From an uncultured Synechococcaceae cyanobacterium (GTDB lineage Bacteria > Cyanobacteriota > Cyanobacteriia > PCC-6307 > Cyanobiaceae), in contig CAIVPT010000184.1 in the NCBI GenBank assembly GCA_903907855.1, positions 1 through 46,997 of the forward strand: 46,997 nt of DNA. Reading direction: 5' to 3'. The notes under the pieces were generated by a model, which saw only the letters and a list, made by a program, of their open reading frames with translations, did not search any database and was not told where the DNA came from. This document shows positions 1 to 46,997 of the stretch, in pieces. The position numbers and the translations under genes are program-made. Within the stretch, counting starts at the first letter, position 1, and each line of letters opens with the position of its first letter.

Positions 1-18
1 AGCCCCACCGCCGCCCCG

Positions 19-1728
19 ATGCGCCTCGCCCTGGCCCAGCTCAATGCCCTGGTGGGCGACCTCGACGGCAACGCCCGCCGCATCCTGGCGATCTGCCACC
101 AGGCGGCCGAGGGCGGGGCCGACCTGGTGCTCACCCCCGAGCTGTCGCTGTGGGGCTACCCGCCGCGGGATCTGCTGCTGCGGCCGGCCCTGATCGAACG
201 GCAGCACGTTGCCCTGGATGGCCTCGCGGCGGCCCTGCCGGCGGATCTGAGCCTGCTGGTGGGCGTTGCCGAGCCGCTGGTCGGCGCCGACCAGCCCCAC
301 CTCCACAACGCCCTGGCGCTGGTGGAGCGGGGCGGCTGGCGGATCGTCGCCCGCAAGCAGCTGCTGCCCAGCTACGACGTGTTCGATGAGCGGCGCTATT
401 TCCGCCCTGGCGATGAGGCGGCGGTGCTGGAGCTGGAGCGGGGGGGCAGGCGCTGGCGGCTCGGGCTCACCATCTGCGAAGACCTCTGGGTGGAGGAGGA
501 GCTGCAGGGGCACCGGCTGGCGGGGGCCGATCCGGTCGGGGCGCTGCTGCCCCATCGCATCGACGTGCTGCTCAACCTGTCGGCCTCCCCCTTCGGGCAG
601 GGGAAGCTGGCCCTGCGCCATCGCCTCGCCGCCCGGGCAGCCGCCCGCCTGAGCGCGCCTGTGGTGTACGTGAACCAGGTGGGCGGCAACGACGAGTTGG
701 TGTTCGACGGCGCCAGCTTCGCGGTGGATGCCAGCGGCAACCTGGAGTGCCAGCTGCCGTGCTCGGGCGAGGCTCTGGCGTTCTGGGATCGGCCCGCCGG
801 GCCACTGGCCCTCTCCCCCCCTGCGCCGCTGCCCTCTGATTCGGAGCAGCTGCTGCGGGCCCTGGTGCTCGGGGTGGGGGATTACGCCCGCAAATGCGGG
901 TTCCGCAGCGCCCTGCTCGGCCTCAGCGGCGGCATTGATTCGGCCCTGGTGGCGGTGCTCGCCAGCGCCGCCCTCGGAGCCGACCAGGTGGAAGCCCTGC
1001 TGATGCCCTCCCCCTACAGCTCGGAGGGATCGCTGACGGATGCCCGCGCCCTGGCGGAGCGGCTCGGCATCGGCCAGCGGGCGCTGCCGATCGCGTCGCT
1101 GATGGAGGGCTTCGATGGGGCCCTCACGCCGGTGCTGGGGGAGGCGCCATCCGGGCTGACGGCGGAGAACCTGCAATCGCGCATCCGCGGCACCCTGCTG
1201 ATGGCGGTGGCCAACGCCCAGGGGCGTCTGCTCCTCTCCACCGGCAACAAATCGGAACTGGCGGTGGGGTACTGCACCCTCTACGGCGACATGAACGGCG
1301 GGCTGGCGGTGATCGGCGACCTCTACAAAACCACCGTGTTCGCGCTGTGCGAGTGGCTCGACAGCGCCGCCGCCGCTCCTGCCCGCGCGGCGCTGGGCCT
1401 GCCGGCCGAAGGGGAGCTGATCGGCGCGGCGATTCGCCACAAGCCCCCGAGCGCCGAGCTGAGGCCCGACCAGCGCGACAGCGATTCGCTGCCCGATTAC
1501 GCGGTGCTCGATCCGATCCTGCGGCGCCTGGTGGAAACGCTGGCCAGCCCCGAGCAGCTGGTGGCGGAGGGGGCCGATGCCGCGGTGGTGGGGCGGGTGG
1601 CCCAGCTGCTGCGGCGCGCCGAATTCAAGCGCCGCCAGGCCGCCCCGGCCCTGAAGGTGAGCGGGCGATCGTTCGGCAGCGGCTGGCGGATGCCGATCGC
1701 AGCGGCGACCGGGCAGGAGCTGCTCTGA
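19..1728 (+). CDS. nadE: Glutamine-dependent NAD+ synthetase
   Basis: This enzyme makes NAD+ from deamido-NAD+ (nicotinate adenine dinucleotide) with ATP, using ammonia released from glutamine; it is the last step of NAD biosynthesis in the cytosol. The 569-residue protein has two domains. The N-terminal third is a nitrilase-fold glutaminase with a visible Glu-Lys-Cys triad: E41 in TPELSLWGY, K113 in ARKQLLPSYD and C153 in LTICEDLW. The C-terminal part is an ATP-pyrophosphatase synthetase with the PP-loop LSGGIDSALV near residue 305. The length is normal for the two-domain glutamine-hydrolysing form. The ATG at 19 precedes the conserved LALAQLNALVGD start, so the gene is complete. It reads in the same direction as ald, 48 bases downstream. 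Confidence 0.96.
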   Translation: MRLALAQLNALVGDLDGNARRILAICHQAAEGGADLVLTPELSLWGYPPRDLLLRPALIERQHVALDGLAAALPADLSLLVGVAEPLVGADQPHLHNALALVERGGWRIVARKQLLPSYDVFDERRYFRPGDEAAVLELERGGRRWRLGLTICEDLWVEEELQGHRLAGADPVGALLPHRIDVLLNLSASPFGQGKLALRHRLAARAAARLSAPVVYVNQVGGNDELVFDGASFAVDASGNLECQLPCSGEALAFWDRPAGPLALSPPAPLPSDSEQLLRALVLGVGDYARKCGFRSALLGLSGGIDSALVAVLASAALGADQVEALLMPSPYSSEGSLTDARALAERLGIGQRALPIASLMEGFDGALTPVLGEAPSGLTAENLQSRIRGTLLMAVANAQGRLLLSTGNKSELAVGYCTLYGDMNGGLAVIGDLYKTTVFALCEWLDSAAAAPARAALGLPAEGELIGAAIRHKPPSAELRPDQRDSDSLPDYAVLDPILRRLVETLASPEQLVAEGADAAVVGRVAQLLRRAEFKRRQAAPALKVSGRSFGSGWRMPIAAATGQELL

Positions 1729-1776
1729 GGGGCCGGGCTTAGGGTCGCCCCATCGCCTCCGCAGCGTTCCCGGCCC

Positions 1777-2928
1777 ATGGCAAGCACCGGCCCGGCCTCG
1801 TCCCACAGCTCCCCGCTGGCCAGCATCGGCGTGCCGAAGGAGATCAAGCGGGATGAGCGGCGCGTGGCCCTCACCCCCGATGGCGCCCACGAGCTGGTGT
1901 CCCAGGGGATGGAGGTGCGCATCGAGGCGGGGGCGGGCCTGGGGGCCGGCATCGGCGACGACGACTACCGGGCGGTGGGTGCCCGGCTGGTGAGCCGCGA
2001 GGAGGCCTGGGCTGCCCATCTGGTGGTGAAGGTGAAGGAGCCGCAGCCGGAGGAGTTCGGCTTCCTGCGCCAAGACCTGGTGCTGTTCACCTATCTGCAC
2101 CTGGCGGCCTACCCAGAGGTGGGGCGGGCCCTGATCGAGGCGGGCACCACCGCCGTGGCCTACGAAACCGTGCAACTGGACGATGGCAGCCTGCCGCTGC
2201 TGGCGCCGATGAGCGAAATCGCGGGTCGGCTGGCGGCCCAGGTGGGCGCCCACCTGCTGGAGCGGCCCCATGGCGGCCGGGGCGTGTTGATCGGCGGCTG
2301 CACCGGTGTGCGACCGGCGCGGGTGGTGGTGCTGGGGGCAGGAAGTGTGGGCTGGAACGCCGCCCGCATCGCCGCCGGCATGGACGCGGAGGTGTACCTA
2401 CTCGATCGCTCCCCGGAGAAGCTGCGGCAGCTGGAGCCCGCGCGCCAGGGCCGAATGATCACGTTGGTGAGCAGCCGCAGCCTGATCGAGCGGCTGGTGC
2501 CCGACGCCGACCTGCTGATCGGCGCGGTGCTGGTGCCCGGGGGCCGGGCCCCCACCCTGGTGCCTGAGGCGCTGGTGCAGCGCATGCAGCCGGGCTCGGT
2601 GATCGTCGATGTGGCGATCGACCAGGGGGGCTGCATCGCCACCAGCCGGGAGACCACCCACACCGATCCGGTGCACAACCTGCACGGCGTGTTGCATTAC
2701 GCGGTGGGCAACATGCCGGGCGCGGTGCCCTTCACCTCCACCGAGGCGCTGATGAGCGTCACCCTGCCCTACATCCTGGTGATGGCGGGCCGCGGGCTCA
2801 GTGAAGCGGTCGCCGACCGGCCCGAGCTGCTCTCCGGCCTCAACACGGTGAACGGGGCGGTGTGCCATCCGGGGGTGGCGCGGGCCCTGGGGGTGGCGCC
2901 GCGCCATCCGATGGCCTGCCTGCGCTGA
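1777..2928 (+). CDS. ald: Alanine dehydrogenase
   Basis: This NAD-dependent enzyme interconverts L-alanine with pyruvate and ammonium, linking carbon and nitrogen metabolism. The 383-residue protein opens with the family signature [19 protein letters not shown]. It carries the substrate-binding lysine context [11 protein letters not shown] and the catalytic His context YLHLA. A Rossmann glycine motif, [15 protein letters not shown], sits near residue 190. The C-terminus, [13 protein letters not shown], is typical. About 16 residues before the conserved start make it slightly longer than the usual 361-371, so the true start could lie a little further in. Its stop codon abuts the stop of the convergent minus-strand gene directly (TGA then TCA). 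Confidence 0.95.
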
Positions 2929-3861
2929 TCAGCCCGGGGGAGGGCCACCGGCCGCCGGGCCCGGCGGGGGCGGAGCCTGGATGGGGGTGATCGGCGGCGT
3001 TGCCTCGGCGAGGGAGCGGCGGCGGCGCTCCAGCAGAACCATGCCGGCGCCGCCGCCGATGGCGGTGACGGCAGCCAGCCAGGCCCAGGGGGCTGGGGCC
3101 TGCCGCGCAGGAGGGGCAGCGAGGCCCGGCCGGGCCGGACCGAGGCGGGCCGGCGGCAGGGGCGGGAGGGGCGGCAGCCCAGCGACGGGGCCGGGTGGCA
3201 TCCCCGGTCGAAATCCCGGGGGCATGCCCGGCGCCATGCCTGGAGGCATGCCTGGAACCATGCCAGGAGGCACTGCTCGCACCATCCCCGGCCGCATCCC
3301 CGGGGGCAACCCCGGCACCATCCCCGGAGGCATCCGCCGCACCATGCCGGGCTGTCCCCCAGGGGACACCATGCCCTGTGGACCGAACCCCGGCGGAGCC
3401 ATGCCCGGCGGGGGAGCGACGGAGGCCGGCGCCGGCAGCACCGGGATCGCCCCGCCCCCAGGGGTGCGCAGCCGGGAGGACCCGGGAGCCGCTCCCGATC
3501 CCGCCGCCCCCACCGCCCCACCGGCAGACTCCGGGCCCAGCGCGGCCGGGCGGGCGGGGGGCGGCGGCCCCTCCGGCTGCCAGATCACAAACGGCGCCTC
3601 CTCCCCACCGCTGCCCCGTCCCGCCTCTGGGGCCTTCGCCGGGGTTTTGGTAGGGGCCTTCGCCGGTTTCGCTGCCGCCGACTCAGGCGCGACCACTGGA
3701 GAAGACTGGGCCGCAACCGGACTCGGCGCGAGGGAGAGAGCACCGGCCAGTATGGGGGCGCCGGCCAGGGCGGTCAGGGGGAGCAGGCCATCGCGGCTCC
3801 ATCCGCGGCGAAAGGGTTCCAGGGGTGCCGGACGGCCCATGGCGGCGCGCAGATGGTGCAC
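2929..3861 (-). CDS. Secreted Pro/Gly/Met-rich repeat protein with C-terminal membrane anchor
   Basis: I do not recognise a named family. The 310-residue protein has an N-terminal hydrophobic stretch ending in a possible signal-peptidase site (SPVAAQS, about residue 50). A Lys/Ala/Pro-rich segment follows, then a low-complexity region of roughly 90 residues built on repeats such as [15 protein letters not shown] and [12 protein letters not shown] single predicted transmembrane helix lies near residues 255-277 ([19 protein letters not shown]), followed by an Arg-rich tail. This suggests an exported, membrane-tethered protein with an extended linker. It is the last gene of the minus-strand ferredoxin/DUF3326 run, 6 bases after the DUF3326 stop. 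The GTG at 3861 or the ATG at 3840 could be the start. Confidence 0.6.
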
Positions 3862-3867
3862 CCGACG

Positions 3868-4929
3868 CTACCCGCGATCCGCCCCGCTCTCCAGCGGCGC
3901 CAGCGGCCGGCGCAGGGCCGCCGGGTCGATCCCCTCCCGCAGGGCCAGCACCACCCCGGCCGCCTCCGCATAGCCCGCCACCGGGATCGTCTCCAGGCCA
4001 AGGGCAGCCGCCCCCACCTCGAGCACACAGGCATTGCCGACAACGCTGATCAGCGGCACCCCCCGCTCGGCGCAGGCCAGCACCGCCTCCCCCCCCAACG
4101 CTCCGGCGGGCACCACCACGGCCCCCACATCGCGGCCATGCAGCAGGGACGCACCGACGGCAGGCTCGGGCCGCAGATCGGGGGCGCGGCTCAGGCCCAC
4201 CAGAACGCAAGGAAGAAAGGTATGGCCGAGCTCCTCAGCCGCCGCGCGCGGATCGAGGGCCGGATCGGGGGCCAGGGGCGCCAGGGCCGGGGCGTGGGCG
4301 CAGGGAATGCCGAGATGGCGCACCAGCAGGTGGCTGATCACCGCCTCGGCCCCAGCCAGGGCGTCAACCCCGGAGCCGGCGCGGTAGGCGGCCAGGGCCT
4401 CGCTGGCGGGATCCTCCGGGAAACGGGCCACCACGGCGATGGCGGTGGCACCAGCGGCCACCAGGCGCTCGCCGGCGCGCAGCAGGGCATCGGGCCGCTC
4501 CAGCGACCCCCAGCTGGCCCCACTCGGCCCCTGCCTCAGACTCACCCCCAGGGGCGCGTCGGTGTGGTGCACGGGCCCGATCGAAAGGCCCAGGCTGGCG
4601 CGGCAGGCGTCCGCCACCTGGCGGTGGCGCAGCTGCAGCTCCGGCTCGATGGCGGCATCGAGCAGCAGGCCCACCCGCTGGCGGGCCACCGGCGCCAGGG
4701 CCAGTTCGCCGGCGGCGAAGCGGTCGAGGCTCCAGCCCTCCACGTAGTGGATGCGCCGGTCACTCCAGTACAGGGAGGCCGCATTCATCACGTTGGGATG
4801 GGTGATCAGGCAACCGCTGGCGGCCGCCAGCAGCCGCGCCGCCGGCAGGCCATCGCCGGCGAAGCCCCCCTGCTCGCAACCGATGCCGGTGGGAATCACC
4901 AGCAGGGTGGGCAGGGGAGGAACCGTCAC
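3868..4929 (-). CDS. DUF3326 domain-containing protein
   Basis: This 353-residue protein matches, from memory, the DUF3326 family that is widespread in cyanobacteria and plant plastids and has no established function. Visible features are the N-terminal [19 protein letters not shown], the conserved [14 protein letters not shown] segment, and a Gly/Ala-rich C-terminal half containing [18 protein letters not shown] and [12 protein letters not shown]. No signal peptide or transmembrane segment is evident, so it is probably cytosolic. Its start overlaps the stop of the upstream small gene by 4 bases (ATGA), which implies translational coupling with the ferredoxin gene two places upstream. Confidence 0.85.
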
Positions 4930-5114
4930 TGCGGCGCCCCCTCAAGAACCACCGCCTCGACCCGCAAACCACGCTGGGGATCTACCGCCGTGATCGCCCA
5001 GCGCAGGGGTTCTGCGCCGGCGGCGGCCAGGGCGGCACGCAGTTGGGGCCGAAGGGGACCGGGCCCGGGCCGCAGCCAGAGCTCCAGGGGCGCGAGCACC
5101 GGCCCATCCCTCAC
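4926..5114 (-). CDS. Small conserved hypothetical protein
   Basis: This 62-residue open frame is held tightly between two real genes. It overlaps the ferredoxin stop by 4 bases at its start and the DUF3326 start by 4 bases at its end, an arrangement typical of a translated operon member. The sequence (MRDGPVLAPLELWLRPGPG...) has no transmembrane segment and no metal-binding motif. I recognise no domain. Co-translation with a ferredoxin and a DUF3326 protein is the only functional hint. Confidence 0.6.
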   Translation of the reverse strand: MRDGPVLAPLELWLRPGPGPLRPQLRAALAAAGAEPLRWAITAVDPQRGLRVEAVVLEGAPQ

Positions 5115-5440
5115 TTCTGATACTGGCCGAACTGGGCCTCGTAGAGGGCATCCTCCTGGCCGGCGAGCACATCGAGATCGCTGCGGGGTTGGGCCACGCA
5201 GAGCAGCGCGTAGCCCTGCTCGCGCAGCTGGGGGTTGACGCCCATGGCGTCGGGCTGGTGCACCGTGCCGCTGCGCAACACGGCGGCACAGGTGGTGCAG
5301 ACCCCGGCGGTGCAGGAGCTGGGCAGGGGCACCCCGGCGGCCTCGGCGGCGGCGAGAACCGTCTGGTCGGCGCGGCAGGGGAACTGGTACGGCTGGCCGT
5401 TGAGCTCAACGCGGATCTGGAAGCTCTGGGGTTCGGACAC
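5111..5440 (-). CDS. Plant-type [2Fe-2S] ferredoxin
   Basis: This is a small soluble electron carrier with one [2Fe-2S] cluster. The ligands are seen as CTAGVCTTC (CX4CX2C) and a fourth Cys 30 residues later in LLCVAQP, the plant-type spacing. The C-terminus (DALYEAQFGQYQK) resembles the accessory ferredoxins of marine Synechococcus more than the main photosynthetic PetF. I chose the GTG at 5440 (VSEPQSFQIRVELNG) because homologues I remember begin about there. An ATG at 5509 would add 23 residues made mostly of Ser/Ala/Leu repeats from a 12-bp tandem repeat. It is the first gene of a four-gene minus-strand run. Confidence 0.88.
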   Translation of the reverse strand: MSEPQSFQIRVELNGQPYQFPCRADQTVLAAAEAAGVPLPSSCTAGVCTTCAAVLRSGTVHQPDAMGVNPQLREQGYALLCVAQPRSDLDVLAGQEDALYEAQFGQYQK

Positions 5441-5447
5441 GGGGGAG

Positions 5448-5483
5448 GACAGGGAGGCGGACAGGGAAGCGGACGGGAAAGAG
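5448..5483. repeat. Three tandem 12-bp repeats
   Basis: Three adjacent units read GGACAGGGAGGC, GGACAGGGAAGC and GGACGGGAAAGA. They lie just upstream of the preferred GTG start of the ferredoxin gene, so they are either leader sequence or, with the longer start, code for a Ser/Ala/Leu repeat. Their origin by replication slippage is likely. Confidence 0.7.
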
Positions 5484-5780
5484 GATGCGCGGTTGGCCCT
5501 GGCCCCCATCTTCTCCGATGGGCTTCCAGGAAGCCGGAGGAGCGGCAGGGGCGGCGGGGGCAGGCGGCGCGGGCGGAGGGAGTGGAGCGGGCGGCAAACG
5601 CCAAGCGATGGAGAGAAAAAGGACGGGATCGGAACAACAAATCACCACAGCTGATCCCCGCCATCGGCATCGCTGATCACACCCCCGACCGGTGCTGATT
5701 CTGGCGACCCTGGCGGTTCTCCACCCCCTGGCTCCAGAGCAATGCCGTAAAATTGGAAGGAATCCTTTCGTCGCGGTGCG
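5484..5780. other. Divergent intergenic region between ferredoxin and ocp
   Basis: No gene is seen here. The region separates the minus-strand ferredoxin from the plus-strand ocp and should hold both promoters. A -10-like TAAAAT lies at 5748-5753, followed by a purine-rich GGAAGGA at 5755-5761 that could act in ribosome binding, although it is about 19 bases from the ocp ATG. No convincing -35 hexamer or known operator was found. Confidence 0.4.
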
Positions 5781-6737
5781 ATGTTTACTCTTGATAGGGC
5801 CACGCGGATCTTCCCGGAGACCCGCTCCGCCGACGTCGTTCCCGCGCTGACGGCCCGCTTTCGCCTGCTGAGCGCAGAAGATCAACTAGCCCTGATTTGG
5901 TTCGCCTATCTCGAGATGGGCAAAACCATCACCATCGCGGCCCCCGGTGCCGCACGCATGCAGTTCGCCGAGCCGGTGCTCACGCGCATCCGCGGCATGA
6001 ACTTCGCCGATCAAAGCCAGGTCATGTGCGATCTGGCCAACCGGTCCGATACGGAAATCGGCCGCTGGTATGCATCCTGGTCGGTCAACATCAAGCTCGG
6101 CTTCTGGTACAAGCTCGGTGAATGGATGGAGGAGGGCATCGTCGCCCCGATCCCCGAGGGTTACCAGCTTTCTGCCAACGCAGCCGCCGTTCTTACCTCC
6201 CTTAAAACGATCGACAAGGGCCAGCAGATCACCGTGCTGCGTAACTTCGTCGTCGACATGGGATTCGACCCCAACGCCATCGAAGCTTCCCAGCGGGTGA
6301 GCGAGCCGGTGGTGCCCCCCACCGCCCCCGAGCTTCGCGAGAGTGTGGTTATTGCCGGCATCGACAATGCCACGGTGACCAACTACATGAACCTGCTCAA
6401 CGCCAACGATTTCGATGCCCTCATCGATCTCTTCCTGCCCGATGGCGCCCTGCAGGCTCCCTTCCAGCGCCCGATCGTCGGTCGCGACGCCATCCTGCGC
6501 TTCTTCCGTGAAGACTGCCAGAACCTCAAGCTGCTGCCCGAGCGGGGCGTGAGCGAGCCCTCCGATGGGGGCTTCACCCAGATCAAGGTGACGGGCAGGG
6601 TGCAGACCCCCTGGTTCGGCGCCGGGGTGGGCATGAATGTGGCCTGGCGCTTCCTGCTCGATCCCCAGGGCAAGATCTATTTCGTGGCCATCGATCTGCT
6701 GGCCTCGCCCGCCGATCTGCTCGCCTTCGCCCGTTGA
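5781..6737 (+). CDS. ocp: Orange carotenoid protein
   Basis: This water-soluble photoprotective protein binds a keto-carotenoid. Blue-green light activates it, and it then quenches the phycobilisome core. The 318-residue length matches canonical OCP, with an N-terminal all-helical carotenoid domain (about 1-165), a linker, and a C-terminal NTF2-fold domain (about 195-318). Residues corresponding to those known in Synechocystis are present: Y43 and W109 in the N-domain tunnel, R154 (R155) for phycobilisome and interdomain contact, and Y202 and W289 (Y201/W288), which hydrogen-bond the keto group. All sensor residues are therefore intact. The next gene, crtW, overlaps its stop, and frp follows, so pigment supply and switch-off are encoded beside it. 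Confidence 0.98.
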   Translation: MFTLDRATRIFPETRSADVVPALTARFRLLSAEDQLALIWFAYLEMGKTITIAAPGAARMQFAEPVLTRIRGMNFADQSQVMCDLANRSDTEIGRWYASWSVNIKLGFWYKLGEWMEEGIVAPIPEGYQLSANAAAVLTSLKTIDKGQQITVLRNFVVDMGFDPNAIEASQRVSEPVVPPTAPELRESVVIAGIDNATVTNYMNLLNANDFDALIDLFLPDGALQAPFQRPIVGRDAILRFFREDCQNLKLLPERGVSEPSDGGFTQIKVTGRVQTPWFGAGVGMNVAWRFLLDPQGKIYFVAIDLLASPADLLAFAR

Positions 6738-7510
6738 GCGAGCGCTCCCCCCGCTGGGGGTTGGGCTTCGCCCTGCTCATCTTCGGGGCCTGGGTCGTCA
6801 GCCTGCTACTGCTGCTGCCGGTGCCCCTGAGCGGGCCCTGGCTGACCCCGGCCTCGCTGGTGCTCGCCCTGGCGCTGCGCACCTTTCTGCAGACCGGGCT
6901 GTTCATCGTCGGCCACGACGCCATGCACGGCTCGCTGTTGCCGGACGCTCCGCCCTGGAATGACCGCATCGGCCGCATCGCCCTGGCCCTCTACGCGGGC
7001 CTGCCCTGGGATCGCTGCCGCCAGAACCACCATCTCCACCACCGGGAGCCCGCGGGCCCCGGCGATCCCGATCACCACGGCGGTGGTCACGGCTGGATCG
7101 TCTGGTATGCGGGCTTCCTGGCGTCCTATCTGCGCCCCGGGCAGATGCTGCGGCTGCTTGCGGCCTGGGGGCTGGCCCTGGCCTGGGCGGCCCCCCGCAC
7201 GGCCCAGCCGCTGCTCAACCTGCTGCTGTTCTGGACCCTGCCCCTGCTGCTCAGCTCCCTGCAGCTGTTCGTGGTGGGCACCTACCTGCCCCATCGCCGC
7301 AGCCGCGTCCGCAGCCGCGATCGCCACCAGGCCGCCAGCCTGGCCTGGCCCCCGGCCCTGTCGCTGCTGGCCTGCTTCCACTTCGGATACCACTGGGAGC
7401 ACCACCACAACCCCACCCTGCCCTGGTATCGCCTGCCGGATCGGCGCCGCTGGGTGACGGTTCCCGACGGCTCCGGCGCTTCGCTCGCGCTGGGCCCCGT
7501 CCGTCGATAG
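6734..7510 (+). CDS. crtW: Beta-carotene 4-ketolase, CrtW type
   Basis: This is a membrane di-iron oxygenase of the fatty-acid desaturase superfamily. It adds keto groups to beta-ionone rings and gives echinenone or canthaxanthin, the pigments OCP needs. The 258-residue protein has several hydrophobic helices and the three His boxes: HDAMH at 61-65, NHHLHH near 98-103, and HWEHHHNP near 220. The TTG start at 6734 overlaps the ocp TGA by 4 bases, which implies coupled translation. Length and motifs fit CrtW rather than the CrtO ketolase or a lipid desaturase. Its place between ocp and frp strongly supports the assignment. Confidence 0.93.
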   Translation: MSERSPRWGLGFALLIFGAWVVSLLLLLPVPLSGPWLTPASLVLALALRTFLQTGLFIVGHDAMHGSLLPDAPPWNDRIGRIALALYAGLPWDRCRQNHHLHHREPAGPGDPDHHGGGHGWIVWYAGFLASYLRPGQMLRLLAAWGLALAWAAPRTAQPLLNLLLFWTLPLLLSSLQLFVVGTYLPHRRSRVRSRDRHQAASLAWPPALSLLACFHFGYHWEHHHNPTLPWYRLPDRRRWVTVPDGSGASLALGPVRR

Positions 7511-7520
7511 CTTCCGGAGC

Positions 7521-7865
7521 ATGATCGGCGGGGCAACCATGGAAACGGAGCTGGCCGGCTGGACGGCCCAGGAAGAGCAGGTCGCCCGCCGCGTGTTCGA
7601 GCAGGCCGTGAGCCGCGAGGTGGAGGCCCTGATCGAAACCCTGCGCCAGGAGGCGGCGGCGTTGCACGGGCCCGAAAAGGTCTGGCAGTTCCACGATTTC
7701 CTGAGCATCCGCCGCCACCAGATCGAGGGTCGCGGTGAGTTCTGCCTCGACGGCCTGCTGTTTGTGCTCGCCGACCTGGTCAAAGCAGGCCTGGCCAGCC
7801 TCGAGGAACTCGACGGTCTCGCCGACGACAAGCGCGCCAAGATCCAGGCCATGGCCCGCTTCTGA
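7521..7865 (+). CDS. frp: Fluorescence recovery protein
   Basis: FRP binds the C-terminal domain of light-activated OCP, speeds its return to the inactive orange form and detaches it from the phycobilisome. The 114-residue helical protein matches Synechocystis FRP (Slr1964) over its length. The conserved WxxHDFLS patch is present, with W55, H58, D59 and R65 corresponding to W50, H53, D54 and R60, and the C-terminus reads DDKRAKIQAMARF. It lies 10 bases after crtW in the same direction. A second ATG at 7539 could be the start and would remove six residues; neither has a well-spaced ribosome binding site. Confidence 0.95.
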   Translation: MIGGATMETELAGWTAQEEQVARRVFEQAVSREVEALIETLRQEAAALHGPEKVWQFHDFLSIRRHQIEGRGEFCLDGLLFVLADLVKAGLASLEELDGLADDKRAKIQAMARF

Positions 7866-7881
7866 GTCGCCCTCAGGCACC

Positions 7882-8670
7882 TCAGGCCAGCGGATCCCAC
7901 TCGGATGGGTGGGGCGCCAGGTATTCCGGTGGCGCGGCGCCCTCCAACTCCGCGGCGCCCTCCAACTCCACAGAGCGGCCCCCCTCCCCATCGCCCCCAG
8001 CTGCCGCCGGAGCCGTGAGGGCCAGGTCAAAGCTGATCGACACCCGGTTGTCGTCGGGGTCCTGGTTCTCCAGCACGGCGTGGTCCACCTGGGCGGGGAA
8101 GAGCAGCAGCATTCCGGCCCGGGGGGCCACATCCACCCAGGGGGCATTCCAAAGCTGCGCCTCCTGGCCGTCCGCGCGGATCGGGCCGTCGTACCCCACC
8201 GCCAGGCCGGGCACCAGTTCGTTGGGTTGGGCCGGCGGGAAGAAGCGCAGGCAGCCGCTGCGGCCGCTGCCGTCGCCATTGAGGTAATACACGCCGCTGA
8301 GGTGGGCGTTGGGGTGGTGATGGCGGCCGATCCCCTGCCCCAAGGCGCTCACCACCGGCCAGCTGCGCTGCAGATGCAGGGCCACCCGCTCGCGCGCGAA
8401 GCCCACCCCCTCCAGATAGGTGCCGGCATGGCCCACCAAGGTGCGCAACAGCGGCGCGAAGGCCGGCCGCCGGTGCAGTTGCCACACGCGGTGCAGATCG
8501 CCGGTCCAGGCGCAGCCTTCGGCCGGATTGCCCGTGGCTTCCCCCCGCAGCTCCAGGATGTCGCGCAGCAGCAGGGCGGTATCGAGCGGATCGGGGGCCA
8601 GCTGCACCTGGCCGAGGGCAAGGGGGAAGAGCGGCCGCAGCTGCAGGGGGTGGGGCGAATCGGGGGGCAT
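7882..8670 (-). CDS. Putative 2OG-Fe(II) oxygenase (TIGR02466/PF13759 type)
   Basis: This is probably an Fe(II)- and 2-oxoglutarate-dependent hydroxylase of unknown substrate. The 262-residue protein has a double-stranded beta-helix pattern: GRHHHPNAHLSGVYYLN in the first metal-binding strand, GMLLLFPAQVDHAVLEN with the distal His, and RVSISFDLAL with the Arg expected to bind 2-oxoglutarate. These fit the TIGR02466 group. No signal peptide is seen. The C-terminal tail carries the duplication ELEGAAELEGAA from an 18-bp tandem repeat. It converges with frp with 16 bases between stops, so functional linkage to OCP is not implied. Confidence 0.8.
   Translation of the reverse strand: MPPDSPHPLQLRPLFPLALGQVQLAPDPLDTALLLRDILELRGEATGNPAEGCAWTGDLHRVWQLHRRPAFAPLLRTLVGHAGTYLEGVGFARERVALHLQRSWPVVSALGQGIGRHHHPNAHLSGVYYLNGDGSGRSGCLRFFPPAQPNELVPGLAVGYDGPIRADGQEAQLWNAPWVDVAPRAGMLLLFPAQVDHAVLENQDPDDNRVSISFDLALTAPAAAGGDGEGGRSVELEGAAELEGAAPPEYLAPHPSEWDPLA
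7934..7969. repeat. Two perfect tandem 18-bp repeats
   Basis: The unit GCGGCGCCCTCCAACTCC occurs twice without change inside the 3' end of the 2OG oxygenase gene. It duplicates six residues (ELEGAA) in the tail, outside the catalytic core, so it is probably a neutral slippage product. Confidence 0.85.
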
Positions 8671-8729
8671 GGGCGCGGAGAGGGCGCCGCCCTAGGTTGG
8701 CCCCAACGCCGTCCCCCCGGAAGCCCGGC

Positions 8730-9245
8730 ATGGCCCCCCAGCTCCTTCCCTCCCGGTTTCGCCTCTCCCAGAGCGGCCCCGCCGCCACCGGGGCGCTCCT
8801 GGCCGGCCTGCTCCTGGGCGGGGTGGCCCTCCTGCCCTCCCCTGGTCTGGCCCGGCCGGTGTGCCGCTTCCTGATGCCGATCGGCGGCAGCGGCGAACCC
8901 ACCGTGCAGAAGCGCATCAGCGCCGCCCGCCTGGTGGGCCGCACCAACTGGAACACCGACTTCGCGGTCGACCGCAGTTACCGCAGCTATCGCGTCAATT
9001 TCCAATCGGTCTCCACCGGCCGTGGCACCTTCCCCCTGGCGGTGTTCCTGCGCTTCACCGATGGCAGCAACCTGCAGGTGGTGAACGACACCCTCACCCT
9101 CGATCCCCAGCAATCGCGCCGCCTCGGCCCCTTCTCCGCCGTGCCCGGCAAGCGCACCAGCCTGGTGAATGTGCGGGTGGGCTCCAGCGCCATGCCCAAA
9201 TCCACCGGCTTCAGCTACCGGGTATCGGTGGAGGGGTGTGAGTGA
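8730..9245 (+). CDS. Small secreted protein of unknown function
   Basis: I do not recognise a family. The product of about 171 residues has an N-terminal signal peptide: a basic start, then a hydrophobic core AATGALLAGLLLGGVALLP, then GLARP near residue 40. The mature part is beta-rich, with evenly spaced polar strands (DGSNLQVVNDTLTLD, TGFSYRVSVEGCE). One Cys lies near the mature N-terminus and one at the extreme C-terminus, which could form a disulfide in the periplasm. I prefer the ATG at 8730 to the TTG at 8697. It diverges from the 2OG oxygenase gene across about 60 bases. Confidence 0.6.
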   Translation: MAPQLLPSRFRLSQSGPAATGALLAGLLLGGVALLPSPGLARPVCRFLMPIGGSGEPTVQKRISAARLVGRTNWNTDFAVDRSYRSYRVNFQSVSTGRGTFPLAVFLRFTDGSNLQVVNDTLTLDPQQSRRLGPFSAVPGKRTSLVNVRVGSSAMPKSTGFSYRVSVEGCE

Positions 9246-9460
9246 GAAGAGAGAGAGAGAGAGGGGGGGGAGTAAAAGGCACACCTCACATAGAATAGCC
9301 CGAGTTGGCAGCCTTTTACCCAATTGAATTACCCCTTTCAAGACAAGTAATCCACTGACGTTTGGTCGCCTCCGATCCTTGGCGATATCCACTGTTTCTG
9401 CATCGCTCATCTGAGCAGAGCGACCCGCCCGGCTGCACCCGCGTGGAGGCCAGAGGGGAG
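9246..9460. other. Non-coding region upstream of pstS with a perfect inverted repeat
   Basis: No gene is seen. The stretch starts with a GA/G tract (about 9245-9270). It then contains the perfect 9-bp inverted repeat GTAAAAGGC (9272-9280) and GCCTTTTAC (9311-9319), separated by 30 bases, with a TAGAAT at 9291-9296 between the arms. The repeat could be a stem in a leader RNA or a pair of protein sites. The base composition is visibly more AT-rich than the surroundings. Confidence 0.45.
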
Positions 9461-9479
9461 CTTTCCTATCTCTTAACCG
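9461..9479 (+). promoter_or_regulatory. Possible Pho box upstream of pstS
   Basis: CTTTCCTA and CTTAACCG are separated by TCT, giving two 8-base half-sites with a 3-base spacer. This is the layout of the cyanobacterial SphR/PhoB box, whose consensus is a tandem CTTAACCT. The second half-site matches at 7 of 8 positions, the first at only about 4. A TATAAT at 9499-9504 follows 19 bases later. The call rests mainly on position ahead of a phosphate-binding protein gene. Confidence 0.4.
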
Positions 9480-9502
9480 AACCGAAAGCCGAGGGTCATA
9501 TA

Positions 9503-10543
9503 ATGAAGTTGTTTACCTTCCTGCTTGCCACCATGGCCAACACGTCCAACCAGACGCCTCAGCCCCCGTGGCATTCCGCCAGCTTGCCAGTGGCCGTTGC
9601 CTGCGCTGGGGCAACTTTGTTGAGCCTGGTGGGTTGTGGGGGTACACCCTCGCTGAACGGGGCGGGGGCTTCCTTCCCTGCCGCAATCTACCAACGCTGG
9701 TTTCAGGATCTCGCCGCTAAAGGTGTGCGGGTGAACTATCAATCGGTGGGTTCGGGGGCAGGCGTAAGGCAATTTTTGAGCAAAACAGTGGATTTTGCCG
9801 CCAGCGATGTGCCCCTGACAAGCAGCGAAATTGCCTCCCTTCCCCGGGGAGCCGTGCAAATCCCGATGACGGCGGGCGCCATCGCCGTTGCCTATAACCT
9901 CAACGGTTGCGATCTCAAGCTCAGCCAGGCGCAACTTGCCGATGTCTTCAGCGGCAAGATCACGAATTTCAACCAGCTCGGCTGTGCCGCCACCCCAATC
10001 CGGGTGATTTACCGTTCCGATGGTTCCGGCACCACCGCAAATTTCACCGCCCACCTTGCCGCCATCAGTCCCGAGTGGAAAAGCCGCTTCGGAGCTGGTA
10101 AGAATGTGAAATGGGCCACTGGCATTGGTGCGAAGGGCAACGAGGGTGTAGCCGCCCAATTGCGCCAAATAACTGGAGGGATCGGGTACGTGGAGTCGGC
10201 ATTTGTGAAGGCTCCACTTCAGGCCGCAGCCCTCACCAACGCCTCCGGCCAAACGGTTCAGCCCACCCTCGAATCCGAACAGGAGGCCCTGGCCTCCATC
10301 GATCTGGGGCCAGACCTAACGGGCTCCAACCCCAACCCGGCCAAGGGCTATCCAATCGTCACCTTCAGCTGGATTCTTCTCTACAAAACCGGAAATGGCG
10401 AGAGGCTGGAGCCGCTGACCAAAGCCTTCCAGTACACGCTCAGCGATCCGGCGCAAGCGATGGCGCCGGATCTCGGCTTCATTCCCCTACCCCCTGAGGT
10501 GCTGGCCAAAGGCCGTGCGGCCCTCGACACGCTGCAGAAGTAA
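9503..10543 (+). CDS. pstS: Phosphate ABC transporter substrate-binding protein
   Basis: This is a periplasmic lipoprotein that binds phosphate for the PstCAB transporter or acts as a stand-alone scavenger. The signal peptide ends in a lipobox-like LSLVGCGG. The mature protein shows PstS motifs: LNGAGASFPAAIYQRW, GSGAGVRQFLSKTVDFAASD, and the phosphate-loop segment IYRSDGSGTTANFT. The ATG at 9503 has GAGG eight bases upstream. An ATG at 9533 is possible and would fit better if TATAAT at 9499 is the -10 box. No pstC, pstA or pstB lies nearby, so this is probably an isolated copy. Codon use is less GC-rich than its neighbours, which may reflect transfer. Confidence 0.93.
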   Translation: MKLFTFLLATMANTSNQTPQPPWHSASLPVAVACAGATLLSLVGCGGTPSLNGAGASFPAAIYQRWFQDLAAKGVRVNYQSVGSGAGVRQFLSKTVDFAASDVPLTSSEIASLPRGAVQIPMTAGAIAVAYNLNGCDLKLSQAQLADVFSGKITNFNQLGCAATPIRVIYRSDGSGTTANFTAHLAAISPEWKSRFGAGKNVKWATGIGAKGNEGVAAQLRQITGGIGYVESAFVKAPLQAAALTNASGQTVQPTLESEQEALASIDLGPDLTGSNPNPAKGYPIVTFSWILLYKTGNGERLEPLTKAFQYTLSDPAQAMAPDLGFIPLPPEVLAKGRAALDTLQK

Positions 10544-10571
10544 GCCGCCTGCTGCAGTCGCCCCCACCGGA

Positions 10572-10841
10572 CTAGCGAATCTTCACCCGCGCCTGGTCGT
10601 CGTACTGGGCGCTGAGGCGCCGCAGCGTGGCGGCCTCCTCATCGGTGCGGGTGCAGGCGAAGCCATAGCGGGCGCGCACCCGCTCAGAGGCCTCCGCCAA
10701 GGCCCGCAGACCCGCCTCCCGAAGCTCGGCCACACTGAACTCACTTCCGGGCGGCAGGTGCTCCAGCACCACGGTGGAAGGCGAATAGAAACGGCTCTGC
10801 TGGCCGTCGGGCCATTCGAGATCAAGCCAGACTTCCGGCAC
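10572..10841 (-). CDS. MSMEG_0570-family nitrogen starvation response protein
   Basis: This 89-residue protein belongs, from memory, to the MSMEG_0570 family that is found almost only in the nitrilase-centred nitrogen-starvation clusters of cyanobacteria, actinobacteria and proteobacteria. It starts MPEVWLDLEWPDGQQSRFYS and has no known catalytic motif. Biochemical function is unknown. It is the last gene of the minus-strand cluster, 78 bases after the AIR-synthase-like gene, and converges with pstS. Confidence 0.82.
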   Translation of the reverse strand: MPEVWLDLEWPDGQQSRFYSPSTVVLEHLPPGSEFSVAELREAGLRALAEASERVRARYGFACTRTDEEAATLRRLSAQYDDQARVKIR

Positions 10842-10919
10842 ACACCCTCGGGCAACCGGGAAACTCTCTGCCAGGCCCCCGCCCCGCCGCCGTCACAGAG
10901 GACACAGCGGCCCCACTCC

Positions 10920-11900
10920 TCAGAAGCCGGTGAGCGGCTCATCCCCCACCCACAGCGCCTCGCGCGCCGAGCCGCGCCGCAGCGTCACCGACGCCAACTC
11001 GCCCGCCGGAGCGGCGGCGAAGCGGCCGATGGAAGCGGCGAGCAGCTCCGGGGTGAGGGCCAGCCGTTCGCGGAGGGCCGACGACCGCAAGGGACTCACC
11101 GCCAGCAGAAAGCCGAAGCTCGGAAAACAGGTGAGCCAGGCCTCCTCCTCCACCCCCACTGGCCGCGGCACGGCCGCCAGGTCGATCTCCAGGGCCAGCG
11201 AGGCCGCCTCGGCGAACATCACGGCGGTGCCGGCGAGGCCCCCCATGCTCACGTCCTTGGCGGCATGGGTCAGGCCCAGGCGGGCAAGATCGGGCAGGAG
11301 GGCCAGCTGGGCCCGCAGCCCCTCGGCCGGCGCCCCGGTGGCCGCATCCCAGAACGGGTAATGGCGGTGGAAGGCGCCGCGGGGATCGGCCAGCAGCCAG
11401 AGCTCATCGCCGGCGCGGGCGGCGCGGGCGCTCAGGGGCGGGCCCTCCAGCACCCCGAGCACCGCCACCGACAGGGCCTCGTAGGGGCTGGAGAGGTTGG
11501 AGTGGCCGCCCACCATCGGGATGGCGAAGCGATCGCAGGCCTCCCCCATCCCCGCCAGCAACTGCCCGGCCGAGGGGCCGCCCTGGCTCCAGAGGCTGTT
11601 CACCAACGCCAGCGGCCGGCCCCCCATCGCCGCGATGTCGCTGAGGTTCACCAGCACGCCACTCCAGCCGGCGAACCAGGGGTCCTCCCGCACCAGCTCC
11701 GGGTGCAGTCCCTCGCAGGCCAGCAGCAAGGCGCCGCCCACGGCCGGCAACAGGGCGGCGTCATCACCCAGGGCGGCCGCAGCGCCCAGCCCCGGGAACG
11801 GCTGGTGGGCGAACGCTCCGGCGGCGGGTTGGATGTCGCGCTTGGCCACCAGCCCGGGATGGCGCCGCAGCCGCTCCGCCAGCGCCGCCAGCTCGCTCAT
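10920..11900 (-). CDS. Sll0787-family AIR synthase-like protein
   Basis: This 326-residue protein resembles the PurM/SelD/ThiL/HypE ATP-dependent fold. The N-terminal domain has LGDDAALL, corresponding to the metal/ATP-binding GDDA motif, and the SDIAAMGGRPLALVNSLW helix. The C-terminal domain has THAAKDVSMGGLAGTAVMF. It matches the Sll0787 group tied to the nitrilase cluster, not a purine-pathway PurM. It probably phosphorylates or activates a cluster-specific substrate, which is inference. Its start overlaps the GNAT stop by 4 bases. Confidence 0.87.
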   Translation of the reverse strand: MSELAALAERLRRHPGLVAKRDIQPAAGAFAHQPFPGLGAAAALGDDAALLPAVGGALLLACEGLHPELVREDPWFAGWSGVLVNLSDIAAMGGRPLALVNSLWSQGGPSAGQLLAGMGEACDRFAIPMVGGHSNLSSPYEALSVAVLGVLEGPPLSARAARAGDELWLLADPRGAFHRHYPFWDAATGAPAEGLRAQLALLPDLARLGLTHAAKDVSMGGLAGTAVMFAEAASLALEIDLAAVPRPVGVEEEAWLTCFPSFGFLLAVSPLRSSALRERLALTPELLAASIGRFAAAPAGELASVTLRRGSAREALWVGDEPLTGF

Positions 11901-12532
11901 GCCGCCTGGCGCAGGCTCGGCCGCCGTTCGCCGGAGGGGAGGTAATAGGCCAGATCGGCCTCCATGCGGTGATGGCGGATGCCGCGGATCTCCAGCTCCT
12001 CGATCGATCGCCAGTGCAACCGCTCGAAGAAGCGCACGTTCTGGATCTGCACCGTGGCCAGGAAGCGGTCGCAGCCCCAGCCGTGGGCGGTGGTAACCGC
12101 CTTCCAGATCAATCCCTTGCCGATCTGGTTGTGGCGGCGGAACTCCCGCTCCACCCCCAGGCGGCCGCCATACCAGAGGCGCGGCGCAGTTTCGACGATC
12201 CGCACCACACCCACCACCAGCCCCGGATGGCTGGGGCCGTGGTGCAGGGCCGCGATCGGATGGCTGCGGGCATCGAGATCGTCGCGGTCGGAGGCCTCAA
12301 ACAGGTGCTGCTCCTCGCAGAAGATCGCCCGCCGCAGCTGCCAGTAGCCCTCCAGCAGGGGCGAGCGCTCGCGCAGCAGGTGGAAGGAGAAGCGATCGGA
12401 GCTGGCGGTGGGGGAGAGGCGGAAGTCGTCGGCTTCGATCGCCAGGCCCCAGCGCACCGATGGGGTGAAGGAGGCCGGGGCGGAGCTGGGGCTGCGGCCG
12501 ATCGAATGGCTGCTGGGGTCGATGAAGAACAT
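11897..12532 (-). CDS. MSMEG_0567/Sll0786-family N-acetyltransferase
   Basis: This is a GNAT-fold acyltransferase of 211 residues. The acetyl-CoA-binding motif region is seen as VVGVVRIVETAPRLWYGG, then LGVEREFRRHNQIGKGLIWK with the R/Q-x-x-G-x-G/A-like loop, and a C-terminal ATVQIQNVRFFERLHW. It matches the Sll0786 group of the nitrogen-starvation cluster. The substrate is unknown. It sits 9 bases after the radical SAM gene and overlaps the next gene by 4 bases. Confidence 0.87.
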   Translation of the reverse strand: MFFIDPSSHSIGRSPSSAPASFTPSVRWGLAIEADDFRLSPTASSDRFSFHLLRERSPLLEGYWQLRRAIFCEEQHLFEASDRDDLDARSHPIAALHHGPSHPGLVVGVVRIVETAPRLWYGGRLGVEREFRRHNQIGKGLIWKAVTTAHGWGCDRFLATVQIQNVRFFERLHWRSIEELEIRGIRHHRMEADLAYYLPSGERRPSLRQAA

Positions 12533-12541
12533 GGCGGTCGA

Positions 12542-13690
12542 TCAGCGCACGGCAGCGGGCGTCTGGGCGGGCGTCTGGGCGGGCGTCTGGGCGGGACCGA
12601 CCGCGTCTTCGAAGAGCGACAGGGCCGAGCAGGCGCCGCACTTGGCGCAGCCCGCCGCCATCGCCTCGCGGCGCAGGTCGGAGGCGTGCAACCGCTCAGC
12701 CACCGCCGAGTAAATCGCCACCATGAAGTCGGTGGAGGGGGCGGGATGGCCCTGCAGCGGTGTGCCGGCGATCGGCACAAAGGGCACCACAAAGGGATAA
12801 ACCCCCAGGCCGATCAACCGCTCGCTGCAGGCGATCAGGGCCTCGGCGCTGTCGCCCAGCCCCGCCAGCAGATAGGTGGACACCTGCCCGCGGCCGAACA
12901 CCGCCACCGCCTGGGCGAAGGCCTCGTAGTAACGCTCCAGGCTCAGCTCCGATTTGCCCGGCAGCACCCGGCGGCGCACCTCGGGCTCCACCACCTCCAG
13001 GTGCATGCCCAGGCTGTCGACACCCGCCTCCTTCATGCGGACGTACCAGAGCGGATCCTCCGGCGGTTCGCACTGGGCCTGGATCGGCAGCGCCACCCGT
13101 CGCTTTACGGCCCGGGCGGTGTCGGCCATGATCCGGGCGCCGCGGTCGTCGCTGTTGGGGGTGCCGGTGGTGAGCACCAGCTGGCGAACGCCATCGAGGC
13201 GCACGGCGGCTTCGGCCACCTCGGCCACCTGCTCGGGGGTCTTGCGCACCAGGGTGCGGCCGTCGTCGAGCGACTGCTCGATCGCGCAGAACTGACACGA
13301 CTCGCGGCGATCGCGGAAGCGGATGCAGGTCTGCAGCAGGGTGGTGGCGAGCACATCGCGGCCGTGCAGCAGGGCGATGGCGCGGTAGGGAATCCCCTCG
13401 GCGGTGTGCAGGCCGTAGAAGGCCGGCTCCGCCGGGGGCTGCACCGCGGTGAGGGCCGTGCCGTCGCGGTCGGCCAGGGCCACGGCGCCGCCTTCGCCGC
13501 TCTGCAGGCGGTAGGGGGAATCCTGGGCGGCGGCGTTGTACACGGGCACCATCACGGTGGTGCCATCGATGGTGAGGGCCCGGTGGTCGGAGGGGCCGGC
13601 ACCGCCGCGGCGGCCGGGGTTGCCGGCCACGGCGGCCTCTGCCACCCCATGCACCTGAAGCTCGGTGATCAGGCGACCGAGTTCAGACAT
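12542..13690 (-). CDS. MSMEG_0568-family radical SAM protein
   Basis: This is a predicted S-adenosylmethionine radical enzyme of 382 residues from the ATG at 13690. That start gives an 8-base overlap with the nitrilase gene and places [12 protein letters not shown] at the N-terminus. The iron-sulfur motif is C122, C132 and C135 ([18 protein letters not shown]), a CX9CX2C spacing instead of the usual CX3CX2C. A second Cys cluster, [11 protein letters not shown], lies near the C-terminus and could bind an auxiliary cluster. The protein ends in a tripled AQTP repeat. It belongs with the nitrilase and GNAT genes on either side; the reaction is not known to me. Confidence 0.88.
12558..12596. repeat. 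Three tandem 12-bp repeats in the radical SAM gene tail
   Basis: The unit GGGCGTCTGGGC is repeated three times in tandem near the 3' end of the radical SAM gene and encodes AQTP three times just before the C-terminus. It looks like in-frame slippage in a non-catalytic tail. Confidence 0.75.
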
Positions 13691-14699
13691 GGGGACCCTC
13701 CAGTGCGGCGCCCACAGGCATGGAGCCGCCTGGCAGGGGTGCGGCCCCGGAAACCGGAGCCCCATCCGCGAATGCCATGGCCTCCACCTGGCGGGCCGGG
13801 GTGGCGTTGAGCCGCAGGCCGAGAAGGTCGGGGCGGCTGTAGTGGCCGACGCTGTCCATCATGCGTTTGCGTTTGGTGATCAAGGAGCGGTCGAGCTCGG
13901 CGATCGCCAGGCCCTCCCCCTCCGGCAGCGGACCGGCCAGGTAGCGACCCTCCGGACTGATCACGGCGGTGTGGCAGCCCCCCTGGAAGGCGGCGTGCAG
14001 GGAAGCATCCGGCGTGATTGCGGCGTAATCGGCCGGATCGAGCCAGGCGGTGGAGGAGATCACGAAGCAGCCGGCCTCCAGGGCGTGGTGCCGCAGGGTG
14101 ACGGCGGTCTGCTCGCTGAAGATCGGCCCCACCAGCGATCCGGGGAACTGGGCGCAGTGGATCTCCTCCCCCTGGGCCATCAGGGCGAAGCGGGCCAGCG
14201 GGTTGTAGTGCTCCCAGCAGGCGAGGGCCCCCACCCGCCCCAGGGCGGTGGGCACCACCGACAGGCCGGCCCCATCGCCCTGGCCCCACACCATCCGCTC
14301 GTGGTAGGTGGGGGTGATCTTGCGGCGGTGCAGCACGATCTCGCCACTGGCGTCGATCAGCAGCTGGGCGTTGTACAGGCTTCCACCATCGCGCTCGTTG
14401 AGCCCGAGAAGCACGTGCAGGCCGTGCTGGCGGGCGGCGGCGGCCACCGCATCGACCGCCGGACCCGGCACGGTGGGGGCCTGGTCGTAGAGGGCGAGGT
14501 GGGAGCGGCCCATCCGCACCGGCGGCTCCACGAAGGAAAAGTAGGGGTAGTAGGGCAGAAACGTCTCCGGGAAGACGATCAGCTCCACCCCCTCAGCCGC
14601 CGCTTCCGCCATGGCGGCCAGCACCCGCTCGGTGGAGCCCTCCAGGCTGAACAACACCGGCCGGATCTGGGCGGCGGCGACCTTGATCGTGGGCTCCAT
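13683..14699 (-). CDS. Nitrilase of the Nit1/Nit6803 group
   Basis: This is a carbon-nitrogen hydrolase that converts nitriles to carboxylic acid and ammonia. The 338-residue protein shows the nitrilase triad: E45 in [13 protein letters not shown]127 in [12 protein letters not shown] and C161 in [13 protein letters not shown]. The CWEHYNPL signature and the [13 protein letters not shown] segment mark a true nitrilase, not an amidase. It corresponds to Sll0784 (Nit6803) of Synechocystis. It follows the Sll0783-type gene by 23 bases and overlaps the radical SAM start by 8 bases. The natural substrate is unknown; clusters of this type (Nit1C) have been linked to cyanide assimilation in Pseudomonas. 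Confidence 0.94.
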
Positions 14700-14722
14700 G
14701 GCGAACGGGCGCGCGGTGGGGA

Positions 14723-15205
14723 TCAGAGGGTCCAGGTGTCGAGGATGAAGGCCCCTTCCTTGCGGTGCAGCAGCACGATGTCGAGCACGTCGAGGGGATT
14801 GACCGGCGTGATTCCCGGCATCAGGGCCCCTTCACCGTGGCCGTAGAGGGCTTGGAGGGCGAAGCGGCAGGCATACACCTTGCCGCCCTGGTCCATGAAC
14901 TTCTGCAGGCGGGCGTTGAAGTTGAGATGGCCGTCAAAGGCGGCGTCGCCGAGCTTGGGGAAGCCGCGCTGCACGCCGAGGGTGACGCCGGGGCCATACA
15001 GAAGAATCGAGGTTTCGAATCCCTTGTTGATCAGCCGGCTGGCCTGCAGCAGGTTAACCAGGCCGATGGATCCCTCGAAGGCCACAGTGTGGAAGGTGAT
15101 CAGGGCTTTTTCACCCGGTTCAGCCTTGACATCGGGGAAAACCTTTTCCTCGTAGTCGACAAGAAAGTCGCCGGGCACATTGGCGGGGCGGGTGACGGCA
15201 GGCAT
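14723..15205 (-). CDS. MSMEG_0572/Sll0783-family nitrogen starvation response protein
   Basis: This 160-residue protein matches Sll0783, which in Synechocystis is strongly induced by nitrogen starvation and needed for normal polyhydroxybutyrate accumulation. I chose the ATG at 15205 ([20 protein letters not shown]). A longer frame to 15346 would run into the divergent promoter and adds unrelated sequence. The middle segment ([20 protein letters not shown]) resembles the DsrE-like fold, as does the Cys in [12 protein letters not shown], but this is tentative. It is the first gene of the six-gene minus-strand cluster, so its upstream region should hold the cluster promoter. Confidence 0.88.
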
Positions 15206-15332
15206 TCCGGGTTCGGTTTTCAGCGGCGCGATCTTTGCCGGTGCGAGGGCGGAAATTGTGTCGCCGTTGACACCAAATCGCGAGTCTTTGCTTTGGTGAT
15301 TACAGCTACAAACAACCGGGAAAGCCCATGGA
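15206..15332. promoter_or_regulatory. Divergent promoter region of the nitrilase cluster with an NtcA-like site
   Basis: This 127-base gap separates the Sll0783-type gene (minus) from the flavoprotein gene (plus). GTG-N8-TAC lies at 15296-15309 and matches the NtcA consensus GTA-N8-TAC at 5 of 6 fixed bases. No clean TAN3T -10 box sits at the expected 22-24 bases in either direction, so the site is only a candidate. NtcA control is plausible because the homologous Synechocystis operon responds to nitrogen starvation. Confidence 0.4.
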
Positions 15333-16697
15333 ATGGTTAAGCGCATTTACTCCTCTCTCTGCACCATGGTTCCTGCCGTGCCGCCCCGCGGCGCCCGACC
15401 CCCCAGCGGTTTCCATGGCCAGCGGCCGCGCTCGGTGGTGGTGGTGGGCGCAGGCCAGGCGGGCCTTTCGGTGGCCCAGGCATTGCAGCGCCGGGGCATC
15501 CGGCCGCTGCTGCTGGAGAAGCACCGCATCGGCTACGCGTGGGACCAGCAGCGCTGGGATTCGTTCTGCCTGGTCACACCCAACTGGCAGTGCCGCCTGC
15601 CGGATTTCCCCTACGGCGGGGAGGATCCCGAGGGATTCATGCCGAAAGCGGAGATCGTCAACTACCTGCAGCGTTTCGCCGCCCATGTGGGGGCGGAGGT
15701 GCGGGAGGGGGTGGCGGTGCAGCGCCTGCAACGGCAGGGGCCGCTGTATCGGCTCACCACATCCGAAGGGGAGATTGAGGCGGAGCACGTGGTGGTGGCC
15801 ACCGGCGGGTACCACCGCCCCCGCCGCCATGGCGACGCCGCCCGCCTGCCGGCGTCGATCCTGCAGCTCGACGCCCGGGAGTACCGCAATCCCGAGGCTC
15901 TGCCGCCCGGGGCGGTGCTGGTGGTGGGCAGCGGCCAGTCCGGCGCCCAGATCGCCGAGGATCTGTTCCTCGCCGGCCGCAGTGTGCACCTGAGCGTGGG
16001 TTCAGCGCCGCGCTCGCCGCGCCGCTACCGCGGCCGCGACGTGGTGGATTGGCTGGATCGCATGGGCTATTACGCCATGCCGATCAGCGACCACGCCGAT
16101 CCGCGATCGGTGCGTGCCAAAACCAACCACACCCTCACTGGCCGCGACGGCGGCCGCGAGATCGACCTGCGCCGCCGCGCCCTGGAGGGCATGCACCTGC
16201 ACGGTCGCCTGCAGGCGATCAGCGCCGAGAGCCTGGCGTTCGCCGACGACCTGGCCACCAACCTCGACCAGGCCGATGCGGTGTACTGCCGTATCCGCAC
16301 CAGCATCGACACCTGGATCCGCGAGCAGGGCATCGACGCCCCCGCCGAGCCGCCCTACGCCCCCTGCTGGCAGCCCCCCGCAGGCGCCAGCCAGGAGATC
16401 CACCTGCAGCGCGAGCCCCTGGCGGCGGTGATCTGGTGCACCGGCTACGCCATCGATTTCCGCTGGATTGATGTGCCGATCTTCGACGGCAGCGGCCAAC
16501 CCGCCCACGACCGCGGCGTCACCCAAAGTCCCGGCCTTTACTTCCTCGGCCTGCCCTGGCTCCACACTTGGGGCTCCGGCCGCTTCTGCGGCGTCGCCGA
16601 CGACGCCGAATACCTGGCCAGCACAATCGCCCTGCGCGTCCAACACCGCGATGCGAGCCAGGAGCGGCTGGAGTGCACGGCGTTGCTGGGGTCCTGA
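15333..16697 (+). CDS. MSMEG_0569-family flavin-dependent oxidoreductase
   Basis: This is a flavoprotein monooxygenase-like enzyme of 454 residues. The FAD-binding fingerprint [17 protein letters not shown] lies near residue 36 and the NADPH-binding fingerprint [17 protein letters not shown] near residue 190, the two-Rossmann plan of flavin monooxygenases. A C-terminal ATG-like motif is seen in [11 protein letters not shown]. The family occurs with the nitrilase cluster, and here it diverges from the cluster head and shares its promoter region. The start could also be the ATG at 15366. The substrate is unknown; oxidation of a nitrogen compound feeding the nitrilase is inference. Confidence 0.86.
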
Positions 16698-16731
16698 GGA
16701 GGGCGTACCCGCCCATGTCCTCCTTACCCAC

Positions 16732-16762
16732 AAAAAAACCGCCACCGATTCGTCGGTGACGG
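16732..16762 (-). terminator. Rho-independent terminator of the atp operon
   Basis: On the minus strand, CCGTCACCGA pairs with TCGGTGGCGG around a CGAA tetraloop (10 pairs, one of them G-T), followed at once by seven T residues. It lies 45 bases beyond the atpG stop and also sits between the convergent flavoprotein gene and the atp operon. Confidence 0.9.
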
Positions 16763-16806
16763 CTGAATGTTGACTCCTGCAAGAGGAGCGGAACCTCACA
16801 CGGAAC

Positions 16807-17749
16807 TCACATCGCCGAAGCGCCACCCACCACTTCCAGGATCTCCTGCGTGATCGCGGCCTGGCGGGCCTTGTTGTAGTCGAGCGTCAGCGATTTGGCC
16901 AGGGCCTTGGCGTTGTCGCTGGCGTTGTTCATCGCCGTCATCCGGCTCGCCAGTTCACTGGCGGCCGCCTCCTGCAGTGAGCGCAGGAGCTGGTTCGCCA
17001 GATAGAGGGGCAGCAGCGCATTGAGAAGTTGGTCAGGGCTCTGCTCAAACACGAAATCAGAAGGCAGGGCCGCCTGCTCGTTTTCGCGCTTGCTCACCTC
17101 CACACCCAGCTGACCGTCCTTGGTGATCAGGCGGAAGATCTCATCGCCAGGGGCTGCAATACCCTGGGGATCCAGGGGCAGCAGCGTTTGCACCACCGGC
17201 TGTGAACTCACCAGGTTGATGAACTTGGTGTAGATGATCTCCCCCCGATCGGTGCTGCCCGACAGAAACTCCGCCAGCACCTCATCGGCGATCTGGTTGG
17301 CTTCCGAGGCCGTAGGCACCTGCTCCAAGCCGGTGAAGGTGGCCCGGGTGGGGTACTTGCGGTTGCCGAAGTAGGTGATCGCCTTACGGCCCATCAACAC
17401 CAGATCCACCGTGTAGCCCTGGTTGGTGAGCTCGCCGAAGCGTTGCTCGGCACGCTTGATCACGTTGGTGTTGTAGCCACCGCAAAGGCCGCGGTCGCCC
17501 GTTACCACCAACAGGGTGATCGCCTTCACGGTGCGGGCGCTCAGCAGGGGAGCGGGCACTTTCGAAGCCCATGCGGGTCTGCAGGTTCTGCAGGACCCGT
17601 GCCAGCCGGTCGGCAAACGGCCGGCTGCGCAGCACCTGCTCCTGGGCGCGCCGCACTTTGGCGGCCGCCACCAGACGCATGGCCTCGGTGATCTTGCGGG
17701 TGTTCTTGACCGAACTGATCCGGTCGCGGATGTCCTTGAGATTGGCCAT
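16807..17749 (-). CDS. atpG: ATP synthase gamma subunit, interrupted by a frameshift
   Basis: Gamma is the rotating central shaft of F1 that links proton flow to catalysis. Two frames together give a full gamma chain. From 17749, [20 protein letters not shown] runs to about RMGFESA. The rest, [20 protein letters not shown] through the C-terminal [13 protein letters not shown], is in another frame ending at 16807. The cyanobacterial insertion is present. The break lies at about 17551-17557. Relatives read FEDADAPLL here, so two bases seem missing; restoring them gives about 314 residues, the normal length. Because gamma is essential, a sequencing or assembly error is the first explanation. It is the last gene of the operon, 11 bases after atpA (also called atpC). 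Confidence 0.92.
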
Positions 17750-17760
17750 GTCTGGATTCC

Positions 17761-19278
17761 TCAGGCCGCCGCCAGCATGGTGGAGGTCACTTCCTTGATG
17801 GCGTCCTTCAGCATCGCTTCGGATTCGTCGCTCAGCTGCTTCTCGCCCATCACCTTGGTGATGAAATCGGGCTTGTTGGTCTTGAGGTAATCGCGCAGTT
17901 CACGCGCGAAATCAACAACCTTGTCCACCGGCACATCGTCGATCAGACCCTTGACCCCTGCATACACAACCGCCACCTGCTCGGCCAGATTGAGGGGGCT
18001 GAACTGCGGCTGCTTGAGAAGCTCGCGCAGACGCTTGCCCCGGGCCAGCTGGGCCTGGGTGGCCGCATCCAGGTCGGAGGCGAACTGGGAGAAGGCGGCC
18101 AGCTCGTCGAATTGGGCCAACTCCAGCTTCAAGGTGCCGGCAATCTTCTTGATCGCCTTCGTTTGCGCCGCACCACCCACGCGGCTCACCGAGATGCCCA
18201 CGTTGATCGCCGGGCGCAGGCCGGAGTTAAAGAGGTCGGAGCTCAGGAACACCTGGCCATCCGTGATCGAAATCACGTTGGTGGGGATGTAGGCCGACAC
18301 GTCACCCGCCTGGGTTTCGATGATCGGCAGGGCGGTCATGCTGCCCTTGCCCATGGCGTCGGAGAGCTTGGCGGCACGCTCCAGCAGACGGCTGTGGAGA
18401 TAGAACACATCGCCGGGGTAGGCCTCACGCCCGGGGGGGCGGCGCAGCAGCAGCGACATCTGGCGGTACGCCTGGGCCTGCTTGGTGAGGTCGTCGTACA
18501 CCACCAGGGTGGCTTTGCCCTTATACATGAACGATTCCGCGATCGTGGCGCCGGTGTACGGGGCCAGATACTGCAGGGCGGCGGGCTCAGAGGCGCTGGC
18601 GGCCACCACCACGGTGTAATCGAGGGCGCCACGCTCCCGCAGAACCTCCACCACGTTGGCCACCGAAGCGGCCTTCTGGCCCACGGCCACATACACACAC
18701 ACCACGTCCTCGCCCTTCTGGTTGAGGATGGTGTCGATGCAGATGGCGGTTTTGCCGGTCTGGCGGTCGCCGATGATCAGCTCCCGCTGGCCACGGCCGA
18801 TGGGGATCATTGCGTCGATCGCGGTGATGCCCGTCTGCATGGGCTCATGCACCGACTTGCGCTGGATGATGCCCGGCGCCATCGATTCGATCAGGCGCGT
18901 TTCGGTGGTGGCGATCTCCCCCTTGCCGTCAATCGGCTGGCCAAGTGCATTCACCACCCGGCCCAGCATGGCGTCGCCCACCGGCACCGCAGCGATGCGG
19001 CCCGTGGCCTTCACGGTGCTGCCCTCCTGGATGCCGCGGCCCTCGCCCATCAGCACCGCGCCCACGTTGTCGTCCTCCAGGTTGAGGGCGATGCCTTCGG
19101 TGCCGTCCTCGAACTGCAACAGCTCACCGGCCATCGCCTGCTCGAGGCCATAAACGCGGGCGATGCCGTCGCCGATCTGCAGCACGGTGCCCACGTTGCT
19201 GACCGAAACCGACTTGTCGTAGTCAGCGATCTGCTGCTTGAGGATGGCGCTGATCTCGTCGGGGCGGATGGAAACCAT
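17761..19278 (-). CDS. atpA: ATP synthase alpha subunit
   Basis: Alpha is the non-catalytic nucleotide-binding subunit of the F1 head on the thylakoid or plasma membrane. The 505-residue length is standard. The P-loop GDRQTGKT is at 170-177, and the family signature with the arginine finger is seen as [20 protein letters not shown]. The start [17 protein letters not shown] is the usual cyanobacterial one. It lies 96 bases downstream of atpH, in a gap holding purine-rich tracts, and 11 bases before the gamma gene. Confidence 0.98.
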
Positions 19279-19374
19279 GGCGGAAACTCCCCGGAGGGGA
19301 GAGGAGGGGAATACGGAGGGGGAAGGAACGGGGAAGGGGGGCAGCGGTCACCGCAGCGGCCGCGGCGCTGGCGC

Positions 19375-19923
19375 TCAGGAGGCCCGGGCCAGGGCCAGGC
19401 CCAGGCGTCGCACCTGGCCGGCCAGGCTGGCATCGATCACCTTCGAGCCAACGCGCAGCACGAAACCGCCGATCAGAGCAGGGTCCACCTGGAGATCGAT
19501 CTCCACGTGTTCCGTACCGGCCACCTGCTTCACCTTCTCGGTGAGGCTGGCCTGTTGCTCCTCGGTGAGCGGCTCCGCCGAGGTGAGGGTGGCCAGGGCG
19601 ATGCTGTTCTGCTCGCGGTAGAGCTCCAACAGGCGCTCCAGAACGGCATCGAGATAACCGATCCGGCCGCGGTCAGCGAGCAGCTTGAGCAGGTTGAGGA
19701 AGCTTGGGGAGAGCTGGTCGCCGAAGAGGGACACCAGGGCGGCCTTCTTGCCGTCGATTTCGAGTACCGGTGACCCCATGGCGGCGCGCAGCTCAGGAGA
19801 TTGCCTCCAGAGGGACAGCACCTCCCGTGCCTGGTCGACCACCTGGGTGGTTTCCCCCTTGGCGTCGCTGACCTGCAGGAACGCCTCGGCGTAGGGGGTG
19901 GTGATGGAGTTGAGCAGCGGCAT
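19375..19923 (-). CDS. atpH: ATP synthase delta subunit
   Basis: Delta joins the top of F1 to the peripheral stalk. The 182-residue protein starts [20 protein letters not shown] and has the helical N-domain and the C-terminal VDPALIGGFVLRVGSKVIDAS motif of the family. Its ATG overlaps the atpF stop by one base (TGATG), so translation is coupled. Confidence 0.97.
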   Translation of the reverse strand: MPLLNSITTPYAEAFLQVSDAKGETTQVVDQAREVLSLWRQSPELRAAMGSPVLEIDGKKAALVSLFGDQLSPSFLNLLKLLADRGRIGYLDAVLERLLELYREQNSIALATLTSAEPLTEEQQASLTEKVKQVAGTEHVEIDLQVDPALIGGFVLRVGSKVIDASLAGQVRRLGLALARAS

Positions 19924-20450
19924 CAGGCGTTCCCCAGCGATTGGATGGACTGGTCGATCAGCCGGGCCTGGGCGCTGGCATCGAGGCGGCCGGGCAGGGT
20001 GGCCAGGGCCTGCTCGATGGCGAGGCGGGCGGCTTCCCGGCGCAGTTGGTCGCTGACGCGGGCAGCTTCCGACTCCAGATCAGAAACAGAATCCTGCTTG
20101 ATCCGTGCCATCTCCTCCACGGTGCGGCGCTCGCTCTCCAGCCGGATGGCCTGGGCGCGGCTCTGGCCATCGGTGCGGATGCGCTCCGCCTTGGCCTGGG
20201 CATCGGTGAGCTCCTTCTGGGCCGCAGCCACGGCGCTAGTGGCCGTGCTGAGGCGCTCTTCCGCATCCTTGAGATCGGCAAGGATCGCGGCGCGGCGGCG
20301 CTCCAGGATGCCTCCAAGGAAGCCCCGCAAGAAATACACCAAACCGGCAATCACGATCGCCAGGTTGATGATGTTGGTGTCGAACACGTTGGTGTTCAGA
20401 CCGAAGCCAGACCCGTGCGAGGCCAGCAGGGGGGCAAGAGAAAAGGTCAT
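19923..20450 (-). CDS. atpF: ATP synthase b subunit
   Basis: This is one of the two peripheral-stalk subunits of Fo. The 175-residue protein has an N-terminal membrane helix ([21 protein letters not shown]) and a long charged coiled coil ([19 protein letters not shown] onward). Its start overlaps the upstream b' gene by 4 bases. A heterodimeric b/b' stalk is typical of photosynthetic bacteria and chloroplasts. Confidence 0.97.
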
Positions 20451-20917
20451 TGAGCTGCCAGCAGGCGGTCGACGATCTGATCGGCGAGCCTGGCGGCATC
20501 GCCCTTGAGCTGATCCATCGCAGCGGTGCGCTGCCCGTCGATTTCACGGCGGGCCTGCTCGCGGCTGGCGATGGATTCGGCCTGTGCCAGGGACATCGCC
20601 TCGCGGTAGAGACGATCGGACTCCTGCTCCGCCTCCGTCACCACCTTCTGGGCCTGCACGCGGGCGTCCTTGAGCTGCTCGCGCAGGTCGGCCTCGAGGC
20701 GCTCGGCCTGGGCCAGCTTCTGCTTGGCCTCGGCACGGCTGGTATTGATGTAACCCTCCCGTTCCTCCACTGCCTTGCCGACAGGGCGGAAGAACAGGGC
20801 ATTGAGGATGAAGGTGAGGATCACCACCTGCAGCGCCATCAGCGGCAGGGTGGCGTCGAGGTCGAAGAGACCTCCCTCGGGCGCGCCTGCTTCGGCGAGC
20901 AGTAGCCAGCTGGTCAT
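20447..20917 (-). CDS. atpF2: ATP synthase b' subunit
   Basis: This is the second peripheral-stalk subunit, also named atpG in older cyanobacterial annotation. The 156-residue protein has an N-terminal acidic segment and a membrane helix ([20 protein letters not shown]), then a long coiled coil starting [14 protein letters not shown]. It overlaps atpF by 4 bases and lies 126 bases downstream of atpE. Confidence 0.96.
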
Positions 20918-21043
20918 GGGGCTGGAGGCGGGGCGGTGGGCAAAAGGGGGTGCGCGACGCGCGGGGAGAATGACGGCGGGGGAAGGGGCTGGGATCCGCC
21001 CGCAGGACGGACGGATCCAAAACCAACCTCACCCGGTCGGAAC

Positions 21044-22173
<1,130 letters not shown>

Positions 22174-22200
22174 CGGGGGACGGTCCTCGGGGGATCGGGG

Positions 22201-22656
22201 TCAGCCGTCAAGGACGGCTTGGAGGATCAGGGCGGGCTTGTAGAGCAGAAACCCCAGCAGGGCGGGGAGAATCTGCAGCTGTGGAATCCTGGCGGCCGCG
22301 AGCACCAGGGTGATGGGGACAAGTAACTGAACCTTTCCCACCGACTTGCTGTCCGCGCCGAGACGGGACACACTGCGGGCGAGCAGGCGCAGATAGAGCA
22401 GACCAGCCAGCGAGCCCACAAGCACGCTGACGGCGGTGGCTGGATTCCAGACCAGAGCCGTAACGGGCACCGCAACCGCGGAAGCCCAACCCGTGGCCAG
22501 GAGCAGCCTGCGCTGCAACCGTCGATAGTCCTCCATTCCGTTGTCGGCAGCAGGGCCGTCAGCAGAGGGGGAGGGGAGCGCCGAATCGGCTTCCGGTCCG
22601 TCCGTGGGCGTCGCAGGGACTGCGTCGTCCGGGGCGGTGGTCGGGGCAGCCGGCAA
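22201..22656 (-). CDS. atpI: ATP synthase protein I
   Basis: This is a small hydrophobic accessory protein thought to help c-ring assembly or cation supply, first in the atp operon as is usual. The 151-residue form has about 40 N-terminal residues rich in Pro/Ala/Asp, then MEDYRRLQRRLLLATGWASA and four hydrophobic helices (VAVPVTALVW, VSVLVGSLAGLLYLRLL, LLVPITLVLAAARI, LLGFLLYKPALILQAVLDG). The long N-terminal stretch makes the start uncertain; the ATG at 22536 may be the true start. Confidence 0.85.
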   Translation of the reverse strand: MPAAPTTAPDDAVPATPTDGPEADSALPSPSADGPAADNGMEDYRRLQRRLLLATGWASAVAVPVTALVWNPATAVSVLVGSLAGLLYLRLLARSVSRLGADSKSVGKVQLLVPITLVLAAARIPQLQILPALLGFLLYKPALILQAVLDG

Positions 22657-22689
22657 GCGACGACGTTTTGTCTGGGCGCGTGGAGGTTA

Positions 22690-23910
22690 TCACGCGGCCC
22701 TGACAGGCAGGAGTACGCGGGCGGCAATCAGCCGTCGCGCCCGCTCCAGCCGCTCCTCCGACGGGAGCGGCAGGGCCAGGGCCGCCAGAGACGTTCCTGG
22801 CGGCGCATCCTCGAAGGCCCGCATCAGCGCCAGATCGCCCTCGTCCAGGTTCAGGGGCAGCAGATCGGGCCCGAGCAGCGAGGCCGACGGCCAGCCCCAG
22901 AGGCAGCGGTTGCGCTCGCCGCCGCTGGCCAGCAGCTGCGCCGCCTCCATCTCGCCCGTCGGCACGACGGCCCCCCGGGTCAGGAAGAACTCGAAGTGGC
23001 TGATGTCGGGATCGAGGGCCTCCACCAGCTCCCACTGCTGGCGAGGGGGCAACGCCCGGGCCCGCTCCAGCAGCTCCCCCTCCAGCAGCCGGGCCGGGTC
23101 CCACACCTCCGGATTGGAAAACCCCGCGAACGCCAGGCCGCTTGCCTCCACCAGCGCCAGCAGCCGCGCCAGGTCGTAGCTCGTCTCCTGGGGGTGCAGA
23201 TACATGTCGGCGAAGTTGGCGTCGGCGGCCGTATCGAGGGCCCAGCGGCTCTCGTGGTGGCGGCGCAGGCGGTTCGCCTCGGGGAGAGCCCGGAACAGCT
23301 GGCGCCCGAGCCGCAATCCCTCGGCGCCGGTGCCGACCCCCATCAGCCCCAGCGCCCGCTGGCTGCGGTGGATCTCCCAGCGCCCGCCATCGGCGTAGAG
23401 AAACAGGTGCAGCACTCCCCCGGGCCGCAACAGGGCCGCCAGCGACCGCAGCCCCTGCAGCGGCTGGTCGAGGTGGTGCAGCACCCCCACCGAGTTGATG
23501 GCATCGAAGGGCCCCTCCCCCACCAGGTCCAGCAGGCTGCGCTGCTCCAGCCGCAGCTCCCGCACCCGGGCGGCGGCCCCGGAGCGCCGCGTGCGCTCGC
23601 GCGCCACCTCCAGGGCTCCGGCGCTGATGTCCACCGCCAGCACCTCGGCGCCGGGGTTGAGGTGGCAGAGGTAGTCGGTGCTCACCCCGGTGCCGCAGCC
23701 GGCGTCGAGGATGCGCCAGGAGCGCTCGCCCCCGTCGGCCGGCCGGGACGGCAGGGCGCCGTGCACCGCGGCCATCACGCTGTCGACGCACCAGCGCCAG
23801 TTGTATCCCGGCGGCGGACCGTCCTGCAGGGGATCGCCGGGGTAGGGGAAGCGGTCATAAAACGCGCTCACCACCGGGGTGGCCGCGTCGGAGGGGGGCG
23901 GGGAGGACAT
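22690..23910 (-). CDS. Class I SAM-dependent methyltransferase
   Basis: The protein has about 406 residues from the ATG at 23910 (MSSPPPSDAATPVVSAFYDR). It shows the Rossmann motif I RILDAGCGTGVSTDYL, motif II EVLAVDIS, and the post-motif INSVGVLHHLDQPL followed by LLRPGGVLHLFLYAD. The FYDRFPYPGDPL opening and the long C-terminal half resemble a cyanobacterial group of unknown substrate; small molecules or lipids are possible. It is upstream of atpI on the same strand, with 33 bases between, so read-through into the atp operon is possible. It diverges from apcE. Confidence 0.82.
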   Translation of the reverse strand: MSSPPPSDAATPVVSAFYDRFPYPGDPLQDGPPPGYNWRWCVDSVMAAVHGALPSRPADGGERSWRILDAGCGTGVSTDYLCHLNPGAEVLAVDISAGALEVARERTRRSGAAARVRELRLEQRSLLDLVGEGPFDAINSVGVLHHLDQPLQGLRSLAALLRPGGVLHLFLYADGGRWEIHRSQRALGLMGVGTGAEGLRLGRQLFRALPEANRLRRHHESRWALDTAADANFADMYLHPQETSYDLARLLALVEASGLAFAGFSNPEVWDPARLLEGELLERARALPPRQQWELVEALDPDISHFEFFLTRGAVVPTGEMEAAQLLASGGERNRCLWGWPSASLLGPDLLPLNLDEGDLALMRAFEDAPPGTSLAALALPLPSEERLERARRLIAARVLLPVRAA

Positions 23911-24061
23911 CGGACCCGGGGTGGGGGATCCGGGGGAGCATCCCATGTCCCGCCGGGGCGCCAGGGCACGGGGATCCCGGGGCTGCAAACATTTGTTCAT
24001 GGCGACTCGGGGGGCCGCGGGGACAGCCGTAACGTGCCGAAGCCCGGCTCGCTCCCGATCC

Positions 24062-27000
24062 ATGACCGTGACCGCCAGCAGCGGCAGCACCAGGGTCAGT
24101 CCGCAGCTGTACGACACCCTGCCGCTCTCCAGCGTCCGTCAGGCGGAGCAGCAAGATCGGTTCCCCGATGGTGGGGAGCTCGACAGCCTCGTCACCTTCT
24201 TCCAGAGCGGCCAGGCGCGGCTTGAGGCCGCCCGCCGGCTCAGTGCCAACGCCGAAGCGATCGTGGCCCGGGCGGCCAACCGCATCTTCTCCGGCGGCAC
24301 CCCCCTCTCCTATCTCGACGCCCCGCTGGCTCCTGTTGCCGCGAGCGCCGAGGGCATTCCCCTGGCCAGCGATCAGGCAGCCTTTCAGCGGTCGGTGGAA
24401 ACCTTCACCGGCGCCGGCGCCCCCAAGCGCGGCAATGTCTTCACCCGCCTGCTCGAGGGCGCCGGTGGCGACGCCGACGTGCGGGTGATCCTGCCGGGCG
24501 GCTTCAGCCCGATCGCCGTAGGGCGCTACGGCACCGAGCGGATGAAGAAGTCGCTGCGCGACCTCGCCTGGTTCCTGCGCTATGTGGGCTACGCCCTGGT
24601 CGCCGGCGATCCCAGCATCCTGGCGGTCAACACCCGCGGGCTCCGCGATGTGCTCGAGAAGGCCTGCTCCCTGGCGGCCACCAACGTGGCCCTGCAGGAA
24701 ATGCGCGCCGCCAGCGCCGATCTGCTGAAGGATCGCCCCGAGGCCCGCCAGCTGGTGATCGACTGCTTCAACGTCCTGCTGCGCGAACTCGACGTACCCA
24801 CCCCCTCCACCCGCCAGCGCCTCGGCAGCCCCGTGAACCAGGGCCTGCAGCTACCGGCGATCTATGCCCTGGCGGCGGAGGGACGCCAGCGCTTCGTGAT
24901 GAAGCCCGGTCTCTCTGGCCGGGAGAAAGCGGAGGTGGTGCGCGCCGCCTACCGCCAGGTGTTCGAGCGCGACATCGTCAAGGGCTATTCCCAGCAGGTG
25001 TGCCCCGTGCAGGCCACCCAGTTCCGCCAGGGCCAGATCTCGGCGCGGGAATTCATCCGGGCCCTGGGACGCAGCAACGAATACCGCCGTCAGTTTTACA
25101 GCCGCTTCTCCAACAGCCGGGTGGTGGAATTGGCCTTCCGCCATTTCCTGGGTCGGGGCATCAGCTCCATCGAGGAATTCCGCCGCTATTTCGCCATCGT
25201 CAGCGAGCAGGGTCTGCCGGGTCTGGTGGATTCCATTGTCAACGGCATGGAATACGCACGCGTTTTCGGCGAGGAAACGATTCCCTACCTCCGCGATCTG
25301 GGCGAAGAGGCCCAGGAGAGCGCCGGCTGGGGCTCCAACCGCAAACTCTTCCGCTTCAGCGCCCCGTTTGAGGGGGCGCCGCAATACATCACCCTTTACG
25401 CCTCCTACCGTCAGCCCTTCGCCGACCAGCACCCCTACGGCGGCGGCAACGATCCCCTGGCTCTCACCTATGGGGCGATTTTCCCCTCCGGCACCGCATC
25501 GGTGGCCACGCGTCCGGCTCCGTTCAGCTACGACAGCCGCCGCATTCTGGTGAGCAATGGGCTGCGCCAGCCCGGCCAGATGGACAGCCTCCAGTTCCGC
25601 AAGGCCACCCCGCGTCGGGTGGGCCCCAAGGTGATTCGGCTCCAGCAGATCGCCACCGGCGGTAACTCTGTGCCCAGGCGCGGCGGACAGCCGAGCGTTC
25701 GGGGCAGCGAATCCGCCACCCAGGCGGTGATCCGGGCTGTCTATGTGCAGATCCTCGGCAACACCGGCTATGCGGGAGAGCGCTGCACGGTGGAGGAGAT
25801 CAAGCTCGAGAACGGCGACATCAGCCTGCGGGACTTCGTTCGGCAGGTGGCCCGCTCCAACGCCTTCCGGCGCCGCTACTGGAGTGGGCTCTACATCTGC
25901 AAGGCCATCGAGGTGATGCATCGCCGCATCCTCGGCCGTCCCACCCTGGGCCGCTGGGAGATCGACGCCTACTTCGACACCGCCGCCCGCAAGGGGTTCT
26001 ACGGCGTGGTCGACCGCATGATCGAAAGCCGCGAGTACAACGATTGCTTCGGCGAAGACACGGTTCCGTTCGAGCGCTTCCTCACCCCCACCGACCGCAA
26101 CGCCCGGGCGGTGCCGGCCCTGCGTCGTGCCTTTGATGCCAGCGCCGTTCCCAACCTCACCCCCGCCACCCGGCCCGATGTCAAGCCGCCGGAAACGGTG
26201 CGCACCCCGGGCAGCCTCACCCCGCGCAACCTTCCGGCCCGCAGCCGCGTGGTGCGGGGCAGCTGGACGGCCCAGGTCGCCGGGGGCGAGAAGCCCATGG
26301 CCCCCACCGCCGCAGCCTCTGGCCCCGTGAGCCTGCGCCAGGCACCGGCCCCCACCCGCACCTGGGTACCCCAGGTGCGCCGCACGTCATTCGCCCCGGC
26401 TGCGGCGCCAACGCCATCTCCTGCCGCATTCGGTGGCACCCGCGTGCCCCAGGCCCGTGGCGGCGCCGCCGCAGCGGGAGGCTGGCGCGCCGCCGTGGGC
26501 AGCTCGGCCCTCGCCGGCGCAGCCGCGGCTCCTGATGCCGCCATGCAGAAAGCCCTCCGCCCCGGCCGGCCCCAGGGCTTCGCCCGCCGCGCCAGCCTGG
26601 GCCGTCCGGTCCGGCTGCTGCGCACCCCCAGCGAAGGCCAGCTGCTCGAAGTGGTGGAAGCCAGCTACCGCCAGTTGCTCAACCGCGTGCCCCTGGCGGC
26701 CGAGCGGCTGGGGGATGCCGAATCCCAGCTCCGGGACGGCCAGATCTCCGTGGCCGAATTCGTCGCGCAGATCGCCGGCAGCGACCTTTTCCAACAGCGT
26801 CTTACCCGGATGGCGCCCCTTCGGGCCGCTTCCGCCGCCTACCTCGCCCTGCTCGGCCGGGCGGCCCAACCGGCGGAAGTGAGCCGTTTCCTCGGCCTGC
26901 GGGGCAGCGCCGGCCAGCAGGCGGCCCTCGAGCAGCTGCTCAACAGCCTCGAATACGCCGAATCCTTCGGCCAGGACACGGTCCCCTACCTGCGGGGCCT

Positions 27001-27100
27001 GGCCAGCGCCGATGGCATTCCCCTGGCCACGGTCAACCGCACCGCCGCCCTCTACGCCGGCAACGCCGGCCTGACCCCTCCCCCCAAAGACGCCATCTGA
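24062..27100 (+). CDS. apcE: Phycobilisome core-membrane linker (ApcE, L-CM)
   Basis: ApcE anchors the phycobilisome to the thylakoid, organises the core cylinders and acts as a terminal energy emitter. The 1012-residue protein starts with the phycobiliprotein-like domain (about 1-240) interrupted by the PB-loop. C202 in EKACSLAATN is in the position of the chromophore-binding Cys. Three linker repeats follow: about 285-420, 548-690 and 853-985. Three repeats predict a tricylindrical core. A Pro/Ala/Arg-rich linker of about 160 residues separates repeats 2 and 3. I chose the ATG at 24062 because MTVTASSGSTRVSPQLYDTL is the conserved N-terminus. A terminator follows, so it may be transcribed apart from apcA. 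Confidence 0.97.
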   Translation: MTVTASSGSTRVSPQLYDTLPLSSVRQAEQQDRFPDGGELDSLVTFFQSGQARLEAARRLSANAEAIVARAANRIFSGGTPLSYLDAPLAPVAASAEGIPLASDQAAFQRSVETFTGAGAPKRGNVFTRLLEGAGGDADVRVILPGGFSPIAVGRYGTERMKKSLRDLAWFLRYVGYALVAGDPSILAVNTRGLRDVLEKACSLAATNVALQEMRAASADLLKDRPEARQLVIDCFNVLLRELDVPTPSTRQRLGSPVNQGLQLPAIYALAAEGRQRFVMKPGLSGREKAEVVRAAYRQVFERDIVKGYSQQVCPVQATQFRQGQISAREFIRALGRSNEYRRQFYSRFSNSRVVELAFRHFLGRGISSIEEFRRYFAIVSEQGLPGLVDSIVNGMEYARVFGEETIPYLRDLGEEAQESAGWGSNRKLFRFSAPFEGAPQYITLYASYRQPFADQHPYGGGNDPLALTYGAIFPSGTASVATRPAPFSYDSRRILVSNGLRQPGQMDSLQFRKATPRRVGPKVIRLQQIATGGNSVPRRGGQPSVRGSESATQAVIRAVYVQILGNTGYAGERCTVEEIKLENGDISLRDFVRQVARSNAFRRRYWSGLYICKAIEVMHRRILGRPTLGRWEIDAYFDTAARKGFYGVVDRMIESREYNDCFGEDTVPFERFLTPTDRNARAVPALRRAFDASAVPNLTPATRPDVKPPETVRTPGSLTPRNLPARSRVVRGSWTAQVAGGEKPMAPTAAASGPVSLRQAPAPTRTWVPQVRRTSFAPAAAPTPSPAAFGGTRVPQARGGAAAAGGWRAAVGSSALAGAAAAPDAAMQKALRPGRPQGFARRASLGRPVRLLRTPSEGQLLEVVEASYRQLLNRVPLAAERLGDAESQLRDGQISVAEFVAQIAGSDLFQQRLTRMAPLRAASAAYLALLGRAAQPAEVSRFLGLRGSAGQQAALEQLLNSLEYAESFGQDTVPYLRGLASADGIPLATVNRTAALYAGNAGLTPPPKDAI

Positions 27101-27130
27101 CCCCACGAGCTGCGGGCTCCAGCCACCCAG

Positions 27131-27159
27131 ACCCCCCGGATCCAATCCGGGGGGTTTTT
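27131..27159 (+). terminator. Rho-independent terminator after apcE
   Basis: ACCCCCCGGAT and ATCCGGGGGGT form a perfect 11-base-pair stem around a CCA loop, followed by a run of T residues. It lies 30 bases after the apcE stop and separates apcE from apcABC. Confidence 0.93.
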
Positions 27160-27478
27160 CACAGGAGCGCAGGCGGAGATCCGACATCAAACGCAACAGC
27201 AATTGTGCGCGCACGAGCCGCACACTCCACCCGGCGGCTAAGGCGCAGATGATGAACAATTGCTGCGCAGAGTTGCTATCAACAACTCGCGGCAAAGCCC
27301 TTACCAGCACTGGCTTCTGCTGCTGCGACAAGCCATGAAGAACTGTTACCGCCGCCCGGGAGCTTGCGGGGCGCTGGCGCAGAATGAATCGGCGATCGGC
27401 ACCGCCGATACCCACCCCACTCACCCACCGGATACCGGTCACCGGAAACGGCGACCGCTTGTTTCGAGGCAGAACTGC
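27160..27478 (+). promoter_or_regulatory. Leader/promoter region of apcA with an inverted 10-bp repeat
   Basis: No gene is seen in these 319 bases. They hold CAGCAATTGT at 27197-27206 and its exact inverse ACAATTGCTG at 27256-27265, each around a CAATTG palindrome, about 59 bases centre to centre. A GTGCGCGCAC palindrome abuts the first copy. A long leader is usual for apcA. I could not assign a -10 box with confidence. Confidence 0.5.
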
Positions 27479-27964
27479 ATGAGCATCGTCTCCAACTCGA
27501 TCATCAACGCGGACGCCGAAGCCCGCTACCTCAGCCCTGGCGAACTCGACCAGATCAAGTCGTTCGTAGCCGGCGGTCAGCGTCGCCTGCGGATCGCCCA
27601 GGTCCTGGCCGAAAGCCGCGAGCGCATCGTCAAGCAGGCCGGAGGCGCCCTCTTCCAGAAGCGCCCCGATGTCATCTCCCCCGGCGGCAACGCCTACGGC
27701 GAAGAGATGACTGCCAGCTGCCTGCGCGACATGGATTACTACCTGCGCCTTGTCACCTACGGCGTGGTCGCCGGGGACGTCACCCCGATCGAGGAGATCG
27801 GCATCATCGGCGCCCGCGAGATGTACCGCGCCCTGGGCACCCCCCTGGAAGCGATGGCGGAAGCCGTGCGCGAAATGAAGTCGGTGGCCACCAGCATCCT
27901 CACTGGAGCTGATGCCGAAGAGGCCGGTTTCTACTTCGATTACGTCGTCGGCGCCCTCTCCTGA
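27479..27964 (+). CDS. apcA: Allophycocyanin alpha subunit
   Basis: This is the major core phycobiliprotein alpha chain, 161 residues. The phycocyanobilin-binding Cys is C81 in [14 protein letters not shown]. The start [20 protein letters not shown] is the usual one, 73 codons inside a longer open frame. It pairs with ApcB, 42 bases downstream. Confidence 0.98.
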
Positions 27965-28006
27965 GGCCCTGCTCACCCTCTTCCTCGCTCCCGAATCTCA
28001 GGATCC

Positions 28007-28495
28007 ATGCAAGACGCCATCACCAACGTCATCAACCAGGCCGACGTCCAAGGCCTCTACCTCGACGGTTCCGCCATGGGCCGTCTCGAGCAGTACTTCA
28101 CCAGCGGTGAGCTGCGTGTCCGTGCCGCCGCCACGATCAGCGCCAACGCTTCGGCCATCATCAAGGAAGCCGTTGCCAAGTCGCTGCTCTATTCGGACAT
28201 CACCCGTCCGGGCGGCAACATGTACACCACCCGTCGCTACGCAGCCTGCATCCGCGACCTCGACTACTACCTGCGCTACGCCACCTACGCCATGCTGGCG
28301 GGTGACACCTCGATCCTCGACGAGCGTGTGCTGAACGGCCTCAAGGAGACCTACAACTCCCTGGGCGTGCCCATCGGTGCCACGGTGCAGTCGATCCAGG
28401 CGATGAAGGAGTCCACCGCCGCCCTCGTTGGTCCCGATGCCGGTCGCGAGATGGCCGTCTACTTCGACTACATCTGCTCCGGCCTGGGCAACTGA
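28007..28495 (+). CDS. apcB: Allophycocyanin beta subunit
   Basis: This 162-residue beta chain forms (alpha-beta)3 discs with ApcA. C81 in [14 protein letters not shown] binds phycocyanobilin, and N71 in [11 protein letters not shown] is the Asn that is gamma-N-methylated in this family. Codon use is strongly biased, as expected of a highly expressed gene. Confidence 0.98.
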
Positions 28496-28530
28496 TTCCC
28501 GCCCGATTCCATCGACCGAGGATCTACCCC

Positions 28531-28731
28531 ATGCGTCTCTTTAAGATCACAGCCTGCATTCCCTCCCCGGAGAAAGTCCGCACCCAGAGGGAGCTTCAGA
28601 ACACCTACTTCACCAAGTGGGTTCCCTACGAAAGCTGGTTTGCTGAACAGCAGCGAATCATGAAGCAGGGGGGCAAGATCCTCAAGGTTGAATTGGTCAC
28701 CGGCCGCCGCCAGCAAAGCTGCGGCAACTGA
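28531..28731 (+). CDS. apcC: Small core linker, L-C 7.8
   Basis: This 66-residue linker caps allophycocyanin discs in the phycobilisome core. The sequence MRLFKITACIPSPEKVRTQR and the central NTYFTKWVPYESWF match the CpcD-like family. It is the third gene of the apcABC unit and is followed at once by a terminator. Confidence 0.97.
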   Translation: MRLFKITACIPSPEKVRTQRELQNTYFTKWVPYESWFAEQQRIMKQGGKILKVELVTGRRQQSCGN

Positions 28732-28748
28732 TCCTTTCTCCAGAACAG

Positions 28749-28773
28749 CCCGGCCCTTGAGCCGGGTTTTTTT
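28749..28773 (+). terminator. Rho-independent terminator after apcC
   Basis: CCCGGC and GCCGGG form a 6-base-pair GC stem around CCTTGA, followed by seven T residues. It ends the apcABC transcript 18 bases after the apcC stop. Confidence 0.9.
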
Positions 28774-28917
28774 GTGGTGGTTTTTGGCAGCCGTACTCCG
28801 CGGCCGTTCACGCCACCCTTGGCAGCGGCCGGGGCAGCAGTCGGAGCTGCGGCCGGCGTTTTTTTTGGCTTCGCGGGGTCGACAAACCCGCAGGCGTCAC
28901 GGCTCAATGGTCTATCC

Positions 28918-30171
28918 GTGCTTCGCAGCGGCGCCTTGTCTCCCCACCGATCCAGCTCCCGTTCCGGCGGATCCAACGCAGCTGCCGACGCGGCAACCGG
29001 GGCGACACTCCCCCAGAGCGGCCTGCTGCCCCTTCCCTGGGACCTCTGGCCCGCCGAAGGTCGCCTGCTCGTGGGCCTCACCGCGCTCTGGAGCCTGATC
29101 GGTCTGCTGGTGCTCACCTCCGCCAGCTGGTGGGTGGCGGAACGGGAGATGGGCGATGCCGCCTACTACCTCAAGCGCCAGGCGATCTGGATGCTGGCCA
29201 GCTGGGGGCTGTTCTGGCTGGCGATCCGCACCACCATGCGCCGCTGGCTTCACCTCGCCGCCCCCGCCCTGCTGATCGGGGGCGTGCTCGTGGCCGCCAC
29301 CCTCGTCGTGGGAAGCACCGTGAACGGAGCCAGCCGCTGGCTTGTGCTCGGGCCGGTCCAGATCCAGCCCACCGAGCTCGTCAAGCCCTTCGTGGTGCTC
29401 CAGGGCGCCGTGCTCTTCTCCCACTGGAAACGCATCGGCAACGACCAGAAGCTGCTCTGGCTTGCCATTTTCGGCGCCCTGATCCTGCTGATCCTCAAGC
29501 AGCCCAACCTCAGCACCGCCGCCCTGACAGGCCTGCTGCTCTGGCTGATGGCCCTGGCCGGCGGCCTGCCCCTCACCCTCCTGGTGGGGGCCGCCGGGGG
29601 CGGGGGCCTCCTCGGCGTCGCCAGCATCCTGATCAACGAATACCAGCGGGTGCGCGTTACCTCCTTCCTCAACCCCTGGAAGGACGCCCAGGGGGATGGC
29701 TACCAGCTGGTGCAGAGCCTGCTGGCCATCGGCTCCGGTGGCCCCCTGGGGGAGGGCTTTGGGCTCTCGACCCAGAAACTCCAGTACCTGCCGATCCAGA
29801 GCACCGATTTCATCTTCGCTGTCTTCGCGGAGGAATTCGGCTACGTGGGTTCCCTGATGTTGCTGCTCTTCCTGGTGGTGTTCGGCTTTGTGGGCCTGCG
29901 GGTGGCCCTGTCCTGCCGCAGCAACCAGCACAAACTCGTGGCCATCGGCGCCACCTCCCTTTTGGTGGGCCAGTCGATCCTCAACATCGCCGTGGCCAGC
30001 GGCTCGATGCCCACCACCGGCCTGCCCCTGCCGATGATCAGTTACGGCGGCAACTCCCTGCTCGGCAGCCTCTTCGCCGCCGGCCTGCTCGTGCGCTGCT
30101 CCCTGGAGTCCACGGGTCTGGAAACCGTCCGGAGCCGGCGGCGCCGCCCCACGGCCGCCCCGATAGGCTGA
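28918..30171 (+). CDS. ftsW: Peptidoglycan polymerase FtsW
   Basis: This is a SEDS-family glycosyltransferase that polymerises lipid II at the septum with its partner class B penicillin-binding protein. About ten transmembrane helices are visible from LVGLTALWSLIGLLVL on. The family signature region contains NPWKDAQGDGYQLVQSLLAI, LPIQSTDFIFAVFAEEFG with the catalytic-site Asp, and GLPLPMISYGGNSLL. I give the GTG at 28918 as start. Frames further upstream run into the apcC terminator, and a later start is possible because the first 40-odd residues are low complexity. The FtsW rather than RodA call rests on the overall pattern. Confidence 0.88.
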   Translation: MLRSGALSPHRSSSRSGGSNAAADAATGATLPQSGLLPLPWDLWPAEGRLLVGLTALWSLIGLLVLTSASWWVAEREMGDAAYYLKRQAIWMLASWGLFWLAIRTTMRRWLHLAAPALLIGGVLVAATLVVGSTVNGASRWLVLGPVQIQPTELVKPFVVLQGAVLFSHWKRIGNDQKLLWLAIFGALILLILKQPNLSTAALTGLLLWLMALAGGLPLTLLVGAAGGGGLLGVASILINEYQRVRVTSFLNPWKDAQGDGYQLVQSLLAIGSGGPLGEGFGLSTQKLQYLPIQSTDFIFAVFAEEFGYVGSLMLLLFLVVFGFVGLRVALSCRSNQHKLVAIGATSLLVGQSILNIAVASGSMPTTGLPLPMISYGGNSLLGSLFAAGLLVRCSLESTGLETVRSRRRRPTAAPIG

Positions 30172-30196
30172 CCCTCCGGCCGATTCCGTAGCGGCG

Positions 30197-30949
30197 ATGA
30201 CCAGCCTCGCGCTGCAGCTGGCCGACTGGGCCCGCAGCAGTGAACAGCTCCTGCAGACCTCCCTGGCCCATCCCGGTCCCCTGACCCTGGCCCTCGTTTT
30301 CGGCGGCGGGCTGCTCACCAGCCTCGGTCCCTGCTCCCTCTCCCTGCTGCCGGTGACCCTGGCCTATCTGGCCGGCTTCAGTGCCACCGAGGCTGCCACC
30401 AATCCCTCGGCACCACGGATGGCTCCGCCCTGGCGCCGCAGCCTGGCCTTCACCGCCGGCATCGTCGCCTCCCTTGTGCTCCTTGGCCTGGCCAGCGGAT
30501 GGTTGGGGCGCCTCTACGGCCGGGTGCCCGGGGTGGTCCCGCTGCTGGTGGCGGTGGTGGCGGTGGTGATGGGCCTCAACCTGTTGGGCCTGCTCCGCAT
30601 TCCCCTGCCCGCCGGCCCTGACCCGGAGCGCTGGCGCCAGCGGGTGCCCGCCCCCCTCGCGCCGCTGGCGGCCGGCCTGGCCTTCGGGCTCGCCGCCACC
30701 CCCTGCACCACGCCGGTGCTGGCGGTGTTGCTGGCCTGGATGGCCCAGAACGGCCGTCCCCTGGTGGGCATGCTGCTGCTCACCGCCTTCGGCGCCGGCC
30801 AGGTGGTGCCCCTGCTGCTGGCGGGCACCGCCGCCGCCGCCCTGCCCTCCCTGCTGCAGTTGCGGCGGCTGGGCCAGTGGGTGCCCCCGATGAGCGGCGT
30901 GGTGCTGCTCACCACCGGCGCCCTCACCCTGCTGGCCCGACTGCCATGA
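30197..30949 (+). CDS. ccdA: Cytochrome c biogenesis protein CcdA
   Basis: CcdA moves reducing equivalents across the thylakoid membrane to keep apocytochrome c haem-binding cysteines reduced. The 250-residue protein has about six membrane helices, with the two redox Cys in conserved helices: [13 protein letters not shown] and [13 protein letters not shown]. Its stop overlaps the ccs1 start (ATGA), the usual pairing in cyanobacteria with system II. Confidence 0.95.
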
Positions 30950-32271
30950 GCAGCAGCGCTGGCCTGCCGCCGAGGCCGCTGCAACGGCTGTTCGCCTGGA
31001 TCTCCGACCTGCGCCTGGCGATCGTGCTGCTGCTGGCGATCGCCCTGGCCAGCGGCATCGGCACGGCCATTCCGCAGAAGGAGGTCGTCGCCTTCTACCA
31101 CCAGCGCTACGACGGCACCCCCTGGCTGGGACTGCTGCACGGCGACGGACTGCTGGCCCTGCAGCTCGATCACGTGTACTCGAGCAGCTGGTTTCTGGCG
31201 CTGCTCGCCTGGCTCGGGCTCTCCCTGCTGCTCTGCAGCTGGCGCCGCCAGTGGCCGGCCCTGCAGGCCTCCCTCCGTTGGATCGACTACCGCTCCGCCC
31301 GCCAGCTCAGCAAGCTCAGCGTGGCCGAAACCCGCCGCGTCGCCGATGCCGAGGCCGCCCTGGGCGCCCTGGCGGATCGGCTGCGGGGCGGCGGCTGGCA
31401 GGTGCGCCCCCAGCCGGGCCGCCTTGCCGCCCGCAGAGGTCTGGCGGGCCGCTTCGGGCCGCTGCTCGTGCACGCTGGCCTGGTGGTGCTGATGGTGGGG
31501 GCGGCCTGGGGAGCGCTGGCGGGCCAGCGGCTCGAGCAATTTCTGGCCCCCGGCCGCGAACTCGAACTCCTCGATCCCCGCGGCCGCTCCCAGCTCACGC
31601 TCGTGCTGGATCGCTTCGTGATCCAGCGCGATCCAGCGGGCCGGCCGGAGCAGTTCACCTCCAGCCTCACCCTGCGCACCCCCGCCACCACGCTCCCCGA
31701 GCAGCAGGCGCAGATCAGCGTCAACCATCCGTTGCGCACCCGCGGCATCACCCTCTACCAGGCTGACTGGGCCCTGGCGGCGATCGAGGTGCAGCTGGGC
31801 CGCAGCCCGGTGTTGCCCCTGCCCCTGCAGGCCTTCCCCCAGCTCGGGGAGCAGGTGTGGGGCCTGGTGCTGCCCACCCGCCCGGACGGCAGCGAACCCG
31901 TGCTGCTCAGCCTCACCAGCGAGCAGGGGCCGGTGGAGGTATACGGAGGCGACGGCACCCTCCTGGGCCGCATCGTGCCCGGGGGCGAGCCGGTCGACAT
32001 CCGGGGGCTGCCCGTGCGGGTGGTGTCGGTGCTGCCCGCCAGCGGCATCCTGCTCAAGCGCGATCCAGGCGTACCGCTGGTCTACACCGGCTTTGCCATC
32101 GCCCTGCTGGGCGGGGGTCTGAGCCTGGTGGCCACTCGCCAGCTCTGGGCCGTGGCCGAGGCGGCGGAGGGGCGCCTGCACGTGGCGGGGCTCTGCAACC
32201 GCAATCTCACCGCCTTCGCCGCCGAGCTCCCGGCCCTGCTGCCCGAAGCCGAGGCTGACGGGACTGAGTAA
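30946..32271 (+). CDS. ccs1: Cytochrome c biogenesis protein Ccs1 (ResB-like)
   Basis: Ccs1 (also called CcsB) works with CcsA to export haem and attach it to c-type cytochromes such as those of the photosynthetic chain. The 441-residue protein starts at the ATG that overlaps ccdA. It has N-terminal membrane helices ([57 protein letters not shown]), a large lumenal domain, and a C-terminal helix ([20 protein letters not shown]). The IGTAIPQ and [10 protein letters not shown] segments are typical of ResB/Ccs1. Confidence 0.95.
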
Positions 32272-32309
32272 TGCCTACGGCGGCCTGAGCCAGGCCCTCG
32301 GCCCGGGCC

Positions 32310-32717
32310 TCAGCAGGGCTGGCGGCTGCCATGGCTGACGCGCACCACGGTGTGCACATTGCCCCGACGGTTGAAATCGGCCTCCAGCTGCATCCAGTTC
32401 GGATCGCAGGCCGCCACGAAGTCGTCAAGGATGCGGTTGGCCACCTCCTCGTGGGAGATCGTGCGGTCCCGGTAACTGTTGACGTAAAGCTTGAGGGCCT
32501 TCAGCTCCATCACCCGGGGCCCGGGCTGGTAAAGAAGCCGCAGAACGGCAAAGTCGGGGTAGCCGGAGAAGGGGCAGAGACAGGTGAATTCGGGCAGCTC
32601 GATCGCAATCTCGTAGACCCGCCCCGGCCGGGGATTCTCGAAGCAGAGCAGCTCGACCTCGGCGATCGCCCGCTCGCCGACCTGGGGGGCACGGGTGCGT
32701 TGCGGAGCGCTGGTCAT
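32310..32717 (-). CDS. queF: preQ0 reductase QueF
   Basis: QueF reduces the nitrile of 7-cyano-7-deazaguanine (preQ0) to the amine preQ1 with NADPH in queuosine tRNA modification. The 135-residue protein from the ATG at 32717 is the short YkvM-type form. The catalytic Cys is C48 in TCLCPFSGYPDF with D55 beside it, and LKALKLYVNSYRDRTISHEE is the family substrate-binding stretch. It converges with ccs1 and diverges from glnB. Confidence 0.95.
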   Translation of the reverse strand: MTSAPQRTRAPQVGERAIAEVELLCFENPRPGRVYEIAIELPEFTCLCPFSGYPDFAVLRLLYQPGPRVMELKALKLYVNSYRDRTISHEEVANRILDDFVAACDPNWMQLEADFNRRGNVHTVVRVSHGSRQPC

Positions 32718-32808
32718 GGCGGGGCACACGTGGCGGGATAACGATTCGACCGTACAGGTCCAAGCGGTTCCGCCGGCACGTGAGGGGAGCCCCATCGAAG
32801 GCGCGGCC

Positions 32809-33268
<460 letters not shown>

Positions 33269-33272
<4 letters not shown>

Positions 33273-34120
33273 CCCCCGGCCAGCGTGGCGGCCACCAGCG
33301 CGGTGAGGCTCCCCCGGGTGGGAGTCTCACCGCTGCCCCCCAGCCACAGCAGATATTCGTGGTTGCCCGCCGGACCGGTGATCGGCGAGGCCACCACACC
33401 GCTCGCCGCCCAGTCCAACGCCTGCGCCGCGGCGATCACCCCCTCGATCGCATCGCGGTGGGCTGCCGGATCGCGCACCACGCCGCCCCGGCCCACCCGG
33501 GCGCGCCCCACCTCAAACTGGGGCTTCACCAGCAGCACCGCCTCCACCGCATCGCCCGGCCCAGCCGCCGCCCCTGCCGTCGCCCCATCCACCGCAGGGG
33601 CCAGCAACGCCCGCAGGGCCGGTAACACCCGCGTTAGCGAGATGAAGGAGAGGTCGGCCACCGCCAGATCGGGCCGGGGATCCTCGGGGCCGTAGAGCTG
33701 CTCGGGGGTGAGGTGGCGCAAGTTGGTGCGCTCACGCAACACCAGGCGGGAATCGGTGCGCAGGCTCCAGGCGGTCTGTCCGTAGCCCACATCGATGCCG
33801 TACACCCGGGCGGCCCCGTGCTGCAGCAGGCAGTCGCTGAAGCCGCCGGTGGAGATGCCCGCATCCAGGCACACCCGCTGCGCCACCTGGATCGGCAGCG
33901 CATCCAGAGCCGCCACCAACTTCTCGCCACCGCGGGAGACGAACCGCGGTGGCCGCTCCACCTCCAGGGGCAGCTCGGGCGAAACCTCCATCCCCGGCTT
34001 GTCGAGCACGGTGGTCCCCGTGCGCACGCGCCCGGAGCGGATCAGCTGCTGGGCCTGCTGGCGGCTGGCCGCCAGGGAGCGCTGCACCAGTTCGAGATCG
34101 AGACGCTGCTTGCGGGCCAT
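33269..34120 (-). CDS. tlyA: TlyA-family rRNA (cytidine-2'-O)-methyltransferase
   Basis: This enzyme 2'-O-methylates cytidines in 16S and/or 23S rRNA. The 283-residue protein from the ATG at 34120 has an N-terminal S4 RNA-binding domain (RLDLELVQRSLAASRQQAQQ, about 4-60) and an FtsJ-type methyltransferase domain. Motif I is CLDAGISTGGFSDCLL. The catalytic K-D-K-E set is suggested by SRGGEKLV, AVADLSFISL, LLVKPQFEVG and NHEYLLW. The length is normal. Confidence 0.93.
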
Positions 34121-34235
34121 GGCGCGGATCGGTTCCGTTATGCAATCACAACCCAAAGCCGAATAAATCCGTATCCCACCGCCCGAAGCTGGCCCATCCA
34201 CCACACAATGGTCGCCACCGCCGAGACGGCCCCCC

Positions 34236-34457
34236 ATGCCGCCCTACGGATCCCTTGCCACCAGCAGCGATCTTCCCGCCAACGTTCTGGAATTGCTGCG
34301 GCCGGGCACCTTTGTACGGCTGCGCAACCAACCCGACGATTTGCCCCCCTTTCAGCTGATCGTCTGCCGCGGTGGTCGCTGCTGGGTGCGCCAGCAGACC
34401 TGGGGAGCCGCGGTGCAATGGGAGGTGGCCCACCGCCAGCTCACCGCCGCCGCCTGA
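34236..34457 (+). CDS. Small conserved hypothetical protein
   Basis: This is a 73-residue soluble protein with a compact SH3-like or beta-barrel look (PGTFVRLRNQ, FQLIVCRGGRCWVRQQTW). I recall similar short proteins in picocyanobacteria but no named family. It diverges from tlyA across 115 bases and precedes purB by 84 bases on the same strand. Confidence 0.6.
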   Translation: MPPYGSLATSSDLPANVLELLRPGTFVRLRNQPDDLPPFQLIVCRGGRCWVRQQTWGAAVQWEVAHRQLTAAA

Positions 34458-34541
34458 GGGCGGGGCCATCCCCGCCGTCGCGCCCCCGGGAGTGGCGGCG
34501 TCGATCGATAAGTTGGGGGGCAACGCCGCACGCCGCCGCCC

Positions 34542-35837
34542 TTGATCGAGCGCTACACCCTGCCGGAGATGGGCCGCCTCTGGAGCGAGGAGGCCAAGTT
34601 CCAGAGCTGGCTCGATGTGGAGATCGCCGCCTGCCAGGCCAATGCCGAGCTCGGCCGGGTGCCGGCCGAGGCGATGGCCCAGATCCGCGAGCGGGCCCGC
34701 TTCGAGGTGCCGCGCATCCTCGAGATCGAAGCGGAGGTGCGCCACGACGTGATCGCCTTCCTCACCAACGTCAATGAGCACGTGGGGGACGCCGGTCGCT
34801 ACATCCATGTGGGCATGACCAGCTCCGATGTGCTCGACACCGGCCTGGCCCTGCAGATGCGGGCCTCCGTGCAGGAGCTGCGCCGGGAGCTCGATGGCCT
34901 CAGCGAGGCCCTGCGCACCCTGGCGCGCGAGCACAAGCACACCGTGATGATCGGCCGCTCCCACGCGATCCACGGCGAACCGATCACCTTCGGCTTCAAG
35001 GTGGCGGGCTGGTTGGCGGAAAGCGAGCGCAACCGGGAGCGCTTGGCGCGGCTGGAAACGGCGGTGAGCGTGGGGCAGATCAGCGGCGCCATGGGCACCT
35101 ACGCCAACACCGACCCGGAGGTGGAAGCCATCGCCTGCCGCATCCTCGGCCTGGTGCCCGACACCGCCAGCACCCAGGTGATCTCCCGCGATCGCCACGC
35201 CGACTACGTGCAGACCCTCGCCCTGGTGGGGGCCTCGCTGGAGCGCTTCGCCACCGAGATCCGCAACCTGCAGCGCACCGATGTGCTCGAGGTGGAGGAG
35301 AACTTCGCCAAGGGGCAGAAGGGCAGCTCCGCCATGCCCCACAAGCGCAACCCGATCCGCAGCGAGCGCATCTCCGGCCTGGCCCGGGTGCTGCGCAGCT
35401 ACACCGTGGCCGCCCTGGAAAACATGGCCCTCTGGCATGAGCGCGACATCAGCCACAGCTCGGTGGAGCGGATGATGCTGCCCGATTGCTCGGTGACCCT
35501 GCACTTCATGCTGCGCGAGACGGCGGAGGTGGTGAAGGGGCTGGGGGTCTACCCCGAGAACATGGCCCGCAACCTGAATGTGTACGGCGGCGTGGTCTTC
35601 AGCCAGCGGGTGCTGCTGGCGCTCGTGGAGAGCGGCATGAGCCGCGAGGACGCCTACCGGGTGGTGCAGCGCAACGCCCACAGCGCCTGGAACACCGCCG
35701 GCGGCGATTTCCGCGCCAACCTGGAGGGCGATCCGGAGGTCACCGGCCGGCTGTCGCCCGAGCAGTTGCACGCCTGCTTCGCCACCGACCTGCATCAGGC
35801 CCATCTCGATGTGATCTGGCAGAGGCTGGGCCTCTGA
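34542..35837 (+). CDS. purB: Adenylosuccinate lyase
   Basis: PurB cleaves SAICAR to AICAR and adenylosuccinate to AMP in purine synthesis. The 431-residue protein belongs to the fumarase/aspartase superfamily. The signature GSSAMPHKRNPIRSERISG holds the flexible catalytic-loop Ser. GMTSSDVLDT and GRSHAIHGEPITFG are the other conserved regions. The start is TTG at 34542, giving MIERYTLPEMGRLWSEEAKF, the normal N-terminus; no in-frame ATG exists at that place. Confidence 0.97.
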   Translation: MIERYTLPEMGRLWSEEAKFQSWLDVEIAACQANAELGRVPAEAMAQIRERARFEVPRILEIEAEVRHDVIAFLTNVNEHVGDAGRYIHVGMTSSDVLDTGLALQMRASVQELRRELDGLSEALRTLAREHKHTVMIGRSHAIHGEPITFGFKVAGWLAESERNRERLARLETAVSVGQISGAMGTYANTDPEVEAIACRILGLVPDTASTQVISRDRHADYVQTLALVGASLERFATEIRNLQRTDVLEVEENFAKGQKGSSAMPHKRNPIRSERISGLARVLRSYTVAALENMALWHERDISHSSVERMMLPDCSVTLHFMLRETAEVVKGLGVYPENMARNLNVYGGVVFSQRVLLALVESGMSREDAYRVVQRNAHSAWNTAGGDFRANLEGDPEVTGRLSPEQLHACFATDLHQAHLDVIWQRLGL

Positions 35838-35966
35838 TCCCACTTGCCGCCCCCTCCCTGACCCTGGGCGCCTTCTGGATCCCCCAGGCCGACGCTCTCT
35901 ACGCGGTGGGGAGCACCGCGGGATTGCTGCTGGTGGTCTGGCTGGTGCTGCGGCCCCGTTGAGTCG

Positions 35967-37178
35967 ATGGCGGAGACGGCGACGCTGGGGGTGATCGGGG
36001 CGGGCGTCGCCGGCTGCGCCCTGGTGGCCTCCCTGCGGCGGCGGGGCTGGAGCGGCCCGATCGGCCTGTGGGAGGCAGGCCGCGGACCGGGTGGCCGGGC
36101 CGCCAGCCGCCGCTCCCGCCACGACGAGGCCCTGGTGATCGACCATGGCGCCCCTTTGTTCAACATCGCAACCGCCCCCGCCCCGGCCCTGCTGGCGCCA
36201 CTGCGCGCCGGCGGCTGGATCGAGCCCTGGGGCGGGATCGCGGCCGATCTGGGGGGGGAGGGCCAGCTGCTGCGGCCGAGCGGCGATCCGCTGCTGGCGG
36301 GGGAGCTCTGGCACGGCTGTGGTGGCATGGACCGGATGGCCCACGGCCTGTTGGAGCTGGCGGAGGCCTGCGGGCCGGTGGAGCGCCACTGGGGCCACCG
36401 GGTGCGGCAGCTGGAGCGTGGGCCCGGCGGCGGGTGGGCCCTCCTCAACGAGGACGGCGAGGAGCTGGCGGAGGTGGACTGGCTGGTGCTCAGCGGCAGC
36501 CTCCTCGCCCACCCGCGCGCCAGCGCCTTGCTGGGCTGGCCGCAGGTGCCCCTGAGGCAGGTGGCGGCCACGGCGGGCGACCCGCAGCTGCAGCGGGCGG
36601 TGGCGGCGATCGGCGCCAGCGGCACGGAGGGGCGCAGCAACCTGCTGCTGGTGGTGCCCGCCAGCCGGGCCCAGCCGTGGCGGGAGCTGCCGTTCCAGCT
36701 GCTGGCCTGCGATGGGGAGGCCCAGGCGCGCTGGGACCTGCGGCGCCTGTCGGTGCAACCGTTGACGGATGGACGCTGCGCGGTGGTGGCCCACTCCAGC
36801 GCGGCCCTGACGGCGCAATACCCGCAGGTCTTCGGCACGGGGTCGGCGATCGCCCGGGAGCTGGGCGCCTCCCCCGATCGGGCGGCGGAGGCCGAGCTCA
36901 TCGATCGGCTAGCCGAGGCGGTGGGGGGAGTGGTGAGCCGCTGGCTGGGGGAAGCGGAGGCGACGGCGGGCCTGGCGGTGGCGCAGCGTCAGCTGATGCG
37001 CTGGGGGGCCGCCTTTCCCCTCCCCCCAGGGCTCCCGGCTGAGCTCCAGCTCTGCCCCGCCAGCCGCATCGGCTTCTGCGGCGACTTCGTGGAGGGTTTG
37101 GGGTTCGGCCGGGTGGAGGGGGCGCTTCACAGCGCCGAAGCCCTGGCGGCCCGGCTGGCGGCCCGGCTGGCTGGCTGA
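35967..37178 (+). CDS. FAD-dependent oxidoreductase, renalase/amine-oxidase-like
   Basis: This 403-residue flavoprotein begins with the dinucleotide-binding motif LGVIGAGVAGCALVASLRRR and WEAGRGPGGRAASRR, as in renalase-like and MAO-type enzymes. It ends with the second FAD-binding segment IGFCGDFVEGLGFGRVEGAL. Cyanobacterial relatives have no assigned substrate. It follows purB by 129 bases. The C-terminus carries a short duplication (AARLAARLAG). Confidence 0.82.
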   Translation: MAETATLGVIGAGVAGCALVASLRRRGWSGPIGLWEAGRGPGGRAASRRSRHDEALVIDHGAPLFNIATAPAPALLAPLRAGGWIEPWGGIAADLGGEGQLLRPSGDPLLAGELWHGCGGMDRMAHGLLELAEACGPVERHWGHRVRQLERGPGGGWALLNEDGEELAEVDWLVLSGSLLAHPRASALLGWPQVPLRQVAATAGDPQLQRAVAAIGASGTEGRSNLLLVVPASRAQPWRELPFQLLACDGEAQARWDLRRLSVQPLTDGRCAVVAHSSAALTAQYPQVFGTGSAIARELGASPDRAAEAELIDRLAEAVGGVVSRWLGEAEATAGLAVAQRQLMRWGAAFPLPPGLPAELQLCPASRIGFCGDFVEGLGFGRVEGALHSAEALAARLAARLAG

Positions 37179-37231
37179 GCCGCTGGGCGGCTGCAGGGTT
37201 GAGCGGTAAGGCTGCAACCAGATCCCCCAAC

Positions 37232-37260
37232 AAAAACCCCCAGACCTGGCGGCCTGGGGG
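37232..37260 (-). terminator. Rho-independent terminator of hli
   Basis: On the minus strand, CCCCCAG and CTGGGGG form a 7-base-pair stem around an inner GC-rich loop, followed by TTTTT. It lies 34 bases past the hli stop and in the gap before the convergent flavoprotein gene. Confidence 0.8.
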
Positions 37261-37294
37261 CATGGACTGGGCAGTGCTGCCGGAGGCTGGTGGA

Positions 37295-37438
37295 TCAGCC
37301 GAGGCCGATCTGGGAGAGGATGCCCTGACCGGTGAGCAGCTCGGTGGCCAGGCCGATCACGAAGCCGAGCATGGCCATGCGGCCATTCCAGGTTTCAGCG
37401 AAAGCGACGAAACCGAAGCGGGACTCAGGAGCAGCCAT
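37295..37438 (-). CDS. hli: High-light-inducible protein (Hli/SCP)
   Basis: This 47-residue single-helix protein is of the chlorophyll a/b-binding superfamily and protects photosystem assembly and chlorophyll under high light. The reverse strand reads MAAPESRFGFVAFAETWNGR, then the motif ETWNGRMAMLGFVIGLATE with the chlorophyll-ligating Glu, Asn and Arg, then LLTGQGILSQIGLG and stop. One membrane helix is visible. It is monocistronic, between an HLR1-like element upstream and a terminator downstream. Confidence 0.95.
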   Translation of the reverse strand: MAAPESRFGFVAFAETWNGRMAMLGFVIGLATELLTGQGILSQIGLG

Positions 37439-37462
37439 GGGTGGTGTTGCGTTGTGTGCAGA

Positions 37463-37480
37463 AGAGTAACCGAAAGTAAA
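37463..37480 (-). promoter_or_regulatory. HLR1-like RpaB element of hli
   Basis: On the minus strand, TTTACTTT and GTTACTCT are separated by CG. The HLR1 consensus is two (G/T)TTACA(T/A)(T/A) repeats two bases apart; the halves match at 7 and 6 of 8 positions. RpaB binds HLR1 at high-light genes including hli genes, so the context fits. The element lies 25 bases upstream of the ATG and may overlap the core promoter. Confidence 0.55.
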
Positions 37481-37534
37481 GCGCTGGGATGCGCGCCGAG
37501 GGGCGGGATGCCGTACCTCTCGTCCTCAGGCCCA

Positions 37535-37567
37535 GTCAGACACCCGTCAAACACCCGTCAAACATCC
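37535..37567. repeat. Three tandem 11-bp repeats between hli and the AraC-type gene
   Basis: GTCAGACACCC, GTCAAACACCC and GTCAAACATCC follow each other with no gap. A period of 11 bases puts the units on one DNA face, as in the operators of OmpR/PhoB-type and some AraC-type regulators. The array lies 155 bases upstream of the AraC-type ATG and 97 bases upstream of the hli ATG. The rest of the 37439-37722 gap shows no gene. Confidence 0.65.
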
Positions 37568-37722
37568 GGGAAGGCAGTCCCCCACGGATCAGGCAAGGTT
37601 TCTTGCGAACCGTTCCGCTTTGCGACGGATCCCACCGCAGGACACGATCGCGACCAACCCGGTCGATCGGCAGGGCTACGACTGGTGCGGAGGCCCGATC
37701 CGGCCCTCCCCTTCCCCCCTCC

Positions 37723-38205
37723 ATGCCTCCCCCTCCCCCCCGAGCACCCGGCCGCCGGCATCCCGCCCGAGGCGGCGAGCCCCACCCAGAGCCCGCGGCC
37801 CTGGGGCGCGACGAGCGCAGGGCGCTGGTGCGCGCAGCGATCGCCTACTTCACCCACCACTACGGCGAACCGATCCAGATCGCCGGCCTGGCCTCGGAGC
37901 TGGGGGTGAGCGAGGGCTGCCTGGCCCTCTGTTTTGACCACTGCCACGGCCGCACGCCCTGGCAGGCCCTGCAGCAGCTCCGCCTCAACCGCCTCTATGA
38001 GGCGATCGCCCGCCAACCCGGCGATCCCCTGGAGGGACTGGTAAGCCACTGCGGCCTGCTGCCGGTGACCGAGGCGAACCGCGCCTTCCAACAGGCCTTC
38101 GGCATCGATCTGGGGTCCTTCCGCCGCACCAGCCACCGGGCCGCCGAAGACCGCCGCTTCCGCCGCAGCCATCCCGATCCGGCGGACCTGGTGCTCAGGC
38201 CGTGA
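37723..38205 (+). CDS. AraC-family helix-turn-helix regulator
   Basis: This short regulator of 160 residues from the ATG at 37723 consists almost only of the AraC DNA-binding domain. The first helix-turn-helix is IQIAGLASELGVSEGCLALC and the second region is CGLLPVTEANRAFQQAFGID. About 30 Pro/Arg-rich residues precede it, and no ligand-binding domain is seen. Marine Synechococcus carry similar stand-alone proteins. The target is unknown; the 11-bp array upstream is a candidate operator. Its stop overlaps the 3' end of the helicase gene by 11 bases on the opposite strand. Confidence 0.8.
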   Translation: MPPPPPRAPGRRHPARGGEPHPEPAALGRDERRALVRAAIAYFTHHYGEPIQIAGLASELGVSEGCLALCFDHCHGRTPWQALQQLRLNRLYEAIARQPGDPLEGLVSHCGLLPVTEANRAFQQAFGIDLGSFRRTSHRAAEDRRFRRSHPDPADLVLRP

Positions 38206-41005
38206 CCGCGGCCCCGCCGCCACCTCCGGGCTCCGGGCCGGGGGTCGCGGCGGGGGGGGGCGGCAGCAGATCCTCGATCTCACACACCGGAAAGCGGTTG
38301 ATCGCCCGCAGGGCCCGCCGCGACTGGGTGCGCAACCGCTCGCTGATCGCCTCCGCGTAGGGCACCTGGGCGAGCAGATCAACAGTGCGGCGCAGCACCC
38401 GCACCACGTCACCCTCATCGATGGAGGTGTTGGCGATCACCTCGCTCCAGGCCGCGCCCTGGGCCCAGGCGTGCACCAGGCCCGTGAGTTCGGGCTCCCA
38501 CCAGACCGGCATCACCACCTGGGCCCGCTCCTGCTGGCGCTGCAGCTCCCGCCGCAGGCCCCGCAGGTCGTGGAGGACCTCCTCGGCGGCGGCGGGCGGC
38601 GGCCAGCCGCACCAGAGGTCGGGGCGATTGACCTCGGTGGAGATGGCCTCCAGCACCGCCGCCAGATCGGCGGGCTCCAACTCATCGAGGTGGCCACTCA
38701 TCAGCGCCAGCCCCAGCCACAGCTCGTTGTCACCCCGCAGGGCCGCCACGGTGCGCCCCACCTCGGTGGGCTCCAGGCCATCGGCGCCAGCCAGGGCCCC
38801 GAAGAAACGCAGGATCTCGATCAGCTGCAGGAAGGTGTCCCAGTGGCGGTTGGAACGGAAGTGGAGCAGGCGGCGCCGTTCGTCGAGCTCGGCCTGCAGT
38901 TCGCTTTGGCGGCGGCGGTGCTTGCTGAGCTGGCGGCGGTCCCCGAGGCCGTGGCCAGGGTGGAGTTCCAGCTCCTCCTCCAGCTGGCGCACCAGCTCGG
39001 CCTGGGCGAGCACCTCGCCCTGCAGGTCGTAGCGGGGGGTGTGCATGTCGTGCCGGCGGGCCAGCGAGGCCACCGCCAGCGCCATCCCCTCACTACCCCC
39101 ATCGCCGTGGCGCAGCTCGCCGGTGTGGCGCAGCTCGGGGACCTCGATCTGCCGCACCTGCAGACAGCTGAGCTCGGCGTGCAGGCTCACCACGGCGCCG
39201 CAGGGCACCAGGATCCAGACGTTCTCGTCGGTGAGGCACAGCAGCAGGGGGAACTGCCCCGGCCCCTTCACCTTGGCGATGATCACCGCCGGGGTCACCC
39301 GCCCCCGGAGCTGCAGCGCCTTGAGGCTCACGAGCGTGCCCTCGCTGGCGAACTGCAGCGCCAGGGTGAGTTCGTGGACCAGGGTCTCCTCCGCCTGCAG
39401 CTGCAGGGTGCGCAGCAACCGCCGCTCCTCCCGCAGGCGGCCGCGCTGCTTCTCGTAATCCTCCACGTCCTCCCAGGGCACTTCGCCCCCCCGATCCTCC
39501 AGCTGGGCGAGCTGCTGGCTGAGCGTGGCGATGAGGGCTTCGTCCTCGGCGAGATCCAGGGTGGCGAGGTAGCGGCCGAAACTGCGCTCCACCAGCTCCT
39601 TGGCCTTGGCCAGGTCGTAGCGCTGCAGCAGGTTGAGCACCATGCCGTAGCTGGGGGTGAACTGGCTCACCAGTGGATCGGCGGGGGCCAGGGCCAGCTG
39701 GCCGGCCTCGCGCACCCCCTCGAAGCGGCTCTGCACGGTGACCACATAGCCCTGGACATCGAGCCCGCGCCGGCCGGCCCGGCCGGCCATCTGCAGGAAC
39801 TCGCTGCCCATCAGCGGCCGATGGCCCCGTTCGGTGCGCTTGGAGAGGGCCGAGATGACGGTGGTGCGCGCTGGCATGTTGATGCCGGCGGCCAGGGTTT
39901 CGGTGGCGAACACCACCTTGATCAGCCCCTGTTGGAACAGCGCTTCGATCAGCTCCTTCCAGGCGGGCAGCACGCCAGCGTGGTGGGAGGCGATGCCGCG
40001 CAGCAGGGCCTCGGCGTGCCCCCCCTCGCGCACCGCCTCCGGCGTGGCGGCCACGAAGGCATCGAGGAGCTCGCGGATGCGCGCCTGCTCGGCGGGCGTC
40101 ACCAGGCAGACGCTGCCGAGCTCACGCACCCCCCGGTCGCAGCCGCGGCGGCTGAAGATGAAATAGATGGCGGGCAGCATGTCGCGCTCCGCCAGCTGGG
40201 CCACCACAAATGTGAGTGGGGCTGGCTCCGGCTGGGGCGGCCGCGGCGTTTTGGGCCCCTTGCGGCGGTTGCCCTTGGGGGCCCGCCACACCTTGGCATT
40301 GGGATGCAGGGCGGTGCCTTCGTCGTTCAGCAAGGGGTGCAGGCCCTTGGCGCTGCAGAAGCTGAAGGCGAGCGGCACCGGCCGGAAATCGCTGTGCACC
40401 AGCTGGGTGGGGCCATGCACCCGTTCGATCCAGTCGGTGAGCTGGCCGGCGTTGGCCACCGTGGCGGAAAGCGCCACCAGCTGGATAGAGGGGGGGCAGT
40501 GAATGATCGATTCCTCCCAGACGGTGCCCCGCTGGGTGTCGTTCATGTAGTGGCACTCATCGAGCACCACCGCCTCCACATCGGCGAGGGGATCGTCGTC
40601 GGGGTGGTCGATCTCCGCATAGAGCATGTTGCGGAAAATCTCGGTGGTCATCACCACGATCCGCGCCTCGCGGTTGAGGCTCAGATCCCCGGTGAGCAGG
40701 CCCACATTGGCGTCGCCGAACTGATGGCGGAAATCGCGCAGCTTCTGGTTGGAGAGCGCCTTGAGCGGCGTGGTGTAAAAAACCTTGCGCCCGTGGGCCA
40801 GGGCCCGGTGGATGGCGTACTCCCCCACCAGGGTTTTGCCACTGCCGGTGGGGGCGCTCACCACAACGGAATGGCCCTGGTTGAGGGCATCGATCGCCTC
40901 AAGCTGGAAGCGATCAAGGGGAAACGGAAACAGCTCCTCCAGGGGGGGCACCGTGCTGGGGGCGGTTGGGGGAACCGCGGCGTCGCCGCTGGAGCTGGGC
41001 TTCAT
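38195..41005 (-). CDS. Ski2/Mtr4-like DEAD/DEAH RNA helicase
   Basis: This 936-residue superfamily 2 helicase is of the Ski2-like type common in cyanobacteria and chloroplasts (ISE2 relatives), acting in RNA processing or decay. Motifs in order are Walker A SAPTGSGKTLVGEY near residue 50, DECHYMND (motif II), LSATVANAGQ (motif III), and FLQMAGRAGRRGLDVQGYV (motif VI). The C-terminal part has helices typical of the DSHCT domain. I chose the ATG at 41005 (MKPSSSGDAAVPPTAP). It diverges from the TIGR04222-type gene. Confidence 0.92.
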   Translation of the reverse strand: MKPSSSGDAAVPPTAPSTVPPLEELFPFPLDRFQLEAIDALNQGHSVVVSAPTGSGKTLVGEYAIHRALAHGRKVFYTTPLKALSNQKLRDFRHQFGDANVGLLTGDLSLNREARIVVMTTEIFRNMLYAEIDHPDDDPLADVEAVVLDECHYMNDTQRGTVWEESIIHCPPSIQLVALSATVANAGQLTDWIERVHGPTQLVHSDFRPVPLAFSFCSAKGLHPLLNDEGTALHPNAKVWRAPKGNRRKGPKTPRPPQPEPAPLTFVVAQLAERDMLPAIYFIFSRRGCDRGVRELGSVCLVTPAEQARIRELLDAFVAATPEAVREGGHAEALLRGIASHHAGVLPAWKELIEALFQQGLIKVVFATETLAAGINMPARTTVISALSKRTERGHRPLMGSEFLQMAGRAGRRGLDVQGYVVTVQSRFEGVREAGQLALAPADPLVSQFTPSYGMVLNLLQRYDLAKAKELVERSFGRYLATLDLAEDEALIATLSQQLAQLEDRGGEVPWEDVEDYEKQRGRLREERRLLRTLQLQAEETLVHELTLALQFASEGTLVSLKALQLRGRVTPAVIIAKVKGPGQFPLLLCLTDENVWILVPCGAVVSLHAELSCLQVRQIEVPELRHTGELRHGDGGSEGMALAVASLARRHDMHTPRYDLQGEVLAQAELVRQLEEELELHPGHGLGDRRQLSKHRRRQSELQAELDERRRLLHFRSNRHWDTFLQLIEILRFFGALAGADGLEPTEVGRTVAALRGDNELWLGLALMSGHLDELEPADLAAVLEAISTEVNRPDLWCGWPPPAAAEEVLHDLRGLRRELQRQQERAQVVMPVWWEPELTGLVHAWAQGAAWSEVIANTSIDEGDVVRVLRRTVDLLAQVPYAEAISERLRTQSRRALRAINRFPVCEIEDLLPPPPAATPGPEPGGGGGAAVTA

Positions 41006-41084
41006 GGCAGCGATCCTAGGCGGGGCCTGAATCAGGGCGATTCCACAGCCACCAGAGGCGATCACCCTTCCCGGAGCCGTTGTC

Positions 41085-42467
41085 ATGGAGTGGCCCATCG
41101 GTGCCAACACACCCGCCCAACGTGAGCTGTGGGAGCGGCTGGTGCAGTGGAGTCCCGATCCGGAGGGGGAGAGGGGGGGCTTCACGCGCAAGCTGGCGCG
41201 GGAGCAGGGCTGGTCGCTGCGCCGCGCCGAGCGGGTGCTGGAGGAGTACCGGCGCTTTCTGTTTCTGGCGGTGAGTGCCGGCCATGGGGTGTGCCCCTCG
41301 GAGGCGGTGGATCGGGCCTGGCACCAGCACCTGCTCGACACCCGCCCCTACTGGGAGGAGTTCTGCCCGCAGGTGCTGGGGGTGCCCCTGCACCACAGCC
41401 CATCGCGGGGCAGCCTCGCGGAACGGCAGCGGCTGGCGGACGGATACGCCCGGACCCTGGCGAGCTACCGGCGCTGCTTTGGTGGGGCACCGCCCGCCGA
41501 CCTCTGGCCGCATCCGGCGCAGCGATTCGCGGGAGCCCACCGGGGCTGGCGGCTGGAGAAGCCCAGGCGACTGGGCCCCCTGGGGGGCGTGGTGAGCCTG
41601 GGGGGCCTGGCGCTCCTGCTGGGGAGTTGCGGCCTGCCGCGGGGGGAATGGTCCCCCTTCCGCCTGACGGGGGCGGAGTTTCTGGTGCTTTACCTCGGCT
41701 TGATGGCGGCGGCGATGATGGTCGGCCGTGCCCTGGACCACTGGGCGGGGGCCGATCCGCAGCCGGGCCGGCCCCTGCCCCTCGCCGACTCCTTTACGTC
41801 TCGGGAGATGGCCTACCTGGTGGGAGGCGAGCGGCAGGTGGGCCTGACCACCCTGGTGGACCTGCGCGAGCGGGGCGCACTCGAGCGGCCCTGGGCGCTG
41901 GCGGACCCGATCGAGCGGGAGGTGGCCGTGGCGGCAACGGCGAGGCCATTGGGGCTGAGGGACTGGCCGGGGCAGGCCAGCGTCCAGGCACTGACGGATC
42001 TGAAGCAGCGGTTGACCCAGCTCGGCCTGCTGGTGGAGGAGCGGCGCCACCGCCGGGCCCGGGGCGCCGGGCTAGCGGTGGGACTGGCGGTTCTGGCGCT
42101 GGGGGTGCTGCGGCTGGCCCAGGGCTGGCTGGCCGGCCAACCGATCGGCTACCTGACCATGCTGTGCGTGCTCCAGGTGCTCCTGAGCCTGGAGATGGGG
42201 CAGAGCCCACCGCGATCCACCCGACGGGGAGAGGCGCTGGTGGCGAAGCAGCGGCGCGCGGTGCACGCCTGGCTCCCGGGAGAATCGCTGGATCTGCGCC
42301 TGATGGCCCTGGCCGTCCTCGGCGTGGCGGCCCTGCCGGCCGCGGAGGCCGCTGCCCTGGCACCCCTGGTGCCGGAGCTGGCCGCCGCTGCGAGCGATGG
42401 GGGCAGCGGGGATGGCGGCGGCAGCGGTTGTGGGGGCTGCGGGGGTTGCGGCGGTTGCGGGGGCTGA
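41085..42467 (+). CDS. TIGR04222-type membrane protein with Cys/Gly-rich tail
   Basis: The 460-residue protein has two parts. The N-terminal 150 residues contain AVDRAWHQHLLDTRPYWEEF and a PLHHSPS segment, as in glycine-rich-domain proteins. The C-terminal part carries membrane helices (GGVVSLGGLALLLGSCGLP, FLVLYLGLMAAAMMVGRAL, GAGLAVGLAVLALGVLRLA, IGYLTMLCVLQVLLSLEMG). It ends in a Gly/Cys repeat, SGCGGCGGCGGCGG. This matches my memory of TIGR04222 proteins, whose function is unknown. A GGAG at 41072 is well placed for the ATG at 41085. Confidence 0.75.
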   Translation: MEWPIGANTPAQRELWERLVQWSPDPEGERGGFTRKLAREQGWSLRRAERVLEEYRRFLFLAVSAGHGVCPSEAVDRAWHQHLLDTRPYWEEFCPQVLGVPLHHSPSRGSLAERQRLADGYARTLASYRRCFGGAPPADLWPHPAQRFAGAHRGWRLEKPRRLGPLGGVVSLGGLALLLGSCGLPRGEWSPFRLTGAEFLVLYLGLMAAAMMVGRALDHWAGADPQPGRPLPLADSFTSREMAYLVGGERQVGLTTLVDLRERGALERPWALADPIEREVAVAATARPLGLRDWPGQASVQALTDLKQRLTQLGLLVEERRHRRARGAGLAVGLAVLALGVLRLAQGWLAGQPIGYLTMLCVLQVLLSLEMGQSPPRSTRRGEALVAKQRRAVHAWLPGESLDLRLMALAVLGVAALPAAEAAALAPLVPELAAAASDGGSGDGGGSGCGGCGGCGGCGG

Positions 42468-42512
42468 CCTAGGGCAGGCGCTCCCAAGGATTGAGGTCCT
42501 GCACCACGCTCT

Positions 42513-42659
42513 TCATGCGCCACCACATGCAACTGCGAGCAGCTCCACACCTGACGCAAGCGGAACAGGCACATGCTCAAGCACCTCGCTGACGATCACA
42601 GCATCAACCAGCTCACCATTCAGCGGGCAATCGTCCAACGACGACCCTTTCCCTACCCG
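42513..42659 (-). pseudogene. Possible methyltransferase gene remnant
   Basis: This reverse-strand frame of 48 codons has no start. It reads LDDCPLNGELVDAVIVSEVLEH and further, which resembles the motif II region of class I methyltransferases (DAVIVSEVLEHV). In a neighbouring frame downstream, VVQDLNPWERLP reads to a stop at about 42475. The region may therefore be the decayed end of a gene. Short length makes chance similarity possible. No intact gene is seen between 42468 and 42659. Confidence 0.3.
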
Positions 42660-43397
42660 TCACGTTGATTCGAAACGGCGAATCGCGGCGCGAAAGCCAA
42701 GGGAAATCGCACGGCGCAGGGCTTTTTGACGGTTATTCACCCCCAGTCTCTGCAGTAGGTTGACGCTATAGGTCTGGACGGTGCGCACCGATAAGCCCAG
42801 CCGCTCCGCCGTCTCCCTGTTGCTGAGGCCAAGTGCATACGCCTCCAGCAACTGCCGCTCCCGCAGGCTCAACTCAAGGGTGGCCACCTCACCCTCCACG
42901 GGGAGTTGCGACGAAACCGACGCTCCCCTCAGGAGGGAAGGACTGCAATAGCTTGTATTGGTGACCACAGCCATTGTCGCCAGACTTATCACATCCGGGC
43001 AGGCAAGTATATCTTGATCGGCCACAAGAACAGGAATTACCCGCTGCGTCAGCACGTCATCAAAATGGGAGACGAAAGCAATGATCCTGAGTTGGGGGTG
43101 GATTTTCTTTGCCTGCCGGGCAAGCTGGACCAACGACATATCCGGCAGATCATCCACTAGCGCCAGGATGGAAGGCCTCACGCGCGCAATCAGCTCTAGG
43201 GCCCCAGCGCCGGTCGTGGAGCCCCCCAAGCAATCCTTTCTGTTCATACCCATGGCGCGATACCAGTTCGCCAACTGAGTCTGCGTGCCAGCTGCGTAGA
43301 CAACGGTTGGCTCAAAACCGGAGGAGAGACAAGCCAAGAGGAAGCGTGACTGAAACCTCCCTGCCGCGGCCTCCATCTGATGGGGCGTGATGATCAT
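42660..43397 (-). CDS. LuxR-type transcriptional regulator with degenerate receiver-like domain
   Basis: This is a 245-residue DNA-binding protein. The C-terminal GerE/LuxR helix-turn-helix is LSLRERQLLEAYALGLSNRE then AERLGLSVRTVQTYSVNLLQ. The N-terminal 130 residues look like a response-regulator receiver (RPSILALVDDLPDMSLVQLA, RIIAFVSHFDD), but the acidic pocket near the N-terminus is not evident, so phosphorylation is doubtful. The DNA is less GC-rich than the surroundings. It follows the NTF2-like gene by 24 bases, so the two probably form an operon. Met 1 or Met 8 may be the start. Confidence 0.85.
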   Translation of the reverse strand: MIITPHQMEAAAGRFQSRFLLACLSSGFEPTVVYAAGTQTQLANWYRAMGMNRKDCLGGSTTGAGALELIARVRPSILALVDDLPDMSLVQLARQAKKIHPQLRIIAFVSHFDDVLTQRVIPVLVADQDILACPDVISLATMAVVTNTSYCSPSLLRGASVSSQLPVEGEVATLELSLRERQLLEAYALGLSNRETAERLGLSVRTVQTYSVNLLQRLGVNNRQKALRRAISLGFRAAIRRFEST

Positions 43398-43421
43398 CGG
43401 CAGTCAGCAGCCCCCTGCACC

Positions 43422-43904
43422 TCACAACCCCAGATCCGAAAGCCCTGGGTGATCATCAGGGCGGCGGCCAAGGGGCCAGTGAAATTTGCGATCGCCCTCC
43501 TCGATCGGCAGATCATTGATGCTCGCGATACGACGCTTCATCAAGCCATGCTCATCAAATTCCCAGTTTTCATTGCCATAAGCACGGTGCCAATGGCCGG
43601 AATCGTCATGCCACTCATAGGCAAAACGTACGGCAATACGATTATCCTGACAAGCCCAGAGTTCCTTGATCAGCCGGTAGTCGAGCTCCCGCGCCCACTT
43701 GCGAACCAGGAACTGCTGGATCGCCTCGCGGCCCACCAGGAATTCGGCGCGGTTGCGCCAGACGCTATCCGGCGTGTAGGCCAGCGAAACGCGCTGCGGG
43801 TCACGGCCGTTCCAGGCGTCCTCCGCCAGGCGCACCTTCTGGGCAGCGGTTTCGCTGGTGAAGGGGGGAAACGGCGGACGGGAGGTCGGGTCGGAGGAGG
43901 TCAC
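43422..43904 (-). CDS. NTF2-like protein, DUF1348 family
   Basis: This 160-residue protein of the nuclear-transport-factor-2 fold matches DUF1348 from memory. Characteristic segments are [39 protein letters not shown], and [20 protein letters not shown]. Function in bacteria is unknown; the fold usually makes a small ligand or enzyme pocket. The start is GTG at 43904. It is upstream of the LuxR-type gene and diverges from bioF. Confidence 0.85.
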
Positions 43905-43992
43905 GGCAGCCTAAGAAAGAGCAAAAGCTAGCCGCCTCCACCCGCAGCGCCACCGGTCCCACACTGGGGCGGTATCCGGTGGCGCGGTCCCC

Positions 43993-45195
43993 CTGAATCC
44001 CCCGTCCCCTTCGCCCTGGCGCACCCAGCTGGGCCAGGCCCTCGCGGCCGTTCCCGCCGAGCGGCGGCGTGCCCTGCGGCCCTACGCCCCGGCAGCGAGC
44101 GCCGAGGGGAGCCCCTTCCTGGAGGCCCTGGCGGCGCCGCAGACGCTGCTGGACCTGGCCAGCAACGACTACCTGGGACTGAGCCGCCACCCCGCCGTCC
44201 TCGCCGCGGCCGCGGCCGAGCTGGCCGTCAGCGGGCTGGGGGCGGGCGCCTCGCGGCTGGTCACCGGCACGCGGCCCGTGCACCTCGCCCTGGAGGCCGC
44301 CCTGGCCGCCTGGCTCGGCCGGGAGCGGGTGCTGCTGTTCCCCAGCGGCTTCCAGGCCAACCTCGCGGCGGTCAGTGCCCTGGCGGATCGCCACAGCCTG
44401 GTGCTGGCCGACCGGCTGATCCACCACTCCCTGCTGGCGGGCGTGCGCTCCAGCGGCGCTCGCCTGCGGCGCTTCGCCCACAACGACCTGGGCGATCTGG
44501 AGCAGCAACTGGTGGCCGCGCGACGGGATCGCCCCCACGGGCGGCTGCTGGTGCTGTGCGAAAGCCTTTACAGCATGGAGGGCACCAGCCCGCCGCTGGC
44601 CGAGCTGGCCGCGCTCTGCTCCCGCCACAACACCCCCCTGCTGGTGGACGAAGCCCATGCCCTCGGCGTGCTCGGACCCGGGGGCCGGGGCCTGGCCCAC
44701 GGCCTGCGGGAGGTGGCGCTGGTCTGCGGCACCTTCGGCAAGGCCTTCGGCAGCGGCGGCGCCTTCCTGGCGGCCGATGAACCGCTGGGGGAGTGGCTGT
44801 TGCAGAGCAGCGGCGCCTTCCGGTACACCACAGCCCTGGCACCGCCGTTGGCGGCTGGCGCGCTGGCGGCGCTGGAGCTACTGCAGGGGGAGCCGCAGGC
44901 CGGGGTGGAACTGTGCCAGCGGGCAGCTCGATGGCGCGAAGCCCTGGTGGCGGCCGGCTGGCCGCGGCCCGCGGGGGAGGGGCCGATCCTGCCGTTGCTG
45001 GTGGGGGACGACCGCAAGGCCCTGGCCATGCAACAGCGCCTCGAGGCGGAGGGGCTGCTCACGGTGGCGATCCGCCCACCGACGGTCCCGGAGGGAACGG
45101 CGCGGCTGCGGCTGGTGCTGCGGGCAGACCTACCCGCCGGCAGCCGGGATCGCTTGCTGGGGGCGCTGGGAGGGGAGGCTTGCTGGCCCCGGTAG
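43993..45195 (+). CDS. bioF: 8-amino-7-oxononanoate synthase, no canonical start codon
   Basis: BioF condenses pimeloyl-thioester with L-alanine in biotin synthesis, using PLP. Conserved segments are DLASNDYLGLSRHP near the N-terminus, GAGASRLVTGT, VDEAHALGVLGPGGRG, and CGTFGKAFGSGGAF with the PLP lysine. The conserved N-terminal region is in frame from about 44000, but no ATG, GTG or TTG occurs between the in-frame stop at 43912-43914 and the GTG at 44278. Starting at that GTG would cut off essential residues. I place the start at the CTG at 43993 (about 400 residues). A base error hiding the true start is also possible. Confidence 0.88.
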   Translation: MNPPSPSPWRTQLGQALAAVPAERRRALRPYAPAASAEGSPFLEALAAPQTLLDLASNDYLGLSRHPAVLAAAAAELAVSGLGAGASRLVTGTRPVHLALEAALAAWLGRERVLLFPSGFQANLAAVSALADRHSLVLADRLIHHSLLAGVRSSGARLRRFAHNDLGDLEQQLVAARRDRPHGRLLVLCESLYSMEGTSPPLAELAALCSRHNTPLLVDEAHALGVLGPGGRGLAHGLREVALVCGTFGKAFGSGGAFLAADEPLGEWLLQSSGAFRYTTALAPPLAAGALAALELLQGEPQAGVELCQRAARWREALVAAGWPRPAGEGPILPLLVGDDRKALAMQQRLEAEGLLTVAIRPPTVPEGTARLRLVLRADLPAGSRDRLLGALGGEACWPR

Positions 45196-45210
45196 GCCAC
45201 AGGGGGAGCC

Positions 45211-46997
45211 TTACACCTCGATGAACAGGTTGGTGCGCCCGAAGGCCTCCTCCTCCGGGGTGAAGACGGGGGCCTGATCCACCAGCTCCGGATCAAAGCG
45301 ATAGGTGTCCTGCAGGAAACCACCCTCGATCACGGCCGCCTCTAAATCCTGGATGTGTTGGCGGGCTTGGCTGCAGGTTGGCTCAAGGCTGGAGGCATCG
45401 CCCTTCTCGAGCAACTGCTGGAGCTGGAGCCGCAGGGCCGAGAGGCGTGCCACCGGCTTGAGCAGGCCGTAGATCGCCACCAGGCGGCGCGTGGCAATGC
45501 TGATCTGCTGCAGGGCATGGGCCCGGGCCAATTCCGAATCGATGCTGGGCCAGTAGCGGGTGGTGTAGAAGGCCTTGTCATCTCGGTGGTACCACTCTTC
45601 GGAGCGAGCGATCGAGGAGGAAACAGTGTTGTGGAGCTTCCAGAGAAACAGGCGCAGCGAGGCCCCGTCTGTGACAGCTGCCAGCTTCTCATCGATGGAC
45701 ATCAAAAAGTTACTGGGGTCGGCGTCCTGGCCCAGCAGCAGATATTCCACCGGATACATTTCAACCTCCCGATTCTGCACCACATAGGCATTGAGGTGGT
45801 GGCGGCAATAGGGGCAGGGATACATGGTAGCAAAAAGCTTGAAGAAATCCTGGAAGAGATCCACCAGCACCGGCTGGTTCTCGGCGGGCTGGGTCGCGAC
45901 GATCTCGGCTGCGGTATGGAAGAAACGCCATACGGCGGGACCGATGTAATAAGGGAAGCTGATCCGCATCTGTGCATCCTGCACATCACGGCGGCCAAGG
46001 TAGACATCGATGAAAGCCACGTAATTCGAAAGGGCTCCGGACTCACGACCAAACTCCAAGCGCTCGCGGCGTTTCTGCACTCCATTTAGGTAGTGGCTGG
46101 TCAACCTCCAGGCCTGGGCAATACGCAACTTTTGCTCCGGCGTACAGGAAGAAAATCCTGCCGCCACATCCTCTCCATAGCGGGCGAACTCGCCAGCGGC
46201 ACTTGCTGTTGCAAACCACTGATCCAGGGCCGCTTCATCGGCAACCGTCTGACTGGGAATATCAGCTGCGGTGCTGACACTGAACGCAGCCAGGAGTTTC
46301 GGCATGAAGTCTTCATACCAGTAGGCGACAGGCAGCATCGCCCCATCCACGGTTTCGAGAGCGTGGGAGAGGATCACCCGATTCCACTTCTGCAGGTAGG
46401 CGGTCGGTTCGCCTGCAGCAGCGTTGGAAAGGGGGGTAAATGTCTGACGCAATTCCTGCTCCCGCAAGCGGTTGAGTTCGTGGGAGACCAGCACGCCTTC
46501 CACTACATCTGCAAGGATTAGCTTATGTTTTTGCATGGTCAGGGCAAAATTAACGCCTGCCACAAATTTCTCCCGGGCATTGCCGGATGCACTGCGGGCT
46601 GAGAGCATCGCTTGCTCTTCCGCGATCATCGCCGGGGTCTTGGCAATGGTCGACCAGTGATCGATGCGCTGCCGCAGCCGTTCCACCTCCTGGTTGATGG
46701 AGTCCACCACCGCATCCAGCAGCGGTTCGCAGGCCGACTCAACGATGCCAAGATTCTTGTAGAGGGCAATCGCAGCCGCGACAAACCGGGCGAAATCAGT
46801 GATGCGATAGGGCAGGTTGCGCACCTGCAGGTGGGTTTCGTGATTGGCAGAGAAGCTCTCTCGAAAGGATCGATAGGCCGCGCCTTGCAGCAAGCGAAAC
46901 AAACCGATTTGCATCTGCAGGCGTGACGTGCCACGTACTTTTTCGTCCTGCGGATGGAGAGCCAGAAGTGCTTTCAGGCGCTCCAGCTCAGGATTGG
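45211..46997 (-). CDS. Large protein with Erv1/ALR-like sulfhydryl oxidase domain, 5' partial
   Basis: The frame stays open to the right edge, so the gene is cut at its 5' end; at least 594 residues are visible. Counted from the Met at 46914, residues 323-440 resemble the flavin-linked Erv1/ALR thiol oxidase domain: GPAVWRFFHTAAE (W329, H333), then MYPCPYCRHHLNAYV (the redox CXXC at 367-370), then LFLWKLHNTVSSSI (H428, N429). About 55 residues separate CXXC from the HN motif, more than in human ALR. The other regions are helical and unfamiliar; no signal peptide or membrane helix is seen in the visible part. The base composition is less GC-rich than the window. A role in disulfide formation is inference. 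Confidence 0.7.
   Translation of the reverse strand, partial: NPELERLKALLALHPQDEKVRGTSRLQMQIGLFRLLQGAAYRSFRESFSANHETHLQVRNLPYRITDFARFVAAAIALYKNLGIVESACEPLLDAVVDSINQEVERLRQRIDHWSTIAKTPAMIAEEQAMLSARSASGNAREKFVAGVNFALTMQKHKLILADVVEGVLVSHELNRLREQELRQTFTPLSNAAAGEPTAYLQKWNRVILSHALETVDGAMLPVAYWYEDFMPKLLAAFSVSTAADIPSQTVADEAALDQWFATASAAGEFARYGEDVAAGFSSCTPEQKLRIAQAWRLTSHYLNGVQKRRERLEFGRESGALSNYVAFIDVYLGRRDVQDAQMRISFPYYIGPAVWRFFHTAAEIVATQPAENQPVLVDLFQDFFKLFATMYPCPYCRHHLNAYVVQNREVEMYPVEYLLLGQDADPSNFLMSIDEKLAAVTDGASLRLFLWKLHNTVSSSIARSEEWYHRDDKAFYTTRYWPSIDSELARAHALQQISIATRRLVAIYGLLKPVARLSALRLQLQQLLEKGDASSLEPTCSQARQHIQDLEAAVIEGGFLQDTYRFDPELVDQAPVFTPEEEAFGRTNLFIEV

Follow-up and report, generated by a model that had tools for sequence, protein, structure and literature searches.

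A calmodulin-like EF-hand module fused to a predicted Erv1/ALR-type sulfhydryl oxidase core in cyanobacteria and other bacteria

We found that the window, i.e., the whole 46,997-nucleotide stretch of DNA analyzed here, carries at one end the larger part of a 786-residue protein in which four EF-hands with ~45% identity to calmodulin precede a core of the Erv1/ALR type. We are highly confident of this architecture of a calmodulin-like module and an Erv core. By analogy with the Erv family, the core is likely to oxidize thiols, and we lean slightly toward calcium gating of that oxidase. Taken together, the evidence modestly favors an FAD-dependent sulfhydryl oxidase that is soluble and probably cytosolic and is under calcium control. 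The calmodulin-like front lay outside the view of the first reading of this DNA, and with it the find takes on a different meaning.

The original prediction placed an Erv1/ALR-type domain in a cyanobacterial protein of more than 590 residues, which agrees with the 594-aa ORF at 45211–46995 on the minus strand, whose 5′ end is open and runs off the window, which contains all three predicted motifs and which matches Pfam PF04777. The window is the entire contig C184 (1–46997) of a genome of 3.0 Mb that is split into 320 contigs, and 45211–46997 (minus strand, stop codon at 45211–45213) encodes the C-terminal 594 residues of the protein. The sequence beyond 46997, where the true start had been expected, was recovered from the same genome, in which one end of contig C136 encodes the N-terminal 192 residues; the start ATG (C136:25260), from which the 786 residues are counted, is our choice in a frame that stays open farther upstream. 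The ends of C184 and C136 share an exact overlap of 141 identical bases. Eukaryotic contamination and misassembly were ruled out, given that L023, a 99% identical relative, runs unbroken over the joint of the two contigs and that a peptide-pattern scan of genome_contigs revealed 57 related loci, some of them on complete chromosomes.

A comparison with the Erv1/Alr profile, which had been suggested as a check of the predicted domain, gave a significant match: Pfam Evr1_Alr (PF04777) aligned with residues 354–411 of the 594-aa ORF (45763–45936, minus strand) at E = 2.3e-11, with a score of 44.4 bits where the cut-off is 27.6. All six relatives scanned also scored above the cut-off (34.9–43.9 bits), and only two of these six proteins (L054 and L016) matched the latter half of the Pfam model. 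Among PDB sequences, the top phmmer match of the window protein was yeast Erv2 (E = 7e-4), and the 52-row family profile retrieved Erv1 proteins at 1.6e-5 to 3.6e-5. NCBIfam had no family for the window protein, and PHROGs had none for the core.

The W, H, CXXC and H-N motifs, which the first reading had recognized as standing in the Erv1/ALR order, were found in frame with their key residues invariant in all 52 aligned rows. In full-protein numbering, these are W548 and H552 of WRFFH (45916–45930), C586 and C589 of CPYC (45805–45816), and H647 and N648 of LWKLHN (HN at 45628–45633), all on the minus strand. We take W548, H552, H647 and N648 to be positions that contact the flavin in Erv enzymes, and C586/C589 is predicted to be a redox-active disulfide beside FAD. 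The CXXC is present in 52 of 52 aligned rows and in 71 of 71 rows of a cysteine comparison that was built from 79 loci minus nine fragments or duplicates, plus our own joined protein, and in which some near-duplicates are left. C586 and C589 are the sole invariant cysteines among these 71 rows, followed by C476 (60/71) and C281 (54/71), both of which are single. The 71-row comparison revealed no conserved shuttle disulfide, no conserved structural disulfide and no second conserved CXXC, and no conserved CXXC was found C-terminal to C586/C589. A shuttle disulfide that feeds the CXXC is common in the Erv/ALR family, albeit not universal.

The core, which is conserved in the family, comprises 574 residues (213–786; 45214–46935, minus strand) made up of a helical region, the Erv bundle and C-terminal helices, and in its alignment (A3, 52 rows) the mean column identity is 67%. 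The AlphaFold2 model of the core (pLDDT 76.9, pTM 0.82) places an Erv-type helical bundle at 45502–45960 (minus strand; model helices 333–348, 351–371, 375–386 and 424–445 of the core). Structure prediction had been proposed as a further check of the domain, and the predicted bundle does surround the CXXC in a QSOX-like manner, where it would presumably bind FAD. In VIA-align comparisons, for which Z-scores of helical bundles below about 13 can reflect a common arrangement, the top matches of the core spanned the HRR (pseudo-Erv) and Erv regions of human QSOX1 (3llk_B, Z 12.4, rmsd 4.5, 234 aligned of 243; 3lli, Z 12.3), followed by T. brucei QSOX (3qd9, Z 10.5), and below the QSOX rows the next unrelated row had a Z of 7.0 and mimivirus R596 had 6.7 over 108 residues. 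Foldseek by itself found nothing in PDB for the core at E < 1, and QSOX ranked first only in this second look with VIA. Given that the aligned range starts at core residue 1, the helical region ahead of the Erv bundle takes part in the likeness, and the model suggests that the core may adopt the pseudo-Erv/Erv arrangement of QSOX. Profile comparison of the pseudo-Erv half with the Erv half detected no sequence homology, the two short matches arising from a 5-residue overlap between the slices compared. What the original prediction, with its large, unrecognised helical flanks, missed is that the flank is QSOX-like in its predicted fold and that an EF-hand module lies ahead of it.

The marks of QSOX, which has been described in eukaryotes, are a Trx domain, the pseudo-Erv/Erv module and a C-terminal CXXC (PMC3616962). 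The protein found here carries a calmodulin-like module in front. It has no C-terminal CXXC and no thioredoxin domain, no thioredoxin family being seen in Pfam scans of six proteins that detected EF-hands and Evr1_Alr, and thus we do not class it as QSOX. With Erv1, Erv2 and human ALR it shares PF04777, the WxxxH, YPCxxC and HN motifs in order and a predicted bundle round the CXXC, but it differs from the Erv/ALR oxidases in its 574-residue core, in the lack of any other invariant cysteine and in the attached calmodulin module. Yeast Erv1 and Erv2 and human ALR are small proteins that form homodimers and contain both shuttle and structural disulfides.

The first 150 residues of the protein form the calmodulin-like module, which closely resembles animal calmodulin. 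A Pfam scan of L023 matched EF-hand_1 (PF00036) four times (E = 3.4e-29) and EF-hand_7 (PF13499) twice, in keeping with the two EF-hand pairs of calmodulin-like proteins, a feature that the 13-row clade described below lacks. NCBIfam searches of three relatives gave sub-cut-off matches in two, the best being the XopAW calcium-binding family on the EF-hand part of L028 (68.7 bits vs. 120). The full AlphaFold2 model (pLDDT 74.3, pTM 0.70) aligned with calmodulins at Z 11–12 and ~45% identity, with an rmsd that was often 12–15 Å over both lobes and ~2 Å per single lobe; since calmodulins filled the structural search of the full model, that search was uninformative on the core.

In a 53-row tree, rooted by midpoint only, 13 genomes of the window's family and a Gemmobacter plasmid row on a long branch were separated with support of 100/99 from a group of 39 rows, the window included, that come from Cyanobacteria, Nannocystaceae and Proteobacteria. 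Canonical EF loops were counted with a strict pattern of our own in the 52 rows of two tree groups. The 39-row group, which includes L023, has at least four such loops in 27 rows, three in 6, two in 3, one in 2 and none in 1, where the fifth match of L074 is spurious, one of those of L071 seems spurious and L061, the row with none, is cut at its N-terminus. At least three canonical loops are thus kept in 33 of these 39 rows. The 13-row clade (all from the window's own taxonomic family, among L007–L022) has zero or one EF loop in each row and has kept the core, and just one or two canonical loops are found in the five proteobacterial rows L058, L062, L067, L070 and L072. Because the rows of this eroded clade and these proteobacterial rows keep the core, Ca2+ control is not essential to core function everywhere, and the loss of EF loops with retention of the core is the chief argument against an obligatory control by calcium. 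All 39 rows of the EF-hand group carry C281, whereas all 13 rows of the eroded group have Ala at this position. Such joint loss of C281 and EF loops hints at a role of C281 in a calcium-linked function.

Hydropathy analysis of the 52 rows identified neither a signal peptide nor a membrane helix and no hydrophobic N-terminal stretch, the highest mean hydropathy over 19-residue windows being not above 1.56, and the protein is therefore probably cytosolic. VKOR, named in the original prediction as the main cyanobacterial route to disulfides, does coexist with the Erv gene in the window's genome. It scored over the cut-off in all nine cyanobacterial carriers, two of three Nannocystaceae, one of seven proteobacterial genomes and not in the one plasmid record, compared with 3 of 14 control genomes. 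Given that VKOR is kept alongside in the cyanobacterial carriers, the Erv protein would add to the usual disulfide system rather than replace it.

In the Erv family, electrons pass from the CXXC to FAD and on to O2, and it is this chemistry, together with the invariant residues, that makes thiol oxidation the most likely function of the core. EF-hand NADPH oxidases provide a comparable conversion of Ca2+ into superoxide. We tentatively propose a bolder reading, which we hold to be quite possible although somewhat short of probable: a cytosolic, calcium-switched bacterial thiol oxidase, in which a QSOX-type pseudo-dimeric Erv engine without thioredoxin is gated by an integral calmodulin and turns a Ca2+ signal into disulfides and H2O2. 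In the modestly favored reading given at the outset, the calmodulin-like module (residues about 12–150) would bind Ca2+ and would be joined by a Pro/Ala-rich linker to the core, in which, going by the predicted fold, a catalytically dead helical region would pair with the Erv bundle as a QSOX-like pseudo-dimer. C586/C589 would take two electrons from a dithiol and pass them by way of FAD to O2, with a disulfide and H2O2 as products. Since there is neither a thioredoxin domain nor a second conserved cysteine pair, direct access to the CXXC would be required, and the substrate or a separate thioredoxin-like protein would contact it; movement of the calmodulin module, driven by Ca2+, would open or close this access. 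A human QSOX1 HRR/Erv fragment without thioredoxin domains oxidized TCEP efficiently but did not oxidize small or protein thiols (PMC3401233), and by analogy an outside dithiol donor may therefore be expected here.

The same core could also operate without calcium gating, if the EF-hand module had a structural or docking role toward a target protein or the membrane and the Erv core were constantly active or otherwise controlled. The clade with zero or one canonical loop keeps the core, so that its task there would need no Ca2+, and the five proteobacterial rows with one or two loops point the same way; a purely structural role, however, would not require the retention of at least three canonical loops in 33 of 39 rows, and we regard an ungated oxidase as rather unlikely. 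A lower probability still is given to a redox sensor, whose FAD/CXXC core would report the thiol state or send electrons elsewhere than to O2, with no net supply of disulfides. That the CXXC alone is invariant among the cysteines, with no shuttle or structural disulfide conserved, would fit such a non-processive protein, as would a protein that is large, rare and without conserved partners found, but the W, H, CXXC and HN residues are all invariant, as an active enzyme would show.

An exported or periplasmic enzyme that forms disulfides and replaces or supplements VKOR/DsbB would rely on the same Erv chemistry, and known cyanobacterial disulfide formation is extracytoplasmic. Hydropathy speaks against it, having revealed neither a signal peptide nor a membrane helix in the 52 rows, as does the retention of VKOR in the window's genome and in 9 of 9 cyanobacterial carriers, and we consider an exported enzyme highly improbable.

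The gene is sparsely distributed. Within the window's own family 29 of 400 genomes carry it, and in the phylum 18 of 386 do, the window's genome included. Together with the 57 loci, the recurrence in the family far exceeds what chance would give. Three of these 18 carry only remnants (G558:C3:6052636-6053442, G522:C1:123041-123172 and G720:C202:42164-42235), which are broken or very short, with a stop codon within each match; all three belong to one genus (g79), pointing to gene loss there. In the class of L058, a Pelagibius MAG, 1 of 385 genomes has the gene, and in the phylum of Nannocystis 1 of 235, in both cases the centre genome alone. A PF04777 search of the phylum found matches in 11 of 292 genomes, one of them the G558 remnant, and none in 14 control genomes, with one sub-cut-off match in another scan. 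Given that all 11 matches lie inside this one gene, it is this gene that encodes the cyanobacterial Erv protein in the genomes sampled there. The presence of Erv1/Alr in cyanobacteria is already in print, PF04777 having been reported in Nostocales, Oscillatoriophycideae, some Alphaproteobacteria, Planctomycetes, Verrucomicrobia and Euryarchaeota (PMC10598087).

In the window, the oxidase gene is convergent with a neighbouring gene of the aminotransferase fold (44278–45195, plus strand; Pfam Aminotran_1_2), which is found in 41 of 41 genus genomes. The other flank of the oxidase gene, seen in C136 and L023, is an alpha/beta-hydrolase gene with a weak match to Pfam Abhydrolase_4. We assume the former to be BioF-like and the latter to be BioH-like. 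Loci were obtained from 30 of the 41 genus genomes, one of which is the window, and in all 29 relatives' loci compared the two flanking genes adjoin, their matched regions being 28 to 250 bases apart; of the other 11 genomes G315 alone was inspected, and it has the same insertion as the window. Among these 29 relatives, G348 carries an oxidase gene of its own at a different locus (78% identity). The adjacency of the flanking genes in these relatives supports acquisition, as the first reading had suggested in proposing transfer: the oxidase gene was inserted here in the lineage to which the window and G315 belong.

Base composition adds little to this case. The original prediction of a lower G+C content holds for the gene relative to the window (58.6% vs. 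69.2%), and its third-position GC is 0.71, compared with about 0.90 in two neighbours, but the contrast with neighbouring DNA is not general. Genes for a LuxR-type regulator (42660–43397, minus strand) and a DUF1348 protein (43422–43904, minus strand) have an equally low third-position GC (0.68 and 0.71, respectively). Since these two nearby genes are as low, the low GC is weak evidence for acquisition. Also in the window, a 460-aa ORF (41085–42467, plus strand) ends in a C-terminal run of Gly-Gly-Cys repeats.

In the window's genome, a gene for a 348-aa membrane protein (L137:3884-4930; C136:23883-24929), which by eye presumably resembles ligand-gated channels, sits between the hydrolase and oxidase genes. 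Counterparts at E up to 1e-10 were detected in 32 of the 41 genus genomes, that of the window among them. We rejected it as a conserved ion-channel partner, given that it has no Pfam match and that its nearest counterpart in G315, at 59% identity, is on another contig. ORF clustering around the loci, with frames that overlap the gene excluded, found no neighbour conserved across distant lineages; in this survey genes were called from ORFs and flanks were short at many loci. The most widespread clusters comprised 15 loci (a long frame found on either strand, at a median distance of 2.9 kb) and 9 loci (at a median of 4.8 kb), and others comprised 6–7. Among 22 chosen diverse loci the most widespread neighbour was an ABC-type frame, which was present in 5 and whose distance varied. 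The suggestion that the domain belongs to a separate thiol-oxidizing system thus gains no support from partner genes.

One viral protein resembles the core. Among viral structures (BFVD), the only match with E below 0.001 was A0A5K0UAY3 of Yasminevirus, a longer protein of 1140 aa named histidine kinase (Foldseek E 9.7e-19, TM-score 0.60, 20% identity), which also ranked first with the full model (E 4.2e-18). This structural match suggests that the oxidase family may reach eukaryotic hosts. A viral origin was rejected, as no relative was found in IMG/VR contigs with either the window protein or the 52-row profile, none in phage records and no PHROG family. Mobility on plasmids was likewise rejected, a relative at E up to 1e-5 occurring in 1 of 72,556 plasmid records. 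That sole plasmid relative, from Gemmobacter, has 46.6% identity and is annotated as 'ERV1/ALR-related protein'. It is the most divergent relative (L003, Gemmobacter aquarius, on a 284-kb plasmid) and lies among sugar-metabolism genes (glgX, AGE epimerase and nucleotidyltransferase).

A survey of bacterial fusions with calmodulin-like EF-hands lists NADPH oxidase, nitric oxide synthase, thioredoxin, cytochrome and heme oxygenase as partners (PMC7016017), and the protein described here is similar in that a calmodulin-like domain is joined to a redox enzyme in bacteria. It differs from those described there in its partner, as 'sulfhydryl' and 'Erv1' are absent from the main text of that survey. 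The survey also names a Tic110-like fusion, for which there was no counterpart here, as Pfam scans of the window (up to E = 1) and of relatives (up to 0.1) yielded no Tic110 family. In the open-licence PMC literature we found no report of a calmodulin-like sensor covalently linked to a disulfide-forming engine.

If the proposed assignment is true, this family would provide a bacterial relative of the pseudo-Erv/Erv module hitherto described in eukaryotic QSOX, here without thioredoxin, and a thiol oxidase that probably acts in the reducing cytosol beside the resident VKOR system. The fusion of a calmodulin-like sensor with a predicted sulfhydryl oxidase suggests that some bacteria may carry out calcium-switched thiol oxidation, and, if the enzyme is active, bacterial calcium signalling would become testable through one enzyme, with O2 use, H2O2 and disulfides as the readout.
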